DNA from: Sandaracinus amylolyticus
GTDB lineage: Bacteria > Myxococcota_A > Polyangia > Polyangiales > Sandaracinaceae
Assembly: GCF_000737325.1 (NCBI RefSeq)
Contig: NZ_CP011125.1
Span: 6,262,001 to 6,326,000 of the forward strand
DNA: 64,000 nucleotides
Direction: 5' to 3'
Shown here one piece after another: positions 1-64,000 of the stretch (positions are counted from its first letter, which is position 1; each line of letters begins with the position of its first letter). Both the position numbers and the translations under genes were made by a program. The notes below the pieces were generated by a model. That model was not told the DNA's origin. It ran no database searches and saw only the letters and a program-made list of their open reading frames with translations.

Positions 1-1391
1 GTGAGCGCGATGCGCGACGCGATGTCGCCACCGCCGCGCATCATCGCGGACGCGACGAGCGTCCCGCCGCGCGGGAGCATCGCGCCCTCGACGCGGATGC
101 GGCTCGTGCGCGCGAGATCGACCTGGCGGAGCGTCCCCTCGCCGTCGGGCTCGAGCAGCGCCGTGATGCGTCCGTCGGTGACGCGCAGCGCGAAGTCGCC
201 CGGCTGCCCGTCCTCGCCGACGTAGCGCGGGTCGACGATCATGCCGCGCTCGGTCGCGAGCTCGAGCGGACGCGCGAGGACCCCGCCGTCGAGCACGCGG
301 AGGGTGCCGCTGAAGGTGCGATCGGTCTCGCGCCGCTGGCTCACGGTGTCGAAGCCCGAGCGCCAGAACGTGATCTCGTCGAGCGCGCGCGAGCCCTCGA
401 CGCGGCGGTGGAACGCGCCGGTCGCGACGAACGCGCACGCGAGCACGGTCGCGAGCACGACGTGCAGCAGCGGGCCGAAGAGCGCGGCCGCCGCCTGACC
501 GCGCGCGGTCGGCGCGCGCGCGGCGGCGTGGATCGCGCCGTCGGCGCCGGTCGTCGCGGCGAGCGGCGGGAGCACGTGGAGCAGCGCCGCGGCGGCGATC
601 TCGCCGACCATCGCGCCGGAGAACGCGCCGACGCTCTCGGCGCCGGAGAAGACGTCGTCGAAGGCGCGCGGGATCGTGCCGAAGGCGCGCGCCGGGTCCT
701 GGAGCATCGCCGCGAACGCGACGCCGAACAGCGTGCCGAGCGCGGCGAGCGCGATCCAACCGAGCACCGCCGAAGCGGGCGTCGCGACGGGGCGGCCGAG
801 CGCGGGCAGCACGGCGAGCGCGGCGACGACCGCCACCGCGATCCCCACGTAGGTCTCGCTGCCGGGAAGCAGCTGGCCCGCGGCGTCGGCCGCGGCGCCG
901 CCGTGCACGCCACCGACGAACGCGAACGCCGCGAGCGGCACGAGCACGACGAGCGCGAGCCCGATCGCGCGGAGCGCGGGCGCGGAGTCGTTCGCGAGGC
1001 GCGTCGCGAGGCTCCCGTGCGCGTCCTCGCCGGCCTTGCCGGGCGGCGCGCTGCGGGCGAGCAGGACCTCGGCGTAGCGCAGGGGCGCGATCAGGAGGCC
1101 GAAGAGCCAGAGCCACGCGATCGCGCCGGGCCCGCCGAGCGCGACCGCGGTCGCGGCGGAGACGGCGGCCGCGGCGCCCCAGGTCGCGGCGCTCGAGAGC
1201 AGCACCGACGTGCCGGGCGGCATCGAGCCCTCGACGCGCGGATCGTGCGAGAGCGCGGCGCGGAATCCGTCGCGCAGGCGCAGCAGCTGAGGCGCGCGGA
1301 GGACGACGGTGAGCACCAGCCCCACGAGCGCGAGGACGATGGGCACGACCCAGGTCCAGAGGACGTCACGAGCGCTGAAGAGGGCCTGCAT
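1..1391 (-). CDS. AgcS-like amino acid:cation symporter, 5' part (3' end outside window)
   Basis: The frame is open from ATG 1391 to the window edge (463 codons, no stop). The N-terminus has a hydrophobic helix leading into PQLLRLRDGFRAAL, like the AgcS first helix. Next comes GGPGAIAWLWLFG, matching the GGPGA.FWMW signature of sodium:alanine symporters, then TTGADGAIHAAA near residue 280, matching EAGLGSAPIAHAAA in a degraded form, followed by a helix ending FVATGAF. From there to the edge about 150 residues are hydrophilic, where the family normally continues with membrane helices. The protein should sit in the inner membrane; substrate is unknown and the ion/substrate residues look poorly kept. 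Family call is fairly sure, function is not. Confidence 0.72.
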   Translation of the reverse strand, partial: MQALFSARDVLWTWVVPIVLALVGLVLTVVLRAPQLLRLRDGFRAALSHDPRVEGSMPPGTSVLLSSAATWGAAAAVSAATAVALGGPGAIAWLWLFGLLIAPLRYAEVLLARSAPPGKAGEDAHGSLATRLANDSAPALRAIGLALVVLVPLAAFAFVGGVHGGAAADAAGQLLPGSETYVGIAVAVVAALAVLPALGRPVATPASAVLGWIALAALGTLFGVAFAAMLQDPARAFGTIPRAFDDVFSGAESVGAFSGAMVGEIAAAALLHVLPPLAATTGADGAIHAAARAPTARGQAAAALFGPLLHVVLATVLACAFVATGAFHRRVEGSRALDEITFWRSGFDTVSQRRETDRTFSGTLRVLDGGVLARPLELATERGMIVDPRYVGEDGQPGDFALRVTDGRITALLEPDGEGTLRQVDLARTSRIRVEGAMLPRGGTLVASAMMRGGGDIASRIAL

Positions 1392-1401
1392 GAGGGGGCG
1401 A

Positions 1402-1407
1402 GTTGTA
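1402..1407 (-). promoter_or_regulatory. Possible -10 TACAAC for the AgcS-like gene
   Basis: TACAAC ends 10 bases before ATG 1391 and no Shine-Dalgarno lies between. This spacing matches the other leaderless-type starts in the window, but the last base is C rather than T, so it is a weak member. Confidence 0.3.
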
Positions 1408-1509
1408 GTGGTTTTCGATGAGGGGGCCAAACGGGCCCGGGAACGGAGCGGGTGCCCGGGCCGGCACCGGTGATCCGCGGAATTCGGCCGCAGAACGCGA
1501 TTCGGCGGC

Positions 1510-1667
1510 GCCGACTCGCCTCCGGCGGGCGTTGGAGGCGTGTCGGCAGCGCGAAATCGCCTTTTGCGACCGCTGGAGCCGATCGGCGGGCCCCCACTCG
1601 CGGCAATTACAGCCCGACTGCGTGTGGCGAATCGCGGATCGCCTCCGGCGCGCGCTGGAGGCGATCC
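1510..1667. repeat. Three related hairpin units in a 448-bp gene-free spacer
   Basis: Units at 1510-1547, 1555-1585 and 1636-1667 share the layout ATCGCCTCC, about 10 bases, GGAGGCGAT. Unit 3 is a perfect 11-bp stem (GGATCGCCTCC pairing 1657-1667); unit 1 is a 14-bp stem with one mismatch; unit 2 is degenerate. The spacer 1392-1839 holds no convincing gene. The hairpins lie 3' of imuB and 5' of the AgcS-like gene, both minus strand, so they could end imuB transcription or be a REP-like family. Confidence 0.6.
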
Positions 1668-1839
1668 GGCGCCGCGGAATCACGTTCTCGGCGCCGAAGA
1701 CGGCTCCGGAGGCTCGCGGACGTCGATCGCGGACGGATGGCAGCGTCGCGGCAGAGCGCGAAGCCGCGCCGCGAGCCCCGACGCGCTCACCGTCTCGTCC
1801 AGCAGCCCGCGAGCGCCCGCCGCCGCGCACCGAGACCTC

Positions 1840-3315
1840 TCAGTCGATCCGCCCCTGCACGAACCATCGATCGAGGGCCGCATCGCGATACATCCAGAGC
1901 AGCGCGCCGTCCGCGCGCTCCGCGTACCAGTAGTCGCGCACCACGCCGTGCGCCCACCAGCCGGACTGCAGGCGATACGGGCCGCTCATCTCCGTGATCG
2001 GCGGGACGCACACCGGACGTCCCGCGTCGTCGCTCGGCAGCGGCTGCGGGCTCGGCATCAGACGACGGACCAGCGGCGGGTCGCGCGGATCGTCGTCCGG
2101 CGCGCGGCGCGGCACGTCGATCGTGCGCACCGGCTCCCAGCGGAACTGGTGCTCGGGCAGCCACGCGTCCTCGAGGCGCGCGCGGGTGACCGCCTCGTCG
2201 CCGAACGCCGCGCGCAGCCGCGCGATCCCGCGCGTCGCGGCGTCGGGATCGCGACGTCGCGTGCCCGCCGCGAGGACGAGCTGCGTGCCCTCGAGCGGCG
2301 CCGGCTCCGCCTCGAGCCGGATGCGCTCGACGCGCTCGGGCAGCGAGATCGTGTCGAGCCGGAGACGCACCAGCTCGAGCACCGAGGTCGCGTCGCGGCT
2401 CGCGCGCGCCGGACGCAGCACCTCGCGGTGCGGCGCGGCCCCGCCCTCCATCGTCAGCGTGAGGTCGAGCGCGGCGAGCGCGAGCGAGCGCTGCTCGAGC
2501 GCGCGGTGCAGCGCGTGCAGCGCGCCCTTCACGCAGAAGAGGAGGCGCGACGCGTCGTCGTCCGGCGGATCGAGCTCGGCCTCGATCGCGATCGGCTGCG
2601 CGGCGATCACCGGCGTCATCGGCTCGCGCATCACGCCCGAGAAGAGCGCGTGGAGGCGCGATGCGCTCGGCCCGAAGCGCACCGAGAGCTCGCCCGGAGG
2701 CAGCGCGAGGAAGTCGTCGAGCGTCGCGACGCCGAGCACCGCGAGCGCGCTCTCGAGCTCGGGCGGCAGATCGAGGCGCGCGATCGACACGCGACCGGCG
2801 AGGCGATGCTCGGTGTCGGCGTCGGCGATCACGCGCGCGTCGCGCACGGTGCGCGCGATCGCCCACGCGCGCATGCGCTGGAACCCGACGACGACCGCGC
2901 CGAAGAGATCGTGCGCGCCGAGCTCGCCCCAGATCGACTGCGCCCAGCGCTCGAGCGAGCCGAACAGCGAGACCATGCCCTCGGGATCGATCCAGATGAC
3001 GCCGGGGCGCTCGTCGTCGGGCTCGACGCGCGGTGAGTAGCGATGCATCGCGCCGACGAGCTCGGCGCGGACCTCGGCGATGCGCGCCTCGGGCACCGGC
3101 GCGGCGCGCAGCTCGCGCGAGATGCCGAGCGCCGACGCGTAGCGCATCCCGACGCGCACCCCGAGGCGCTGCGCGCTCTGCGAGGTCCAGAGCACCGGCG
3201 CCTGCGGTCGATCGTCGCCGACGACGGCGAGCGGCATCCCCGCCCACTCCGGGCGATCGCGCCGCAGCACCTGGAGGGGCAGCGCGGGCACGTCGAGGCA
3301 TGCGATCCGAGACAT
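1840..3315 (-). CDS. imuB: ImuB, catalytically inactive Y-family polymerase subunit of the mutasome
   Basis: 491 residues starting MSRIACLDVPALPLQVLRR, the ImuB version of the Y-family N-terminus. The second catalytic motif of active Y-family enzymes (SIDEAYLD) is replaced by IWIDPEGMVSLFG, so polymerase activity is probably lost, as in known ImuB. The C-terminus has the ImuB-type run WWAHGVVRDYWY...RWFVQGRID. No clean clamp-binding QLxLF is visible; PQPLPSDD near residue 420 is a weak candidate. ATG 3315 lies 27 bases after the imuA stop, so the two are an operon. In characterised systems ImuB bridges the beta clamp, ImuA and DnaE2 in SOS mutagenesis; dnaE2 is at 55.3-58.5 kb here. Confidence 0.88.
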   Translation of the reverse strand: MSRIACLDVPALPLQVLRRDRPEWAGMPLAVVGDDRPQAPVLWTSQSAQRLGVRVGMRYASALGISRELRAAPVPEARIAEVRAELVGAMHRYSPRVEPDDERPGVIWIDPEGMVSLFGSLERWAQSIWGELGAHDLFGAVVVGFQRMRAWAIARTVRDARVIADADTEHRLAGRVSIARLDLPPELESALAVLGVATLDDFLALPPGELSVRFGPSASRLHALFSGVMREPMTPVIAAQPIAIEAELDPPDDDASRLLFCVKGALHALHRALEQRSLALAALDLTLTMEGGAAPHREVLRPARASRDATSVLELVRLRLDTISLPERVERIRLEAEPAPLEGTQLVLAAGTRRRDPDAATRGIARLRAAFGDEAVTRARLEDAWLPEHQFRWEPVRTIDVPRRAPDDDPRDPPLVRRLMPSPQPLPSDDAGRPVCVPPITEMSGPYRLQSGWWAHGVVRDYWYAERADGALLWMYRDAALDRWFVQGRID

Positions 3316-3342
3316 CGTGGATCACGCGCGTGGAGAGCGACG

Positions 3343-4281
3343 TCAGCGTGCGCCGACCGGTGCGAGACACGCGCCGCGCGTCTCGTGCGTCGCGAGCAGC
3401 CCGCTCTTGTCCTTCAGCGCGCTCGCGACGACGCCGAAGCGATCGGGACCGACGCGCTTGCGCCGCACGTCGAAGCGCAGCGACACCAGCGGACCGAGCG
3501 ACGCGCGCGAGCGACCGTGCGGCGAGAGCACGACGACGCGGCACGCGTGCTCGCGCGCGAGGCCGAGCAGCCGGCCCTGCCACGCGGTGCCGCGCGGGAG
3601 CACGGCCGAGCCGAGATCGAGCACCACCGCGCCGAACGCGCCCGTGCGCAGCACGAGCTCGGCCGCGCGCGGCGCGGCGGCGGCGTCGTCGGGCGGGACG
3701 TGCACCACGACGAGCGCGTCGAGGTCGATTCCCGCGGCCGCGAGATCGGGCGGAAAGAGCCCGGCGCCGCGCGGCATGATCCACGCGACGGGATCGCCCT
3801 CGCGCTGCGCGTCGCGCAGGACGACGACGGCCGCGCTGGTCTGCGCGCTGTCCGGTCCCGAGCACAGCTCGACGATGCGCCCCGGCGAGACCCAGGGCGC
3901 GCTCGCAGGAGGCTCGGGTACGCGCGCGGTGGGCGCACGGAGCAGGCGGACGCGCCGCAGCGACGACGATGCGACGGCGAGCGCCTGCGCGGTGCGCGTC
4001 TCTCGCGTGCTCGCATCGCCGGCGAGCCCGACGTCCGCGAGCGCGACGTCGGGCGCAGGCGCTTCGTCGATGCGCGCCTCGTCGATGCGAGCGACGTCGA
4101 GCAGGCGCGTGAGCGCTGCGGTGTCGATGCGCTGCTCGTCACCGTCGAGCGCGAGCGCGAGCTGCGCGAGCGATGCGCCCGCGGCCTCGACGACGCGCGC
4201 TCGATCGGCCGGGAGTGTCGCGACCCTCGCGGCGACGACCGTGGAGGCGCGAAGGACCCGGGGAACGAGCGTCGAGGCCAC
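3343..4281 (-). CDS. imuA: ImuA, RecA-like mutasome accessory protein
   Basis: About 312 residues with a RecA-like fold: PGRIVELCSGPDSAQTSAAV, LDALVVVHVPPDD and GAVVLDLGS strands, then VVVLSPHGRS. The phosphate-binding loop is degenerate (GPDSAQTSA, no GK[ST]), common in myxobacterial ImuA. An earlier GTG at 4308 is in frame but lies inside the predicted LexA box and upstream of the predicted transcription start. I therefore choose GTG 4281, which falls at that predicted start. imuB follows 27 bases downstream. Likely SOS-induced. Family call rests on imuB linkage as much as on sequence. Confidence 0.8.
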   Translation of the reverse strand: MASTLVPRVLRASTVVAARVATLPADRARVVEAAGASLAQLALALDGDEQRIDTAALTRLLDVARIDEARIDEAPAPDVALADVGLAGDASTRETRTAQALAVASSSLRRVRLLRAPTARVPEPPASAPWVSPGRIVELCSGPDSAQTSAAVVVLRDAQREGDPVAWIMPRGAGLFPPDLAAAGIDLDALVVVHVPPDDAAAAPRAAELVLRTGAFGAVVLDLGSAVLPRGTAWQGRLLGLAREHACRVVVLSPHGRSRASLGPLVSLRFDVRRKRVGPDRFGVVASALKDKSGLLATHETRGACLAPVGAR

Positions 4282-4287
4282 CCCGAT

Positions 4288-4316
4288 CCGATGGCTGAAC
4301 GGATGCACAGTGTCAA
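4288..4316 (-). promoter_or_regulatory. SOS promoter/operator of imuAB: TTGACA joined to a LexA box
   Basis: On the minus strand TTGACA (4316-4311) is followed directly by CTGTGCATCCGTTCAGC (4310-4294). From memory, the Myxococcus xanthus LexA box is CTRHAMRYBYGTTCAGS; this site fits at 16 of 17 positions. The box fills the 17-bp spacer exactly, so bound LexA would block RNA polymerase. The -10 position (4293-4288, CATCGG) is poor. The same layout precedes dnaE2. Confidence 0.78.
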
Positions 4317-4413
4317 GCGACGCCCGAAGGCCGCTCGGACTGACGCAAACGCGCTACTTCTTCTGTCGGACCTCCGGTCCGAGGCTCACGTCGCACCGCA
4401 CCCCGCCTGCTCC

Positions 4414-4439
4414 TTCCGAGCGGTACGAAGAGCTCGGAA
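4414..4439 (-). terminator. Hairpin 3' of the 4460-5140 gene
   Basis: TTCCGAGC (4414-4421) pairs with GCTCGGAA (4432-4439) across a 10-base loop. A second 6-bp hairpin, CGGACC-TCC-GGTCCG, lies at 4367-4381. Both sit between this gene's stop and the imuA promoter, so they may insulate imuAB. No clear T run follows. Confidence 0.4.
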
Positions 4440-4459
4440 CGAGCACGCGCGCCGCGGCG

Positions 4460-5140
4460 CTACTTCTTCTGCCCCTGCGGCTTCTGGCCGAGCGTCCGCA
4501 GGTCCCACTTCCCGCTGACGTCCTCCCACGTCGGCAGGAGCTGCTCGGGCTCGACCGTCAGCACCCGCAGCCGCATCACGACGCGCGTCACCGACGACGT
4601 CTGCGAGAAGCGCACGTGGCGCCCCGAGGTCTGCTCGAACACCGCCTCCGAGCCCGGTCGCGGGAACGGATGCGAGAGCTCCATCGCGTCGCCGTCGCGC
4701 GACTGACCGCCGACCAGACGCGCGCCGCGCAGCGGGTGCTCGGCGATCGCGCGGCGCGTGCCCTGATCGATCACGTCGACGCAGATGAGCGACGCGTCGA
4801 GCTGGTAGATGGTGTTGCGCGTCCAGATCTCGAGGAAGATCCACGGCTGATCGGGCAGCGGCGCGCTGCGGCGCTCGTAGACGAGATCGATGTCGACCGC
4901 GGGCGGGCCCTTCGCGCGACGTCGCGCGTCCTCGGGCCCCTGGGGCACCGAGTAGCGCACCTGGGGCTCGGGGTGCGGCGTGGGCTCGACGACCATGCGC
5001 ACCGCGCCCGCGACCACCTCGGGCGAGGCATCGTCGCGCATCGCGATCGGCTGCACCTCGAGCGGCGGGAGCGGCTGCGACGGCGGGCCGAAGCCGGGCA
5101 CGGTGCCGTGCTTGGGACGCGAGGGCGGATCGTCGCTCAT
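4460..5140 (-). CDS. Conserved-looking hypothetical protein, 226 residues
   Basis: Begins MSDDPPSRPKHGTVPGF at ATG 5140. An open frame continues upstream but that part is basic, low-complexity and crosses the promoter, so I exclude it. The N-terminal 40 residues are Pro-rich. The rest looks like a mixed beta domain with PWIFLEIWTRNTIYQLD and RLVGGQSRDGDAMELSHPF, and the tail ends GQKPQGQKK. No signal peptide, membrane helix or known catalytic motif is visible; probably cytoplasmic. I do not recognise the family. It is divergent from the 2Fe-2S gene with a shared short promoter region. Confidence 0.7.
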   Translation of the reverse strand: MSDDPPSRPKHGTVPGFGPPSQPLPPLEVQPIAMRDDASPEVVAGAVRMVVEPTPHPEPQVRYSVPQGPEDARRRAKGPPAVDIDLVYERRSAPLPDQPWIFLEIWTRNTIYQLDASLICVDVIDQGTRRAIAEHPLRGARLVGGQSRDGDAMELSHPFPRPGSEAVFEQTSGRHVRFSQTSSVTRVVMRLRVLTVEPEQLLPTWEDVSGKWDLRTLGQKPQGQKK

Positions 5141-5150
5141 TCCGCGCTCC

Positions 5151-5156
5151 AGGCTA
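5151..5156 (-). promoter_or_regulatory. -10 TAGCCT, leaderless-type start of the 4460-5140 gene
   Basis: TAGCCT on the minus strand is followed by 10 bases and then ATG 5140. A start site about 7 bases past the -10 leaves almost no leader. No good -35 is seen. Confidence 0.5.
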
Positions 5157-5173
5157 TCACGCGTCGTGAGCCC

Positions 5174-5179
5174 TATACT
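5174..5179 (+). promoter_or_regulatory. -10 TATACT, leaderless-type start of the 2Fe-2S gene
   Basis: TATACT is followed by 10 bases and GTG 5190. It lies beyond the earlier in-frame GTG 5166, which would then not be transcribed; this decides the start chosen for the gene. Confidence 0.55.
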
Positions 5180-5189
5180 CGCCGCCGAC

Positions 5190-5534
5190 GTGGACGGCCC
5201 GCTCTTCTTCCCGACGCGCGCGCACCTTCTGCTCTGCACCGGACCGCGCTGCTCGCGCCGCGGCAGCACGCGCGTGTTCGAAGAGGCGTGGCGCACGCTC
5301 GAGGCGCGCGGCATCGCGTACTACAAGCGCGGCGGCGGAGTGCGGCTGACCGAGTCGGGGTGCCTCGGGTGCTGCTCCTACGGGCCGACGCTCGCGGCGT
5401 ATTACGGCGACGAGACCGGAGCGCTCACGCAGGCGTGGTACGTGGGCGTCGACGCGCCCTCGCTGGTGCGCATCGCGGAGGCGCTCAACGAGGGGCGCAC
5501 GCCTCCCGACGACAAGCGCTTCGGGCCGCGCTAA
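5190..5534 (+). CDS. Thioredoxin-like [2Fe-2S] ferredoxin domain protein
   Basis: 114 residues. HLLLCTGPRCSRRGS near the N-terminus supplies the first two cysteines and GCLGCCSYGP in the second half supplies the others, the layout of thioredoxin-fold [2Fe-2S] ferredoxins. No signal peptide, so cytoplasmic. It probably carries electrons, but the partner is unknown. GTG 5190 is chosen because the -10 TATACT lies just upstream; GTG 5166 would add eight residues. The stop codon directly abuts the stop of the convergent PLP-enzyme gene with no gap. Confidence 0.85.
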   Translation: MDGPLFFPTRAHLLLCTGPRCSRRGSTRVFEEAWRTLEARGIAYYKRGGGVRLTESGCLGCCSYGPTLAAYYGDETGALTQAWYVGVDAPSLVRIAEALNEGRTPPDDKRFGPR

Positions 5535-6722
5535 TCAGGACGAGGGCAGCGCGCGATCGAGGTCCTCCCAGAGGTCCTCGACGTCCTCGATGCCGACGCT
5601 GAAGCGCATCAGGCCGTCGGTCACGCCCGCTGCGATGCGTGCCTCGCGCGGCATCGATGCCTGGGTGGTCGTCGCGGGGTGCGTGAGCAGCGAGCGCACG
5701 TCGCCGAGGCTCACCGCGCGCGCGATCACCTCGACCGCGTCGTGACAGCGCTTGCCCGCCTCGAGCCCTCCCGCGACCTCGAACGCGATCATCGCGCCGA
5801 AGCCGCGCGTCATCTGAGCGCGCGCGATCGCGTGCTGCGGGTGCGAGGGCAGGCCCGGATACCAGACGCGCGCGACGCGGCGATCCTCCTCGAGGCGACG
5901 CGCGAGCTCCATCGCGCTCGCGCTCGCGCGATCCATGCGGAGCCCGAGGGTGCGCACGCCGCGCGCGAGCATCGCGGCGGTGTTGGGCGCCATCGCGCCG
6001 CCCATCGCGCGCACGCCGATCCGTCGCACCTCGGTCACTCGATCACGCGAGCCCGAGACCACGCCGCCGATCGCATCGCCGTGCCCGCAGATCGCCTTCG
6101 TCGCGGAGTGCAGCACGAGGTCCGCGCCGAGCGCGAGCGGGCGCTGGTGCCACGGCGTCGCGAACGTGCCGTCGACGATCAGCACGGCGCCGCGCGCGTG
6201 CGCGAGCTCCGCGAGCGCGGCGAGATCGGTGCACACGAGGTTCGGGTTCGCCGGCGTCTCGGCGTACACGATGCGCGTGCGCTCGGTCATCGCGGCCTCG
6301 ACCGCGGCGAGGTCGGTCTGATCGACGAACGTGGTCTCGACGCCGAAGCGTGGGAGCACCTCGCGCATCAGGCGCGCGGCCTCGGCGTAGACGCTGCGGG
6401 GCGCGACGACGTGCTCGCCGGCGCGCGCGCACGACGCGATCGCGCCGTTCACCGCGGCCATCCCGCTCGCGAGCGCGACCGTCGCCTCGGCGCCCTCGAG
6501 CGCGGCGATCTTGCGCTCGAACGACTCGACCGTCGGGTTGCGCCAGCGCCCGTAGATCCAGCCGTCCTGCTCGCCGCGGAACTGCGCGGCCGCGTCGTCG
6601 GCGGAGGCGAACGCGTACGCGCTCGCGAGGACGATCGGCGGCTCGAGCGCGCCGGTCGTCGGGTCGGGCTCTTCACCGGCGTGCACCGCGAGGGTGCCGG
6701 GCCGCAGCGTGCGATCGGTCAT
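5535..6722 (-). CDS. PLP-dependent Cys/Met metabolism enzyme (cystathionine gamma-synthase/lyase family)
   Basis: 395 residues, full length for the family. IYGRWRNPTVESFERKIAALE is the usual N-terminal phosphate/tyrosine region, shown here in part; ASGMAAVNGA binds the PLP phosphate; AETPANPN and IVDGTFATPW carry the cofactor-contacting Asp; LHSATKAICGHGDAIGG has the Schiff-base lysine; and SLGDVRSLLTHPATTTQ is the classic C-terminal signature. It could be a gamma-synthase, gamma-lyase, homocysteine synthase or methionine gamma-lyase; sequence alone does not decide. Cytoplasmic. The PL6 gene ends 17 bases upstream of its ATG, yet a -10 TACGCT in that stretch suggests its own transcript. Confidence 0.9.
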   Translation of the reverse strand: MTDRTLRPGTLAVHAGEEPDPTTGALEPPIVLASAYAFASADDAAAQFRGEQDGWIYGRWRNPTVESFERKIAALEGAEATVALASGMAAVNGAIASCARAGEHVVAPRSVYAEAARLMREVLPRFGVETTFVDQTDLAAVEAAMTERTRIVYAETPANPNLVCTDLAALAELAHARGAVLIVDGTFATPWHQRPLALGADLVLHSATKAICGHGDAIGGVVSGSRDRVTEVRRIGVRAMGGAMAPNTAAMLARGVRTLGLRMDRASASAMELARRLEEDRRVARVWYPGLPSHPQHAIARAQMTRGFGAMIAFEVAGGLEAGKRCHDAVEVIARAVSLGDVRSLLTHPATTTQASMPREARIAAGVTDGLMRFSVGIEDVEDLWEDLDRALPSS

Positions 6723-6731
6723 GCGCGCGCG

Positions 6732-6737
6732 AGCGTA
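6732..6737 (-). promoter_or_regulatory. -10 TACGCT, leaderless-type start of the PLP enzyme gene
   Basis: TACGCT ends 9 bases before ATG 6722 and overlaps the 3' end of the PL6 gene. No Shine-Dalgarno lies between. Confidence 0.42.
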
Positions 6738-6739
6738 GC

Positions 6740-8281
6740 TCAGTCGCGCCGGCGCGGATCGTAGGTGCGCGGGCCCACGTCGGCGGCGGTGAGCGGAGGG
6801 AGGCGCGCGGGAGCGTCGACGAGCTCGTCGGCGCCGACGTCGGCGCGACCGTCGCGCCGGTGTCCCTCGATGTCGATCGCGAGCGGCTCGTCGATCGCCG
6901 CCGCGGTGTCGATCGCGGGGCCGCGCGGATCGGGTCGCCAGATGCCTTCGCCGTCGCGCGCGAGCCCGGGATCGACGAAGCGGATCCCGGGCGTCTCGTC
7001 GAGCCCGAGCGCGTCGCCGTGGAGCACGTTGCCGGCCCACGTCGACGCCTCGATGCCGAGCTCGCTCCGGACGACGGCGCCGATCGCACCGCCGATCAGG
7101 TTGTTCGCGAGCGTGATGCGACGCGGCGCGCGGTCGCTCGATCCCGCGCCGAGCACCAGGCTCTGCTCGCTGTCGGCGATGGTGTTGTGCGCGACGAGCA
7201 CGTCGACGACCTCCTGATAGCCCGTCGGCTCGGCGTCGCTCTCCCAGCTCATCAGCACGATGCCGCCGCGCACGTCGCTCGAGGTGCGCACGCCCTGCAC
7301 GTAGTTGTTCACGATGCGATGACCGCCGCCGACGACGCGGATCCCGCCCGCGCCCGGCGCACCGTCCGCGAAGAACCAGTTGCCCTCGACGACGCACCCG
7401 TCGCCGTGCCGCAGCGTGAGCTGGCCGATCGACGCGCGGAACGTGTTGTGGCGATAGACGTTGCGGCCCGACTTGTTCGAGACGATCTCGATCTCGCCGC
7501 TCGTGCGCTCGAAGAGGTTGTGCTCGACGATCGTGTACGAGGGCGTGTCGTGGGTGTCGCTCGTGCCGACGCGGAGCGTCTCGGCGCCTTCGCCGACCGG
7601 CGGGCGATCGCCGAAGTAGTTGTGGTCGATGCGGTGATGGTCCTCGGCGCCGTCCGGGCGCCACACCACGAGCAGCACGTCCGAGCTCGTCTTGTGGGCG
7701 AACCACGAGTGATCGACGCGGTTGTGATCACCGTAGATCGAGACCCACTTCGACTCCTCGACGCCCTCGTCGACGCCGTCGATCGTGAGCTCGGTGAGGC
7801 GGCAGTGGCCGCACGGCGTCGAGACGTCGCTGCGCGTCGCGAGCAGCGTGCCGCCCGCGCTGCGTCCGCCGCGGAACACGAGCCCGCGCAGCACGAGGTG
7901 GCTGCCTCCGAGGCCGATCGCGCTCGTGCCGGTGACGATGGTCTCGCCCGGACGCTCGGCGGCGATCGTGATCGGCGCGCCTTCGGCGCCGTGCTGCGTG
8001 ATGCGCAGGACGAGATCGCGCCACGTGCCCGCGGCGAGGCAGACCGTGTCGCCAGGCGACGCGGCGGCGATCGCGCGCTCGAGCGTCTCGCCATCCGACG
8101 CGACGACGTCGCACGCGACCGGGGGCTCACCGGCGTCGTCGTCGGGCACGCGCGCGTCGAGCATCGCGCGGGCATCGATCAGCACGCCCGCGTCGCTCGG
8201 CGCGGCGTCGATCACGGGCTCGTCTGCGCAGGCGCTCACGATCGCCGCGCTCAGCGCGATCACGCTCGGCCATCGCTGCAC
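6740..8281 (-). CDS. Polysaccharide lyase family 6 (alginate lyase/chondroitinase B-like) lipoprotein
   Basis: 513 residues from GTG 8281. The N-terminus is a lipoprotein-type signal (VIALSAAIVSAC) followed by an Asp/Ala-rich linker. The body is a right-handed beta-helix from about residue 60 onward. EIVSNKSGRNVYRHNTF and LTLRHGDGCVVEGNWFF are the PL6 signatures; the Lys in NKS and the Arg in LTLRHG match the catalytic base and acid. Substrate may be alginate or a related uronate polymer. It would act outside the inner membrane, probably on the cell surface. No polysaccharide-uptake genes are nearby, so it may serve scavenging or biofilm breakdown. Confidence 0.85.
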   Translation of the reverse strand: MQRWPSVIALSAAIVSACADEPVIDAAPSDAGVLIDARAMLDARVPDDDAGEPPVACDVVASDGETLERAIAAASPGDTVCLAAGTWRDLVLRITQHGAEGAPITIAAERPGETIVTGTSAIGLGGSHLVLRGLVFRGGRSAGGTLLATRSDVSTPCGHCRLTELTIDGVDEGVEESKWVSIYGDHNRVDHSWFAHKTSSDVLLVVWRPDGAEDHHRIDHNYFGDRPPVGEGAETLRVGTSDTHDTPSYTIVEHNLFERTSGEIEIVSNKSGRNVYRHNTFRASIGQLTLRHGDGCVVEGNWFFADGAPGAGGIRVVGGGHRIVNNYVQGVRTSSDVRGGIVLMSWESDAEPTGYQEVVDVLVAHNTIADSEQSLVLGAGSSDRAPRRITLANNLIGGAIGAVVRSELGIEASTWAGNVLHGDALGLDETPGIRFVDPGLARDGEGIWRPDPRGPAIDTAAAIDEPLAIDIEGHRRDGRADVGADELVDAPARLPPLTAADVGPRTYDPRRRD

Positions 8282-8293
8282 GCTCGTCGCCTC

Positions 8294-8323
8294 CGTCGGC
8301 TGCGGTGTGCCGCCGAGCCGACG
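8294..8323 (-). terminator. Hairpin 3' of the cytochrome c gene
   Basis: CGTCGGCT-GCGG pairs with CCGC-(CG)-AGCCGACG around a TGTG loop: a 12-bp stem with a 2-base bulge. It lies between the cytochrome stop (8339) and the PL6 start. No T run, so rho-independent ending is uncertain. Confidence 0.4.
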
Positions 8324-8338
8324 AGCGAGCCGTTACGC

Positions 8339-9532
8339 TCACTGCGTGCGCGCAGCGCCCTCGCTCACCCAGCGCGCGAGCGCGAGCGCATCGGCGTCGG
8401 AGAGCAGCGCGCCATACGTCGGCATCGGCGTGCCGGGCTGGAGCGCCTCGGGGTGCTGGATCCAGCGCGCGAGCGCTTCGGGATCTTCGCCTCGCGCCTG
8501 CTCGAGCTGCGCGTGGTAGCGCGCGCCGGGCGCGTGGCACCCGGGGCAGCCGAGCTCGACGAAGAGCTGCTCGGGCGCGCGCGCACCGGGACGCGGCGTG
8601 CGCACCGGCTGCGTCGCGGGCACCTCGCCGTCGAGCGCGGGGACGCTGCGCAGATAGACGAAGAGCGCCTCGACCTCGTCGTCGCCGAGGCCGCGGAAGA
8701 GCGGCATCGGCGGGCGCACCGCGGTGCCGTCGGGCTTCAGGCCGTCGCGCAGCGCGCGGCCGAGGTCGGCGGAGGTCCACGCCGCGAGCCCGCTCGCGTG
8801 CGCGGTGAGGTTCGGCGAGCGCACCGCCGCGCCGTCGGCGCCGACGAGTTCGAACCCGCCGCGGAGCAGGTCGTCGCCGCTCGCCTTGTCGGGGTCGTAG
8901 CCGGGCGTGTGGCAGCCCGCGCAGTCGAACACGTCGTGCGCGAGGTAGCGGCCGTACTCGGCGGTCGGTGCGCGCGGCGGCGCGCGCATGCCGCGGGCGG
9001 GACGCGTCGCGGGATCGGGCAGCCCGGCGCGCACGAGCACGCGCCCGACGAGCGAGGGCCGCGACGGCGGGGTCTCGGTCGCGTCGGCCTCGAAGACCGG
9101 ATCGTCGGAGCGCAGGAACCCGAGGACCGCGGCGAGATCCTCGTCGGAGAAGCCGTACGTCGGCATCACGACCGCGTGCCCGTCGCGCGTCACGCCGTAG
9201 CGAAGCAGGCGCGCGATCTCGCGATCCTCGAACCCGCCGATGCCCGCGGTCGGATGGCGCGTGAGGTTGCGCGAGTGGAACTCGCCGAGGAACGCCGGGA
9301 TCTCCGCGAGCGGCGCGCCCGCGACGCGCGTGGCGCCGGGCGCGCGATGACACTGCGCGCACGTGCCCTCGAAGAGCACGCGTCCGCGCGCGATGCCCGC
9401 TTCGCTCCGATCCGCGCTCACCTCGGGGTACGGCGCGCTCACCGGCTGCGAGGCGCGGACCACGAGCGCTGCGCCCGCCACGATCACGAGCGCGAGCAGC
9501 GAAGCGAGCGCGATGACGATCTTCCGTCGCAT
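8339..9532 (-). CDS. Tri-haem cytochrome c protein, membrane-anchored or secreted
   Basis: 397 residues starting MRRKIVIALASLLALVIV, an uncleaved anchor or signal peptide. Three haem c sites, CAQCH, CAGCH and CPGCH, lie near residues 60, 205 and 325, each in a cytochrome c domain with a distal Met candidate (MPTYGF, PMPLF, PMPTYG). The three-domain plan resembles electron-transfer subunits of membrane dehydrogenases, but no catalytic subunit is adjacent. Periplasmic. A Shine-Dalgarno GAGGAG lies about 9 bases before the ATG. It is divergent from the AraC regulator. Confidence 0.85.
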   Translation of the reverse strand: MRRKIVIALASLLALVIVAGAALVVRASQPVSAPYPEVSADRSEAGIARGRVLFEGTCAQCHRAPGATRVAGAPLAEIPAFLGEFHSRNLTRHPTAGIGGFEDREIARLLRYGVTRDGHAVVMPTYGFSDEDLAAVLGFLRSDDPVFEADATETPPSRPSLVGRVLVRAGLPDPATRPARGMRAPPRAPTAEYGRYLAHDVFDCAGCHTPGYDPDKASGDDLLRGGFELVGADGAAVRSPNLTAHASGLAAWTSADLGRALRDGLKPDGTAVRPPMPLFRGLGDDEVEALFVYLRSVPALDGEVPATQPVRTPRPGARAPEQLFVELGCPGCHAPGARYHAQLEQARGEDPEALARWIQHPEALQPGTPMPTYGALLSDADALALARWVSEGAARTQ

Positions 9533-9630
9533 GAGAGTCTCCTCGACGACGATTGGCGGCATCGGGGCGCTCCACGACTGACCGCGGGCGACAATGGCGT
9601 GGACGATGGCGCCGCGCGCTCGGCGCGCCG

Positions 9631-9636
9631 TATCAT
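9631..9636 (+). promoter_or_regulatory. -10 TATCAT, leaderless-type start of the AraC gene
   Basis: TATCAT is followed by 10 bases and ATG 9647. The intervening bases contain no Shine-Dalgarno. Confidence 0.5.
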
Positions 9637-9646
9637 CCGCGGGCAC

Positions 9647-10654
9647 ATGGCAGTCGCGACCGTCGTCGCCTCGTTCACCGCGACGCTCGTCGACGTCGCC
9701 GTCATGCTGGGCGTGCCTCGCGAAGAAGCGCTCGCGCACGCGCAGCTGACGCCGGAGATCCTCGCGAACCCCGACGCGCGCGTGCCGTTCAAGCAGCACA
9801 TGGCGATCTGGGATCTGATCCTCGCGCGCCGCGGCATCGACGATCTCGGGGTGCGGCTCGGGGGTGCGTTCACGATCGAGTCGCTCGGCGCGCTCGGCTA
9901 CCTGATGCTGCAGTGCGCGACGCCGCGCGAGCTCGGGCGCTGCATGGAGCGCTTCGGGAGCCTGCTCTGCGACGTGTTCATCGGGCGCTTCTTCGAGGAG
10001 GACGGGCGCGCGGTGCTCGAGCAGGTGCTCGCGCCGCGGTTCGTGCGGCTGCGGCATCCCGCCGAGTGGTCGATGTCGAGCGGGCTCACGATGCTCCGCG
10101 CGCTCATCGGGCGCGACGACATCCCGGTGCTCGACGTGTGGTTCCAGCACCCGCCCCCGCCCGACGTCTCGATGCTCACCGCGTACTTCGGACGTACGCC
10201 GCGCTTCGGCGCGCCGGCGTCGCGCCTGGTGCTCCCGGGCGAGATCCTCGATGCGCCGATCGTGAACGCGAACCCGCGGCTCCACGGGTACCTCGAGCGC
10301 CACGCGGAGTCGCTGCTGAAGGTGCTGCCGGGCGACGATCGTCTCGCCGATCGCGTGCAGCGGAAGCTCACCGAGATGCTGCGGCACGGCGTGCCTTCGC
10401 AGTCGGCCGTCGCGCGTCACTTCGGGATGAGCGAGCGGACGCTACAGCGGCGGCTGAAGGAAGAAGGCGTCGTGTTCCAGACGCTGCTCGAGCAGACGCG
10501 GCGGGAGCTCGCGGAGCTCTATCTGCGCGAGCCGCGCCTCGCGGTGTACGAGGTCGCGATGCTCGTCGGGTACTCCGAGCCGAGCGCGTTCTTCCGCGCG
10601 TTCCGGCGCTGGACCGGGCGCACGCCCGAGCAGTATCGCGCCGCGCTCGCGTGA
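9647..10654 (+). CDS. AraC-family regulator with N-terminal Arabinose_bd-type domain
   Basis: 335 residues. Residues 20-200 match the sensor domain of the OruR/ArgR-like AraC branch (ESLGALGYLMLQCATPRELG). The C-terminal 85 residues hold two helix-turn-helices: SQSAVARHFGMSERTLQRRL and YEVAMLVGYSEPSAFFRAF, the second followed by RWTGRTPEQYR, the AraC signature. Cytoplasmic DNA-binding protein; ligand and targets unknown. The divergent cytochrome gene is an obvious candidate target. It is convergent with the large ATPase gene, 9 bases apart. Confidence 0.9.
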   Translation: MAVATVVASFTATLVDVAVMLGVPREEALAHAQLTPEILANPDARVPFKQHMAIWDLILARRGIDDLGVRLGGAFTIESLGALGYLMLQCATPRELGRCMERFGSLLCDVFIGRFFEEDGRAVLEQVLAPRFVRLRHPAEWSMSSGLTMLRALIGRDDIPVLDVWFQHPPPPDVSMLTAYFGRTPRFGAPASRLVLPGEILDAPIVNANPRLHGYLERHAESLLKVLPGDDRLADRVQRKLTEMLRHGVPSQSAVARHFGMSERTLQRRLKEEGVVFQTLLEQTRRELAELYLREPRLAVYEVAMLVGYSEPSAFFRAFRRWTGRTPEQYRAALA

Positions 10655-10663
10655 CGCGCGCCG

Positions 10664-13600
10664 CTACTCGGGATCGTAGCGGCACGACGTGCCGGTGCGG
10701 ATCGAGCGCTCGAGCAGACGACCGAGCGCAGCGTCGTGCACGGCGATGCGCTCGATGGCGTCGCGCAGGCGTCGCTGCACGTTGATGCGCGCCTTCTCGA
10801 CCGCGCTCCCCGCGCGTCGCGCGCGGCCACCGAGCCCGAGCCCGCGCGCGATCTCGGCGCGCAGCGCGTCGATCTCCTCGCGCGCTCGCGCGGCGCGCTC
10901 GACGTCGTTCCACGCCTCCGCTTCCGCACGCTCCTCTTCGAGCGCCGCGAGGCGCGCGCGATAGGCCTGCTTCGCGCGCTCGTCGAGCAGCTCGCCGGCG
11001 TCGCCGCGATCCACGTCGCGCGCGTCGGGCGCGGCGAGCTCGAGCACGTGCACGTCGCGCCCCGGCTCCGCGATCAAGCGCGCGAGCCACTGCAGGCCCT
11101 TGCTGTCCTTCAGGCGGATCGGCGCGCCCTCGCGCTCGACGACCCAGGTCTCGCCGTCGCGGCGCATCGTGATCGCGCGACGCATGCGCGCGGGCACACT
11201 GCGCGGCGCACCGAGCGCCACGAGCTCGACGCGGATCGCGTCGACGTACGGTGTCGCCCCCGCGCGCTGGGCGCGCTCGAGCGCACGCTCGAGCCAGCCG
11301 CGCGCATCGTCGACCTCGCCGCGCAGCGCGGCGAGCGAGCCCAGCAGCGCCGCGACCGGGCCCTCGCACGTCATCCCGAAGAGGCCCCAGCTGCGGAAGC
11401 GACCCTCCAGCGGGCGCAGACGCTCCGCGACGCGCGTCGCGAGCGCGGCGTCGTGGAGGGCGAGCGCGACCTCGCCGATGCACGAGAGCAGCGCGACGTC
11501 GCCGAGCGCGATCATCTCGTCGACGTCCGCCGTCGCGAGGCGCGCGCCAGCTTCGTCGAGACGGCCCGCACGCGCGAGCATCGCGCTCGCGAGCGCGTGC
11601 GTCGCCGCGCGACCGAACGGCATCGCGGTGAGCGCCTGCTCGAGCGCGGGCAACATCGCGAGCGCGTCGACGTCGCGCCGCTCGGTCCGCAGCCGCGCCA
11701 CACGCGCGACCGCGAGCGCGCGCGACGCGTTGGGATCGCGCGCCCGCTCGCTGCGCGCCTTCGCCTCGTCGAGCCAGCGATCCGCCTCGTCCCAGCGGCC
11801 CGCGAGCGTCGCGTCCATCGCGCGCATCGCCGCGACGGGCCACGCGTAGAACGAGTGCCCGAGCCGCTCCGCGACGCGCTCGCAGCGCTCGATCGCGGCG
11901 CGCCCGGCGACCGTGTCGCCCGCCTCGTAGCAGTCGATCACGAGCCGCATCGAGCCGCGCATCGCGTCGACGGGCTCGCCGAGCGCCTCCGCGAGCGCGA
12001 CGTGCTCGGCGTTGAGCGCCGCGCGCTCCGACGGTTCCGCGAAGTCCATCATCGCCGAGCACGCCGAGCGCAGCGTCTCGAGGAGCACGCGTCGATCGCC
12101 CGTCTCGCGTGCGAGCGCGATCGCCTCGCGCGCGAGCGCGATCGGTCCCCACGGATCCGCCGCGGGCTGCTGCGCGGCCGCGAGGCGCGCCATCACCCTC
12201 GCGCGGAGCGCGCGTGCGTCCGCGGGAAGCGCGGCGAGCGCCTCGTCGAGCAGCGCGATCAAGCGCACGTCGATCGTCGCGTAGACGAACGCGGCGCCGT
12301 ACGCGAGCGCTGCGCGCGCGAAGAGCTCCGCGCCCTGCGCACGCGCGAGCGCCGCCGCCGCGAGGCACGCCTCCTGGCCGCGCGCGACGTCTCCCGCGCG
12401 GATGCGCGCGCTCCCGAGCGCGAGGAGCAGCTCGACGCGCGTGCTCGCAGGCACGCCCGTGTCGGTCCACTCGAGCGCGCGCTCGTACCAAGCCACCACG
12501 TCTTCGAACGCGAGCTGCGCGTCCGCTTCCTCCGCCGCACGCCGCGCGCTCATCACCGCGCTCGCACGCTCGCGCGCCCCGCCGCCGGCCGCCGCGGCAG
12601 CGGCCCAATGGAACGCGATCTCGCTCGTGCCGACCTCGGCGCCCGCGTCGCGCCGCTGCTCGAGGCACGTCGCCGCGCGCGCGTGCAGCACCGCGCGGCG
12701 CTCGCTATCGACTTGCTGGTAGAGCACCTCGCGCAAGAGCACGTGCGAGAAGCGCAGCGCGCCGGGCGCGAGCTCGACGAGCACACGCGCGCCCGCGCAT
12801 CGACGCAGCGCCGCGCCGAGCGACGCGACCGACGTCTCCAAGAGCTCCGCGAGCGACGCGACGCGCACGTCACGCCCCAGCACCGACGCCGCTTCGAGCA
12901 TCGCCACGTCGGGCGCGGGCAGCGCGCCGAGCCGCTCGCGCAGCACCTCGCGGATGCCGTGCGGGATCGCAATCGTGGTCGCGCGCACGAGCGAGGAGGT
13001 GCTCGCCTGCGCGCGCCAGTACCGCGCGAGCTCGACCACGAAGAGCGGATTGCCCTCCGAGGCCTCGTGCACCGCGCGCACGATCGTCGGATCGGGCGTG
13101 CCTTCGCCCTCGAGCAGCAGCGCGCCGACCTCGGCCTCGCCGAGCCGACGCAGCGCGAGGACGCGCGCGTCGCGCGCGAGCCGTGCGAACGACGACGCGT
13201 GCGCGGTGCGCTCCGCCTCGTGCTCGCGATACGTGCCGACGAGCACCAGCGGCACGCTGCGCAGGTGCCGCGCGACGTACTCCGCGAGCAAGAGCGACGA
13301 CGGATCCGCGCCGTGCAGATCGTCGAGCACGATCATCGTCGGCGCGCGCGACGCGACGCCGATCACGAGCGAGCCCATCGCGTCGATCAGCTCGAAGCGC
13401 GCGCGCTCGGGATCGATCGCATCGCCGATCTCGCTGTCCCGCTCGCGCAGCTCGGGCAGACCGCGCGCGAGCAGGCGCGCCCGGGCACCGAGCGCCTCGC
13501 GCGCCGCCCTCCCCGCCTCGGTCGCGAGCAGCGCGCGCAGCACCTGCACCCATGGCCAGAGCACCGGCGCGCCGCCGACCTCCCACGCGCGCCCCCACAC

Positions 13601-13783
13601 GACGACGACCCCGCGCTCCGCGGCGAGCGCCGACGCTTCCTCGGCGAGGCGGCTCTTCCCGATGCCCGCCTCGCCGCAGAGGAGCCACACGCCGCCCCGC
13701 CCTCGCGACGTGTCGAGCACGGCCTCGCGCAGTCGCTCGAGCTCGTGTGCACGTCCGACGATCGCCGCGCCCTGGGCCCCCAC
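10664..13783 (-). CDS. Large STAND-type AAA ATPase, probable signalling/regulatory protein
   Basis: About 1039 residues. An N-terminal NTPase domain has Walker A GEAGIGKS, Walker B MIVLDDLHGADPS and a sensor region SEGNPLFVVELARYW. A long helical TPR-like middle part (residues 350-880) follows. The tail has MRRDGETWVVEREGAPIRLK, a small C-terminal domain often seen on such ATPases, then a basic coiled coil. No LuxR helix-turn-helix is visible. The open frame extends far upstream into the desaturase gene; I place the start at GTG 13783 just before VGRAHELERL, after a CATGAT -10-like hexamer. The exact start is uncertain. Divergent from the fatty-acid hydroxylase gene. Confidence 0.82.
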   Translation of the reverse strand: MGAQGAAIVGRAHELERLREAVLDTSRGRGGVWLLCGEAGIGKSRLAEEASALAAERGVVVVWGRAWEVGGAPVLWPWVQVLRALLATEAGRAAREALGARARLLARGLPELRERDSEIGDAIDPERARFELIDAMGSLVIGVASRAPTMIVLDDLHGADPSSLLLAEYVARHLRSVPLVLVGTYREHEAERTAHASSFARLARDARVLALRRLGEAEVGALLLEGEGTPDPTIVRAVHEASEGNPLFVVELARYWRAQASTSSLVRATTIAIPHGIREVLRERLGALPAPDVAMLEAASVLGRDVRVASLAELLETSVASLGAALRRCAGARVLVELAPGALRFSHVLLREVLYQQVDSERRAVLHARAATCLEQRRDAGAEVGTSEIAFHWAAAAAAGGGARERASAVMSARRAAEEADAQLAFEDVVAWYERALEWTDTGVPASTRVELLLALGSARIRAGDVARGQEACLAAAALARAQGAELFARAALAYGAAFVYATIDVRLIALLDEALAALPADARALRARVMARLAAAQQPAADPWGPIALAREAIALARETGDRRVLLETLRSACSAMMDFAEPSERAALNAEHVALAEALGEPVDAMRGSMRLVIDCYEAGDTVAGRAAIERCERVAERLGHSFYAWPVAAMRAMDATLAGRWDEADRWLDEAKARSERARDPNASRALAVARVARLRTERRDVDALAMLPALEQALTAMPFGRAATHALASAMLARAGRLDEAGARLATADVDEMIALGDVALLSCIGEVALALHDAALATRVAERLRPLEGRFRSWGLFGMTCEGPVAALLGSLAALRGEVDDARGWLERALERAQRAGATPYVDAIRVELVALGAPRSVPARMRRAITMRRDGETWVVEREGAPIRLKDSKGLQWLARLIAEPGRDVHVLELAAPDARDVDRGDAGELLDERAKQAYRARLAALEEERAEAEAWNDVERAARAREEIDALRAEIARGLGLGGRARRAGSAVEKARINVQRRLRDAIERIAVHDAALGRLLERSIRTGTSCRYDPE

Positions 13784-13799
13784 GCGGCGATCATGGACC

Positions 13800-13829
13800 G
13801 CGGAACGCGCCCGCGGAACATCGTTCCGC
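13800..13829. promoter_or_regulatory. Operator-like repeat GCGGAAC in a divergent promoter region
   Basis: GCGGAAC-ATC-GTTCCGC is a perfect inverted repeat at 13813-13829, with an extra direct half-site GCGGAAC at 13800-13806. It lies between the ATPase start (13783) and the desaturase start (13901), well placed to regulate both. The binding protein is unknown. Confidence 0.55.
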
Positions 13830-13900
13830 GCATCGTCACGCCTCCTCTCCGACCTGCCCCGCCACGCGCTTCCCGGCGGCGCAACTCCTGGAGGACGTTC

Positions 13901-14704
13901 ATGGATCTGCTCACCGGCGGGCTGCTCGCCTCGCTCCTCGTGCTCGTCGTGCTCGACCGCGTCGCCCCCGCGCGCGTCTTCCCGCGCATCCGCCGGTGGC
14001 GCGCCCGCGGGCTCGTGTGGCTCGTCGTCTCGGTCCTGCTCTCGGGTGCCCTCCCGCTGCTGTGGGACCCCCTCCTCGCGCCGTACCGGCTGATCGACGC
14101 GACCGGGCTCGGCGTCGCCGGTGGCACCGTCGTCGGGCTCGTCGCGCTCCAGTTCTGCACGTACTGGTGGCACCGCGCGCTGCACCGCTTCGAGCCGCTG
14201 TGGCGCATCCACCAGATGCACCACAGCGCCGAGCGCATGGACGTGTGGGGCGCGTTCTACCTGCACCCGCTCGACGTCGCGGGCTTCGCGATGGCGGGCA
14301 GCATCGGGCTCACGCTGATCCTCGGCGTCGATCCGCTGGCCGCCGCGATCGTCAACGCGCTCGTCACGTTCTGCAGCCTCTTCCAGCACGCGAACCTCCG
14401 CACGCCGCGCTGGCTCGGCTACGTCGTGCAGCGCCCGGAGAGCCACTGCGTGCACCACGAGCGCGGCGTGCACGCGCACAACTACGGCGACATCCCGCTC
14501 TGGGATCTCGTGTTCGGCACGTTCCGCAACCCGCGGGAGTGGCGCGGCGCGACGGGCTACTGGAACGGCGCGTCGGCGCGCGTCGGCGACCTGCTGCTGC
14601 TGCGCGACGTGACGAACGCGAGCTCCGAGAACGTGGTCGAGACGATGGAGGACGACGCGCTCGCGCCCACCAGCGAGCCGCTGGCGCGCACCTCCGTCGT
14701 CTGA
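13901..14704 (+). CDS. Fatty-acid hydroxylase / sterol desaturase family membrane protein
   Basis: 267 residues with about four membrane helices. The di-iron histidine boxes are present: HRALH (HxxxH), HQMHH and HCVHHERGVHAHNYGD. It would hydroxylate or desaturate a lipid at the inner membrane; myxobacteria are known for sterol and unusual lipid synthesis, but the substrate cannot be read from sequence. Start ATG 13901 has GGAGG 8 bases upstream. The open frame reaches far upstream opposite the ATPase gene, which I treat as an antisense artefact. Confidence 0.88.
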   Translation: MDLLTGGLLASLLVLVVLDRVAPARVFPRIRRWRARGLVWLVVSVLLSGALPLLWDPLLAPYRLIDATGLGVAGGTVVGLVALQFCTYWWHRALHRFEPLWRIHQMHHSAERMDVWGAFYLHPLDVAGFAMAGSIGLTLILGVDPLAAAIVNALVTFCSLFQHANLRTPRWLGYVVQRPESHCVHHERGVHAHNYGDIPLWDLVFGTFRNPREWRGATGYWNGASARVGDLLLLRDVTNASSENVVETMEDDALAPTSEPLARTSVV

Positions 14705-14741
14705 GTCGCTTCCCGCGGGACGCGGCGCGGGCACCGCGTGC

Positions 14742-14747
14742 TAGCCT
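14742..14747 (+). promoter_or_regulatory. -10 TAGCCT, leaderless-type start of the kinase gene
   Basis: TAGCCT ends 9 bases before GTG 14757. The same hexamer precedes the 4460-5140 and DUF507 genes. Confidence 0.48.
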
Positions 14748-14756
14748 CGTCGCCGC

Positions 14757-16628
14757 GTGGTGGGGAGCCCTTCGAGATTCGGGCCCTACGAGCTCGTCGG
14801 CCGACTCGGCGCGGGAGGGATGGCCGAGACCTTCCTCGCGGTGCGGCGCGGGCCCGGAGGGTTCGAGCAGCGCGTCTGCGTGAAGCGGATCCTGCCGGCG
14901 TTCGAGAAGGACGCGGCGTTCGTCCACCAGTTCCTCGACGAGGCGCGTGTCTCGGCGCAGCTGCGCCACGCGAACATCGTGCAGGTCGTCGACTTCGGCG
15001 TGGCCGACGCGTCGCACTACCTCGCGCTCGAGCTGGTCGAAGGCATGGATCTGTACCGTCTCCTGCGCGCGCTCGAAGAGCGCGGCGAGACGATGACGTC
15101 CGGGCTCGTCGTGCACCTGGCGAACGAGCTCGCGACCGCGCTCGACTACGCGCACAACCTCCACGGGCACCGCGGCGCGGCGGGCGGCGGGCCCGTCGTG
15201 CACCGCGACATCTCGCCGTCGAACGTGCTGGTGAGCCGCGCGGGCGAGGTGAAGCTGACGGACTTCGGCATCGCGAAGGCGGTGTCGAAGTCGACGATGC
15301 TGACGACCACCGGGACCGTGAAGGGCAAGGTCCCGTACATGGCGCCCGAGTACGCGCTGCAGGGGCGCTTCGACGCGCGCGGCGATCTCTTCGCGCTCGG
15401 CGTGCTGCTGTTCGAGGCGCTCGCCGGGCGCCGGCCCTTCGTGGGCGCGACCGATCTCGACACGCTGCAGCGCATCAGCGAGGGGCGTCGCCCCGGGCTG
15501 GCGGAGCTGTGCCCGAGCGCGCCGAAGGCGCTGGTCGACGCCGTCGAGCGGCTGCTCGCGCCCGATCCCGACGCGCGCTTCCAGAGCGCGGCGGAGCTGA
15601 TCGACGCGCTGGTCGACATCGCGCCGCCGCCCACGGCGCGCCGCATCCTGGGCGACCTCGTGCGCCGGCTCGAGGAGACGACGCGCGCGGGCGCGCCGCC
15701 GAGCCAGCAGCCCGCGATGGCGTACGAGCCGACGAGCGCGATGCCAGGCGAGCGCCCGCAGTGGAGCGGAGGTCCGCAGCCCGCGTCGGGACAGGACCCG
15801 ACGCGCACGCGCGCCCCGGTCGACGGCGCGCCGACGGTGATGACGCCGACGCCGGTGCCGCCGCCCTTCGGCAACACGGGCCCGCAGTACACGTCGACGG
15901 GCGTGGGGCCCGAGCTCGCTGCCCAGCTCGCCCCAGGCGTCCCCGCGTATCCGCCGGCCACGCCGCCTTCGTTCTCGCGCCCCGCCGATGCGAGCGCGCG
16001 CGTCACGCCGGCGGAGCTCACGCGGCCGAGCGGCGCGACGCCGATGCCGGTCGAGTCGCTGCGCGAGCTCCCGCGACAGCGCTCGCTGATGCCGCTCGTC
16101 GGCGGAGTCGCGGCGATCGCGCTCGTGGCGCTGGGAGCAGGGCTCGCGATCCTGCTGACGCGCACCGAGCAGCCCCCGCCGCCGGTCGTGGTCGTCGATC
16201 CGGCGAGCCCCGCCGACGCCGGCTTCGCGCGCGCGCCCGAAGACGCGGGACCGCCGCCGATCGACGCGTACGTCGCGCCTCGGGTGGAGGTCACGACGCC
16301 GCATGATCGCGGCGCCCGTCCGACGCCGTCGCGCCCGCGTGACGCGGGCACGACGACGCCGGTCGTGATCCCGCCTCCGCCACCGCCACCGCCACCGCCT
16401 CCCCCTCCGCCGCCGCCGGTCGACGAGCGTCCCGGCTCGCTCGACATCGTCGTGATGCCCTTCGGCGAGGTGTGGATCGACGGCGACTACGTCGGCTCCT
16501 CGCCCGTGCGTCGCTCGCTCCCCGCGGGCACGCACCTGATCGAGGCGGGCCCCTCGCGGTCCGAGCGCACGATGCGACGCAGCGTGGAGATCGCGCCGGG
16601 CCAGCGCCGCGAGATCGTGATGCGCTGA
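14757..16628 (+). CDS. Membrane Ser/Thr protein kinase with PEGA-type C-terminal domain
   Basis: 623 residues. Kinase domain at 8-290: GRLGAGGMAETFLA (Gly loop), CVKRI (Lys), VVHRDISPSNVLV (catalytic loop, HRD followed by S as in many myxobacterial kinases), LTDFGIAK (DFG) and MAPEYALQG. A Pro/Ala-rich linker leads to one membrane helix near 445-470, a long polyproline run near 540, and a C-terminal PEGA-like domain (PFGEVWIDGDYVGSSPVRR) that would lie outside the cytoplasm. Probably a signalling kinase sensing the envelope. Its partner is unknown. Both start and promoter are leaderless-type. Confidence 0.93.
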   Translation: MVGSPSRFGPYELVGRLGAGGMAETFLAVRRGPGGFEQRVCVKRILPAFEKDAAFVHQFLDEARVSAQLRHANIVQVVDFGVADASHYLALELVEGMDLYRLLRALEERGETMTSGLVVHLANELATALDYAHNLHGHRGAAGGGPVVHRDISPSNVLVSRAGEVKLTDFGIAKAVSKSTMLTTTGTVKGKVPYMAPEYALQGRFDARGDLFALGVLLFEALAGRRPFVGATDLDTLQRISEGRRPGLAELCPSAPKALVDAVERLLAPDPDARFQSAAELIDALVDIAPPPTARRILGDLVRRLEETTRAGAPPSQQPAMAYEPTSAMPGERPQWSGGPQPASGQDPTRTRAPVDGAPTVMTPTPVPPPFGNTGPQYTSTGVGPELAAQLAPGVPAYPPATPPSFSRPADASARVTPAELTRPSGATPMPVESLRELPRQRSLMPLVGGVAAIALVALGAGLAILLTRTEQPPPPVVVVDPASPADAGFARAPEDAGPPPIDAYVAPRVEVTTPHDRGARPTPSRPRDAGTTTPVVIPPPPPPPPPPPPPPPPVDERPGSLDIVVMPFGEVWIDGDYVGSSPVRRSLPAGTHLIEAGPSRSERTMRRSVEIAPGQRREIVMR

Positions 16629-16639
16629 CGCGGGGACGA

Positions 16640-16645
16640 TATCCT
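16640..16645 (+). promoter_or_regulatory. -10 TATCCT, leaderless-type start of the aldolase-SDR gene
   Basis: TATCCT ends 7 bases before ATG 16653, inside the 24-base gap after the kinase gene. Confidence 0.45.
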
Positions 16646-16652
16646 CCGCGCG

Positions 16653-18614
16653 ATGGAGAGCCGCTACCGCGCCGAGGACGCGCCCACCGATCTGCTCCAG
16701 CTCCGCTGCTACACGTCGCGGCTGCTCGGCGCGGAGCCCTCGCTCGTGCTGCACGGCGGCGGCAACACGAGCGTGAAGGGCACGACGAAGGACTTCTTCG
16801 GCGACGACACCGACGTGCTCTGGGTGAAGGGCAGCGGCTGGGACCTCGCGACGATCGAGCCCGCGGGGTTCTCGCCGGTGCGCATGCGCGCGCTGCTGCG
16901 CATGGCCGATCTCGCGGCGCTCTCCGACGTCGACATGGTGCGCGAGCAGCGCGCGGCGCTCCTCGATCCGAGCGCGCCCGATCCGTCGATCGAGGCGATC
17001 CTCCACGCAATCCTCCCGCACCGCTTCGTCGATCACACGCACGCCGACGCGGTGATCACGCTGACGAACACCCCAGACGGCGCGGCGCGCATCCGCGACG
17101 TGCTCGGCGATCGCGTGCTCTACGTCCCGTACGTCATGCCGGGCTTCGTCCTCGCGCGCGCGGTGCGCGAGATCACGCGCGGCGCGGACTGGTCGAGGCT
17201 CGAGGGCATGGTGCTGATGCACCACGGGCTCTTCACGTTCTCGGACGACGCCCGCGAGAGCTACGAGCGCACGATCCGCCTCGTGAGCGAGGCCGAGGAC
17301 GCGCTCGCGAAGAGCGGCGCGTGGAGCGCACCGCGCCGCGCCGCGCGCGCATCCGAGGTCGATGCGCGCGCGCTCGCGACCATCCGCCGCGAGGTCTCGC
17401 GCGCCGCGGGCCGCGCGATGATCGCGCGCGTCGACGCGAGCGAGGACGCGGCGGGCTACGCGTCGCGCGACGACGTCGCGCGCATCGCGACGCGCGGCCC
17501 GGTCACGCCCGATCACGTCATCCGCACCAAGCGCGTGCCCGCGGTGATCGACGGCGATCCCGCTGCGGCGATCGGCGCCTACGCGCGCGAGTACGACGCG
17601 TACTTCACGCGCCACGACGACGGGTCGCGCACGCGCCTCGATGCCGCGCCGCGCTGGGCCGTGTGGCGCGGCGTCGGCACGATCGCGTTCGGCACCGCGG
17701 CGAAGGCAGCGGCGCAGGTGGGCGACATCGCGCGTCACACGATCCGCTGCGTGCAGTGGGCCGAGGCGCTCGGCGGATGGACCCCGCTCGGCGAGCGTGA
17801 TCTCTTCGACATGGAGTACTGGGAGCTCGAGCAGCGCAAGCTGCGCAAGCCCGGCGCGAGCCCCTCGCTCGCGGGGCGCGTCGCGCTGATCACCGGCGGC
17901 GCGAGCGGCATCGGTCGCGCGGTCGCGTTGCGCTTCCGCGCCGAGGGCGCGGCGGTGTGCGTGCTCGATCGACGCGCCGAGATCACGAGCGCGTGGAAGG
18001 GCGACGACGCGCTCGGCGTCGCGTGCGACGTGACCGACACCGCGCAGGTGAACGCCGCGATCGACGCGTGCGTGCGCCGCTTCGGAGGGCTCGACCTGCT
18101 CGTCTCGAACGCGGGGGACTTCCCGCCGAGCAAGCGCATCGAGGAGCTCGACGACGCGCACTGGGAGCGCTCGCTCGCGCTCAACCTCACCTCGCACCTC
18201 AAGGTGCTGCGCGCGGCGACGCCGTACCTCGAGCTCGGCGTCGAGCCCGCGGTGATCATGATGGCGTCGCGCAACGTGCCCGCGCCGGGCCCTGGCGCGG
18301 CGGCGTACTCGGTGAGCAAGGCAGGCCTCACGCAGCTCGCGCGTGTCGCCGCGATCGAGCTCGCGCCCGCGGGCGTGCGCGTCGACGTGCTGCACCCCGA
18401 CAAGGTCTTCGACACCGAGCTCTGGAGCGACGAGACGATCGCATCGCGCGCGAAGAGCTACGGCGTGAGCGTCGATCGGTACAAGCGCCAGAACCTGCTG
18501 CGCGCGGAGGTGACGACGAAGGACGTCGCCGAGGCCGCGCTCGCCCTGGTGAAGATGCGCGCGACGACCGGCGCCCAGCTCCCGATCGACGGCGGCAGCG
18601 ACCGCGTGATCTGA
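16653..18614 (+). CDS. Class II aldolase - short-chain dehydrogenase fusion (RhaD/RhaE-like)
   Basis: 653 residues, full length for the bifunctional rhamnulose-1-phosphate aldolase/alcohol dehydrogenase family. The N-terminal half is a class II aldolase domain: LVLHGGGNTSVKG, the zinc-binding HTHADAV and MHHGLF. The C-terminal half (from about 405) is an SDR: ALITGGASGIGRAVALRF for NAD(P), VSNAG, and YSVSKAG with the catalytic Tyr and Lys. In the family it cleaves rhamnulose-1-phosphate and oxidises the lactaldehyde, but no rhamnose genes are nearby, so the substrate is open. Cytoplasmic. Confidence 0.88.
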   Translation: MESRYRAEDAPTDLLQLRCYTSRLLGAEPSLVLHGGGNTSVKGTTKDFFGDDTDVLWVKGSGWDLATIEPAGFSPVRMRALLRMADLAALSDVDMVREQRAALLDPSAPDPSIEAILHAILPHRFVDHTHADAVITLTNTPDGAARIRDVLGDRVLYVPYVMPGFVLARAVREITRGADWSRLEGMVLMHHGLFTFSDDARESYERTIRLVSEAEDALAKSGAWSAPRRAARASEVDARALATIRREVSRAAGRAMIARVDASEDAAGYASRDDVARIATRGPVTPDHVIRTKRVPAVIDGDPAAAIGAYAREYDAYFTRHDDGSRTRLDAAPRWAVWRGVGTIAFGTAAKAAAQVGDIARHTIRCVQWAEALGGWTPLGERDLFDMEYWELEQRKLRKPGASPSLAGRVALITGGASGIGRAVALRFRAEGAAVCVLDRRAEITSAWKGDDALGVACDVTDTAQVNAAIDACVRRFGGLDLLVSNAGDFPPSKRIEELDDAHWERSLALNLTSHLKVLRAATPYLELGVEPAVIMMASRNVPAPGPGAAAYSVSKAGLTQLARVAAIELAPAGVRVDVLHPDKVFDTELWSDETIASRAKSYGVSVDRYKRQNLLRAEVTTKDVAEAALALVKMRATTGAQLPIDGGSDRVI

Positions 18615-18694
18615 GCCCGCCCGCGTCCCGAAGCTCGCGCCGCGACCGAGCGAGCCGCGAGGACCGCCTCTCGCCGGGGCGCCTGCGATCGAGC

Positions 18695-19615
18695 TCAAAG
18701 GACGTTCTGGACCTGCTCCCGCATCCGCTCGACGTCGGCCTTCACCTCGACGACGAGGCGCGCGGTCTCGGCGTCCGCGCTCTTCGCGCCGATCGTGTTC
18801 GCCTCGCGCGCCATCTCCTGGAGCAGGAAGTCGAGCCTCCGCCCGAGCGCCTCCGCCGCGCCCGTCGCGAGCAGCATGCGGAACTGATCCGAGTGGCTCC
18901 GCAGCCGCGTGCACTCCTCGGTCACGTCGCAGCGATCCGCGAACACCGCGATCTCCTGCTCGAGCCGACCTTCCTCCAGCGCGCCGACCTGCGAGATCGT
19001 CCCGCCGACCTGCGCGAGCAGCTTCTCGATGCGCTCCGCGAGCCGCCGCCGCGCGTTGTCGACGACCTCGGGCACGCGCGCCTCGATCGACTCCACGTGC
19101 TCGACCAGCCGATCCACCCGCGCCTCGAGATCCGCCGAGAGCGCCGCGCCCTCGCGCGCCCGCATCTCCATCACGCCACGACAGGCCTGCTCGGTCGCGC
19201 GCGCCAGCGCCTCGCGCGCCACGCGCAGATCCGGGAGCCCACGCGCGATGAACAGATCGGGCACCGACGCGAGCAACGAGAGCGGCAACGGCTCCCGCGG
19301 CGAGAGCGCATCCCGCAGCGCGACGAGCTGCTCGTACGCCGCGCGCGCTCGCGCCACGTCGAGCACCGGCGCGCCGATCGCGTCCCCCGAGATGCGCCCC
19401 GTCACCTCGACACGACCGCGTCCGAGCGCGGTGCGAACCGCTTCCTCGACGAACCCGGTGTGCTCGACCACCTCGGCGGGCAGTCTCACCCGCACCTCGA
19501 GGTAGCGATGGTTCACCGAGCGGATCTCGATGTGCACGCGCCCGGGCCCGAGCGGGGCCTCGCCGAGGCCGTGCCCCGTCATGCTCCGCAGTGTCGGGGT
19601 GGCGCTCTCGTGCAT
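18695..19615 (-). CDS. yicC: YicC family endoribonuclease-like protein
   Basis: 306 residues. LRSMTGHGLGEA at the N-terminus and EIRSVNHRYLEVRVRLP are the YicC signatures; the C-terminal DUF1732 part has GRRLDFLLQEMAREANTIG and ends KADVERMREQVQNVL. Known YicC proteins are metal-dependent RNases that affect small-RNA turnover. Cytoplasmic. GAGGA lies about 9 bases before the ATG. It follows DUF507 by 33 bases and probably shares its transcript. Confidence 0.93.
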   Translation of the reverse strand: MHESATPTLRSMTGHGLGEAPLGPGRVHIEIRSVNHRYLEVRVRLPAEVVEHTGFVEEAVRTALGRGRVEVTGRISGDAIGAPVLDVARARAAYEQLVALRDALSPREPLPLSLLASVPDLFIARGLPDLRVAREALARATEQACRGVMEMRAREGAALSADLEARVDRLVEHVESIEARVPEVVDNARRRLAERIEKLLAQVGGTISQVGALEEGRLEQEIAVFADRCDVTEECTRLRSHSDQFRMLLATGAAEALGRRLDFLLQEMAREANTIGAKSADAETARLVVEVKADVERMREQVQNVL

Positions 19616-19648
19616 GGGATCCTCGACGCGCCGCTCAGGGCGCCCGGC

Positions 19649-20161
19649 TCAGGTGAGCCTCTTGTTGCGCTTGATCTGATCCATCACCCGCGCGTACTCG
19701 GTCTCGAACGCGGCGGTGCCTTCCTCGAGGTTCTTGATCTTCGAGCGCACCTCGCGATCGAGCTCCTGCTCCACGTCCATGTGGCGGCGGAGGATCGCGG
19801 TGATCTTCTTGCGGAGCACGTTGTCCTCCGCGAACACCTCTTCCACGTTGTTGCTGTGGAAGAGCATCTCGAGCACCTGCTCGAGGATGTACGGGAGCGT
19901 GTCCTCGCCCGTCGAGAGCTTCAGATCCTTGGCGACCTGGGACTTCATCTTCCCCAGCTCGCTGTAGGTCATGCCCCGGATCTCCATCCGGGACTTCGCC
20001 TCGTCGGTCACGCGACGCTCTTGGCGCAGGTACTCCTTGAGCACCGACTCGATGTCCGCCTGCACCTCGTTCGGCGCCTCGGTCTCGATGTCACCGCCTT
20101 CCGTGAGCGTCCGGACGATCTCCTGGGCGATGACGGGAACCTTGCCGCTGAACAGTCGCAT
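19649..20161 (-). CDS. DUF507 family protein
   Basis: 170 residues starting MRLFSGKVPVIAQEIVRTL, the DUF507 N-terminus. The protein is almost wholly charged helix, with MTYSELGKMKSQVAKDL and HMDVEQELDREVRSKIKNLE, and could form coiled coils. No signal peptide. Function unknown; the family is typical of deltaproteobacterial lineages. The start is supported by a consensus promoter whose start site would lie a few bases before ATG 20161, which excludes the in-frame extension upstream. Confidence 0.85.
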   Translation of the reverse strand: MRLFSGKVPVIAQEIVRTLTEGGDIETEAPNEVQADIESVLKEYLRQERRVTDEAKSRMEIRGMTYSELGKMKSQVAKDLKLSTGEDTLPYILEQVLEMLFHSNNVEEVFAEDNVLRKKITAILRRHMDVEQELDREVRSKIKNLEEGTAAFETEYARVMDQIKRNKRLT

Positions 20162-20172
20162 ACGGGTTGGGC

Positions 20173-20201
20173 AGGCTAGTGCCCACATCTGTGCCCGTCA
20201 A
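20173..20201 (-). promoter_or_regulatory. Sigma-70-type promoter of the DUF507-yicC operon
   Basis: TTGACG (20201-20196), a 17-base spacer and TAGCCT (20178-20173) make the best housekeeping promoter in the window. ATG 20161 follows 11 bases after the -10, giving a leader of about 5 bases or less. Confidence 0.7.
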
Positions 20202-20263
20202 CGATCGCAAGGAAAAACGCGCTCACGAGCTCCGCGCCGGAGGACGCGCGAGCGCGCCCGAGA

Positions 20264-20899
20264 TCACTCGGTGCGACCCGACGCGAGCCGCTCCTGCATG
20301 CGCGTGATCAGCGCGTCCCAGCCGTCCTGGCCGATGATCCGATTGAACTGACGGTTGTAGTTCCGGACCAGGCTGACGCCGTCGGTGTTCACGTCGAACA
20401 CGCGCCACGCACCGTCGGTCAGGTGCATCGAGTACGAGATCTCGACCGGCGGCTGACGGCGCTCCTGGCGCGAGCGCGCCTCGGTGTAGACGACCGTTCC
20501 GTCGGAGATCGCCTCCTCGCGCGTGTAGCGCACCTCGAAGCCCTGGATGCGCTCGAGGTTCGCCTCGTAATTGCGCTCGACGAGCTGGCGCAGGAGATCG
20601 ACGAACTGCGTGCGCTGCGCGGGCGTGCGCGACTCCCAGTGCGTGCCGAGCGCGCGCCGCGAGAGCTCCTGGTAGTCGAGCAGCTGGCTCAGGATGCGCG
20701 TGACCTCCTGGCTGCGTGTCGCGCGCGCCGCGTCGGTCGAGGCATCACGCCTCATGATGCGCGTGACCTCGTCGTGGCGCTGCCGGAGGAAGCGCGTCGC
20801 GGGCCCGCCTTCCTGCGCCGCGGCGCTCGGGGTGAACGACGGAGCGGTGAACGAGAGCGCGGCGAGCGCGAGGGCGAGAAAGATCGTGCGCATCGTCAT
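20264..20899 (-). CDS. mlaC: MlaC-like phospholipid-binding periplasmic protein
   Basis: 211 residues with a signal peptide (TIFLALALAALSFTAPSF...AAAQ). The mature part matches the MlaC/Ttg2D fold: LDYQELSRRALGTHWESRTP, FVDLLRQLVERNYEANLERI, then VEISYSMHLTDGAWRVFDVN and SLVRNYNRQFNRII. MlaC shuttles phospholipid between outer and inner membranes. No mlaDEF genes are in the window. It follows tolC by 38 bases, so it is in the envelope operon. The start is ATG 20899; ATG 20893 is equally possible. Confidence 0.88.
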   Translation of the reverse strand: MTMRTIFLALALAALSFTAPSFTPSAAAQEGGPATRFLRQRHDEVTRIMRRDASTDAARATRSQEVTRILSQLLDYQELSRRALGTHWESRTPAQRTQFVDLLRQLVERNYEANLERIQGFEVRYTREEAISDGTVVYTEARSRQERRQPPVEISYSMHLTDGAWRVFDVNTDGVSLVRNYNRQFNRIIGQDGWDALITRMQERLASGRTE

Positions 20900-20937
20900 G
20901 TGCGTGTGCCTGGTGACTGGTCGAAGGGTGCCCCGAT

Positions 20938-22362
20938 TCAATCGCAGGCGTCTTCCCAGCGATCGGTGACGGGCATTGCCGAGACGCGCTCGAGGTTCGC
21001 GAGCGCGCTGTTGAAGTCGTGGATCGCCTGGAGATGCGAGTAGCGCGCCGTGAAATAGGCACGCACCGCGTCGACGAGGTCGTTGGTCTCCGCGGTGCCG
21101 AGCTCGACCGCCTGCGCCGCGGTGATGAACCACGCGCGCGTCTCGCGCCGCCCGCGATCGAACGCCGTCTCGCGATCGCGCGCCTCGACGACGGTGTTGT
21201 ACGCGTCGGTGATCTCGAGCTCCATGCCGCGACGCGCCTCCTCGAAGCGCATGCGCACGTCGTCGAGCAGCGCGCTCTCGCGATCGACGCGGTACGCGTT
21301 GCCCCAGAAGTCGAGCGACCACCGCAGCGCGATGCCCGCCCCGATGTTCATGTAGTTCGCGGGATCGATGATGAACGGGTTCGTCTGGTCGGTGATGCCC
21401 GGCGCGTAGCTGATCGCGAAGCGATACGTCAGCGCGAGGTCGGGCCAGAACCCGGCGCGCGCCACGTCGAGGCTCGCCTCGCGCGCGCGCTGCGCGGCCT
21501 CGAGCATGCGCACCTCGGGGCGATCGCTCATCGCGCTCGAGACGTACTGGGTGAGCGGGCGCAGGCGCGCGTCGACGACCTGGATCGGACAGTCGGGCAC
21601 GCGCAGCTCGCGCACGCCGCTGAGGATCTGGAGCGCGGCGCGCGAGCTCGCCTCGAGGTGCGCCGCCTGCGCCTGTCGCGCGCGCACTTCCGAGAGCGCG
21701 GCCGCGAGACGGAAGCGATCCATCTCGTCGACCTCGGGGTCGCCCTCCGCGATGCGATCGTCGGTGCGCTCGATCGCTTCTTCGAGCGCGGGCATGCCCT
21801 CGCGCAGCATCTGCTGCACGTCGAGCGCGAGCTGCAGCGCGAAGTACGCGCGGCGCACGTCGTAGAGCAGCTGCGCACGCACGCGCGCGCGATCGGACTC
21901 CGACGCGCGGATGCCGGCGCGCGCAGCCTCGCGTGCGGCGCCGAGCTTGCCGAACGTCCACAGCGGGATCGCGCCCTGGAAGTCGAACCCGAGCACGGGC
22001 TGCCACGGGTTCGAGAGCGGGACCTGCGCGTCGGGCGAGAGGATCGGGCTGCCGCGCGCCTCGGGCGCGAGCGTGAAGCCCGCCGTGACCCACGACTGGA
22101 AGTACGGCGTGACCCACGCCTCGTCGAGCTGCGCGCGCGCCGCGCGGATGCGCGCTTCGGCGGCGCGAATGCCGGGGTAGCTACGCTCGGCCGCGCGCAG
22201 GAGCTTCGCGAGATCGTAGACCGGTGGGCCCGACGTCTCGCTGGTCGCGCCCTCTGCGCTCGCGCCTTCGCCCGAGCCTGCGTCCTGCGCGACCGCCGCG
22301 AGTGGGAGCGCGAGCATCGTCGCGATCGCGCTCAGCGCGAGGAGTCGGGCGGGCCTGCGCAC
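20938..22362 (-). CDS. TolC-family outer-membrane efflux protein
   Basis: 474 residues with a signal peptide ending near AVAQD and two OEP repeats: long helices such as AERSYPGIRAAEARIRAAR and EVRMLEAAQRAREASLDVA, with outer-strand segments VTPYFQSWVTAGF and ALTYRFAISY. It would form an outer-membrane channel for export. No inner-membrane pump or adaptor gene is adjacent, so its partner is elsewhere. GTG 22362 follows a TACAAC hexamer by 8 bases. Next genes: fabZ upstream (48 bp), mlaC downstream. Confidence 0.9.
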   Translation of the reverse strand: MRRPARLLALSAIATMLALPLAAVAQDAGSGEGASAEGATSETSGPPVYDLAKLLRAAERSYPGIRAAEARIRAARAQLDEAWVTPYFQSWVTAGFTLAPEARGSPILSPDAQVPLSNPWQPVLGFDFQGAIPLWTFGKLGAAREAARAGIRASESDRARVRAQLLYDVRRAYFALQLALDVQQMLREGMPALEEAIERTDDRIAEGDPEVDEMDRFRLAAALSEVRARQAQAAHLEASSRAALQILSGVRELRVPDCPIQVVDARLRPLTQYVSSAMSDRPEVRMLEAAQRAREASLDVARAGFWPDLALTYRFAISYAPGITDQTNPFIIDPANYMNIGAGIALRWSLDFWGNAYRVDRESALLDDVRMRFEEARRGMELEITDAYNTVVEARDRETAFDRGRRETRAWFITAAQAVELGTAETNDLVDAVRAYFTARYSHLQAIHDFNSALANLERVSAMPVTDRWEDACD

Positions 22363-22410
22363 GGCGCCCGGTTGTAGACAGAAACAATCAGTGCGGCAAT
22401 GTCGGCCGGC

Positions 22411-22866
22411 TCAATGGCTCGGCAGCTCGCCGCGGTCGGTCAGGGCCGCGAGCAGCTCGGCCTGCGCGCACAGGTTGCCGTCGACCGTCGCGGTCGCGTG
22501 CGCCTTCCAGATGTTCGAGCGTCGCTGCGTGATCTCGACGTCGAGCACCATGCGATCGCCGGGCACCACCGGGCGTCGGAACTTCGCGCCGTCGAAGCCG
22601 AGGAAGTAGAGGACCTTCTGACCGGGGTCGAAGGGCTCCGACGCGTAGACGAGCACCGCGAGCAGCTGCGACATCGACTCGACGATGAGCACGCTCGGGA
22701 AGATCGGCTGACCCGGGAAGTGCCCCGGGAAGAACGGCTCGTTGTACGTGACGCACTTGAGCCCGCGCGCCGACTTGCGCGGGCTCAGCTCCGTCACGCG
22801 ATCGAGGAGCAGGAACGGCGAGCGATGCGGGAGGATCCGGAGGATCCGTTCGACGTCGAGCTCCAT
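22411..22866 (-). CDS. fabZ: 3-hydroxyacyl-ACP dehydratase FabZ
   Basis: 151 residues, normal length. ILPHRSPFLLLDRV is the N-terminal signature; FFPGHFPGQPIFPSVLIVES holds the catalytic His and Glu; KVLYFLGFDGAKFRRPVVPGD completes the hotdog fold. It dehydrates beta-hydroxyacyl-ACP in fatty-acid synthesis. Its position between skp and tolC is part of the usual bamA-skp-(lpxD)-fabZ order; lpxD and lpxA are absent here. Cytoplasmic. It has its own leaderless-type promoter. Confidence 0.95.
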   Translation of the reverse strand: MELDVERILRILPHRSPFLLLDRVTELSPRKSARGLKCVTYNEPFFPGHFPGQPIFPSVLIVESMSQLLAVLVYASEPFDPGQKVLYFLGFDGAKFRRPVVPGDRMVLDVEITQRRSNIWKAHATATVDGNLCAQAELLAALTDRGELPSH

Positions 22867-22875
22867 GCGAGCGCG

Positions 22876-22881
22876 ATTCTA
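22876..22881 (-). promoter_or_regulatory. -10 TAGAAT, leaderless-type start of fabZ
   Basis: TAGAAT, one base from TATAAT, ends 9 bases before ATG 22866, in the 47-base gap after skp. No -35 is evident. Confidence 0.52.
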
Positions 22882-22913
22882 CTCAAATCGGCTCGCCCTC
22901 CGCTCCTCCGCGC

Positions 22914-23594
22914 TCACTCCGCGCGCTTCGTCGGGGGACGGCGCGCGCCACCGCCGCCACCGCCGCCCGCCGCACCACCGCCGGTCGTCGCCGCGCCGCC
23001 ACCGCCGCGCGCTCCACCGCCGGTCGTCGCCGCGCCACCACCGCCGCCGCCTTCACCGCCACCTTCGCGGCCTTCGCCCGCGTTGTAGCGCTGGATGACC
23101 TGATCGGTGAGATCGAGGTTCGTCGGCACCCACACGACGCCGGCCTCGTTGCGCTCGATGATCAGCGTGTAGCCCTCGGCCTGTCCGATGCGGCGCAGGA
23201 TCGACTGCATGCGCTCGACGATCTCGCCCGTCGCCTCGGCCTCGCGCTCCGCGAGCTCGCGCTGGTACTCGACGTACTGCTGCTGAAGGTCGACGAACGC
23301 CTTCTGGTACTCCTCGAGACGACGCTGCTTGGTCTCCTGCGACCAGAGCTCGATGTTCTTCTCGATGTCTTCCTTGAGCGCCTTCAGCTCGCCCTGACGC
23401 TTGTCGAGATCGTCCTGGCGCTGCTTGAAGAGGCGCTTGAGGCGCGCCTTCGCGCGACGTCCGTCCTCGGTCTCGTTGAGCGCGCGCTGGAGGTCGACCA
23501 CGGCGATGCGCACCTGCGCGTAGACTCGCGGCGCCACGAACGAGATCATCAGCGCCGCGGCGAGGGTGACGGCGTGCCGTTGGAGCTGGAGCAA
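22914..23594 (-). CDS. Skp/OmpH-like periplasmic chaperone with Gly-rich tail
   Basis: About 226 residues. A signal peptide (HAVTLAAALMISFVAPRVYA) is followed by the OmpH start QVRIAVVDLQRALNETEDG, two long charged coiled-coil arms (residues 45-130) and the closing strand EGYTLIIERNEAGVVWV. In place of a short end there is a tail of about 45 residues of Gly with AATTGGGA repeats, ending RRPPTKRAE. Skp carries unfolded outer-membrane proteins to Bam. I choose TTG 23594, 7 bases after GGAG; the in-frame start at 23648 overlaps the predicted -35. bamA lies upstream. Confidence 0.85.
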   Translation of the reverse strand: MLQLQRHAVTLAAALMISFVAPRVYAQVRIAVVDLQRALNETEDGRRAKARLKRLFKQRQDDLDKRQGELKALKEDIEKNIELWSQETKQRRLEEYQKAFVDLQQQYVEYQRELAEREAEATGEIVERMQSILRRIGQAEGYTLIIERNEAGVVWVPTNLDLTDQVIQRYNAGEGREGGGEGGGGGGAATTGGGARGGGGAATTGGGAAGGGGGGGARRPPTKRAE

Positions 23595-23619
23595 AGGAGG
23601 TCTCCTCGAAAGGTGCGAG

Positions 23620-23648
23620 TGGCTACCCGTTCGTATCCGACGGGTCAA
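23620..23648 (-). promoter_or_regulatory. Promoter of skp
   Basis: TTGACC (23648-23643), 17 bases, TAGCCA (23625-23620). The predicted transcription start near 23613 leaves a leader of about 20 bases containing GGAG, which supports the TTG start at 23594. Confidence 0.5.
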
Positions 23649-23773
23649 GACCGAGCGGTATTTCAGACTGCTGAGACGCGAAGCGGACGAGCGAAGCGCA
23701 GGCGATCAAGAAGCAAGCGGGGCCGGGGCCCGCGCGCAGTGTTCGGGGAGGGGGGCCCCGATCCGGCTCCGCC

Positions 23774-23789
23774 GGGTCTTCCAAGACCC
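23774..23789. terminator. Hairpin just after bamA
   Basis: GGGTCTT and AAGACCC form a 7-bp stem with a 2-base centre, 5 bases after the bamA stop. No T run follows. It may reduce read-through into skp, which has its own promoter. Confidence 0.35.
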
Positions 23790-23793
23790 CTCC

Positions 23794-26355
23794 TCAGAAG
23801 AAGTTGCCGATCGTGAACTGGAAGTCGATGTCCTGTTCGCGGCCCGGGATGCGCATGAACGGGAGCCCCCATTCGAAGCGCAGCGGGCCGAGCGGCGAGA
23901 TCCAACGGATGCCGAAGCCCCACGACGTGCGCAGATCGAACAGGTCGACGCGACACGGATCCGATGACGACACGTACTCCGACGGCTGCGGCAGCTGACA
24001 GATGTAGTTGTCGAGGTTCCAGGCGTTGCCGCCGTCCGTGAAGATCACGCCGCGGATGCCGACCTGCTGGATGATCGGGAACTCGAGCTCGAGGTTGTAA
24101 TAGAGCTGCATGTTCCCGCCGACCGGCTCGCCGAACTGCGGGACGATCGCGCCGTCCGGCGGCGCGTACGTGCGCGGCACGCCGACGCGCGGACCGAGGC
24201 TGTTCAGCGGGAAGCCGCGGACGTTGAAGATGCCGCCGAGATAGAAGCGCTCGAACACCGGCGGACCGGGCGCCTGTCGCGACGCGATCAAGCCCCACTC
24301 GGTGTTCATCTTCAGGACGACGCCGGAGAAGAGCTCCCAGTACCACCTGAAGAACGCGCGGTGTCGGACCCAGCTCGTCGCGGAGCCGATCACCTCGTCC
24401 GCGACCTCGGTGGACCACGACGCGTAGAGACCGTTCTGCGGATAGATGCGGTTGTCGCGCGAGTCCCACGTGACCGTGAGGCGCAGCGAGCTCTGCAGAC
24501 CGTTGCGGAAGTTGTTCTCGATCGGCAGCAGGTTGAGCTGGAAGAGGCCCTGCCCTGCGCCGAACCCGCCGGTGCGCGGTCCGATCTGCACGTAGTCCGC
24601 GCGGTACTGCGCAAAGAGCGACAGTCGTCGATCGAAGATCGGATGTCCGAACGACAGCGATCCACCGGTCGAGTCGCGCGTGAACGAGCTGAATTGGCGG
24701 ACCGTTTTGAACAGCTCTATCGCGAAGGTCCAGTCGGTCCCGAAGAAGTACGGCTCGACGAATTGGATCTGCACCAATTGTCGTAGGCCGGAGAGCTGCA
24801 GCTGCAGGTTCAGCGACTGACCGTTGCCGAACAGGTTCTGCTGCTGGACCTGCGCGGTGAAGATGAACGCCTCGATCGACGAGAAGCCCGCGCCGACGTT
24901 GAACGTGCCGGTCGGACGCTCCGCGACCTCGACGTTCACCACGATGCGATCGGGCGCGCTGCCGTCGCTCTCGCTGAGCTCGACGCGCTCGAAGTAGCCG
25001 AGCGCCTGGATGAACGCGCGCGACGTCTCGAGCTGGGTCTGGCTGTAGAGGTCGCCCTCGGCGATGCGGATCTCGCGGCGGATGACCGAGTCGCGCGTCT
25101 TGGTGTTGCCGCGGACGTTGATCCGCTCGATGCGCGTCAGCGGGCCGCGGCGCACGACGATCGACAGATCGACCGTGTTGCGATCCATGTCGAGATCGGT
25201 CTCGGGCTGCACGTCGACGTGCGCGTAGCCGGCGTCGCGATAGTGGCGCGTCACCGCGAGCAGCGACGTGCCGAGCGCGGTGCGGCTGAACCAGTCGCCG
25301 GGCTCCGCCGCGACGAGCTCGCGCACCCGGCGGCGACCTCCGAGCGGCTCGACCTCGTTGCCGTCGTCGTCCTGCTCGACCACGCGCAGGCGGCCGATGC
25401 GGAAGCGCGGGCCCTCGGCGAGCGGGATCGTGATGTCGATGAAGCGGCGATCCGGCGTGAGCTCGATGCGCGGCGTGCCCACGCGCATCGTGAGGTAGCC
25501 GCGGTCGTAGTAGATCGCCTGGAGGCGCGTGACGTCCTCGTCGAAGCGCTCGTCCTGGAAGTTGTCGTTGTTCGTCAGGAACGAGAAGAAGCCCGTCTCG
25601 CCCGTCTGCATGATGCCGCGCAGATCGCCGCCCGAGATGTGGCGGTTGCCGACGAAGCGGATGCGGCGGACGACGACCTCGGCGCCTTCCTGGATGCGGA
25701 AGACGACCTCGACCTCGTTGTTCGGCTGACGGACGAGGCGCGGCTCGATGCGCGCGAGGAAGTAGCCCTTCTCCGCGTAGAGATCGCGGATGCGCGTGAG
25801 CTGGCGCTGGACCTCCTGCATCGAGAGGATCGATCCCGAGCGCAGCTCGACGACCTCGTCGATGTCGCTGTTGCCGACCGACGAGTTGCCCTCGTAGCGC
25901 ACCGCCGAGATCGACGGGCGCTCGCGCACCCGGAAGATCAGATCGACGCGATCCTCGGCGGGCTCGGCCTCGACGCGGATGTCGTCGAAGAACCCGAGGT
26001 CCCAGAGCGCGCGCGCGTCGTCGGCGACGCGATCGTCGGTGCACACGTTGCCGGCGCGCGATCGCACCGAGGCGAGCACGTCGTCGTCGCCGACGCGGCG
26101 GTTGCCGAGCACGCGCACGCGGCGGATGCGGCGACCGTGGCAGAGGGTCCGGGGCACGCCGACGCCGGCCTCGGCGTCCTCGACGGGCTCGTACTCCTCT
26201 TCTTCCTCGGCCTCTTCTTCTTCCTCTTCCTCGAGGCCTTCTTCGTCCTCGAGGCCCGCCTCGTCCTCGTCCTCGTCGGTGACCTGCGCGGCGACTGGGA
26301 TGACCAGTGTCAGCGACGCGATCGCGAGGAGCGTTGCGTGGAGGGCGCGGCGCAT
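23794..26355 (-). CDS. bamA: BamA outer-membrane protein assembly factor
   Basis: 853 residues. Signal peptide LLAIASLTLVIPVAAQ, then about 40 residues made nearly all of Asp and Glu, then five POTRA domains (for example RRIRRVRVLGNRRVGDDDV, ISAVRYEGNSSVGNSDIDEV and IERINVRGNTKTRDSVIRRE), then a 16-strand barrel with the RFYLGGIFNVRGFPLNSLGP loop (VRGF motif). The chain ends FQFTIGNFF, with the terminal aromatic residue of barrel proteins. It inserts proteins into the outer membrane. ATG 26355 is chosen because the signal peptide starts there; the frame continues upstream. Confidence 0.95.
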   Translation of the reverse strand: MRRALHATLLAIASLTLVIPVAAQVTDEDEDEAGLEDEEGLEEEEEEEAEEEEEYEPVEDAEAGVGVPRTLCHGRRIRRVRVLGNRRVGDDDVLASVRSRAGNVCTDDRVADDARALWDLGFFDDIRVEAEPAEDRVDLIFRVRERPSISAVRYEGNSSVGNSDIDEVVELRSGSILSMQEVQRQLTRIRDLYAEKGYFLARIEPRLVRQPNNEVEVVFRIQEGAEVVVRRIRFVGNRHISGGDLRGIMQTGETGFFSFLTNNDNFQDERFDEDVTRLQAIYYDRGYLTMRVGTPRIELTPDRRFIDITIPLAEGPRFRIGRLRVVEQDDDGNEVEPLGGRRRVRELVAAEPGDWFSRTALGTSLLAVTRHYRDAGYAHVDVQPETDLDMDRNTVDLSIVVRRGPLTRIERINVRGNTKTRDSVIRREIRIAEGDLYSQTQLETSRAFIQALGYFERVELSESDGSAPDRIVVNVEVAERPTGTFNVGAGFSSIEAFIFTAQVQQQNLFGNGQSLNLQLQLSGLRQLVQIQFVEPYFFGTDWTFAIELFKTVRQFSSFTRDSTGGSLSFGHPIFDRRLSLFAQYRADYVQIGPRTGGFGAGQGLFQLNLLPIENNFRNGLQSSLRLTVTWDSRDNRIYPQNGLYASWSTEVADEVIGSATSWVRHRAFFRWYWELFSGVVLKMNTEWGLIASRQAPGPPVFERFYLGGIFNVRGFPLNSLGPRVGVPRTYAPPDGAIVPQFGEPVGGNMQLYYNLELEFPIIQQVGIRGVIFTDGGNAWNLDNYICQLPQPSEYVSSSDPCRVDLFDLRTSWGFGIRWISPLGPLRFEWGLPFMRIPGREQDIDFQFTIGNFF

Positions 26356-26473
26356 GAGGTGGCGAGGATCCCGTTTCGAAATCGGAGGAAAGCCGCGGGT
26401 TTCCCCCGCAAACCGCGGCGTTCTAGCCGTGCGGGGATGCCGGGTCAAGCGTGGGGCCCCATGTGGCGGAGGT

Positions 26474-27259
26474 GTGGGTAGCACCTGGATCGACGCGGTC
26501 CTGACGAGCCTGTGGGCGGGCACCGGCGCGACCGGTCTCGGCGCGCTGCCAGCGCTCGGGCTTCGCGAGCTCGGGGACCGCGCGCGGGCGGCGCTCTCGG
26601 GGTTCAGCGCGGGCGTGATGCTCGCGGCGACGTTCTTCTCGCTGCTCGGGCCGGGGCTCGAGATCGCCGTGGAGCGATGGGCGCGGTGGGGCGGCGTCGC
26701 GGCGGGCGCGGGCGGGCTGATCGCGGGGGTCGCGGCGATCGCGCTGATGCATCGGTTCTCGCCGCACGAGCACTTCCTGAAGGGCGTGGACGGTCGGGGG
26801 CGATCGCCGACGGCGCTGGCGCGGACGTGGCTCTTCGTGATCGCGATCACGCTGCACAACCTGCCCGAGGGGCTCGCGGTGGGCGTCGGGGTCGCGAGCG
26901 GGGACCAGTCGCTGGCGCTCCCGATCGCGCTGGGGATCGCGTTCCAGAACGCGCCCGAGGGGCTGGTCGTCGCGGTGTCGCTGGTGCGCGAGCGGTACTC
27001 GCGGCGGATGGCGATCGGGGTGGCGCTGCTGTCGGGCGCGGTCGAGCCGATCGGCGCCGGGCTCGGCGCGGCGGCGGTGGAGGTGTCGAGCGCGGTGCTG
27101 CCGGTCGCGTTGTGCTTCGCGGCGGGCGCGATGCTCTTCGTGATCAGCGACGAGGTGCTGCCGGAGTCGCATCGCGGGGAGCACTCGGATGCGGCGACCT
27201 GGGGGACGATGGGCGGGTTCGTCCTGATGATGGTGTTGGACGTGGCGTTTGCCGCTTAG
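26474..27259 (+). CDS. ZIP-family metal transporter (GufA-like)
   Basis: 261 residues, eight hydrophobic helices. ITLHNLPEGLAVGVG and AFQNAPEGLVVAVSL are the paired helix IV/V metal-binding motifs, and a His-containing loop (HRFSPHEHF) lies between helices III and IV. It imports zinc, iron or a similar divalent metal across the inner membrane. GTG 26474 is chosen because it starts just before the first helix; the start is not certain. It runs opposite to its neighbours and separates bamA from lolD. The dispersed repeat begins 8 bases after its stop. Confidence 0.88.
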   Translation: MGSTWIDAVLTSLWAGTGATGLGALPALGLRELGDRARAALSGFSAGVMLAATFFSLLGPGLEIAVERWARWGGVAAGAGGLIAGVAAIALMHRFSPHEHFLKGVDGRGRSPTALARTWLFVIAITLHNLPEGLAVGVGVASGDQSLALPIALGIAFQNAPEGLVVAVSLVRERYSRRMAIGVALLSGAVEPIGAGLGAAAVEVSSAVLPVALCFAAGAMLFVISDEVLPESHRGEHSDAATWGTMGGFVLMMVLDVAFAA

Positions 27260-27267
27260 AGGAGAGC

Positions 27268-27605
27268 GCTTCGGCGTGAGGCGCGGGGGTGGGGGTCCGG
27301 CGGCCTGTGTGCTCGCGGGCTGCTCGACGGAAGGGCGCGAGCGTCGGGTGTCGGTGGTCGCATCGCGGCGCGCGCTTCGCGCTCTGCCGCGATGCTTCGT
27401 TCGAGCTGCGGTCGGCCTCGGCGAGCCCCCGTCGCACGGGGCCGCCGGACCCCCACGCCCACGCCCGGTACCGCGGTTCTGCCGTCTCGCTGGTTGAGGC
27501 TGGGGAGAGCTCCCGACCGAGTCGCGCTGTTCGCGCGCCCCGGACGTTCGCGGGGTAGCACCGCGCGACGAAGTCGCGCGTGTGCGCGCTTCGCGCGGGA
27601 TTTGG
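27268..27605 (+). repeat. Dispersed ~340-bp repeat, copy 1, just after a stop codon
   Basis: This stretch matches the minus strand of about 51453-51076 at roughly 80 percent by eye. Shared blocks in the same order include GCTTCGGCGTGAGGCG, GGGCGCGAGCGTCGGG, GCGCGCTTCGCGCTCTGCCG, GGTACCGCGGTTCTGCCGTC and a closing GTAGCACCGCGC. Both copies start within 8 bases of a gene's stop, in the gene's sense. No convincing ORF is conserved between them. Together with the tandem array it fills the 581-bp gap to 27840. Confidence 0.75.
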
Positions 27606-27610
27606 CGAGC

Positions 27611-27785
27611 GACGCGACGCGCGAAGCGCGGCGGGGCGCGGGGGCGCAGGAGCGACGCGCGAAGCGCGGCGGGGCGCGATTGGGAACGAGTGCGGGAGCG
27701 ACGCGACGCGCGAAGCGCGGCGGGGCGCGATTGGGAACGAGTGCGGGAGCGACGCGACGCGCGAAGCGCGGCGGGGCGCGGGAGC
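27611..27785 (+). repeat. Tandem array built on GACGCGCGAAGCGCGGCG
   Basis: Four copies of the core are seen. The last three units include ATTGGGAACGAGTGCGGGAG spacers with a 51-bp period (ATTGGG at 27679 and 27730). The core contains the palindrome CGCGCGAAGCGCGG, related to the end of the dispersed repeat. It stops 55 bp before the GFA gene. Confidence 0.65.
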
Positions 27786-27840
27786 GCCGTCAGCGCGGCG
27801 TGTCGCCTTTGTCCAACCGGGGCGCGATCGTCGTGGCTAG

Positions 27841-28206
27841 ATGGTGCGCGACATGACGACGACGCATCAGGGAAGCTGTCACTGCGGGAACATCGCGTTC
27901 GAGGTCGAAGGCGCGATCGATCGCGTGATCGACTGCAACTGCTCGATGTGCCGCAGGCGCGGCGGGCTCCTGTGGTTCGTGCCGCGCGGGGCGTTCCGGC
28001 TGAAGACGCCGGAGAGCGCGCTGTCGACCTACACGTTCCACAAGCACGCGATCCAGCATCACTTCTGCGCGAAGTGCGGGATCGCGCCGTTCGGCGAGGG
28101 CACCGGGCCCGACGGATCGAAGATGGCCGCCGTGAACGTGCGCTGCCTGCCCGACGTGGACCTCGGATCGCTGGACGTCGTGCACGCCGACGGCGCGAAG
28201 TACTGA
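27841..28206 (+). CDS. GFA/CENP-V domain zinc protein
   Basis: 121 residues. Zinc ligands are in place: CHCGNIAFE, CNCSMCRRRG and FCAKCGIAPFG, the GFA (glutathione-dependent formaldehyde-activating-like) layout. Most family members are of unknown substrate, so the enzyme name should not be read as a function. Cytoplasmic. ATG 27841 is in frame, but ATG 27853 (MTTTHQGS) is equally likely. Stands alone on the plus strand. Confidence 0.85.
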   Translation: MVRDMTTTHQGSCHCGNIAFEVEGAIDRVIDCNCSMCRRRGGLLWFVPRGAFRLKTPESALSTYTFHKHAIQHHFCAKCGIAPFGEGTGPDGSKMAAVNVRCLPDVDLGSLDVVHADGAKY

Positions 28207-28598
28207 GCCCGCGCTCGGCCCCCGGCACGAAGATCGCGCGCTCGGCCCTCCGACATCGCGCGCCCCGCGTCGGGGACTCGCGCGCCCGCCGTCCGACCAC
28301 TGCGCGACGTGCAGCGGGCGACGCGCGCCCCCGCTCCGGGGAGATGATCCCCCGCCTCGGCGAGATGACCCCCCGCCTCGATCGATCCGAGCCCCCCGGG
28401 GACCGAGATCGATCGATGCGGGGCCGCGATCGTTCGAGCCGGGGGCTCGATGCCTCGAGCCGGGGGCGTCGTCGCGCGTGGTGGGGGCGGCGCCGGTTGC
28501 GGCGCGATCGCGCGCGCAGGACGCGCGTCGTGCACGCGGTGACGGCGCGCCGCCCCGGATCGCAGGCCGGTCGACGGCGCTCGAGGCCGCTGCGCGGC
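28207..28598. other. Gene-free 392-bp stretch
   Basis: No supported gene. It contains two direct copies of GAGATGA(T/C)CCCCCGCCTCG at about 28340-28380 and several GATCGAT and GAGCCGGGGGC repeats up to 28470. Composition is low-complexity; nothing else is recognised. Confidence 0.5.
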
Positions 28599-28805
28599 TC
28601 AGCGACCCGACGTCTGACGTCGCAGGAGCTCCGCGAGCCTCGCGTCGAGCTCCTCGTCGCTCAGGCGCTCGCCGAACACGTGCCACGCACCGACCACGCC
28701 GGCGTTCGCGAGCCCGACGCGGGTCGCCTCGTGGACAGCTCCGATCAGGTCGACGCGACCGATGGGCCCACCGTTGCGCTCGACCGCGTGACGCAGCGCG
28801 CGCAC
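28599..28805 (-). CDS. Small hypothetical protein, 68 residues
   Basis: GTG 28805 starts 20 bases after the lolD stop on the same strand. The product has GGPIGRVDLIGAVHEATRVG and a helical tail LSDEELDARLAELLRRQ, and its third codon positions are mostly G or C like its neighbours. No signal or membrane helix. It could be the last gene of the lysS-lolCD operon, but it has no recognised relative and could be chance. Confidence 0.4.
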   Translation of the reverse strand: MRALRHAVERNGGPIGRVDLIGAVHEATRVGLANAGVVGAWHVFGERLSDEELDARLAELLRRQTSGR

Positions 28806-28824
28806 CGGCGAGTCGCCTCGGGCA

Positions 28825-29586
<762 letters not shown>

Positions 29587-29606
29587 TCGTTTGTGCTCCA
29601 ACGAAT

Positions 29607-31913
29607 TCACGAGTAGCGAAGCGCGTCGACCGGCTTGAGCCGACTGCCGAGGATCGCGGGGTAGATCGTCGCGAGCAGGCACACGACGACCGCCGCGACG
29701 CCGACCGCGAAGAACTCGCGCGGGTCGGTGTGGATGGGCAGCGAGTCGATGTAATAGACCTCGGGGTTCAGCGGCACGATCCCGAGGTGCTCCGCGGCGA
29801 AGCACACGACCCAGCCGAGGCCGAGCCCGCTGATCGCGCCCACGAGGCCGATGAAGAGGCCCTGCAGCATGAACATGCCGACGATCTGGCCGTCCTGCGC
29901 GCCCATCGCCTTGAGGATGCCGACCTGACGACCCTTCTCGCGCACCATCAGCACGAGCGTGCCCACGATGCAGAAGCTCGCGACGAGGATCGCGATGCCG
30001 AGCGTGATGAACATCGCGAGCTTCTCGAGCTCGAGCGCGCCGAAGAGGTTGCGGTTCACCTCCTGCCAGCTGCGCACGCGGAGCTCGGGGCGCGACGTCG
30101 CCTGCGCGATCGCGGCGGCGACGACGTCGGCGCGCTCCCAGTCGTCGACGCGCACCTCGATGCCGCTGATCGCGCCGCCGGTCGAGAGGAAGCGCTGCGC
30201 GGTCTCGAGGTCGGTGTACGCGACCTTCATGTCGTACTCGTACATGCCGCTGTAGAAGATCCCGGCGACGCGGAAGGGACGCGACTTCGGGATCGGCCCC
30301 GCGGGGCCGAGATCGCCGAGCGGCGAGACGACGTTCACCTCGTCGCCGACGTGCAGGCGCAGCGAGCGCGCGAGCTCCTGACCGACGATGAGCCCCGGGA
30401 GCACCTCGCGCGGGCGCTGCAGCGGCGGAGGCATGCCGAGGAAGAGCCCGGTGGGATCGTCGACCCGGCCGAACGCGTCCTGCACGCGCACGGCGGCGCC
30501 CGAGCCGGTGCGGAAGTCGGGGTCCGCCGGGGGATCGCCGGTGCGCTCGTCGAGCTCGCCGAGCACGCGATCGATCTCGCGCATCAGGCTCTCGTGCTGC
30601 GCGGACGCGGTCTCGTCGTCCTCGCCGATCACCGCGGTGCCCGCGTCGCGATCGGGCTCGTCGAGCGCCTCGTCGTCCTCGTCGTCGAGGAGGTCGTCGT
30701 CGCGGCCGTGCAGCACGCTGCCGGTCATCTCCGCGGCGCTGAGATCGAGGAGGCGCTCGGGGTGCACCAGGTACTCGAGCCGTCCGTGGCCGCGCCCCGG
30801 CGCCATGTTGCGCGGGAGATCGGTGACGTCGCCGATGGTGCGGGGGTCGATGCCGCGCAGCACCGCGCCGCCGAGGTTCGACGCGCTCGTGACCATCACC
30901 TCGCCCGCGACGTACGGGCTCGCGCCGGTCACGCCGCGCACCTCGCGCACGTGCTCGAGCACCGGGCCCCAGCCCTCCCAGGTGCCGTACTCGCGATCGA
31001 TCACGACGTGCGCGTTGTTGCCGAGGATCTTGCGCTGCAGGTCCTCGCGGAAGCCGCCCATCACCGAGAGCGTCGTCGTCAGCGTGCACGACGAGAAGCT
31101 CACCGCGAGGATCGAGAGGATGCCGATCGCGGTGAGGAACCCGCTCTTCTTCGCGCGCAGCATGCGCGCCGCGACGAGCGTCTGGAACCCGATGCGCTCG
31201 GCGACGTCGAGCGCCGGCGGGAGCATGCGCGCGCAGAAGCGCAGCGCGAAGAGCGTCGAGATCGCGAGCGCGATGCCGGGCAGCGTGGGGTCGCCGTCCT
31301 CGCCGGGCGTGAACGGCAGCGCCCAGAGCGCGAAGACGAACGCGAGCAGCAGCGGGACGTCGACGACGATCCAGATGAACGCGCGGACGCGCTCGGGGAC
31401 GAGGAACCACGTCGAGATGCCGGCGCCGAGCTGCACGTGCGTGGCGATCGAGCCGATCGTCAGCGCGGCCATCAGCGGCGCGTAGGTGCCCTGCGCGACC
31501 GCGATCGTCTCGAGCGACGACTGCGTGCTCGAGAGCACGTCCGAGAACGCCTGCGCGCCGTAGGGCGCACCGAGCGCGCCGTAGCCGGGATCCGCGAGCA
31601 CGAGCCCGAGGACCACGCCGAAGCCGATCTTCGCGAGCGCCGCGACGATCATCGCGACCGCGCCGATCCACAGGCGCGCGCGACCGCGCACGCCGATGTC
31701 GACGCGCGCGATGCGCACGAGCGTGAGCACCGCGACGAAGAGCGAGATCGCGCCGACCACGCCGAACGCGACGGGCACGCCGACGACGACGTGCTCGCGC
31801 GGCAGCAGCGGCAGCGCGAGCAAGAGCGCTGCGTCCGCGGCGAGCGCCCCGATCACGGCCCACAGGCCGAAGACCACGGCGAGCGGGCCGAGGCGCAGCG
31901 CCTTCTCGGTCAT
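29607..31913 (-). CDS. lolC: LolC/E-like ABC permease, expanded form
   Basis: 768 residues, about 350 more than usual. An extra N-terminal part (1-255) has about six membrane helices. The LolC core then starts at [20 protein letters not shown], with [20 protein letters not shown], the periplasmic domain, and three final helices including [18 protein letters not shown], typical for coupling to the ATPase. A periplasmic insert near 430-500 is highly acidic ([17 protein letters not shown]). Its ATG overlaps the lysS stop (ATGA). It transfers lipoproteins to the carrier LolA. Confidence 0.88.
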
Positions 31914-33631
31914 CCGCGCTCCGGCGTCTCGGGCCGCATCGCCGGGAAGAGCAGCACGTCGCGGATCGAGGCCTGCCCGCACAGCATCATCACGAGGCGA
32001 TCGACACCGAGCCCGAAGCCGCCCGCGGGGGGCATGCCGTGCGAGAGCGCGCGCACGTAGTCGGCGTCGTAGTCCATCGCTTCTTCGTCGCCCTTCGTGC
32101 GGCGATCGAGCTGCGCGCGGAAGCGCGAGGCCTGATCGTCGGGGTCGTTGAGCTCGGAGAACGCGTTCGCGACCTCGCGGCCTTCCACGAAGAGCTCGAA
32201 GCGATCGGTGATGAACGGGTCGCGATCGCTCTTGCGCGCGAGCGGCGAGACGTCGAACGGGTGGTGCATCACGAAGACGGGCACCGACTTCGTGCCGTCC
32301 TGGCTGCGGTAGAGCTTCGGGAGGTCGGGCTCCACGAGCACTTCGTAGAGGACGAAGACGCGCTCGCCGTGGGTGTGGCTCTTCGCGAGGAGCTTCCGCG
32401 CCTCGCGCCAGTACTGCACGCGATCCGCGCCGCCGAGGCGCGCGACCGCGGCCTCGTGGGAGTCCTTCGGGAGATGGAGCACGCGTTCGATCGTCGCGTG
32501 GAGCTCGGTGGGATCGTCGAGGAGCTCGCGCGTGAGCGCACCGTCGAACGGCGTCGGGAGCAGATCGCCGCCCGAGCCCTGCGGCGTGGATGAGCGACGC
32601 GTGCGCGCGACGATCGCCTCGCGCATGTCGACGCGCGCGAAGGGCTCGTCGAGCGTGTACGCGCGCTCGCTCCACCACTCGGGCGCGCGCGCGTGCATCT
32701 CGGTGCGCAGCGCGGCGTCGACGTGGCGGAACATGGCCTCGGTGAGGTCCATGAGGTCCTCGTAGGTCGCGTACGCGCAGTAGAACTCGAGGATCGTGAA
32801 CTCGGGGTTGTGGCGCGTGCTGACGCCCTCGTTGCGGAAGGCGCGACCGATCTCGTAGACGCGATCGAAGCCGCCGACGAGCAGGCGCTTCAGGTAGAGC
32901 TCCGGCGCGATGCGCAGGTAGAGCTTCATGTCGAGCTCGTTGTGGTGCGTCTCGAACGGCTTCGCGACGGCGCCGCCACGGAGCGGATGGAGGAGCGGCG
33001 TCTCGACCTCGAGGAAGTCGCGTCCGTCGAGGAAGCTGCGGAGCGCGCGCACGATGCGCGAGCGCGCGTGGAAGACGCGCGCGACGGCGGGGTTCGCGAA
33101 GAGGTCGACGTAGCGCTCGCGGTAGCGCTTCTCGACGTCGGTGAGGCCATGCCACTTGTCGGGCGGCGGGAGGAGCGCCTTGCCGACGTGCTGGAAGCGA
33201 TCGGCGCGGATGGCGCCGTCGCCGGTGCGGGTGCGGATCATCGGGCCCTGCACCGCGACGTGATCGGCGAGGTCGAGCAGCTCGAGCTGCTTCGCGTCCT
33301 GGGGCGGGAGCGCGGGCTCGCCGCCCTTGCCGGGCTTGTTGCGGACGAGCGCCTGGGCGTCGCCGTGCGGGGTGCGGATGACGACGAACGGGCCGCGCTT
33401 GCCGACGACGCGACCGAAGAGGTGGTGGCTCGGCTCGGTGCCGGTGAGGTCCTTCTCTTCGGGGAGCGCGGCGCGCTTCTCGGGATCGGTGAGGATGGCG
33501 ACGGCGCGCGCGCGGGAGGTGGTCTCGTCGTCGTGCGCGCGGAAGTCGTTCGGATAGGCCTGCGTGCCTGCTTCGCGCAGTGCGCTCGCGTTCGCGCGGC
33601 GCGCCTCGATCAGCTCCTCTTCGCTCGCCAT
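31910..33631 (-). CDS. lysS: Lysyl-tRNA synthetase, class II
   Basis: 573 residues. An OB-fold anticodon domain ([20 protein letters not shown]) leads to the class II core: motif 2 in [20 protein letters not shown], followed by [16 protein letters not shown], and motif 3 [16 protein letters not shown]. It is about 60 residues longer than E. coli LysS, with an insert near 345-450 ([16 protein letters not shown]). Cytoplasmic. GAGG lies about 11 bases before ATG 33631. It heads the lysS-lolC-lolD operon with an ATGA overlap to lolC. Confidence 0.96.
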
Positions 33632-33735
33632 CTGGTGCCTCGGTCCTCGCGCAGCTCCCGGATCCGGGGGCGCCGGGGGCGCGAACGTTGCCACGCCCGC
33701 GGGGGATGGCGCCAGCGAGGTCCGGCGCCGTTGAG

Positions 33736-33741
33736 TAGGAT
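33736..33741 (+). promoter_or_regulatory. -10 TAGGAT, leaderless-type start of the 33749 gene
   Basis: TAGGAT ends 7 bases before ATG 33749, with no Shine-Dalgarno between. Confidence 0.48.
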
Positions 33742-33748
33742 CGGCGCC

Positions 33749-34585
33749 ATGCGTGGGATCTCGATGGGGCTCGTCCTGCTCGGCGTGGTGGGGTGCGGCG
33801 GCGCGCAGGTGCGGACGACGAGCGCGAGCGGCGGCGCGATCGAGCCCGCGGCGCTCTTCGTCGAGGCGTCGAACGGGCGGACCGATCTGCTGCAGGCGCC
33901 GGAGGCGAGCATGGACGAGCTCGAGGCGGCGCGACGCAGCGCGCGCGGCGCGGAGCGTCGTCGTGTGCTGCGCGATCTCGCGCGGGCGCACCTGCTCGCG
34001 GCGGAGTCGAGCGAAGGACGCGAGGCGCGACGGCATCGTTCGGACGCGGAGCGCGCGGCGGACGCGGCGGTGAACGGGAGCCGCGACTCGACGCTGCTCG
34101 CGGAGATGGCGTTCGTGTCGCTCTGGCTGAGCTGGCGCGCGGGAGAGCGCGCGGCGGTCGGGCGCGCCGAGCGGTTCACGACGCGCTTCGCGGGCGCGGG
34201 CGAGCTCGCGCTGATGGCGTGGATGATCCGCGGTGAGCTCGCGTTCGCGGCGGAGCGCTGGGCGGACGCGGCGACGGCGTATCGCTACGCGCTCGGGCAG
34301 CTCGAGCATCCGCTGTACGCGTACGCGCTGCATCGGAGCGCGGAGAGCTGGGACCACGAAGGACGCGCCGACGACGCGCGCGCGGCGAGGACCGAGGTGG
34401 TGCAGCTCGGGTGCGCGAGCGACGCGAGCGACGCGACGATGCGCGTCGTGCAGATCGCGGCGCGTGAGCTCGGCGTCGCGATGGTCGCGGACGAGAGCGG
34501 GCGGGTGCGCCCCTCGACGTGCGCGACCACGACGACGCGCAGCGCATCGGGCGGCGACGACGAGCTGCCGCCCGCGATGCGCTGA
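33749..34585 (+). CDS. Hypothetical TPR-like lipoprotein
   Basis: 278 residues. A lipoprotein signal GLVLLGVVGCGG gives a Cys near residue 16. The mature part is Ala/Arg-rich helix pairs, such as RRVLRDLARAHLLAAESSEG and FAAERWADAATAYRYALGQL, resembling TPR repeats. The tail is Thr/Ser-rich and likely unstructured. Probably anchored to a membrane facing the periplasm; function unknown. Its stop directly abuts the prfB stop of the opposite strand. Divergent from lysS. Confidence 0.75.
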   Translation: MRGISMGLVLLGVVGCGGAQVRTTSASGGAIEPAALFVEASNGRTDLLQAPEASMDELEAARRSARGAERRRVLRDLARAHLLAAESSEGREARRHRSDAERAADAAVNGSRDSTLLAEMAFVSLWLSWRAGERAAVGRAERFTTRFAGAGELALMAWMIRGELAFAAERWADAATAYRYALGQLEHPLYAYALHRSAESWDHEGRADDARAARTEVVQLGCASDASDATMRVVQIAARELGVAMVADESGRVRPSTCATTTTRSASGGDDELPPAMR

Positions 34586-35735
34586 TCACTGGGCCGCGGC
34601 GGTCGCGGCCTCGTCCTTCTTCTTCCGCTGGTCCGCGGTCTTCATCAGGTAGGCCTCGATGAGATCGTCGAGGTCCCCGTCGAGCACCGCATCGACCGCG
34701 CCGGTCTTGAACTCGGTGCGCTCGTCCTTGACCAGCCGGTAGGGCGCGAGCGTGTACGTGCGGACCTGCGAGCCGAACCCGCTCTCCATCTTGTCGACGC
34801 CGTAGTTCGCCTGGAACTCGGCCTCGCGCTTCTGGCGCTCGAGCTCGTAGAGCTTGCCGCGCAGCATCTTCATCGCGGTCGCGCGGTTCTTGTGCTGCGA
34901 GCGCTCGGCCTGGCACGCGACGATCACACCGCTCGGGATGTGCGTGATGCGGATCGCCGACTCGGTCTTGTTGACGTGCTGGCCGCCCTTGCCGCCCGCG
35001 CGAAAGGTGTCGACCTGCAGGTCCTCGGGCTTGATCTCGATCTCGCCGACGTCGTCGTCGAGATCGGGCACGACCTCGAGCGAGGCGAACGCGGTCTGAC
35101 GGCGCGCGTTGGCGTCGAACGGCGAGATGCGGATCAGGCGGTGCACGCCGTTCTCGGCGCGCAGGTAGCCGTACGCGAACGGGCCGCGCACGTGGATCGT
35201 CGCGCCCTTGATGCCCGCCTGCTCGCCGGCCTGCTGGTCGACGATCTCGGTCTTGTAGCCCTTCTTCTCGCACCACCGCAGGTACATGCGGAGGAGCATC
35301 TCGGCCCAGTCCTGCGCGTCGACGCCGCCGGTGCCGGGATGGATCGTGACGATCGCGTCCGAGCGATCGGTCTTCCCCGCGAGCATGCGCGCGACCTCCA
35401 TCTGTCGCGTGCCCTTCTCGAGCTCGGGGATCTGCGTGATGACCTCGTCGATGATCGACGCGTCACCGTCGGCCATCTCGAGGAGATCGCCGAGGTCCTT
35501 GGTCTCGCGCTGGAGCTTTTCGAACTTGGCGACGACGGCCTCGATGGCCGCCTTCTCCTGGACCACCTTCTGCGCGGCTTCGGCGTCGTCCCAGAAGCCG
35601 GGGCGCAGGGTGTGGTCGTTCAGACGATCGATCTGCAGACGAAGGCCGTCGACGTCAAAGATACCTCCCCAGCGCTTCGTGGCGCTGAGCGAGCTCCGAC
35701 AGTCTTTCGCGGGCTTCGCCGACGGGCATCGACAT
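34586..35735 (-). CDS. prfB: Peptide chain release factor 2, with programmed +1 frameshift
   Basis: The gene is split across two frames. ATG 35735 opens 26 codons ending ...ALGRYL and then TGA at 35657-35655. Skipping one base resumes at GAC (35656) for 356 codons to the stop at 34586, total about 382 residues. The main part has RISPFDANARRQTAF with the SPF tripeptide for UGA/UAA, and FRAGGKGGQHVNKTES with the GGQ catalytic motif. It releases peptides at UGA and UAA and controls its own level by the frameshift. AGAGGA lies about 9-12 bases before the ATG; ATG 35729 is an alternative. Confidence 0.95.
35654..35669 (-). promoter_or_regulatory. RF2 autoregulatory frameshift site
   Basis: Minus strand GGG AGG TAT CTT TGA C. 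The internal Shine-Dalgarno GGGAGG, the slippery CTT and the weak stop UGA-C match the classical bacterial prfB element almost base for base. Confidence 0.95.
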
Positions 35736-35755
35736 GATGCGAGTCCTCTCTGGTA

Positions 35756-35772
35756 ACCGGCCGGAGGCCGGT
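35756..35772. other. Small hairpin in the prfB upstream region
   Basis: ACCGGCC-GGA-GGCCGGT, a perfect 7-bp stem, about 20 bases upstream of prfB and 83 bases upstream of the plus-strand gene at 35855. Could be an operator or part of a leader; no further evidence. Confidence 0.3.
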
Positions 35773-35854
35773 CGTGTGTCCTACGACCGCACGGCGCGTC
35801 CGTCAACGGCGCACGCCTCTTCCGTCGCGTCGCGCGATCCGGGATCATCGAGGG

Positions 35855-36721
35855 ATGCTTCAGCGCCGCTCGTCTTGCTTGCTCGTCGTGCTGGGCGTGC
35901 TCGGCGTGCCGATGGTCGCGCAGGCCGAGCCGCTCGTCTGCACCGTGACCGGCGCGACCGGCGCGACACCGCTCGTCGAGTGCGATCTCATCGCGTGCGC
36001 CGGCACGTTCACCTGTCCCGACGCGCGCTTCGAGCCGGGGCTCTGCGATCAGATCCTGCCCGGGGTCGAGGGGCTCGTGTGCCGACCGCTCTGCGGCACG
36101 TTGTTCGGCTGCGACGTGAGCGAGGACTGTCCCGCGCTGCTCGCGCGCGAGGGCGTGTGCGTCGGCGCGGTGAACCCGCCCGAGGGCTTCACCAGCGGTG
36201 TGTGTGCGTACCCCGCGATCGGGCTCGACTACTGCGCGGGGAGCACCGAGCTCACGAGCGAGGACGTGCTCGATTGTCATCGCACGCCGGATGGCCGCCC
36301 GACGTCCAGCTGGCTGGCAGGCGACTGCGACGAGGACGGGTGCCCCAACGGGCGCGATCCCGAGCCCTGCAGCGACTCTGCGATCGAGCGCTGCGGGACG
36401 GTGCGGCTCGGCGAGGGCGAGTGCGTCCCCGGGGTGCCGTCGGACTCCGATGCCGGCACCTCGACGAACGACGATGCCGGCGCCGCTGACGCCGGCGCCG
36501 AGCACGACGCGGGGGGCGACGACGAGGACGCCGGCCAGGAGCCGTTCGACGCAGGCCGCGAGGAATTCGATGCCGGCCCGAGCGCGCCGCCCGGGATCCA
36601 ATTCGCGGGCGGCGGAGGCTGTCGGTGCTCGGTGCCGGGCGGCACGGGCGCCGGTGCCGAGGCGGCGTGGGCGGCGATCGCCGTCGTGCTCGGCGTGCTC
36701 GGCGCGCGCCGTCGTCGCTGA
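35855..36721 (+). CDS. Secreted Cys-rich protein with MYXO-CTERM-like tail
   Basis: 288 residues. Signal peptide SSCLLVVLGVLGVPMVAQA; a Cys-rich domain of about 190 residues (for example CDVSEDCPALLAREGVC); an Asp/Ala-rich linker with repeated DAG; then GGGGCRCSVPGG, a membrane helix AAWAAIAVVLGVLG and RRRR. The last three parts are the MYXO-CTERM plan thought to be cut by a myxosortase at the Cys. Role unknown, surface or periplasmic. ATG 35855 is preceded by GAGGG. It ends 5 bases from the sbcC stop on the other strand. Confidence 0.8.
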   Translation: MLQRRSSCLLVVLGVLGVPMVAQAEPLVCTVTGATGATPLVECDLIACAGTFTCPDARFEPGLCDQILPGVEGLVCRPLCGTLFGCDVSEDCPALLAREGVCVGAVNPPEGFTSGVCAYPAIGLDYCAGSTELTSEDVLDCHRTPDGRPTSSWLAGDCDEDGCPNGRDPEPCSDSAIERCGTVRLGEGECVPGVPSDSDAGTSTNDDAGAADAGAEHDAGGDDEDAGQEPFDAGREEFDAGPSAPPGIQFAGGGGCRCSVPGGTGAGAEAAWAAIAVVLGVLGARRRR

Positions 36722-36726
36722 CGCGA

Positions 36727-39700
36727 TCACGACACCACCTCGACCACGCTCTCGGCGTGCCCGGCGGGGCGCACCTCGACGCGCGCCGCGAAGCGCTCCG
36801 CCATCGCCGCGACGTGCGACACGACGCCGACCTGGCGTCCGCTCGCCTGCAGCGCGTCGAGCGCTGCGAGCACGACCTCGAGGCTCTCCGCGTCGAGCCC
36901 GCCGAAGCCCTCGTCGATGAACAGCGAGTCCACCGGGACGCGCCGCGCCGTCATCGACGCGAGCGCCAGCGCGAGCGCGAGCGAGACCAGGAACGTCTCG
37001 CCGCCCGACAGGCTCTTGATGCCGCGGATCTCGTCGCCCATCTCGCGGTCGACGACCTGCACGCCGAGCTCCGCGCCCGGCGTGCGGCGGAGCGCGTACC
37101 GCGGCGCGAGGCGATCGAGCTGCGCGTTCGCGTGGTCGAGCAGCAGCTCGAGCGTGAGGCCCTGCGCGAAGACGCGGAACCGCTTGCCGTCGGCCGAGCC
37201 GATCAGCGCCTCCAGCGTGGCCCAGGTGCCGACGCGCGCGCGCTGTGCCTCGATGCGACGCACGATCTCGGCGCGCTCGGCGCGCTGGCGATCGTCGCGC
37301 GCCAGCGCGTCCTCGAGCGACGCGAGGAACCGTCGCGCCACGTTCTCGGCCTCGCGCGCCCGCGCGAGCTCGCGATCGATCGCGTCGCGCGCGACCAGCC
37401 CGTCGGGCGGCGCGGCATCGTGGGCCTCGCGACGCCGCACGCGCTCCGCGAGCACGGCGTGCCCACGCGCTCGGCGCTCGTCGAGCACGGCGAGCTCGCG
37501 TCGCCACGCCGCGAGCTCCTCGCGCGGGCGCGCCAACACGCGACGCAGCGCGCGCTCGTCGAGCCCCGACGCCCGCAATGCGTCGTCGAGCCGCGCGCGT
37601 GCTTCGTGCAGCTCCCGCGCGCGCTCCGCGTGCGCCCGGGCCGCGGCCGATGCAGCCTCGAGCGCCGCCGCGAGCGCCGTCTCCGCGCGTGCTCGAGCCT
37701 GGGCCGCGGACTCGCGCGAAGCGCGCCCACGATCGCACGCCGTGCGCGCCGCCGCCTCGAGCGCGTCGAGGTCGTCGGCGCCGAGCGCGCTCCGCCGCGC
37801 CGCGATCGCCGCGACCTCTGCCTCCGCGCGCGCCCGCGCGGCGCGCGCGTCGTCCTCGTCGCGCTTCGCGCCAGCCTCCGCGTCCGCGGCGCGCGCCGCA
37901 TCCGTCTCGAGCGCCGCGAGCGCGGTGCGCGCGCGTGCTTCGTCCCGACGGGCCTCGGCGCACGTCGCGAGCGCGCGCTGGACGTCGAGCAGCTTCACGC
38001 GATCGAGCTCGTCGAGCGAGCCGACGTGCGCCTCGACCGCCGCGCGCCACGTCGCGATGCGCGCCGCGCTCTCCTCGAGCTCGGCGAGCGCGCGCGCGTG
38101 CTCCCGCTGGTGCTCCGCGGCGGCGTGCCGCACGGCCTCGAGCGCGCCCTCGGCGTCGCGCGCCGCGCGCTCGACCTGCGCGAGCCCCGACGCCGCGCGA
38201 TCGCGTTCCTGGGATGCGCCTTCCACCGCCCGCTCGGCGCCCTCGCGCGCGGACAGCGCAGCGAGCACCCGGGCACGCGCGTCCTCGAGCGCGCCGGCCC
38301 ACGCATCGTCGATCTCGCGAGAAGCGAGCGGCTCCGCCCACATCGGCGTGACGAGCGGCGCACCGGTCGCGCCACCGGGGTGCAAGCCCTCGCTCGGCGC
38401 GCCGGCGAGCCGCGTGCCCGCGCTCGACCACCACGCCGCGAGCGACTCGAGCGCTCTCGCGCGCGACGCCTGACGCGCGCGCTCCGACTCCTCCGTCGCT
38501 TCCCGCTCGGCGGCGACCGCGGCCTCGGCCGCGCGCTGCGACGCGACGCGCTCCGAGCCGATCTCCGCCTCGGCCGTCGCCAGCGTGCGCTCGAGCGCGA
38601 CCACCGCCTCGCGCAGCTCCGCGGCGCGCGCCCGCTGCGCGTCGACGAGGGCTGCCGGCGCGTGGCGCGCGTAGGGATGATCCAGCGCGCCGCACAGCGG
38701 GCACGCATCTCCGTCGCGCAGCTCCGAGCGCAGCTGCGCGAAATCGAGCATCGCGGCCGCGAGATCGCGCGCGCGCTCCGCCTCGACCAGCCGCGCACGC
38801 GCGGACGGCAGCGCGCTCAGCGCCGCGGCACGACGCGCCTCGGCACGCTCGACCGCGAGGCGCGCCGCGCGCTCCGAGGCCCTCACCGTCGCAGCGCGTG
38901 CAGCCGCCGCCGACGCTCGCCGCGCAGCCTCGCCGATCGTCACCAGCGCCGAGCGCGCGGCCCCGAAGCGCTCGAGCGCGTCGCGGAGCTCGTGCGCCGG
39001 GAGCTCGCGCCCCAGCGCATCTCGACGCGACGCGAGCCGCTCGGTCGCCGCGTCGAGGGCGGCGCGCCAGCGCTGGGCGTCGAGGATCGCCTCCTCCAGC
39101 GCGCGCGTCCGCGGCGCGGTCTGGGCCGCCACCCGCTCGCGACGCTCGGCGGCCTCCCGCAGCGCGTCCCGCGCGGCGATCAGCCGCTCGAGCCGCTCGA
39201 TCACCCGCGCCGCGTCGTCCTCGGCGATGCCGTCGAGCTCGCCCAGCGCACGACGGCGCGCGACGGCCGACGCGATCTGGTCGTGCAACGTCGCCAGACG
39301 CGCGCCGTGCGCCGCGCGCTCCGCGCCTCGCCGCGCCGACACCTCCGCCGCGCGCGACGCACGCGCCGCGGACTCGTCCATGCGCGTGCGCGCCACGGCG
39401 AGCTCGCGATCGAGCGCCCTGCCCTCCCGCACCACCGGTCCGAGCGCGTCGGCGCGCGCTCGCGCATCGCGCTCCTCCGCGTCGGCTCGCGCGAGCGCCT
39501 CGTTCGCCTCGGCGCGCGCGCGCTCGGCCGACGCGACCACCGCATCGGCGGCGACGTGGGCGTCTCGCGCGCCTCGCGCGGCCTGCTCCGCGCGATCGAG
39601 CGCTTCGAGCGGCGCGCGCAGCGGCTCCGCGAGCTGCGCCTCCTCGATGTCGCGGCGGCGCGCCTCCGCGAGGTCCAGCTGACCATCGAGCTCCGCGAGC

Positions 39701-40536
39701 TCGCGCCGGGAGTCCGCTTCCTCGCGCGCCCAGAGGTCGCGCTCGTTCCACCACCGCGCGTGCGCCTCGAGCGTCTTCACGCGCTCGGCCGCGCGCGCGA
39801 CCTCGAGCCTCCGCTCGGGCAGGCTCGCCTCCTGGGCACGACGCGCCTCGTCGTCCATCGGCGCGACGTACGCGAGCCCTTCTTCGAGCCGCTCCAGCGC
39901 GCTCCGCTCCTCGCGCGCGCGACGCGCCGCTTCGATCGAGATGCGCCCGTAGATCTCGGTGCCGGTCATGCGCTCGAGCAGCTCGGCGCGATCGCGATCG
40001 TCCGCCTCGAGGAACGCCGCGAAGCGTCCCTGCGCGAGCAGCACCGCGCGCTGGAACTGCGCGAACGAGAGCCCCAGGCGCTCCTCGATCGCCGCGAGCA
40101 CCTCGCCCTTGCGCGTGCCCGACACCGCGCGGCCAGTGTCGACGTCGACCAGCGACATCGTGGTGTCCTGCAGCCGTCCGTCGGGCTGACCGCGCGCCCG
40201 CCGCACCTCCCAGCGCGCGCGGTACACACGGCCGTCGATGCCGCGGAAGTCCACCTCCGCGTGCCCGCGCCCCGCGCCGCGACGCAGCAGGTTCCGAGGA
40301 TCGCCCGCGGTGCGCGCGTCCTCCTCGGTCCCGATGCGCTCGCCGCGACCCGTCAGGCGCGGTGTGCGGTCGTAGAGCGCGACGCACAGCGCATCGAGCA
40401 GCGTGCTCTTCCCCGCGCCCGTCGGGCCGACGATCGCGAACACGCCCGCGTCGCGCAGCGGCGACGCGTCGAGCGCGAGCTCGAAGCGGCGCGCGAGGCT
40501 CGCCAGCCCCTCGCCCCGGATCGCGAGGATCTTCAC
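36727..40536 (-). CDS. sbcC: SbcC exonuclease subunit (SMC-like ATPase)
   Basis: 1269 residues. Walker [21 protein letters not shown] near the N-terminus, long coiled coils, a zinc hook CPLCGALDHP near residue 610, and at the C-terminus signature SLSGGETFLVSLALALAL and Walker B SLFIDEGFGGLDAESLE. With SbcD it cuts hairpins and blocked DNA ends. The coiled coils are unusually rich in Ala and Arg, reflecting GC content. GTG 40536 overlaps the sbcD stop as GTGA, so translation is probably coupled. Cytoplasmic. Confidence 0.94.
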   Translation of the reverse strand: MKILAIRGEGLASLARRFELALDASPLRDAGVFAIVGPTGAGKSTLLDALCVALYDRTPRLTGRGERIGTEEDARTAGDPRNLLRRGAGRGHAEVDFRGIDGRVYRARWEVRRARGQPDGRLQDTTMSLVDVDTGRAVSGTRKGEVLAAIEERLGLSFAQFQRAVLLAQGRFAAFLEADDRDRAELLERMTGTEIYGRISIEAARRAREERSALERLEEGLAYVAPMDDEARRAQEASLPERRLEVARAAERVKTLEAHARWWNERDLWAREEADSRRELAELDGQLDLAEARRRDIEEAQLAEPLRAPLEALDRAEQAARGARDAHVAADAVVASAERARAEANEALARADAEERDARARADALGPVVREGRALDRELAVARTRMDESAARASRAAEVSARRGAERAAHGARLATLHDQIASAVARRRALGELDGIAEDDAARVIERLERLIAARDALREAAERRERVAAQTAPRTRALEEAILDAQRWRAALDAATERLASRRDALGRELPAHELRDALERFGAARSALVTIGEAARRASAAAARAATVRASERAARLAVERAEARRAAALSALPSARARLVEAERARDLAAAMLDFAQLRSELRDGDACPLCGALDHPYARHAPAALVDAQRARAAELREAVVALERTLATAEAEIGSERVASQRAAEAAVAAEREATEESERARQASRARALESLAAWWSSAGTRLAGAPSEGLHPGGATGAPLVTPMWAEPLASREIDDAWAGALEDARARVLAALSAREGAERAVEGASQERDRAASGLAQVERAARDAEGALEAVRHAAAEHQREHARALAELEESAARIATWRAAVEAHVGSLDELDRVKLLDVQRALATCAEARRDEARARTALAALETDAARAADAEAGAKRDEDDARAARARAEAEVAAIAARRSALGADDLDALEAAARTACDRGRASRESAAQARARAETALAAALEAASAAARAHAERARELHEARARLDDALRASGLDERALRRVLARPREELAAWRRELAVLDERRARGHAVLAERVRRREAHDAAPPDGLVARDAIDRELARAREAENVARRFLASLEDALARDDRQRAERAEIVRRIEAQRARVGTWATLEALIGSADGKRFRVFAQGLTLELLLDHANAQLDRLAPRYALRRTPGAELGVQVVDREMGDEIRGIKSLSGGETFLVSLALALALASMTARRVPVDSLFIDEGFGGLDAESLEVVLAALDALQASGRQVGVVSHVAAMAERFAARVEVRPAGHAESVVEVVS

Positions 40537-41882
40537 GGCCCGCTCTCCGTGCCCACGACCGCGGCGCGCACCTCGTCGAACGCCGCGAGCACGTCCGCCG
40601 GAGGCTCGCCCTCCTGCTCGAGCGCCCAGCGCCGGAGGAACACCTCGCGCACGTCGAGCTCCGCGAGCTCGCGCAGGCTCGCGCCCTCCTCGGTGCCCGG
40701 CGACGATCCCGTGCGCGCCTGCTCCACGGTGAGCTTCACGAGCCGCACCGGCAGCCCCGCGAGCGCCTCGTCCACCCGGGCCCGCAGCGCGGGCTCCGCG
40801 CGCTCGAGCCGCACCCGCGCCTCGACCCACGGCCACCGGTTCTCCGGCGCCCCCCGCGCGGCGCGCACCACCTCGTCGTCCTCGAGCGCGCGCAGCGCCG
40901 CGAGCGCCTCGTCGATCGGCGCCGGACCGCTCTTCGGCACGCGCAGGATCGCCACCGAGCGCGGCACCCGGTGCCCCGCCTGCGCGACGATGCGCGCGCC
41001 CTCGAACGTGACCAGCCGCACCTCGTGCGGATAGCTCTCCTCGCCGAGCGCGAGCGGGATCGGCGACCCCGAGTACCGCACGTCCGGCCCCGCGACCTCC
41101 TGAGCCCGCACCTCCTGAGCCCGCACCTCCTGAGCCCGCACCTCCTGAGCGAGGTGCAGGTGGCCGAGCGCGACGTAGGTCGCGTCCTCGGGGAACACCG
41201 AGCGCGGCAGCGCGCCCGCGACCCCGCCGATCACGGGACGCTCGCTCCCGTCCGACACCGCCGCGCCCGCGACGTGACAGTGCCCGGTGACGATCAATGC
41301 CTGGTCGTCGCGCCGCACCGTCCGGGCATGCGCGGCGACCTCGTCGTAGACGCGCCGTGCGCCGCGCGCGATGCGCGCCGCGGGATCTTCCTCGCCCGCG
41401 TCGGGATCGAGCGCCGGCAGATCACACGCGCGCAGGTACGGCACCGCGAGCGCCCACGCCGCGACCTCGCCGTCCGCGTGCAGCGGCACGACGAGCGGCT
41501 CGGGATCGATCCGCTGATCGCGCCCGCGCCCGACCCACGGCACCGCGCCCACGATGCGCACCCGCAGCGATCGCAGCACCGGATCCGGCGCCGCCAGTCG
41601 CGACGGCGAGTCGTGGTTGCCCGCGACGATCACCACGTCGATCGCCGGACAGCGCGCCCGCAGCGCGGCGAGGAGCTCGAAGAGCTGCGCCTGCGCCGCG
41701 CCCGACGGGCTCGCGCTGTCGAACACGTCCCCCGCGATCACCAGCGCGTCGACCCGCTGTCGCTCCAGCAGCTCGATGAGCCACGTGAAGAACGCCGCGT
41801 GCTCCGCCTCGCGCGAGCGGCCGTGCAGGGCGTGCCCGAGGTGCCAGTCGGCGGTGTGGCAGAGCGTGAAGCGGCGCGGCAT
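40533..41882 (-). CDS. sbcD: SbcD exonuclease subunit (Mre11-like nuclease)
   Basis: 449 residues. Metallophosphatase motifs in order: HTADWHLG, IAGDVFDSASPSG, VAGNHDSPSR, VTGHCHV and ALGHLHLAQ. Just after the last motif lies AQEVRAQEVRAQEVRAQEV, coded by a 15-bp tandem repeat. The C-terminal part has the capping domain. It is the nuclease of the SbcCD complex, with Mn in the family. The PQQ-type dehydrogenase gene ends 50 bases upstream. Start ATG 41882 precedes the conserved HTADWH motif by seven residues. Confidence 0.94.
   Translation of the reverse strand: MPRRFTLCHTADWHLGHALHGRSREAEHAAFFTWLIELLERQRVDALVIAGDVFDSASPSGAAQAQLFELLAALRARCPAIDVVIVAGNHDSPSRLAAPDPVLRSLRVRIVGAVPWVGRGRDQRIDPEPLVVPLHADGEVAAWALAVPYLRACDLPALDPDAGEEDPAARIARGARRVYDEVAAHARTVRRDDQALIVTGHCHVAGAAVSDGSERPVIGGVAGALPRSVFPEDATYVALGHLHLAQEVRAQEVRAQEVRAQEVAGPDVRYSGSPIPLALGEESYPHEVRLVTFEGARIVAQAGHRVPRSVAILRVPKSGPAPIDEALAALRALEDDEVVRAARGAPENRWPWVEARVRLERAEPALRARVDEALAGLPVRLVKLTVEQARTGSSPGTEEGASLRELAELDVREVFLRRWALEQEGEPPADVLAAFDEVRAAVVGTESGP
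41095..41150 (-). repeat. In-frame 15-bp tandem repeat inside sbcD
   Basis: Nearly four copies of ACCTCCTGAGCCCGC (plus-strand sense), encoding repeated RAQEV. Being a multiple of three, copy-number change would keep the frame. It lies right after the GHLH metal-binding motif. Confidence 0.85.
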
Positions 41883-41930
41883 CGGCGCGTCCGACGCGCC
41901 CGCATCGGCGCGTCTGACGCGGCGACCTTA
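41880..41930 (-). promoter_or_regulatory. sbcDC upstream repeats and -10
   Basis: CATCGGCGCGTC(C/T)GACGCG occurs twice with a 23-bp period (41880 and 41903, plus-strand sense); each copy holds the palindrome GCGTC(C/T)GACGC. On the minus strand TAAGGT (41930-41925) could be the -10. Possible operator or leader structure. Confidence 0.4.
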
Positions 41931-41932
41931 TC

Positions 41933-43273
41933 TCACCGGCGCTCGCCCACGTACTGCACGCGGTAGATCCGCCCGTTCGTCTCCTCGGTGAACAGCAGGC
42001 TCCCGTCGGGCGCGATCGCCACGCCGACCGGGCGCCCCCATACCTCCGGCCCCGCGGGATCGAGGAGGAATCCGTCGACGAACTCCTCGTACCCGCCGCG
42101 CGGTCGACCGCTCTCGTCGAAGGGCACCAGGGCGATCCCGTACCCGGTGCCGAGCCGCCGGTTCCACGATCCGCGGAACGCGACGAACGCCGATCCGCGG
42201 TATCGCTCGGGGAACGTCGCGCCGTCGTAGAACGCGATCCCCAGCGACGCGCTGTGCGCCTGGAACAGCACCTCGGGCGTCACCGTGCGGCGCGCCTCCT
42301 CGGGCAGCGGACGATCCGCGAGCCTCGGGTCGCGCCGATCCGGCGTCAGGTACACCCACGGCCAGCCGTAGAACTGTCCCTCCTCGAGGTGCGCGAGGTA
42401 GTCGGGCACCAGATCGTCGCCGAGCTCGTCGCGCTCGTTGACCGTCGTCCAGAGCGCGCCGGTGCGCGGATGGAACGCGAGGCCCACCGGGTTCCGCAGC
42501 CCCGACGCGAACGTCCTGCGCCCGCTGCCGTCGAGCCCCATCACCTGCACCGAGGCGCGCGGCAGCGGCTCGGGATCCGAGTTGCTCTGCGAGCCGACCG
42601 ACACGAAGAGCTGCGAGCCGTCGGGCGATGCGACGACGTTCCGCGTCCAGTGCTGGCGGTAGCCGCCGCCCGGGAGCTCGGTGATGCGCTCGCCTTCGCC
42701 CTCGAGCGCGCGCTGCCCTTCGCGGTAGGGCCAGCGCCGCACCTCGTCCTGGTTGCCCACGAAGAAGAAGCCGCCCGCGAACGCCATCCCGAACGGCATG
42801 TCGAGGCGATGCCCGCGCTCGTCGTCCGCGAACACCGTGCGCTCGTCGGCGGCGCCGTCTCCGTCGCGATCGGCGAGCAGCGTGATGCGGTTGTCGCGCG
42901 TCTCGGTGACGAGGATCTCGCCGCTCGGCGTCACGCGCAGCCAGCGCGGCATGCGGAGCTCGCTCGCGAAGACGTTCACCTCGAAGCCCGCGGGCACGCG
43001 CAGCGTCGCGTCCTGCGGCGGCGGCATCTCGCGCGGGCGACGGCGCACCTCGGTCTCGCGCGGGGGCGGCAGGTCCTCGAGCCGGATCTGGAACGTGCGC
43101 GGCTCGAGCGTCGTCGTGCGCACGAGGCCGGCGGTGCGCCTCGCGGACGGTGTCGCGGGCGGTGGCGCGGGGGCGCGGGGCGGCGAGCTCGTCTGCGCGC
43201 TCGGGCGCTCCTCGCGCGAGGAGCTCGCACATCCGATCAGCGAGACGATCACGATCGCCGCGAGCGCGCGCAT
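41933..43273 (-). CDS. PQQ-type soluble sugar dehydrogenase-like lipoprotein
   Basis: 446 residues. Lipoprotein signal ALAAIVIVSLIGCASS, a Pro-rich linker of about 60 residues, then a six-bladed propeller of the glucose/sorbosone dehydrogenase family: GFEVNVFASELRMPRWLRV, HWTRNVVASPDGSQLFVSVG, FASGLRNPVGLAFHP, HSASLGIAFYDGATFP and AIAPDGSLLFTEETNGRIYR. It may oxidise sugars with PQQ in the periplasm or on the outer membrane. ATG 43273 begins a typical lipoprotein signal; ATG 43285 would add four residues. Confidence 0.85.
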   Translation of the reverse strand: MRALAAIVIVSLIGCASSSREERPSAQTSSPPRAPAPPPATPSARRTAGLVRTTTLEPRTFQIRLEDLPPPRETEVRRRPREMPPPQDATLRVPAGFEVNVFASELRMPRWLRVTPSGEILVTETRDNRITLLADRDGDGAADERTVFADDERGHRLDMPFGMAFAGGFFFVGNQDEVRRWPYREGQRALEGEGERITELPGGGYRQHWTRNVVASPDGSQLFVSVGSQSNSDPEPLPRASVQVMGLDGSGRRTFASGLRNPVGLAFHPRTGALWTTVNERDELGDDLVPDYLAHLEEGQFYGWPWVYLTPDRRDPRLADRPLPEEARRTVTPEVLFQAHSASLGIAFYDGATFPERYRGSAFVAFRGSWNRRLGTGYGIALVPFDESGRPRGGYEEFVDGFLLDPAGPEVWGRPVGVAIAPDGSLLFTEETNGRIYRVQYVGERR

Positions 43274-43309
43274 CGCGACGCACATGAGACCGGCGCGCGC
43301 CGTGATCAA

Positions 43310-43783
43310 TCAGCCCGCGATCCACGCGAGCAGATCGACGAGGTGGGTCCCTCCGAACACCGCGCCGCCGACGAACGCCATCGCGGCGCCGAGCCCGACC
43401 CACGCCGGCGCGTCGCGCAGCGACGTCGCGCCGCCGGCACCGAACGCCACGAGCCACACGCCGGCGTTGAGCGCGCCGCCCGCGAGCACGATCGGGCGCG
43501 GGTGGTAGTAGCCCTCGTGCATCTGCGAGATCGACATGGCGCACAGGACGAGCCCGACCGCGATCAGCGCGGCGCCCTGCCCTCGCGCGACCAGCGCGCC
43601 GCGACGGCGCGCCTCCTCGAGCTCGATCACCGCGCGCGCGCTCTCGGCGCGCTGTCGTGCGCGCCTTCGCTCGGCGTCGACGCGCTCCAGCTCGTCGGGT
43701 AAGTCGGCCCGCCGCACCACGACCCCACGGGGCTTCTCCGGCGCGGGCGGAGCGGGACGGCGATACGGGTCGCGCGAAGACAC
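43310..43783 (-). CDS. Small membrane protein of unknown function
   Basis: 157 residues from GTG 43783. A charged N-terminal half (Pro/Arg-rich, then helix LERVDAERRRARQRAESARA) is followed by three hydrophobic segments: GAALIAVGLVLCAMSIS, PIVLAGGALNAGVWLVAFG and WVGLGAAMAFVGGAVFGG. Inner membrane, N-terminus probably cytoplasmic. No family recognised. It is the first gene before the PQQ-type dehydrogenase on the same strand. Confidence 0.7.
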   Translation of the reverse strand: MSSRDPYRRPAPPAPEKPRGVVVRRADLPDELERVDAERRRARQRAESARAVIELEEARRRGALVARGQGAALIAVGLVLCAMSISQMHEGYYHPRPIVLAGGALNAGVWLVAFGAGGATSLRDAPAWVGLGAAMAFVGGAVFGGTHLVDLLAWIAG

Positions 43784-43789
43784 GCGGGT

Positions 43790-43795
43790 AGTCTA
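43790..43795 (-). promoter_or_regulatory. -10 TAGACT, leaderless-type start of the 43310-43783 gene
   Basis: TAGACT ends 6 bases before GTG 43783, the shortest spacing in the set. Confidence 0.42.
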
Positions 43796-43826
43796 CGCGC
43801 GACCCGGAGCACGTGATTCCCGAGCC

Positions 43827-46154
43827 TCAGGTGCGCCGGCGGCGGAGCGCGAGCACCACGCCGAGCACCAGCACGAGCACGAGCGGCGGCGATCCGCGCG
43901 ACACGCCGCACGCGCAGCCACCGCGCACGGTGCCGCCTCCGCTCGTGCCCGCGTCGCCGCGCGGGATCGTGCCGCCGTCGATCACCGGCACGTCGCACCG
44001 GAGCGACTCGTCGATCGCTCCGTCGCAGTCGTCGTCGGCGTCGTTGCAGATCTCGTCGGTCGCGTGCTCGTCGACCTCGCCGTCGCAGTCGTCGTCGCGC
44101 CCGTTGCACGACTCCATCTCGGCGCGGCACGCGTGGCCCGCGCTGAGGATCGTCGACCAGTAGCGCGGCTCGACCCAGCCGCCCGCGTCGGTGAGCTCGT
44201 CGAGCGTCACCGCCGCGCCGAAGCCCTCGCCGGTCGACGGATGGCAGCGCCAGCCCGCGCCGGCGCGCGCGCAGACGTCGTCGAGCCCGTCGCCGTCGAA
44301 GTCGGCGAGGCGCATCGTCTGGTAGTGGCGCGCCTGCGACCAGCCCGACTCGTCGCTCCACTCGGGCCCGGCGCGCTGCACGAACGCGCTGCCGTCCCAC
44401 GCGAAGCAGGTGACGCCCGCGTTGGCGCGCGCGCAGAGATCGTCGGCGCCGTCGCCGTCGATGTCGCCGACGCGCAGCGTCGCGTAGTTCGCGATGTCGT
44501 CCCAGCCGCTCTCGTCCGACATCGGATGCACGATCACCGGCTCGCCGAAGCCGCTCCCGGTGCCGCGCACGCAGCGCAGATCGGTCGAGCTGCGCGCGCA
44601 GAGATCACCGAGCCCGTCGCCGTCGAAGTCGACGAGGCGCAGCGTGCTCCAGTAGCGCATCGCGCCCCAGCCGCTCTCGTCGCTCCACCGCGGGCCCTCG
44701 ACGCGCGTGTCGAATCCGTCGCCGCTCGACAGCCAGCACTCGACGCCCGCCGCCGCGCGCGCGCAGACGTCGGCGCGACGATCGCCGTCGAGATCGCCCA
44801 TGCGGATCGTCCCGTAGTGCCGCGCCGCGCCCCACCCGCTCTCGTCGCTCCACCGCGGGCCCTCGATGCGGCGATCGAAGCGCGCTCCGTCGGAGAGCCA
44901 GCACCCGAAGCCGGCGCGATCGCGCGCGCAGAGATCGTCGCGACCATCGCCGTTCACGTCCGCGAGGCGCAGCGTCGTGTAGTACTGCGGCAGGCCCGAC
45001 GCGTTCTCGTCGGAGAGCCCGGCGAGCCACGTCGTGTGCCCGTCGAACCCGCTGCCGTTCGAGCGCGCGCAGAGCACGTCGCCGTCCGATCGCGCGCACA
45101 CGTCGGCGCGTCCGTCGCCGTTCACGTCGCCCATGCGCAGCGTCGCGTAGTTCGTCGGGTCGCTCCACCCGTTCACGTCGCTCCACGGGATCGGCGCCCA
45201 CTCGGCGCTCCAGCCGCTCGCGCTCGCGGGCCAGCAGCGCACGCCCGCGCCGCCGCGCGCACACAGGTCCGCGCGCCCGTCCGCATCGACGTCGGTGGAT
45301 CGCGGCGGCGCGTACGCCGAGGGCTGCTCGTTCAAGAGCTCGATCTCGCAGACGTCGTCCTCGTCGGCGGTGCCGTCGCAGTCGTCGTCGCGCCCGTTGC
45401 ACACGTCGGCGCTCGGCTGCGGCGCGTCGCACGCGCCCCAGCCGCCGCCCGAGCACGCCTCCGTCCCGCTGCCGCACGCGCTCGAGCACGCGCGCGTCAC
45501 GCCCTCGTCGACGCGACCGTCGCAGTCCTGATCGCGCCCGTCGCACGTCTCCGCGCTGGGCGCGCAATCGCACGTCGCGCCCGGCGTCTGCGGGTACGCG
45601 CGCTGCTCGGTCCACACCGAGACCGGCCCGCCGCACGCGCCGCGGAACGGATCGTCGGCGGGCGCGCCGGCGCGCGGGTGGTAGCCGAAGTGGAGGTGCG
45701 GTCCGGTGCTGCAGCCGCTCGACGCGGAGTGCCCGATCGTCTGCCCGCACGACACCGCGTCGCCGACGCGCACGCGCATGCCGCCGCTCTGCATGTGGCA
45801 GTAGAGCGTCTCGGAGCCGTCGGCGTGCCGCAGGCGCACCTGGTTGCCGCAGAGCCCGCCGCAGGGGCTGCAGTTGTAGCCGACGTCGGGACAGCCCGTC
45901 ATGACCGAGATGACCTGCCCCGCCGCCGCGGCGAGCACTGGCGTGCCCATCGGGATCCCGAAGTCCGTGCCGGTGTGTCCGTCGTAGGTGCGACCGCCGC
46001 AGACGTAGTCGGCCAAGCCGCCGCCCGGCCCGTTGGTGTCGAAGTGCGCGGTGATCGGCGCGCTCTCCGACGCGAACGGACGGCGGAAGCGCGCCTGCGC
46101 CGACGCGCTCGCGGGCACGAGCGCGACGAGCAGGAGAACGCCGAGCCGCCTCAT
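43827..46154 (-). CDS. Secreted M23 (LytM) peptidase with MopE and FG-GAP repeats, MYXO-CTERM-like tail
   Basis: 775 residues. Signal peptide LGVLLLVALVPASASA. M23 domain at 25-185 with HTGTDFGIPMGTPV and GPHLHFGYHPR supplying the zinc ligands. Two MopE-type motifs (CDGRDQDCDGRVDE, CNGRDDDCDGTADE) precede about seven FG-GAP/VCBS units with calcium-type DVNGDGRADVC loops. A second MopE pair follows, then GGCACG, a helix and RRRR. It should cut peptidoglycan cross-links outside the cell, useful for predation or remodelling. ATG 46154 overlaps the upstream gene's stop (ATGA). Confidence 0.88.
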   Translation of the reverse strand: MRRLGVLLLVALVPASASAQARFRRPFASESAPITAHFDTNGPGGGLADYVCGGRTYDGHTGTDFGIPMGTPVLAAAAGQVISVMTGCPDVGYNCSPCGGLCGNQVRLRHADGSETLYCHMQSGGMRVRVGDAVSCGQTIGHSASSGCSTGPHLHFGYHPRAGAPADDPFRGACGGPVSVWTEQRAYPQTPGATCDCAPSAETCDGRDQDCDGRVDEGVTRACSSACGSGTEACSGGGWGACDAPQPSADVCNGRDDDCDGTADEDDVCEIELLNEQPSAYAPPRSTDVDADGRADLCARGGAGVRCWPASASGWSAEWAPIPWSDVNGWSDPTNYATLRMGDVNGDGRADVCARSDGDVLCARSNGSGFDGHTTWLAGLSDENASGLPQYYTTLRLADVNGDGRDDLCARDRAGFGCWLSDGARFDRRIEGPRWSDESGWGAARHYGTIRMGDLDGDRRADVCARAAAGVECWLSSGDGFDTRVEGPRWSDESGWGAMRYWSTLRLVDFDGDGLGDLCARSSTDLRCVRGTGSGFGEPVIVHPMSDESGWDDIANYATLRVGDIDGDGADDLCARANAGVTCFAWDGSAFVQRAGPEWSDESGWSQARHYQTMRLADFDGDGLDDVCARAGAGWRCHPSTGEGFGAAVTLDELTDAGGWVEPRYWSTILSAGHACRAEMESCNGRDDDCDGEVDEHATDEICNDADDDCDGAIDESLRCDVPVIDGGTIPRGDAGTSGGGTVRGGCACGVSRGSPPLVLVLVLGVVLALRRRRT
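44020..45540 (-). repeat. Duplicated FG-GAP/MopE coding block, copy in the M23 gene
   Basis: Matches 46407-47927 at a constant offset of 2387 bp wherever I checked it (landmarks near 44101, 44801 and 45061), with few base changes and no visible indels. Downstream of the block (3' coding side), copy 2 has an extra MopE motif. Confidence 0.85.
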
Positions 46155-48646
46155 CGCCGCCGCGCCGCCCACAGGGCGATCGCGATCATCACGAGCGCGA
46201 TCGGCGAGCCGCCGCCGGCGCCGCCGGCGCTGCACCCGCCCGACACGCGCCCGTGCGCCGCCGTGCCGCCGTCGGGCGCGTCGCCGCGCACGCCGCCGTC
46301 ACCGCCGGTCGACGGCGGCTCGCACGAGAGGCCGTCGTCGACCTCGCCGTCGCAGTCGTCGTCGCGCTCGTTGCACGTCTCGTCGGTCGCGTGCTCGTCG
46401 ATCTCGCCGTCGCAGTCGTCGTCGACGTCGTTGCAGATCTCGTCGGTCGCGTGCTCGTCGATCTCGCCGTCGCAGTCGTCGTCGCGCCCGTTGCACGACT
46501 CCGTCTCGGCGCGGCACGCGTGGCCCGCGCTGAGGATCGTCGACCAGTAGCGCGGCTCGACCCAGCCGCCTGCGTCGGTGAGCTCGTCGAACGTCACCGC
46601 CGCGCCGAAGCCCTCGCCGGTCGACGGATGGCAGCGCCAGCCCGCGCCCGCGCGCGCGCACACGTCGTCGAGCCCGTCCCCGTCGAAGTCGGCGAGGCGC
46701 ATCGTCTGGTAGTGGCGCGCCTGCGACCAGCCCGACTCGTCGCTCCACTCGGGCCCGGCGCGGCGCGCGAACGCGCTGCCGTCCCACGCGAAGCAGACGA
46801 CGCCCGCGTTGGCGCGCGCACAGAGATCGTCGGCGCCGTCGCCGTCGAGATCGCCCACGCGCAGCGTCGCGTAGTTCGCGATGTCGCTCCAGCCGCTCTC
46901 GTCCGACATCGGATGGACGATCACCGGCTCGCCGAAGCCGCTCCCGGTGCCGCGCACGCAGCGCAGATCGGTCGAGCTGCGCGCGCACAGATCACCGAGC
47001 CCGTCGCCGTCGAAGTCGACGAGGCGCAGCGTGCTCCAGTAGCGCATCGCGCCCCAGCCGCTCTCGTCGCTCCACCGCGGGCCCTCGACGCGCGTGTCGA
47101 ATCCGTCGCCGCTCGATCGCCAGCACTCGACGCCCGCCGCCGCGCGCGCGCACACGTCGGCGCGCCGATCGCCGTCGAGGTCGCCCATGCGGATCGTCCC
47201 GTAGTGGCGCGCCGCGCCCCAGCCGCTCTCGTCGCTCCACCGCGGGCCCTCGATGCGGCGATCGAAGCGCGCTCCGTCGGAGAGCCAGCACCCGAAGCCG
47301 GCGCGATCGCGCGCGCAGAGATCGTCGCGACCATCGCCGTTCACGTCGGCGAGGCGCAGCGTCGTGTAGTAGCGCGGCTGGTTCCACGCGTTCTCGTCGG
47401 AGAGCCCGGCGCGCCACGTGGTGTGCGCGCCGAAGCCGGTGCCGCTCGACACCGCACAGAGCACGTCGGCGTTCGAGCGCGCGCACACGTCGGCGCGCCC
47501 GTCGCCGTTCACGTCGCCCATGCGCAACGTCGCGTAGTTCGTCACGTCGTTCCAGCCGCTCGCGTCGCTCCACGGGATCGCGGCCCAGGGCGCGCTCCAT
47601 CCGCTCGCGCTCGCGGTCCAGCAGCGCACGCCGCCGTAGCCGCGCGCGCAGAGGTCGGCGCGACCGTCGGCGTCGACGTCGGTCGAGCGCGGCGCCGCGT
47701 ACGCCGCGGGCTGCTCGTTCAGCAGCGCGACCTCGCAGAGATCGCCCTCGTCGGTGCGCGCGTCGCAGTCGTCGTCGCGGCCGTTGCACGACTCCGCGAC
47801 GGGCTGCGGCGCGTCGCACGCGCCCCATCCGCCGCCCGAGCACGCCTGGGTGCCCGCGCCGCACGCGCTCGAGCACGCGCGCGTCACGTTCTCGTCGGTG
47901 CGCCCGTCGCAGTCGTCGTCGCGCCCGTTGCACGACTCGGCGGCGGGCGTGCAGCGCGGGACGACCCAGAAGTCCGCGCCCATCTCGTTGAACACGTTGC
48001 GCGTGTTGTCGCGGTAGTGCGCGTAGCGCTGCGAGAAGCACGAGTAGCTCGGCGCGCAGCCGTTGTAGTAGTGGGTGACGGTGCGGATCCACGCGTCCCA
48101 GCGCCCGTTGCCGACGCGCACGCCGTTCATCCACGCGATCGCCTGGGCGCGGGTGTCGACGCCCGAGACGTACGCGCTGCGCACCACCATGCTCGCGACG
48201 AAGTCGACCGCCGCCTGGGTGTTCCCCGCGATGCTGAGGATGCGCGTGCCCTCGCGGCGCAGCGTGTCGTCGAACGTGCCGGCGTCGAACTGGAACATGC
48301 CGAGGCCGCCCTGGCGCGCCGAGCACGGTCCGTCGCCCGCGCCCGCCACGACGGGCCCGCCGCCGCAGTCGCTGCTGTTCGGGCCCTGACAGGCCCAGGT
48401 CAGCTCGCGCCAGCAATGCGACATCTGGGTCTCGGCGTCGGCGATGCCCGCGAGCAGCCAGCCCTGGGTCATGCCCGCGGCGTAGGCGGCGTCGCGGATC
48501 TGCCCGGCGCGCACGCGACGCTGCGCGGCGGTGAGCTCGGACGCGACGACGCCGACCTCGCCGTCGCTCATCGCCATCGGAGCGCGTGGCTCGTTGGTGC
48601 AGGCCGCGAGGAAGACGCAGAGGAGCGAGAGGGAGAGAGCGCGCAT
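46151..48646 (-). CDS. Lipoprotein with lysozyme/transglycosylase-like domain, MopE and FG-GAP repeats, MYXO-CTERM-like tail
   Basis: 831 residues. Lipobox LLCVFLAACTN. Residues 45-225 look like a transglycosylase domain: GIADAETQMSHCW with the candidate catalytic Glu, QGGLGMFQFDAGTFDD like the GLMQ motif, and a C-terminal HYYNGCAPSYSCFSQRYAHY. Then two MopE motifs, seven FG-GAP/VCBS units nearly identical to the next gene, and three MopE motifs. It ends GGCSAGG, a helix and RRR. It would cut the glycan strands while its partner cuts peptides. ATG 48646 fits the lipobox; a GTG lies 12 bases earlier. Confidence 0.8.
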   Translation of the reverse strand: MRALSLSLLCVFLAACTNEPRAPMAMSDGEVGVVASELTAAQRRVRAGQIRDAAYAAGMTQGWLLAGIADAETQMSHCWRELTWACQGPNSSDCGGGPVVAGAGDGPCSARQGGLGMFQFDAGTFDDTLRREGTRILSIAGNTQAAVDFVASMVVRSAYVSGVDTRAQAIAWMNGVRVGNGRWDAWIRTVTHYYNGCAPSYSCFSQRYAHYRDNTRNVFNEMGADFWVVPRCTPAAESCNGRDDDCDGRTDENVTRACSSACGAGTQACSGGGWGACDAPQPVAESCNGRDDDCDARTDEGDLCEVALLNEQPAAYAAPRSTDVDADGRADLCARGYGGVRCWTASASGWSAPWAAIPWSDASGWNDVTNYATLRMGDVNGDGRADVCARSNADVLCAVSSGTGFGAHTTWRAGLSDENAWNQPRYYTTLRLADVNGDGRDDLCARDRAGFGCWLSDGARFDRRIEGPRWSDESGWGAARHYGTIRMGDLDGDRRADVCARAAAGVECWRSSGDGFDTRVEGPRWSDESGWGAMRYWSTLRLVDFDGDGLGDLCARSSTDLRCVRGTGSGFGEPVIVHPMSDESGWSDIANYATLRVGDLDGDGADDLCARANAGVVCFAWDGSAFARRAGPEWSDESGWSQARHYQTMRLADFDGDGLDDVCARAGAGWRCHPSTGEGFGAAVTFDELTDAGGWVEPRYWSTILSAGHACRAETESCNGRDDDCDGEIDEHATDEICNDVDDDCDGEIDEHATDETCNERDDDCDGEVDDGLSCEPPSTGGDGGVRGDAPDGGTAAHGRVSGGCSAGGAGGGSPIALVMIAIALWAARRR
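46407..47927 (-). repeat. Duplicated FG-GAP/MopE coding block, copy in the transglycosylase-like gene
   Basis: Partner of 44020-45540, in tandem orientation, offset 2387 bp. It includes a local internal repeat of the MopE motif at about 46375-46490. Confidence 0.85.
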
Positions 48647-48980
48647 TCGAGCGCGCACTACTCAAGCGACGTGCCGGACGTGGAGCGGCGCGCGAGGATC
48701 GTGATGCGGCGTGGAGGTCGCGCGGGCGCGCGCGGATGCGACGAGGCGGCGCGCGCAGGCGGGCGGAGCGTCCGGGAGTTGATCGGACTGCGGACCGCAC
48801 GCCGCGGTGCGGACCGGGCCGCTCGATCACGCCGTGGGCTGGCTGCGCGCCTCCCATCGACGTCGCGCGAGGAACGCGTGAGGCGTCGTCCGCATGGGGC
48901 GACCCTATTCGAGGGCATCCGTCCCGGCTACGCCTCGCGCCGAACGCGCGCGCAGCCACTCGGGAACGGAGTCGCTGGAC

Positions 48981-49160
48981 AACAGATCTCTCTTGGCGAT
49001 CGCTAACGTTAGAGATTCGGAACAGATCTCTGTTGCCCAGCGGCGTCGTTCCGCCCTCGGCAACAGATCTCCGTTGCTCGGCGACGTCGTTACGCCCTCG
49101 GCAACAGATCTCCGTCGCTCAGCGACGTCGTTACGCCTTCGGCGACAGTCTCTGTCGGCG
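48981..49160. repeat. Five 40-41-bp tandem units starting AACAGATCTC
   Basis: Units start at 48981, 49021, 49062, 49103 and 49144. Each begins with an inverted repeat such as AACAGA-TC-TCTGTT and continues GC(C/T)C(A/G)GCG(A/G)CGTCGTT and GCCCTCGG. Unit 1 and unit 5 are diverged. There are no unique spacers, so it is not CRISPR. The bases 48647-48976 before it hold no supported gene. Confidence 0.75.
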
Positions 49161-49175
49161 CGGCGAGAACGAGAC

Positions 49176-49207
49176 CGCCGCGCCAACCGAGCTCGGTTGG
49201 CGCGGCG
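49176..49207. repeat. Perfect 32-bp palindrome
   Basis: CGCCGCGCCAACCGAG followed by its exact reverse complement, no loop. It sits between the 41-bp array and the 216-bp repeats. Could be a hairpin, dimer binding site or element end. Confidence 0.9.
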
Positions 49208-49287
49208 ACGACGTCAGCGTGCACGGCCCGCAAGGGCGCTTCCGGTGAGGCGATCTCGAGGACGCGCTCGTCGGCGCGCGGTGGTGC

Positions 49288-49721
49288 GATCTCGAGGACG
49301 ATCTGGGTGCTCACCGTGAGGCTTCGGTGTGCACGTTCGCGCAAGGGCGCGCTGGCGCGCGCTCGCGCTCACAGCTGTTTCGGTTGGGTCTCGGCACGCG
49401 GCCGCTCGTGGTGGGGTTGCTTCGCGAGCGCGCGATCTCGAGTCCCCGCGGATCCAGCTCGGGGGCGTGATCTCGAGGACGATCGCGTCGCTTTCGCGAG
49501 CGCGATCTCGAGGACGATCTGGGTGCTCACCGTGAGGCTTCGGTGTGCACGTTCGCGCAAGGGCGCGCTGGCGCGCGCTCGCGCTCACAGCTGTTTCGGT
49601 TGGGTCTCGGCGAGCGGGCCGCTCGTGGTGGGGTTGCTTCGCGAGCGCGCGATCTCGGTCCCCGCGGATCGTGCTCGGGGGCGTGATCTCGAGGACGCGC
49701 CTGAATCATCGACGCGCTCGC
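49288..49721 (+). repeat. Two ~216-bp direct repeats (copies A and B)
   Basis: A is 49288-49503 and B 49504-49721. Each opens with GATCTCGAGGACGATCTGGG and includes TGAGGCTTCGGTGTGCACG, CAAGGGCGCGCTGGCGCG, ACAGCTGTTTCGGTTGGGTC and TGGTGGGGTTGCTTCGCGAG. Copies C and D lie beyond the four-helix gene in the same orientation. A degenerate fragment is at 49215-49260. Open frames here are not conserved and are not called. Confidence 0.85.
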
Positions 49722-49740
49722 GATCTCGAGAACGCATCCC

Positions 49741-49875
49741 CGCTCTCTCTCCCCGCTCTCTCTCCCCGCTCTCTCTCCCCGCTCTCTCTCCCCGCTCTCT
49801 CTCTCCCCGCTCTCGCTCTCGCTCTCGCTCCCGCTCTCGCTCCCGCTCTCGCTCTCGCTCTCGTTCTCGTTCTCG
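49741..49875 (+). repeat. Pyrimidine-rich microsatellite
   Basis: Five copies of GCTCTCTCTCCCC (about 13 bp), then about 12 copies of GCTCTC/GCTCCC. It begins right after repeat B and ends at the terminator of the four-helix gene. Confidence 0.9.
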
Positions 49876-49876
49876 A

Positions 49877-49908
49877 ACGAGCCGGCGGCCTCGCGACCGC
49901 CGGCTCGT
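49877..49908 (-). terminator. Strong hairpin after the four-helix-bundle gene
   Basis: ACGAGCCGGCGG (49877-49888) pairs with 49897-49908, a perfect 12-bp stem with an 8-base loop, 5 bases after the stop. A purine-rich stretch follows rather than T residues. Confidence 0.6.
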
Positions 49909-49913
49909 CTCTC

Positions 49914-50228
49914 TCATCGCGTGCAGCGCACGAGCGTCCCGATGATCCGATCCAGCCGCGCGCGCATCGCGCCGTCCACGCGCGCGGCTCCGAGCGCCTC
50001 GATGACGTCCAGGCACGCGCTCACCTCGCGCGCGCTCCCGAGCGCTGTCAGGTTCCGCGCGCGACGGTGCCCGCCGCGCACCCCCGCGCCCTCCGCGACA
50101 TTGAGCGGCACGCTGATCGCGGCGCGCTCGAGCTGTCGCGCCAGCTCCGCGCTTCGCGTCCTCACCGCTTCGCCGAGCTGCGCTGCAGCGCGCACCAGCT
50201 CGACCGCGTCCGTGTAGATCCTGAGCAT
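49914..50228 (-). CDS. Four-helix-bundle protein (23S-IVS/Avd-like family)
   Basis: 104 residues of four predicted helices. AISVPLNVAEGAGVRGG matches the conserved S.P.NIAEG loop of the family found in 23S rRNA intervening sequences and in Avd, the accessory protein of diversity-generating retroelements. The N-terminal helix (YTDAVELVRAAAQLGEAV) and last helix (MRARLDRIIGTLVR) fit. The family is basic and may bind nucleic acid. No reverse transcriptase or rRNA is nearby. GGAG is 9 bases before the ATG. It sits alone inside a repeat island. Confidence 0.85.
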   Translation of the reverse strand: MLRIYTDAVELVRAAAQLGEAVRTRSAELARQLERAAISVPLNVAEGAGVRGGHRRARNLTALGSAREVSACLDVIEALGAARVDGAMRARLDRIIGTLVRCTR

Positions 50229-50520
50229 CGTCGTCTCCGCGCCCGGCTCGAGGTTCGACGCGCGTCAGTGCGCGCCGACCCGAGCTCGCGTGCGCAGCAC
50301 CTCCGCAGGCGCGCGCAGGCGGGGTCGGGGCTCGCGCAGCGACCGCGCAGCGAAATCGATGGCGAGCCGCTGTTCGCTCGCTGTCGATTTCGTGGAGCGG
50401 CGGGCCCGCAGGGCCCGGCCTCGACGCCGCCGAGCACGCCGGCACGCTCGAGAAGCCCGAGCGACCCGCTCCGGCCTCCCGGTGGCGTGCTGTCGAAGAC
50501 GCGCTCCCGCGCGGCTGCCG

Positions 50521-50672
50521 AGCGCGCGGGAGCGCGTGGGGGAGTGGGAGCGCGGGCGGGTGCGCGTGGGGAATGGGAGCGCGGGCGGGTGCGCGAGCGC
50601 GGGCGGGAGCGGGAGCGCGAGCGCGGGCGGGAGCGGGAGCGGGAGCGGGAGCGCGGGGCGGGAGCGGGAGGT
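50521..50672 (+). repeat. Purine-rich microsatellite
   Basis: Repeats of GGGAGC, GGGAGCGCGAGCGCGGGC and GCGGGCGGGTGCGCG. In strand composition it mirrors the pyrimidine tract on the other side of the four-helix gene. 50229-50520 has no supported gene. Confidence 0.85.
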
Positions 50673-50688
50673 GCTTCGCGGTCGGCGC

Positions 50689-51030
50689 GATCTCGAGGAC
50701 GCGCTCGTCGCTTTCGAGAGCGTGATCTCGAGAACGATCTGGGTGCCCACCGTGAGGCTTCGGCGTGCACGTTCGCGCAAGGGCGCGCTGGCGCGCGCTC
50801 GCGCTCACAGCTGTTTCGGTTGGGTCTCGGCGAGCGGGCCGCTCGTGGTGGGGTTGCTTCGCAAGCGCGCGATCTCGAGTCCCCGCAGATCGTGCTCGCG
50901 GGCGCGATCTCGCGGACATGCTCGTCGGCTTGCGGTGAGGTGATCTCGAGGACGATCTGGGTGCCCACCGTGAGGCTCGGCGTGCACGTTCACGCAAGGG
51001 CGCGCTGGCGCGCGCTGGCGCACTCGGATG
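50689..51030 (+). repeat. ~218-bp repeats, copy C and truncated copy D
   Basis: GATCTCGAGGACG at 50689 and a variant at 50724 open copy C (50724-50941); D starts at 50942 and fades out by about 51030. Sequence follows copies A and B closely, for example GTGAGGCTTCGGCGTGCACG and ACAGCTGTTTCGGTTGGGTC in C. Confidence 0.85.
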
Positions 51031-51075
51031 CTCACTGCGAGCGATCCGTGACCGCACGTCCGCGCGCCCTCCCCG

Positions 51076-51453
51076 ATCTCGCGCGACAGCGCGCACACGC
51101 GCGAAGCGCGGTGCTACACGCGAGCGTCCGGGCCGCGGCGAAGCGCGGACCGGTCGCGAGCCATCTCACCCCAAGCCAGCGAGACGGCAGAACCGCGGTA
51201 CCGGGCGGGGGGTGGAGGGGCCGGCGCCCTCGTGCGACGGGGGCCGCCGAGGCCGACCACAGACTGATCGAAGCATCGCGGCAGAGCGCGAAGCGCGCGC
51301 CGCGATGCGACCACCGCGTCCCGACGCTCGCGCCCTCTCATGACAGCAGCCCGGGAGCACACAGGGCGTCGGCCCCTCCACCCCCCGCCTCACGCCGAAG
51401 CCCCTCCGAACGTCTCCGAGGCGGCCCCTCCACCCCCCGCCTCACGCCGAAGC
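51076..51453 (-). repeat. Dispersed ~340-bp repeat, copy 2, just after the RCC1 gene
   Basis: Minus-strand match to 27268-27605. It starts 3 bases after the RCC1-gene stop with GCTTCGGCGTGAGGCGG. The first ~50 bp occur twice in tandem (51371-51403 and 51422-51454). The region to 51030 has no supported gene. Confidence 0.75.
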
Positions 51454-51456
51454 CTC

Positions 51457-54400
51457 TCAGGGCAATCCACGCACCGGGATCACGACTCCGCGACCCAATT
51501 GCCCCGTGTCGTCGTCCCCCCAGCACATCACCCGACCGCCCGTCACGAGCGCGCAGTTGAAGCCCCAGCCCGCCGCGAGCGCCGTCGCGCCCGTCACGCC
51601 GACGACGCTCACCGGCGCCACCGCACCCGCGCCGGTGCCGTCGCCGGTCGCCTCGCCGGCGCCCCAGCAGCGCACGGTGCCGTCGGCCACGATCGCGCAG
51701 GTGTTCTCGCTGCCGGCCGCGAGCGCGCGCAGCCCGGTGAGCGCGGGCCCCGTCGTCGGTCGCGCCGCGTCGACCGTGCCGCCGTCGCCGAGCTGTCCGG
51801 TGCCGTTCTCGCCCCAGCACGACACGCCGGCGTCGGTCGCCACGCACGCGTGCCGGCTGCCGACCGCGAGGTGCGCCGGCGCCGACGCGAGACCCATCAC
51901 CGGCATCGGCACGCCGTTCGACCCGCCGATGTCGCCTCGCCCGAGCTGACCGCTGACGTTCGAGCCCCAGCACCACGAGCCGCCGGGCTGCACGCCGCAC
52001 GCGAAGCCGCTGCCGAGGGCCAGCACGCCGGTGTCGATCGCCACCTCGATCGGCGTCGCGGAGTCGACGCCGCCCGGCAGGAAGCTGGACCCGCCGTCGC
52101 CCCAGCAGAAGACGTCGCCGTCGCTCTCCGTCGCGCAGCTCGTGCCCAGTGCGGCGTCGACCGAGGTCACCGTGCCGAGCCCGCCCACCACCGGCGCCGC
52201 CGTCGAGCGCACGACGAGCGTGCCGTCGCCGAGCTCGCCCTCCGCGTTGTCGCCCCAGCACCAGACCTCGCCGCCGCGCAGCGCGCAGCTGTGCCGCCAC
52301 CCGAGCGCGATCGCGCTCGCGCCCGTCACGCCCGCGTCGACCGGCCCCCACGCCGGGCGGCCCGCGGGCACGCCGAGCCGCCCCTGGCCGCTCGCGCCCC
52401 AGCACCGCACGGCGCCAGAGACGATCGCGCACCCGTGCTGCGCGCCGGCCGCGATCGCGGTCGCGCCCGAGATGCCGGCGACCGGCGCCGCGAAGCGCTG
52501 ACCTCCGTCGCCGACCACGGGCGAGCCGCGCTCGCCCCAGCACACCACGTCCCCCGTCGCACGCCGCACGCAGGCCGCGTGGCCCATCGCGATCTCGACC
52601 GCGTCGTCGATGCCCGCGACCGTGAGCGGACCGCGCCCGACGCCGCTGCTCACGCCGTCGCCGACCGGCAGCCCCGAGCCCCAGCAGCGCACGTGGCCGT
52701 CGGTGCACACCGCGCACGTCGCGGTGGAGCCCGCCGCGATCTCGGCGACGTCGCAGCCGACCGCGACGGTGCGTGGCGCCGACGCGGTCGAGATGGTGCC
52801 GTCGATCAAGCCGCCCGAGCCGCTGCCCCAGCAGCGGACCTCGCCGGTCGCGAGCAGCGCGCACGCGTGCAGCGAGCCGAGGTCGAGCTGGCGCACCCCC
52901 GAGAGGCCCATGACCGGGCCGGGCACGTGCGTGTCCCCGACGGTGGGGCCACGGCCGAGCTGGCTCGGCGCGCCCCAGCACCACACCGTGCCGTCGCGGC
53001 GGCGCGCGCACGCGAAGCTGCCGCCGGTGTCGACGGCGACCGCGTCGTCGATCCCGATCACGTCGATCGGCGTGTCGCTGCGCCCGACCGCGCCCGCGCC
53101 GAGCTGGCCCGAGCCGTTGTTGCCCCAGCAGCGCACGCGCCCGTTGCGCAGCCGCAAGCAGCCGTTCGAGTAGCGCAGCGAGGCCTCGACGACGTCGCTC
53201 GTGCCGGGCATCGGCGTGCTCGGACCGAGGCGGTCGGGCCCCTCGGGCTCACCGAGCGAGGCGCCGCTGCCCCAGCACAGCAGCGCTCCGTCGCTCCGCA
53301 CGCCGCAGCTCGACGACGGTCCGACCCCGAGCTGCTCGAAGGCGAAGCCGCCGCTGACCGCGACCGCGCCGGGACGCGGCGCGGTCGTGCCGTCGCCGAG
53401 CTGTCCCTCGTCGTTGGCGCCCCAGCAGTACGCGGCCGTGCCCTCGAGCGCGCACGCCTCGTCGTCGGGGCCGACCTCGATCGTGCGGCGCGGCTCGCAG
53501 GTGCCGCCGTCGCAGGCGTAGCCGACGCCGCACCACGCGTTCATCGCGGGCTGGGGATCGGCGGTGCCGTCGCAGTCGTTGTCGCGCCCGTCGCAGACCT
53601 CGGGCGCGCCGAGGAACGAGAAGCGATCGGCGTCGTTGCAGTCGTCCTTCGGGAAGCCCGCCGTGCAGGTCGCGGCGAGCGGGGCGTGCCCGTCGCGATC
53701 GCCGTCTTCGGCGAGGTCCTCGCCGCCCGCGGCGGCGCCGGGGAGCGTGCAGTCGGAGTCGATGCGATCGCAGCGCTCGGTCGCGCCGGGATGGATGTCC
53801 GCGTCGCCGTCGCGGCAGTCGTTGCCGAGCGCGACGTGGCCGCTCGGGATGACGCAGTCGAGGCGCGTGACGGTGGTGCCGGGGTCGCCGTAGCCGTCGC
53901 CGTCGGAGTCGCGGTAGTAGGTGCGCGAGCCGGCCTCGTCGGTGGCGCCATCGCAGTTGTTGTCGATGCCGTCACACAGCTCGGTCGCCGCGGGGTTACG
54001 GAGGCGCACGGTGTCGTCGCAGTCGGTCGCGTCGTCCTCGACGTGCCGCGCCGGCGCGTTGCACGCCATCACCGGCGTCGCGCCCTCGCGCCCGTATCCG
54101 TCGCCGTCGTCGTCGGGGTAGTAGCTGCGGAGCGCGCCCTCGTCGCTGAGCCCGTCGCAGTCGTCGTCGAGGCCGTTGCAGCTGTCGGTCGCGCCGCGGT
54201 GCGCGGCGGCGCGGGTGTCGTCGCAGTCGGAGCCGCAGTGGCGGGTGTCGGGGGCGTCGTTGCAGCACGCGGCGTCGGGGAAGCCGTCGCCGTCGCCGTC
54301 GCGCACGCCGAAGGTGCGAGGGTCGCAGTCCTCGTCGTGGTCGGCCGCGTCGCAGACCTCGGGGTTGCCGGGGAAGCGGTTGCGATCGCCGTCGTCGCAG

Positions 54401-54741
54401 TCGTCGCCGCCGCACGCGATGGCGTCGCGGCCGTCGTCGTCGGCGTCGGCGTCGAGGTCGCAGGGATCGAGGCAGGCGTCGGTCTCCTCGTCGCACGCGT
54501 CGCCCTCGTCGCAGGGCGCGCTGCCGCTCGTGCAGGCGCCGCTCACGCAGCGCTCGGCGCCGTTGCAGAAGAGGTCGTCGTCGCAAGCGACGTCGGAGGT
54601 GCACTCCGGAGCCTCGCCCGCGTCGTCGTCTGGCGGCGAGGACGCGTCGGGCTCGGGCGGGGAGCTCGAAGGGCCGCCGCACGCGGCGAGCAGGACGACG
54701 AAGAGCGGAACGAGCGGAGAGGGGCCGAGCAGACTGCGCAT
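51457..54741 (-). CDS. Large lipoprotein with MopE-type repeats and RCC1 propeller repeats
   Basis: 1094 residues. Lipobox VVLLAACGG; Asp/Pro-rich linker; an EGF-like segment CDDDLFCNGAERCVSGACTS; six or so MopE-type units (CNGLDDDCDGLSDEG, CDGIDNNCDGATDEAG and others, residues 100-400) that may bind metal; then at least 14 RCC1-like repeats (CWGANDEGQLGDGT type) making one or two propellers. Probably displayed on the outer membrane; ligand unknown. ATG 54741 is set by the lipobox and by a leaderless-type -10. The repeat copy starts directly after its stop. Confidence 0.88.
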   Translation of the reverse strand: MRSLLGPSPLVPLFVVLLAACGGPSSSPPEPDASSPPDDDAGEAPECTSDVACDDDLFCNGAERCVSGACTSGSAPCDEGDACDEETDACLDPCDLDADADDDGRDAIACGGDDCDDGDRNRFPGNPEVCDAADHDEDCDPRTFGVRDGDGDGFPDAACCNDAPDTRHCGSDCDDTRAAAHRGATDSCNGLDDDCDGLSDEGALRSYYPDDDGDGYGREGATPVMACNAPARHVEDDATDCDDTVRLRNPAATELCDGIDNNCDGATDEAGSRTYYRDSDGDGYGDPGTTVTRLDCVIPSGHVALGNDCRDGDADIHPGATERCDRIDSDCTLPGAAAGGEDLAEDGDRDGHAPLAATCTAGFPKDDCNDADRFSFLGAPEVCDGRDNDCDGTADPQPAMNAWCGVGYACDGGTCEPRRTIEVGPDDEACALEGTAAYCWGANDEGQLGDGTTAPRPGAVAVSGGFAFEQLGVGPSSSCGVRSDGALLCWGSGASLGEPEGPDRLGPSTPMPGTSDVVEASLRYSNGCLRLRNGRVRCWGNNGSGQLGAGAVGRSDTPIDVIGIDDAVAVDTGGSFACARRRDGTVWCWGAPSQLGRGPTVGDTHVPGPVMGLSGVRQLDLGSLHACALLATGEVRCWGSGSGGLIDGTISTASAPRTVAVGCDVAEIAAGSTATCAVCTDGHVRCWGSGLPVGDGVSSGVGRGPLTVAGIDDAVEIAMGHAACVRRATGDVVCWGERGSPVVGDGGQRFAAPVAGISGATAIAAGAQHGCAIVSGAVRCWGASGQGRLGVPAGRPAWGPVDAGVTGASAIALGWRHSCALRGGEVWCWGDNAEGELGDGTLVVRSTAAPVVGGLGTVTSVDAALGTSCATESDGDVFCWGDGGSSFLPGGVDSATPIEVAIDTGVLALGSGFACGVQPGGSWCWGSNVSGQLGRGDIGGSNGVPMPVMGLASAPAHLAVGSRHACVATDAGVSCWGENGTGQLGDGGTVDAARPTTGPALTGLRALAAGSENTCAIVADGTVRCWGAGEATGDGTGAGAVAPVSVVGVTGATALAAGWGFNCALVTGGRVMCWGDDDTGQLGRGVVIPVRGLP

Positions 54742-54751
54742 CGCGTCCGAG

Positions 54752-54757
54752 ATGGTA
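54752..54757 (-). promoter_or_regulatory. -10 TACCAT, leaderless-type start of the RCC1 gene
   Basis: TACCAT ends 10 bases before ATG 54741. Confidence 0.45.
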
Positions 54758-54770
54758 CCGGGATCGGCGC

Positions 54771-55241
54771 TCAAGCTCCCCCGCGTTGCATCACGGGGGC
54801 GCGCGGGGCGGCGTGGCCGGCGCGCGCGAGCACGCCGTCGATCATCCGCCCGAGCGCGGGCAGCGGCTCGCCGCGGCGCTCCTCGAGCCACGCCTGCGCC
54901 TCCTCGGGCGAGCTCACGAACCCGCTCTCGAAGCGCGGCTTCTTCTGGAGCCAGCTCATCACGGTGAGCGCGCCGCGCACCGCCGCGTTGGGCGCGATGA
55001 ACGCGACGTAGGGATCGTAGCCCGGCTGCTCGGTGTGCCACGCGAGCTCGGCGCGACGCTTCGCGTCGGGCACGTCGAAGCGGCCGACCACGAGCACGCA
55101 CGCAGCGCGCTTGCCCGTCGTGCGCGACCACGTCGCGATCTCGTCGAGGTGCGCGAAGTGCTGCGCCCAGTCCTCGTCGGTCGCGTCGCGGAAGTACCAG
55201 ACCGCGAGGCCGCGGACCGGATCGTGCGCGTGGACGTACAT
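54771..55241 (-). CDS. Hypothetical protein, 156 residues
   Basis: Starts MYVHAHDPVRGLAVWYF at ATG 55241; an in-frame GTG 55247 and TTG 55250 lie just before. Contains ATWSRTTGKRAACVLVVG and PYVAFIAPNAAVRGALTVM, a layout like the small alpha/beta STAS-type or DUF proteins of myxobacteria, ending with a variable tail. No signal or membrane helix; cytoplasmic. The gene lies 39 bases after dnaE2 on the same strand and may be SOS-induced with it. Function unknown. Confidence 0.7.
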   Translation of the reverse strand: MYVHAHDPVRGLAVWYFRDATDEDWAQHFAHLDEIATWSRTTGKRAACVLVVGRFDVPDAKRRAELAWHTEQPGYDPYVAFIAPNAAVRGALTVMSWLQKKPRFESGFVSSPEEAQAWLEERRGEPLPALGRMIDGVLARAGHAAPRAPVMQRGGA

Positions 55242-55280
55242 GAGCACCAACGTGATCCGGGTCCTGCTCGGGATCAGCGA

Positions 55281-58200
55281 TCAATGGAAGTCGCGCGACC
55301 GCGGGACCTCCTCGGCGCTCCTCAACATGCGCTCGTCCTTGCCGAGATCGCGCAGCACCTCGGCGATCACGTGCACCACGCCGTCGGCCGACTGGATGCG
55401 TCCCTCGACCTCGAGCAACGAGGCGGTCTTGCCGACGACGTCGAAGCGCTGGAACACGTCGCGCCAGATCACGACGTTCGCGAAGCCGGTCTCGTCCTCG
55501 AGCGTCATGAACGTCACGCCGGTCGCGGTGCCCGGGCGCTGCCGACAGATGACGATGCCCGCGTAGCGCACGCGCGCGCCGTCGCGCATCGAGGCGACGG
55601 TGCGCGCGTCAGGGATGTCGCGCGCCGAGAGCGCCTCGCGGAGGCGCTCCATCGGATGACCGCGCGTGCTGTGCATGCTCGCGCGGTAGTCCCACGAGAT
55701 CGACTCGCCGGGCGCGAGCGCGCGGAACTTCGCGCCCTTCTTCGCGCTCGGCGCGTCCATCACCGGGAGATCGCCCTCGTGCTCGGTCGCGAGGGCGCGC
55801 ACCTCCCAGATCGCCTTGCGGCGATCGAGCCCGTAGCCCGCGAGCGCGCCCGCCTCCGCGAGCGCCTCGTGCGCGCGGCGAGAGAGGCGCACGGTGCGCA
55901 CGAACGACGCGAGATCGTCCATCGCGACCTCGCTCGCCCACGCGCGCTCGAACGCGGCCTTCTCGCGGCTGCCGAAGCCGCGCACGTAGCGAAGGCCCAT
56001 GCGCAGCGCCCAGCGCGGCTCGCCGGTGACGTGCTCGAGGGTGCAGTCCCACTTCGAGCGCCGCACGTCGATCGGAAGGACGCGCACGCCGTGGCGCTTG
56101 GCGTCCTCGACGATCGTCGACGGGTGATAGAAGCCCATCGGCCACGCGTTCAGCATCGAGCACGCGAAGACCGCGGGGTGGTGGCACTTGAGCCACGCGG
56201 TCACGTACGCGATGAGCGCGAAGCTCGCGGCGTGCGACTCGGGGAAGCCGTACTCGCCGAAGCCCTTGATCTGGTGGAAGACGCGCTCCGCGAAGTCCTG
56301 CGGGATCCCGTCGGCGACCATGCGCGTGATCAGGCGCTCGCGGTGCGCCTCGATGCGTCCCTTCGAGCGCCACGCGGCCATGTCGCGGCGCAGTCGATCG
56401 GCCTCGCCTCCGGAGTAGCCCGCGCACTCGATCGCGAGCTTCATGACCTGCTCCTGGAAGATCGGGACGCCGAGCGTCTTGCTCAGCACGCGCTCGAGCT
56501 TCGGGTGCGGGTACGTGACCTGCTCGAGCCCGGCGCGGCGGCGCAGGTACGGGTGCACCATGTCGCCCTGGATCGGACCGGGGCGCACGATCGCGACCTC
56601 GATCACGAGATCGTAGAAGGTGCGCGGTCGGAGGCGCGGGAGCATCGCCATCTGCGCGCGCGACTCGATCTGGAAGACGCCGACGGTGTCGCCGCGCGAG
56701 ACCATCTGGAACGTCGTCGGATCTTCGGCGGGCACGGTCGCGATCTCGAGATCGATCTCGTCGTGATCGCGCAGGAGATCGAACGCGCGGTGCACGACCG
56801 TGAGCGCGCCGAGGCCGAGCAGATCGACCTTGAAGAGGCCGAGGTCCTCGACGTCCTGCTTGTCCCACTGCACGACGGTGCGCCCTTCCATCGTCGCGGG
56901 CTCGATCGGGCAGAGCGTGTCGACGGGCTCGCTGCCGAGGAGGAAGCCGCCGGGGTGGATCCCGAGGTGGCGCGGGAAGTCCTGGATCTGCCGCACGAGC
57001 GCGAGCAGGTGGCGCACCGAGGGGATCTCGAGATCGAGCCCCGCGTTCTTCATCGCCTGCTCGTCGATCGACACCGCGTACACGTCGAGCGTCTTCGCCG
57101 CGCGATCGAGCACGAGCTGCGGGAGGTCGAGCGCCTTGCCGACGTCGCGCAGCGCGCTGCGCGCGCGGTAGCGGATGAGGTTCGCGACCATCGCGGCGTG
57201 GCGGCGGCCCCAGCGCTCGTAGACGTACTGGATGACCTCCTCGCGCCGCTCGTGCTCGATGTCGACGTCGATGTCGGGCGGCTCCGCGCGCTCCTTCGAG
57301 AGGAAGCGCTCGAAGAGCAGATCCATGCGCACCGGATCGATCGCGGTGATGCCGAGGCAGAAGCAGACGATCGAGTTCGCCGCGCTGCCGCGGCCCTGAC
57401 AGAGGATCCCCTTCTCGCGGCAGAACCGGACGACGTCCCACATCGTCAGGAAGTAGCCGCCGTAGTCGAGGTCCTCGATCAGCGCGAGCTCCTTCTCGAT
57501 CTGCGTCATCGCGTCGTCGGGGACGCCCATCGGATAGCGACGTCGCGCGCCGTCGAGCGTCAGCGCGCGCAGCCATCCTTGCTGCGTCTCGCCCGCGGGC
57601 AGGCGCTCGGCGGGATAGACGTAGCGGATCGCGCTCATCTCGAACGTGCAGCGCGCGGCGACCTCGAGCGTGCGATCGACGGACGCGAGATCGTCCTCGA
57701 AGAGCGCGCGCATCTGCGCGGGCGTGGGCAGCTCGTGCTCCGCGTTCGCGCGGAGGTGGCGGCCCGCGGTGGTGAGCGTGACGCCGTGGCGGATGCACGT
57801 GAGCACGTCCTGCAGCGGCTGCCGCGCGCGCGTGTGATAGAGGACCTCGATCGCGGCGACGGTCGGGATCGCGCGGCGTCGCGCGACCTCGCGCAGCGCG
57901 CGCTCGAGGTCGCGATCGGGCGCCTCGAGGTGGCGCGTGAGCATCGCGTAGGCGCGGCCTTCGAACGCGTCGGCGATGCGCTCGAGCGAGCGCGCATCGG
58001 GCGCGAGCGCGATCACGCCGTCGCCGATCTCGCACAGCTCGTCCCAGGTCACGCGCGCGAGGTTCTTCGCCTCGGCCCGCGCATGGCCCTTCGAGAGCAG
58101 CTGCGCGATGCGCGCGTAGCCCTCACGGCTCTGCGCGAGGAGCACCACGCGGCGCGTGCCCGGGAGCGTCCCGCTGGTCGCGATCGCGTCACGAGGCGCG

Positions 58201-58469
58201 TCGCGATCGAGCACCGTCACCTGCGCGCCGACGATCACGCGTTGCGCGCCGTGCGAACGCTCTGCTTGCCCGTCGCCGCCTGCGCTCGCGAGCTCCTTGC
58301 CGCGCACGTGCGCTTTCACGACGCCGTACACGCCGTCGCGGTCGGTGATCGCGATGGCGGGCAGCGCGAGCTGGTGGGCGCGGTCGACGAGCTCCTCGGG
58401 GTGGCTCGCGCCCTCGAGGAACGAGTGGTTCGTCTTCACCCAGAGCGGGACGTACGGAGCGCGATCCAC
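55281..58469 (-). CDS. dnaE2: Error-prone DNA polymerase III alpha subunit DnaE2 (ImuC)
   Basis: 1062 residues. A PHP domain at the N-terminus (FLEGASHPEELVDRAHQLAL, IAITDRDGVYGVVKAH); palm domain with CQGRGSAANSIVCFCLGI and PPDIDVDIEHERREEV carrying the catalytic aspartates; helix-hairpin-helix region; OB domain GIVICRQRPGTATGVTFMTL; and the DnaE2-type end SRDFH. The alpha-tau and tail regions of replicative DnaE are absent, as expected. It is the active polymerase of the ImuAB mutasome. GTG 58469 is chosen since the in-frame GTG 58487 is upstream of the predicted transcription start. Confidence 0.94.
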   Translation of the reverse strand: MDRAPYVPLWVKTNHSFLEGASHPEELVDRAHQLALPAIAITDRDGVYGVVKAHVRGKELASAGGDGQAERSHGAQRVIVGAQVTVLDRDAPRDAIATSGTLPGTRRVVLLAQSREGYARIAQLLSKGHARAEAKNLARVTWDELCEIGDGVIALAPDARSLERIADAFEGRAYAMLTRHLEAPDRDLERALREVARRRAIPTVAAIEVLYHTRARQPLQDVLTCIRHGVTLTTAGRHLRANAEHELPTPAQMRALFEDDLASVDRTLEVAARCTFEMSAIRYVYPAERLPAGETQQGWLRALTLDGARRRYPMGVPDDAMTQIEKELALIEDLDYGGYFLTMWDVVRFCREKGILCQGRGSAANSIVCFCLGITAIDPVRMDLLFERFLSKERAEPPDIDVDIEHERREEVIQYVYERWGRRHAAMVANLIRYRARSALRDVGKALDLPQLVLDRAAKTLDVYAVSIDEQAMKNAGLDLEIPSVRHLLALVRQIQDFPRHLGIHPGGFLLGSEPVDTLCPIEPATMEGRTVVQWDKQDVEDLGLFKVDLLGLGALTVVHRAFDLLRDHDEIDLEIATVPAEDPTTFQMVSRGDTVGVFQIESRAQMAMLPRLRPRTFYDLVIEVAIVRPGPIQGDMVHPYLRRRAGLEQVTYPHPKLERVLSKTLGVPIFQEQVMKLAIECAGYSGGEADRLRRDMAAWRSKGRIEAHRERLITRMVADGIPQDFAERVFHQIKGFGEYGFPESHAASFALIAYVTAWLKCHHPAVFACSMLNAWPMGFYHPSTIVEDAKRHGVRVLPIDVRRSKWDCTLEHVTGEPRWALRMGLRYVRGFGSREKAAFERAWASEVAMDDLASFVRTVRLSRRAHEALAEAGALAGYGLDRRKAIWEVRALATEHEGDLPVMDAPSAKKGAKFRALAPGESISWDYRASMHSTRGHPMERLREALSARDIPDARTVASMRDGARVRYAGIVICRQRPGTATGVTFMTLEDETGFANVVIWRDVFQRFDVVGKTASLLEVEGRIQSADGVVHVIAEVLRDLGKDERMLRSAEEVPRSRDFH

Positions 58470-58483
58470 GGCGTGGATCCGAT

Positions 58484-58512
58484 CCACTGACTGAACACAA
58501 GAGCAGTGTCAA
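58484..58512 (-). promoter_or_regulatory. SOS promoter/operator of dnaE2: TTGACA joined to a LexA box
   Basis: TTGACA (58512-58507) then CTGCTCTTGTGTTCAGT (58506-58490), 14 of 17 matches to the remembered Myxococcus LexA box. It shares TTGACACTG and GTTCAG, at identical spacing, with the imuA site. The predicted start of transcription is near 58476. Confidence 0.78.
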
Positions 58513-58520
58513 TGGACGCG

Positions 58521-58555
58521 AAAAAGGCCGGTGAGCGACGCTCACCGGCCTTTTT
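58521..58555. terminator. Strong bidirectional intrinsic terminator
   Basis: AAAAAGGCCGGTGAGC pairs with GCTCACCGGCCTTTTT, a perfect 16-bp stem with a GAC loop and T runs in both directions. It ends the VWA gene transcript and insulates the dnaE2 promoter. Confidence 0.95.
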
Positions 58556-58574
58556 CGTCAGGTTCGACGCTGCG

Positions 58575-60479
58575 TCAGATGCAGGTCGGGTTCACGCAGA
58601 AGTTGTGCGGCGAATTCGGGTCGGTCCCCGCGGGGATCGCCATCATGCGGCGCGCACGCTCTTCCTCGCTGATGTCGGGATCGTTCGCGCCGACCGCGTC
58701 GAGCCACGGGCGGTCGTCGCAGGTGTCGCCGAGCAGGCCCGCGGCGGTGCACTGCGAGTCGTTCTCGCAGGGCACGCGGCAGGTGCGGTCCGCCGCGTCG
58801 CACGCGAGGATGCCCGAGCGGTTCGCCGGGTCGAGCCCGGGGCACTGGTCCGCCGCGGCGGGATCGCAGAAGTCGCCGATCGAGCCCGGCGTGCCCGCGC
58901 CCGGGCGCACCGTCTGGAGGCACTCCAGGCGGATGTCCGAGTTCGTCGTCGGGCTGATGCCGGCGAACGAGATGCGCTGGCCGTCGGCACCGCACAGCTC
59001 GCCGATGTCGCTGCCAGGCACCGCCGCCTCGGCGGTCTCGTAGAACCAGCCCTGGCCGCCGCCACCCGCCGCCGCGGGGCTGATCTGGATGACCTTGCAC
59101 ATCTGACGCGGGACGCCGTTGACGTCGACGGTCTCCGCGAAGTCCGGGTCACGGCCGGGCAGGCCTTCGCAGCTCGTCGTGTCGCCCGTCGCCGGAAGGA
59201 TCTCGAAGACGTCGCACTGGACGAAGCCCTCGGCATCCGGGTTCAGGTCGCGCGGGAGGCACGCGCCACCGAGCGCGTCGGCGATCTTCGCGATGATCGC
59301 GTCGAGCGCGCCGGCGTAGCTCTCCTGACAGATCGACTGGATGGTCGCGCTGCCGCCCGCCTGCTCGATGGCCTGCGCGGCACGCACGATGCGGCGCGGC
59401 GGGAACGCGACGCCGCGGCCCGGCACGTTGCACGAGGGACGAAGACGCGTCGGCATCGACGGGTCGATCATCTCCATCATGTCGGGGTGCGCGAGGATCT
59501 CCTCGTAGTTGATCGCGCTCGGATCCGAGACCGACTCGACCGGGACGCCGACGATGCCGGCGAAGATCAGCAGGTTCGGGTTCTGGCGGAGGCCGAGCAG
59601 ACCGCTACGACCGTCGATGCCGCGGACGTAGCGCTCGACCGGGTGGACCTGCGCCGGGAACGAGAAGCAGCGGAGGTTGAGGTCGACCGAGCTGAAGTCC
59701 GGGCTGCCCGGATCGAAGAGCGCCGGGTTCGGCGTCGAGCAGTCCTCTTCGTCGGTGACGAGGATGACCGCGAGCGCCGAGTTCGGGCGGATGAAGCCGT
59801 CGTTCGCGCCGCCGGGGCCCGAGTGGCCGAGCGTGCTGTTGTGGAAGAACGGCGGCACGTAGTCCGCGACCGTCCACGGCTGCGCCGACGCGGGCGAGAG
59901 CGCCTTGAGAACGGCCTCGAGCTGCTGCTCGAAGCCGCAGCCGCCGGTGCCGGTCGTCGCGACGCACGCGACGTCCGCCGCGAACGTCATGGGATCGTCG
60001 CGATCACGCTGGAAGTCGAAGACGTTCGGGTACGTCGCCTCGCAGCCCGGGATGGACGTGCGGCCGCGCGTGATGAGCACGCCGTCGTCGCCCGCGTTGG
60101 CGCCGAAGAGGCCGCCGTCGCAGGTCGGGACCTCGAAGCCACCGACGCCCATGTCGCTGGTGACGACGCCGATGTGCAGCGAGCGCACCGGCTCGAAGTC
60201 TTGCATGCCGTCGCCGTCGCGATCACCCGAGGCGAGCACGCGCACCAGGGTCGGCAGCTCCTCGGTGAGCGAGGTCTGCTCCTCGGCCATCGAGTTCGAG
60301 TTGTCGATCATGAAGAGCAGATCGACCTCGTCGACGCTCTCGACGCGGATGTTGTCGCCTGCGCGAGAGCGCGTGCACGGGTTGACCGGCTGGAGCGAGC
60401 GCTCGAAGCACCCCATCCCCACGATGCCGATCGCCGCGATCACGAGCGCGGTCCCGATCTTCCTCCGACGAAGACCCAT
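58575..60479 (-). CDS. VWA-domain lipoprotein 1
   Basis: 634 residues. Lipobox AAIGIVGMGCFE. VWA domain at 45-330 with MIDAS DNSNSM, VVTSDMGVGGFE and VILVTDEEDCSTPNP. A Cys-rich C-terminal part (CDVFEILPATGDTTSCEG, CPGLDPANRSG, CENDSQCTAAGLLGDTC) follows. Envelope-anchored, probably binding a partner via metal. Perfect Shine-Dalgarno GGAGGA 6 bases before ATG 60479. It is a paralogue of the next gene and they lie in tandem. Role unknown; the family is common in myxobacteria. Confidence 0.85.
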   Translation of the reverse strand: MGLRRRKIGTALVIAAIGIVGMGCFERSLQPVNPCTRSRAGDNIRVESVDEVDLLFMIDNSNSMAEEQTSLTEELPTLVRVLASGDRDGDGMQDFEPVRSLHIGVVTSDMGVGGFEVPTCDGGLFGANAGDDGVLITRGRTSIPGCEATYPNVFDFQRDRDDPMTFAADVACVATTGTGGCGFEQQLEAVLKALSPASAQPWTVADYVPPFFHNSTLGHSGPGGANDGFIRPNSALAVILVTDEEDCSTPNPALFDPGSPDFSSVDLNLRCFSFPAQVHPVERYVRGIDGRSGLLGLRQNPNLLIFAGIVGVPVESVSDPSAINYEEILAHPDMMEMIDPSMPTRLRPSCNVPGRGVAFPPRRIVRAAQAIEQAGGSATIQSICQESYAGALDAIIAKIADALGGACLPRDLNPDAEGFVQCDVFEILPATGDTTSCEGLPGRDPDFAETVDVNGVPRQMCKVIQISPAAAGGGGQGWFYETAEAAVPGSDIGELCGADGQRISFAGISPTTNSDIRLECLQTVRPGAGTPGSIGDFCDPAAADQCPGLDPANRSGILACDAADRTCRVPCENDSQCTAAGLLGDTCDDRPWLDAVGANDPDISEEERARRMMAIPAGTDPNSPHNFCVNPTCI

Positions 60480-60681
60480 CGAAAATCCTCCAGAAGCTCC
60501 CCGTCCGACGCGTCGTTCCAACGCTGCGCGTCTCACGGGCGGGCCAACGATACAGTCCCGGTGTCGTCCCGATCAATGCCTGGAGGCCACGATCGAGCGA
60601 GACCGGGTCGTTCCGTGCGCAAGGTCCGATCCACCGCGCGTGCCGAGCGAATCACGGGGGATCCGCGGCTCGAAGCGCGAA

Positions 60682-60719
60682 GCCCGCGCCAACTCGGTTG
60701 ACACCGAGCGGGCGCGGGC
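60682..60719 (-). terminator. Hairpin after VWA gene 2
   Basis: GCCCGCGCC-aa-CTCGG, loop TTGACA, CCGAG-cg-GGCGCGGGC: 14 paired positions with one internal 2x2 mismatch, 25 bases after the stop of the 60744 gene. No T run. The TTGACA in the loop is not followed by a LexA box. Confidence 0.5.
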
Positions 60720-60743
60720 CGGGCGATCTCGTCACGCGATCGA

Positions 60744-62183
60744 TCAGGGACCGGTGGGCGAGCCGGCGTCCTCTTCGATCGTCGGCGGGGCTCCGCCGTC
60801 GCGCGGCGTCTCGAAGTAACACGACGCGACGACCGACGCGCCGAGCGGCGGGCGCGCGGCGTCGGTGAAGACGATTTGCGGGCACTCCTCGCTGTCGGCG
60901 TAGAAGTAGCCTTGCCCCGTCGAGCCGTCGGCCGCGACCTGGTCGACGACACACACCGCGCGTCCGTCGTCGCGCTCGACCTCGGTCTGGCCGCGCGCGC
61001 GATCGCACGACTCGCCCTCGGCGAGCTTCACGCGCAGCTCGCACTCGACGCGCTCACCGACCAGCGGGATGCGGCGCGGCAGGCAGAACTCGCCGATCTG
61101 CTGCGCGATCGCGCGCGTCACCTCTTGGATCGCGGGACCGAAGTCGTCCGAGCAGATGCTGTGCAGCACCGAGCGCTCGAAGCGGCTCGCGACCTCCACG
61201 ATGCGCCGCGCCGGCGTCGCGTCGCCGTTCTCCGAGGTGCACGCCGCGGTGGGAACTCGCCGGTTCATCGAGTCGGTGCGCTCGCCGTAGACCATGCGCG
61301 GATCGGCGAGGATCGTCGCGGGGCTCTCCCCCGAGAGATCGATCGGCAGACCGGTGATCGCGCCGAAGACGAAGCTGCCGTCCTCGCGTCCCGCCGCGAG
61401 CCGCGTCGCGAGCGAGTCGATCGAGCGCAGCCACGCCTGGCTCGCGCCGTTCGCGCCCAGCGCCGCGTCCTGGCAGAGCAGGTTCACGCGACCGGTGCGC
61501 TCGAACTCCGCGTAGAACGCGTCCGGCTGCTCGAGCGAGCAGTCCTCTTCGTCGCTGAGCACGAGCACCGCGAGGATCGCGTCCTCCGCGGGGAACCCGT
61601 CGGGCACGTCGCTGCCACGCTCGACCGCGCGCGATGCCGCTTCGAGCTGCTGCTCGATGCCGCAGCCGTTCAGACCGAGCGAGTCGACGATGCAGCCGAT
61701 TCGCGCCGCGAACGCGCCGGCGTCTTCGCCGGTCTGGTAGACCTGCAGCCCGAGCTCCGCGCCGCTGCACGACGCCGCGCTCTGGTACTCGCCGTCGTCA
61801 CCGAGCCCTTCGCAGACGCCGACGCCGTCCGGCGCCGGCACGCCCGACGTGCCCATGTCGGTCGTCACGATCGCGACGCGCAGGCGATCGACCGCCCCCC
61901 AGTCGGCCCGTCCATCTCCGTTCTCGTCGGGCGGCGTGGTCAGATCGCGCACGAGATCGGCGATGCGCTCCTCGAGGATGTCCTGCTCCTCTTCCATCGA
62001 TCCCGAGTCGTCGACGAGCAGCACGAGATCGACGTTGCGGAAGCCGCCGGTCGTGAGCCGCACCTCCTGCACGTTCCCGAGCCGCGGGACGATCGCCCCC
62101 GTGTTCCGCTCGAAGCAGCCCGTCGTGATCACCAGCGCGATCAGGACGGACAGCACCGCCCCGAGCCGATTGCCTGAATGCAT
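60744..62183 (-). CDS. VWA-domain lipoprotein 2
   Basis: 479 residues. Lipobox ALVITTGCFE. VWA domain with MIDAS DDSGSM, IVTTDMGTSG and VLVLSDEEDCSLEQPD; the shared CGIEQQLEAASRAVE segment aligns with CGFEQQLEAVLKAL of the neighbour. It lacks the neighbour's last Cys-rich 120 residues and ends DAGSPTGP. Exported and membrane-anchored; ligand unknown. GGAGG is about 8 bases before ATG 62183. Divergent from the NtrC-type regulator, 114 bases apart. Confidence 0.85.
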   Translation of the reverse strand: MHSGNRLGAVLSVLIALVITTGCFERNTGAIVPRLGNVQEVRLTTGGFRNVDLVLLVDDSGSMEEEQDILEERIADLVRDLTTPPDENGDGRADWGAVDRLRVAIVTTDMGTSGVPAPDGVGVCEGLGDDGEYQSAASCSGAELGLQVYQTGEDAGAFAARIGCIVDSLGLNGCGIEQQLEAASRAVERGSDVPDGFPAEDAILAVLVLSDEEDCSLEQPDAFYAEFERTGRVNLLCQDAALGANGASQAWLRSIDSLATRLAAGREDGSFVFGAITGLPIDLSGESPATILADPRMVYGERTDSMNRRVPTAACTSENGDATPARRIVEVASRFERSVLHSICSDDFGPAIQEVTRAIAQQIGEFCLPRRIPLVGERVECELRVKLAEGESCDRARGQTEVERDDGRAVCVVDQVAADGSTGQGYFYADSEECPQIVFTDAARPPLGASVVASCYFETPRDGGAPPTIEEDAGSPTGP

Positions 62184-62283
62184 CGCTCCACCTCCGGACG
62201 ATCGGCGCACCGGCCGCTGCGCTCGCGCGACCTCGCCGTCGTCGTGTGCTGCGTCGTCGCTGCCCGCGCGCGTTTCCAACGGG

Positions 62284-62289
62284 TATGCT
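62284..62289 (+). promoter_or_regulatory. -10 TATGCT, leaderless-type start of the NtrC gene
   Basis: TATGCT ends 8 bases before ATG 62298. This excludes the longer in-frame start upstream. Confidence 0.52.
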
Positions 62290-62297
62290 CGCGCCGG

Positions 62298-63659
62298 ATG
62301 AGCGCGCGCGTCCTGGTCGTCGACGACGAGGAGAACCTGCGGCTCGTGCTGCGCACGATGCTGCGGAAGCACGGCTACGAGGTGGAGACGTGCGCGAGCG
62401 CGGAGCAGGCGCTCGAGACGATCGACGCGAGCGCGCCCGACTTCGTGATCGCCGACGTGCGGATGGGCGGCATGAGCGGCATCGAGCTCACGAAGGAGCT
62501 CAAGCGACGCGGCGCGGACGCGGTCGTGATCGTGATGAGCGCGTTCGGCTCGGTCGATCTCGCGATCGAGGCGATGAAGGCGGGCGCGTACGACTACGTG
62601 AGCAAGCCGTTCAAGCAGGACGAGGTGCTGCTCGCGCTGCGCAAGGCGGAAGAGCGCGAGCAGCTGCGCCGCGAGAACCAGGCGCTGCGCGAGGAGCGCG
62701 CCCAGAGCGCCCGCTTCGAGACGATGATCGGCCGCAGCGAGGCGATGCACCGCGTCTTCCGCGTCGTCGATCGCGCGGCCGAGGTCGCGACGACGGTGCT
62801 GATCCAGGGCGAGAGCGGCACGGGCAAGGAGCTCGTCGCGCGCGCGCTGCACGATCGGGGTCCGCGCAAGAGCAAGGCGTTCGTCGCGGTGAACTGCGGC
62901 GCGATCCCGGAGTCACTGCTCGAGAGCGAGCTCTTCGGGCACAAGCGCGGCGCGTTCACCGACGCGACGAGCGACAAGACGGGGCTCTTCGAGGCAGCGC
63001 ACGAGGGCACGATCTTCCTCGACGAGATCGGCGAGCTCCCGCTCGCGCTGCAGGTGAAGCTGCTGCGCGTGCTGCAGGAAGGAACGCTGCGGCGCGTCGG
63101 CGAGACCAAGGATCGCAAGGTCGACGTGCGCGTCGTCGCGGCGACGGTGCGCGATCTCGAGAGCGAGGTGCGCGAGGGCACGTTCCGCGAGGACCTCTTC
63201 TATCGCCTCAACGTGCTGCCGCTCACCGTGCCGCCGCTGCGCGATCGCAAGGACGACGTGCCGCTGCTCGTCGATCACTTCGTCGCGCGCAACAACACGC
63301 GGCTCGGTACGCGCGTGCGCGGCGTCGACGAGGCCGCGCGCAAGATGCTGCTCGCCTATCACTGGCCGGGCAACGTGCGCGAGCTCGAGAACGTCGTGGA
63401 GCGCGCGATGGTGCTCGCGGAGCGCGACGTGATCGGCGAGGTGGATCTCCCGGAGCGCGTGAAGCGGAAGGAAGACGCGCGCCTCGTCGCGCTCGCGAGC
63501 GACGAGCTCTCGATCAAGAAGACGGCGCGCTGGATGGAGGAGACGCTCATCCGTCGCGCGCTCGAGCAGACCGGCGGGAACCGCACGGCGGCGGCGAGGC
63601 TGCTCGAGATCAGCCATCGCGCGCTGCTCTACAAGATCAAGGACTACGGGATCCGCTGA
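62298..63659 (+). CDS. NtrC-family response regulator (sigma-54 activator type)
   Basis: 453 residues. Receiver domain: VVDDEENLRL (acid pair), IADVRM with phospho-Asp near residue 53, MSAFG and YVSKPF (Lys). AAA+ domain at 135-370: GESGTGKE, ELFGHKRGAFTDATSDKTG, GTIFLDEIGELP, and HWPGNVRELENVVERAM. A Fis-type helix-turn-helix ends the chain (GNRTAAARLLEISHRALLYK). The loop that contacts sigma-54 is GAFTDA rather than GAFTGA. No histidine kinase is in the window. It may regulate the divergent VWA gene. Confidence 0.93.
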   Translation: MSARVLVVDDEENLRLVLRTMLRKHGYEVETCASAEQALETIDASAPDFVIADVRMGGMSGIELTKELKRRGADAVVIVMSAFGSVDLAIEAMKAGAYDYVSKPFKQDEVLLALRKAEEREQLRRENQALREERAQSARFETMIGRSEAMHRVFRVVDRAAEVATTVLIQGESGTGKELVARALHDRGPRKSKAFVAVNCGAIPESLLESELFGHKRGAFTDATSDKTGLFEAAHEGTIFLDEIGELPLALQVKLLRVLQEGTLRRVGETKDRKVDVRVVAATVRDLESEVREGTFREDLFYRLNVLPLTVPPLRDRKDDVPLLVDHFVARNNTRLGTRVRGVDEAARKMLLAYHWPGNVRELENVVERAMVLAERDVIGEVDLPERVKRKEDARLVALASDELSIKKTARWMEETLIRRALEQTGGNRTAAARLLEISHRALLYKIKDYGIR

Positions 63660-63666
63660 TCGCTCG

Positions 63667-64000
63667 TCAGCCGAACGTCACGAGCAGCGCGCGTCCCTCG
63701 ACGCTCGCGCCCTCGCTCACGTGCACCTGCGCGATGGTCGCGTCGCCCGGCGCGCGGAGCTCGTTCTCCATCTTCATCGCCTCGACGACGACGAGCGGCT
63801 GGCCCGCCGTCACGCTCTCGCCCGCCGCGCACAGCACGCGCACGACACGGCCCGGCATCGGCGCGCGCAGCTCCTTCGCGCTCGCGCCACCACCCGCGCG
63901 CTTGCGATCCGCGCGCGCCCGCTCGCTCAGCACGTGCGCGACCGCGCGCGCCGCGCCCGCCGCGAGCTGCACCTCGTCGCCACCCGCGTTCGCCACGATC
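63667..64000 (-). CDS. Biotin-carrier C-terminal part of a biotin-dependent carboxylase (5' end outside window)
   Basis: About 110 residues are visible, open to the edge. ELRAPMPGRVVRVL, PLVVVEAMKMENELRAPGDA and VSEGASVEGRALLVTFG are the biotinyl-lipoyl domain; the Lys of EAMKMEN carries biotin. The preceding part VQLAAGAARAVAHVL looks like the linker of acyl-CoA or pyruvate carboxylases, so this is probably the tail of an acetyl/propionyl-CoA carboxylase alpha chain. An in-frame GTG at 63996 exists, so a separate small carrier protein cannot be excluded. Convergent with the NtrC-type gene, 7 bases apart. Confidence 0.85.
   Translation of the reverse strand, partial: IVANAGGDEVQLAAGAARAVAHVLSERARADRKRAGGGASAKELRAPMPGRVVRVLCAAGESVTAGQPLVVVEAMKMENELRAPGDATIAQVHVSEGASVEGRALLVTFG

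What the first reader, a model, noticed from the sequence alone, without database searches (positions are those of the whole stretch)
48981..51453. Repeat island with nested symmetry around one Avd-like gene
The order is 41-bp array, palindrome, repeats A-B, CT tract, terminator, four-helix gene, GA tract, repeats C-D, dispersed repeat. The gene is the only supported gene in 2.8 kb and carries its own Shine-Dalgarno and terminator. The family occurs in rRNA inserts and as Avd in diversity-generating retroelements. This may be an undescribed non-autonomous element or a nucleic-acid-binding protein acting on the repeats.
Basis: partly seen in the sequence, partly recalled or inferred. Interest (0 to 1): 0.75.

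Follow-up and report, generated by a model that had tools for sequence, protein, structure and literature searches.

The report
Jumping gene framed by mirrored repeats
A small gene of unknown function, known mainly from odd insertions in bacterial ribosomal RNA, turns out to sit in a compact, probably mobile DNA element whose two ends are short tandem repeats, usually mirror images of each other; the same framing recurs in many bacterial phyla and gives a concrete way to study how these insertions spread.

Summary
The island is real, but only its core is the element. Core, window about 49737-50670: inverted simple-repeat arm, strong hairpin, PF05635 four-helix gene (49914-50228, minus), structured leader (50298-50452), inverted arm. 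Three copies lie in this genome. The 41-bp array, palindrome, 216-bp repeats A-D and 300-bp dispersed repeat are separate. The leader shows strong covariation and no Rfam match. In myxobacteria nearly every copy carries long tracts, mostly of 6-bp units. Two insertions (1.0-1.2 kb, bounded by their tracts) in the sister species are missing at the orthologous sites of this genome; another, in a more distant genus, is absent from four relatives. In other phyla 21 of 30 further PF05635 genes have unit-matched arrays of 6-10 bp units on both sides, 20 inverted, against 3.6% for cross-paired loci and 0/50 for displaced controls. Units differ between elements and are shared within subfamilies. I read this as a foldback-like dispersed element coding one RNA-binding-type protein, related to 23S rRNA intervening sequences but outside rRNA. 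That it is an insertion/deletion unit is well supported; the mobility mechanism, and whether the protein or a trans-acting enzyme drives it, is inferred.

The parts
50522..50670 (-). upstream arm: simple-repeat tract, CCCGCT-type on the gene strand
   Evidence: TRF; inverted partner of the CT tract
50298..50452 (-). conserved structured leader: stems P1 and P2 enclosing variable hairpins
   Evidence: covariation; model R1 hit; fold -91.4 kcal/mol, z -2.6; no Rfam match
49914..50228 (-). PF05635/TIGR02436 four-helix protein, 104 aa, ATG at 50228, GGAG just upstream
   Evidence: AlphaFold2 pLDDT 96; PDB 2gsc TM 0.90; dN/dS 0.22 against the G002 orthologue
49870..49908 (-). strong GC hairpin just after the stop codon, terminator-like
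   Evidence: sequence; fold about -33 kcal/mol; present in the L040 copy
49737..49875 (-). downstream arm: simple-repeat tract, GAGCGA-type on the gene strand, inverted relative to the upstream arm
   Evidence: TRF; inverted pair
49286..49733 (+). 216-bp genus-level intergenic repeat, copies A-B (surroundings, not element)
50684..51030 (+). 216-bp repeat, copies C-D (surroundings, not element)

Best explanation
The core (window about 49737-50670) is one copy of a small dispersed element. It consists of two simple-repeat arms, a structured leader, one gene for a PF05635 four-helix protein and a strong hairpin after the gene. SHOWN by comparison: the core occurs in several copies at unrelated places; whole copies, arms included, are present in one species and absent at the exact orthologous place in another; the two arms of one copy share a unit, usually in inverted orientation; the leader has a conserved secondary structure; the protein is under purifying selection. 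INFERRED mechanism: the arms act as foldback ends recognised by structure rather than by a fixed terminal sequence, since the unit changes between elements while the gene and leader are conserved. The protein, by analogy with Avd and with 23S rRNA intervening-sequence proteins, binds the leader RNA in cis as a pentamer, and the complex, with a host or trans-acting nuclease or polymerase, copies the element into new sites. Arms then lengthen and shorten by replication slippage. In rRNA the same inverted ends would give the RNase III-cleaved stem of a 23S intervening sequence.
For: Copies: three of core plus leader in this genome and nine PF05635 genes in all; the sister genome has the orthologous island (flanks 92-95%) plus others; G007 has about 30 gene hits with similarity confined to core and tracts. 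Absent sites: the G002 element at 396523 (insertion about 1230 bp, tract to tract) lies between neighbouring bases of the G000 site; the one at 5621929 is replaced in G000 by a 40-bp mini-palindrome of the same tract. A G012 element is missing in G020 (four hexamers at the site), in G047, in G050 (no tract) and in G040 (site carries unrelated sequence). Arms: 42 of 56 myxobacterial copies have tracts on both sides against 5.8% of random placements; own arms match far above other pairs; (GTGAGC)n in two 10-Mb genomes lies almost only at the elements of one subfamily. Other phyla: first set 20/34 matched; independent set 21/30, 20 inverted; controls 3.6%, 6.3% within genome, 0/50 displaced. Leader: 93% of cells paired, 70 compensatory cells against 18 shuffled, slid structures 35-46%; all 14 hits in G000 and G002 lie just upstream of the gene or its remnant. 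Selection: dN/dS 0.015, 0.03, 0.22.
Against: No transposition was observed and no catalytic enzyme is encoded. No clear target-site duplication was seen. Some absent sites hold 2-5 repeat units, so loss by slippage is possible for them. Arms are direct, not inverted, in G007 and in most tail-to-tail pairs, and solo tracts without the gene exist in one genus. The window's own arms are diverged (match 0.18, rank 10 of 42). The R1 leader was not found in several gene-bearing genomes, including genus g9, where a long hairpin overlapping the Shine-Dalgarno takes its place. Nine of the 30 independent loci showed no matched arms.
Confidence: 0.7

Rival explanations
1. Non-autonomous element moved entirely in trans: an unlinked reverse transcriptase or transposase recognises the folded arms or the leader, and the four-helix protein is an accessory or regulator.
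For: The element codes nothing catalytic; each of the five surveyed genomes with gene copies also has at least one RVT_1 gene, while G020 has neither; Avd works only with an RT (PMC10053308).
Against: No conserved end sequence that a transposase could recognise; RT number does not follow copy number (G007: 1 RT, about 30 hits; G000: 14 RT, 9 genes).
Confidence: 0.3
2. Not mobile: an ordinary host gene in unstable intergenic DNA, whose matched inverted arrays are rapidly evolving terminators or insulators; absent sites are losses.
For: Genes under purifying selection; some copies lie just after stop codons of neighbours (L041, L138); partial remnants exist (L139/L215, L219, L271).
Against: Copy number from 0 to about 30 in related genomes, unrelated flanks, and absent sites without tract in G050 and essentially without tract in G000 L216.
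Confidence: 0.12
3. The gene moves passively with the 216-bp R repeats by recombination (R-core-R replaces a single R).
For: G000 L041 has R-core-R where G002 has one R; all three P0001-type copies in G000 are flanked by R.
Against: R was found in one genus only, while the architecture recurs without R in other genera and phyla.
Confidence: 0.1

Closest known systems
23S rRNA intervening sequences (IVS) with S23p/IVP, e.g. Coxiella burnetii IVS (PMC4990558)
   Same: Same protein family; short element with terminal inverted repeats that can form a stem around the gene; described as selfish, with origin and mobility unclear
   Different: Here the element lies outside rRNA genes, is multi-copy, has a conserved leader structure, and its arms are tandem arrays of short units; RNase III processing untested
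Avd of diversity-generating retroelements (PDB 4dwl, 8ube)
   Same: Four-helix bundle fold (TM 0.73-0.75); Avd works with a structured RNA
   Different: Sequence identity 5-8%; no RT, template repeat or variable repeat was seen in the island; no dedicated RT search near each copy elsewhere
Foldback (FB/Galileo/Tetris) elements of insects
   Same: Terminal inverted repeats built of tandem repeats around a central part (abstracts of PMC4079207, PMC3573991; detail from memory)
   Different: Eukaryotic, much longer, linked to transposases; no homology claimed
REP/RAYT and IS200/IS605 systems (from memory)
   Same: Small gene flanked by hairpin-forming repeats
   Different: The protein here is not a Y1/HUH nuclease; arm sequence is not conserved

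Membership tests
PF05635 / TIGR02436 four-helix (23S_rRNA_IVP) proteins | profile score over the curated cut-off | tested here: met
   45.3 over 33.8 and 45.9 over 24 bits
PF05635 / TIGR02436 four-helix (23S_rRNA_IVP) proteins | four-helix bundle fold | tested here: met
   AlphaFold2 pLDDT 96, four helices; 2gsc TM 0.90
23S rRNA intervening sequence | inserted in a 23S rRNA gene | tested here: not met
   island lies between two protein genes; no rRNA match in the Rfam search of 48600-51600
23S rRNA intervening sequence | terminal inverted repeats able to form a stem | tested here: met
   inverted arms
23S rRNA intervening sequence | excision by RNase III | not testable with these tools
   needs an RNA assay
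Diversity-generating retroelement | RT with TR/VR pair next to the Avd gene | tested here: not met
   no other supported gene in the 2.8-kb island; none of the genome's RVT_1 hits lies in the window
Classical insertion sequence | transposase gene in the element | tested here: not met
   only the PF05635 gene is present
Classical insertion sequence | terminal sequence conserved among copies | tested here: not met
   arm units differ between elements and subfamilies
Mobile element in general | precise occupied and empty orthologous sites | tested here: met
Mobile element in general | target-site duplication | tested here: inconclusive
   short repeat units at the junctions obscure it

The most novel reading that the evidence does not exclude
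Free-standing PF05635 genes across bacteria are the cargo and driver of a new class of mobile element: an RNP-type element whose ends are defined by structure, as inverted arrays of an element-specific short unit, rather than by sequence; 23S rRNA intervening sequences are those copies that landed in rRNA genes.
Probability: 0.45. Interest if true: 0.92.

Novelty: new variant of a known kind. Interest (0 to 1): 0.78.

Why it matters
PF05635 is a family without known function, and the origin of rRNA intervening sequences is still described as unclear more than 25 years after their discovery (PMC4990558). If the genes are generally framed by matched inverted simple repeats and come and go as units, the family becomes a testable mobile-element family with measurable copies, empty sites, a candidate RNA partner and a structural model. 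It would also be a transposable unit without conserved end sequences, and a link between mobile elements and microsatellite growth in bacteria. A practical side point, inferred only: such arrays may be mistaken for CRISPR arrays, which could explain why 23S rRNA IVP appears in a CRISPR-association screen (PMC10910872).

Tried and rejected
Whole island as one element: rejected, its parts have independent distributions. Known Rfam RNA: no match over threshold. Phage or plasmid origin: no match. Insertion into long pre-existing tracts as the general rule: not supported, absent sites have none or a few units. RT in trans: survey inconclusive. Single-protein scan of genome contigs found nothing; an alignment of closer members worked. 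One wide alignment had no usable seed. Four RNA-model hits in G039 lie among repeated IS-like ends without the gene and may be a shorter relative or chance.

Full report
1. What is in the window. The window lies at 6262001-6326000 of a single-contig 10,327,335-bp genome. The gene on the minus strand, 49914-50228, codes 104 residues and scores above the cut-offs of PF05635 (23S_rRNA_IVP) and TIGR02436. Its AlphaFold2 model (pLDDT 96) matches PDB 2gsc at TM 0.90, 2rld at 0.86 and Avd of the DGR ribonucleoprotein at about 0.75.

2. Taking the island apart. A search of the island against its own genome shows independent distributions. The stretch from about 51077 to 51405 recurs over 30 times elsewhere. 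The 216-bp unit (repeats A-D, here called R) occurs about 20 times in this genome and 18 times in the closed sister genome G002, and was not found in the other 54 relatives searched. The 41-bp array and palindrome gave no second copy and did not align with the orthologous island in G002. What recurs with the gene is the core: leader, gene, hairpin and simple-repeat tracts. It is found at two other places of this genome, 6389960 (gene broken) and 6404582 (gene truncated), each also flanked by R.

3. The conserved leader. Alignment of the DNA upstream of 23 PF05635 genes from eight genomes gave a consensus of two stems, P1 and P2, enclosing variable hairpins. For the named structure, on 19 of them, 93% of cells pair, with 70 compensatory cells against a shuffled mean of 18.4, and structures slid by 1-3 columns pair in only 35-46%. 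No Rfam family reaches threshold. The covariance model finds hits in 16 of 56 relatives; all seven in G000 and all seven in G002 lie just upstream of a PF05635 gene or its remnant. Leaders with a degenerate or truncated gene also occur (L257, L271). In genus g9 (G012, G040) the model finds nothing, and a long hairpin overlapping the Shine-Dalgarno stands before the gene instead.

4. Tracts in myxobacteria. Nearly every PF05635 copy inspected has simple-repeat tracts, mostly of 6-bp units, some 200-300 bp upstream and 50-200 bp downstream. In 42 of 56 copies with enough flank both sides carry tract within 700 bp, against 5.8% of random placements in 400 kb of this genome; mean tract bins are 3-11 against 0.6. 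The two tracts of one element resemble each other much more than those of other elements on average. They are inverted in the single-gene elements of this genus and direct in most tail-to-tail pairs and in G007. The pattern (GTGAGC)4, searched over both whole genomes of the genus, hits almost only four elements of one subfamily. So the unit goes with the element subfamily.

5. Occupied and empty sites. The G002 element at 396523 (L138 2044-3273) is missing between neighbouring bases at the G000 site; flanks align at 87-90% on both sides, and the missing 1230 bp runs from tract start to tract end. The G002 element at 5621929 is missing in G000, where a 40-bp palindrome of the same tract stands (GCGTGTCGCGTGAGCGTGAGCGTGGGGGCTCACGCTCACG); this may be a remnant or a target. 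The G000 copy at 6404582 sits as R-core-R where G002 has a single R. In genus g9 the element L162 is absent from G020 (four repeat units at the site), from G047, from G050 with no tract at all, and from G040, where the site carries other sequence. The window's own copy is shared with G002 and is therefore older.

6. Beyond myxobacteria. PF05635 genes of other phyla rarely have long tracts, but short arrays are present. In a first set of 34 loci (four of them myxobacterial or delta-proteobacterial) 20 had unit-matched arrays on both sides, 19 inverted; cross-paired loci 4%. I then took PF05635 copies found by profile in 14 genomes (Flavobacterium, Niastella, Gemmatimonadetes, CPR groups, Chlamydiae, Acidobacteriota, Verrucomicrobiales, Nitrospira, one Sorangium and others). 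Of 30 loci not used before, 21 had matched arrays of 6-10 bp units (or multiples) and 20 were inverted. Cross-locus pairs matched in 3.6%, cross-locus pairs within a genome in 6.3%, displaced gene positions in 0 of 50. Examples: GTTCTAAT before and ATTAGAAC after the gene in a Moranbacterium; AAACTT and AGTTTA in a Verrucomicrobiales genome. The threshold (cosine 0.3) was set on the first set and kept for the second.

7. Selection. dN/dS between orthologues in G000 and G002 is 0.015, 0.03 and, for the window gene, 0.22, so the proteins are maintained.

8. How it probably works. Shown: an insertion/deletion unit with matched arms, a structured leader and a selected protein. Inferred: the arms fold back, the protein binds the leader RNA in cis as Avd-type pentamers do, and a host or trans enzyme performs the DNA or RNA steps. 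The lack of a conserved end sequence argues for recognition by structure or by the RNA-protein complex. Arms seem to grow and shrink after insertion. Reverse transcriptase genes are present in all five surveyed genomes that carry the gene and absent from G020, which has none, but numbers do not follow copy number. I rate the element reading at 0.7 and the full mechanism well below that.

9. Relation to what is known. 23S rRNA intervening sequences carry the same protein, are bounded by inverted repeats (28-bp stem in Coxiella) and are cut out by RNase III; their origin and mobility are described as unclear, a mobile-element origin having been proposed (PMC4990558). The present element is not a member, since it is not in rRNA. 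A paper on DGRs noted that PF05635 resembles Avd (PMC10053308). A CRISPR-association screen lists 23S rRNA IVP (PMC10910872). No held paper found describes free-standing PF05635 genes between matched repeat arrays; the library is open-access only, so this is not proof of novelty. I chose 'new variant of a known kind' because the IVS elements are a clear relative; the categorical reading is given as the novel case.

10. Limits. Array matching used one program and one threshold. The random-placement control was made in one genome. Genomes are anonymous except those from genome contigs. Some tract reading depends on draft assemblies. No experiment was done.

Noticed in passing
window 49286-49733 and 50684-51030: 216-bp intergenic repeat R, about 20 copies here and 18 in the sister genome, not found in 54 other relatives; often in tandem; function unknown.
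   Followed up: partly
window 51077-51405: 300-bp dispersed repeat, over 30 copies in the genome, with an inverted GGCGGGGGGTGGAGGGGCC motif inside; independent of the gene.
   Followed up: partly
L145, L147, L152, L153, L155: PF05635 genes as tail-to-tail pairs between one outer pair of tracts, in several myxobacterial families.
   Followed up: partly
L160 1905-1990, L163 about 1940-2020: Long hairpin overlapping the Shine-Dalgarno of PF05635 genes in genus g9, a possible guard against read-through translation.
   Followed up: no
L261-L264 (G039): Four copies of a short leader-like hairpin between IS-like ends, without the gene.
   Followed up: partly
L361, L363, L366: CACTGN tracts without a PF05635 gene nearby, possibly solo tracts left by recombination between direct arms.
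   Followed up: partly
window 27652-27780: Perfect 51-bp tandem repeat, 2.5 copies at 100% identity.
   Followed up: no
L040 1666-4037: The 2.4-kb insertion relative to G002 contains, besides the broken core, a further reading frame and other short repeats.
   Followed up: no
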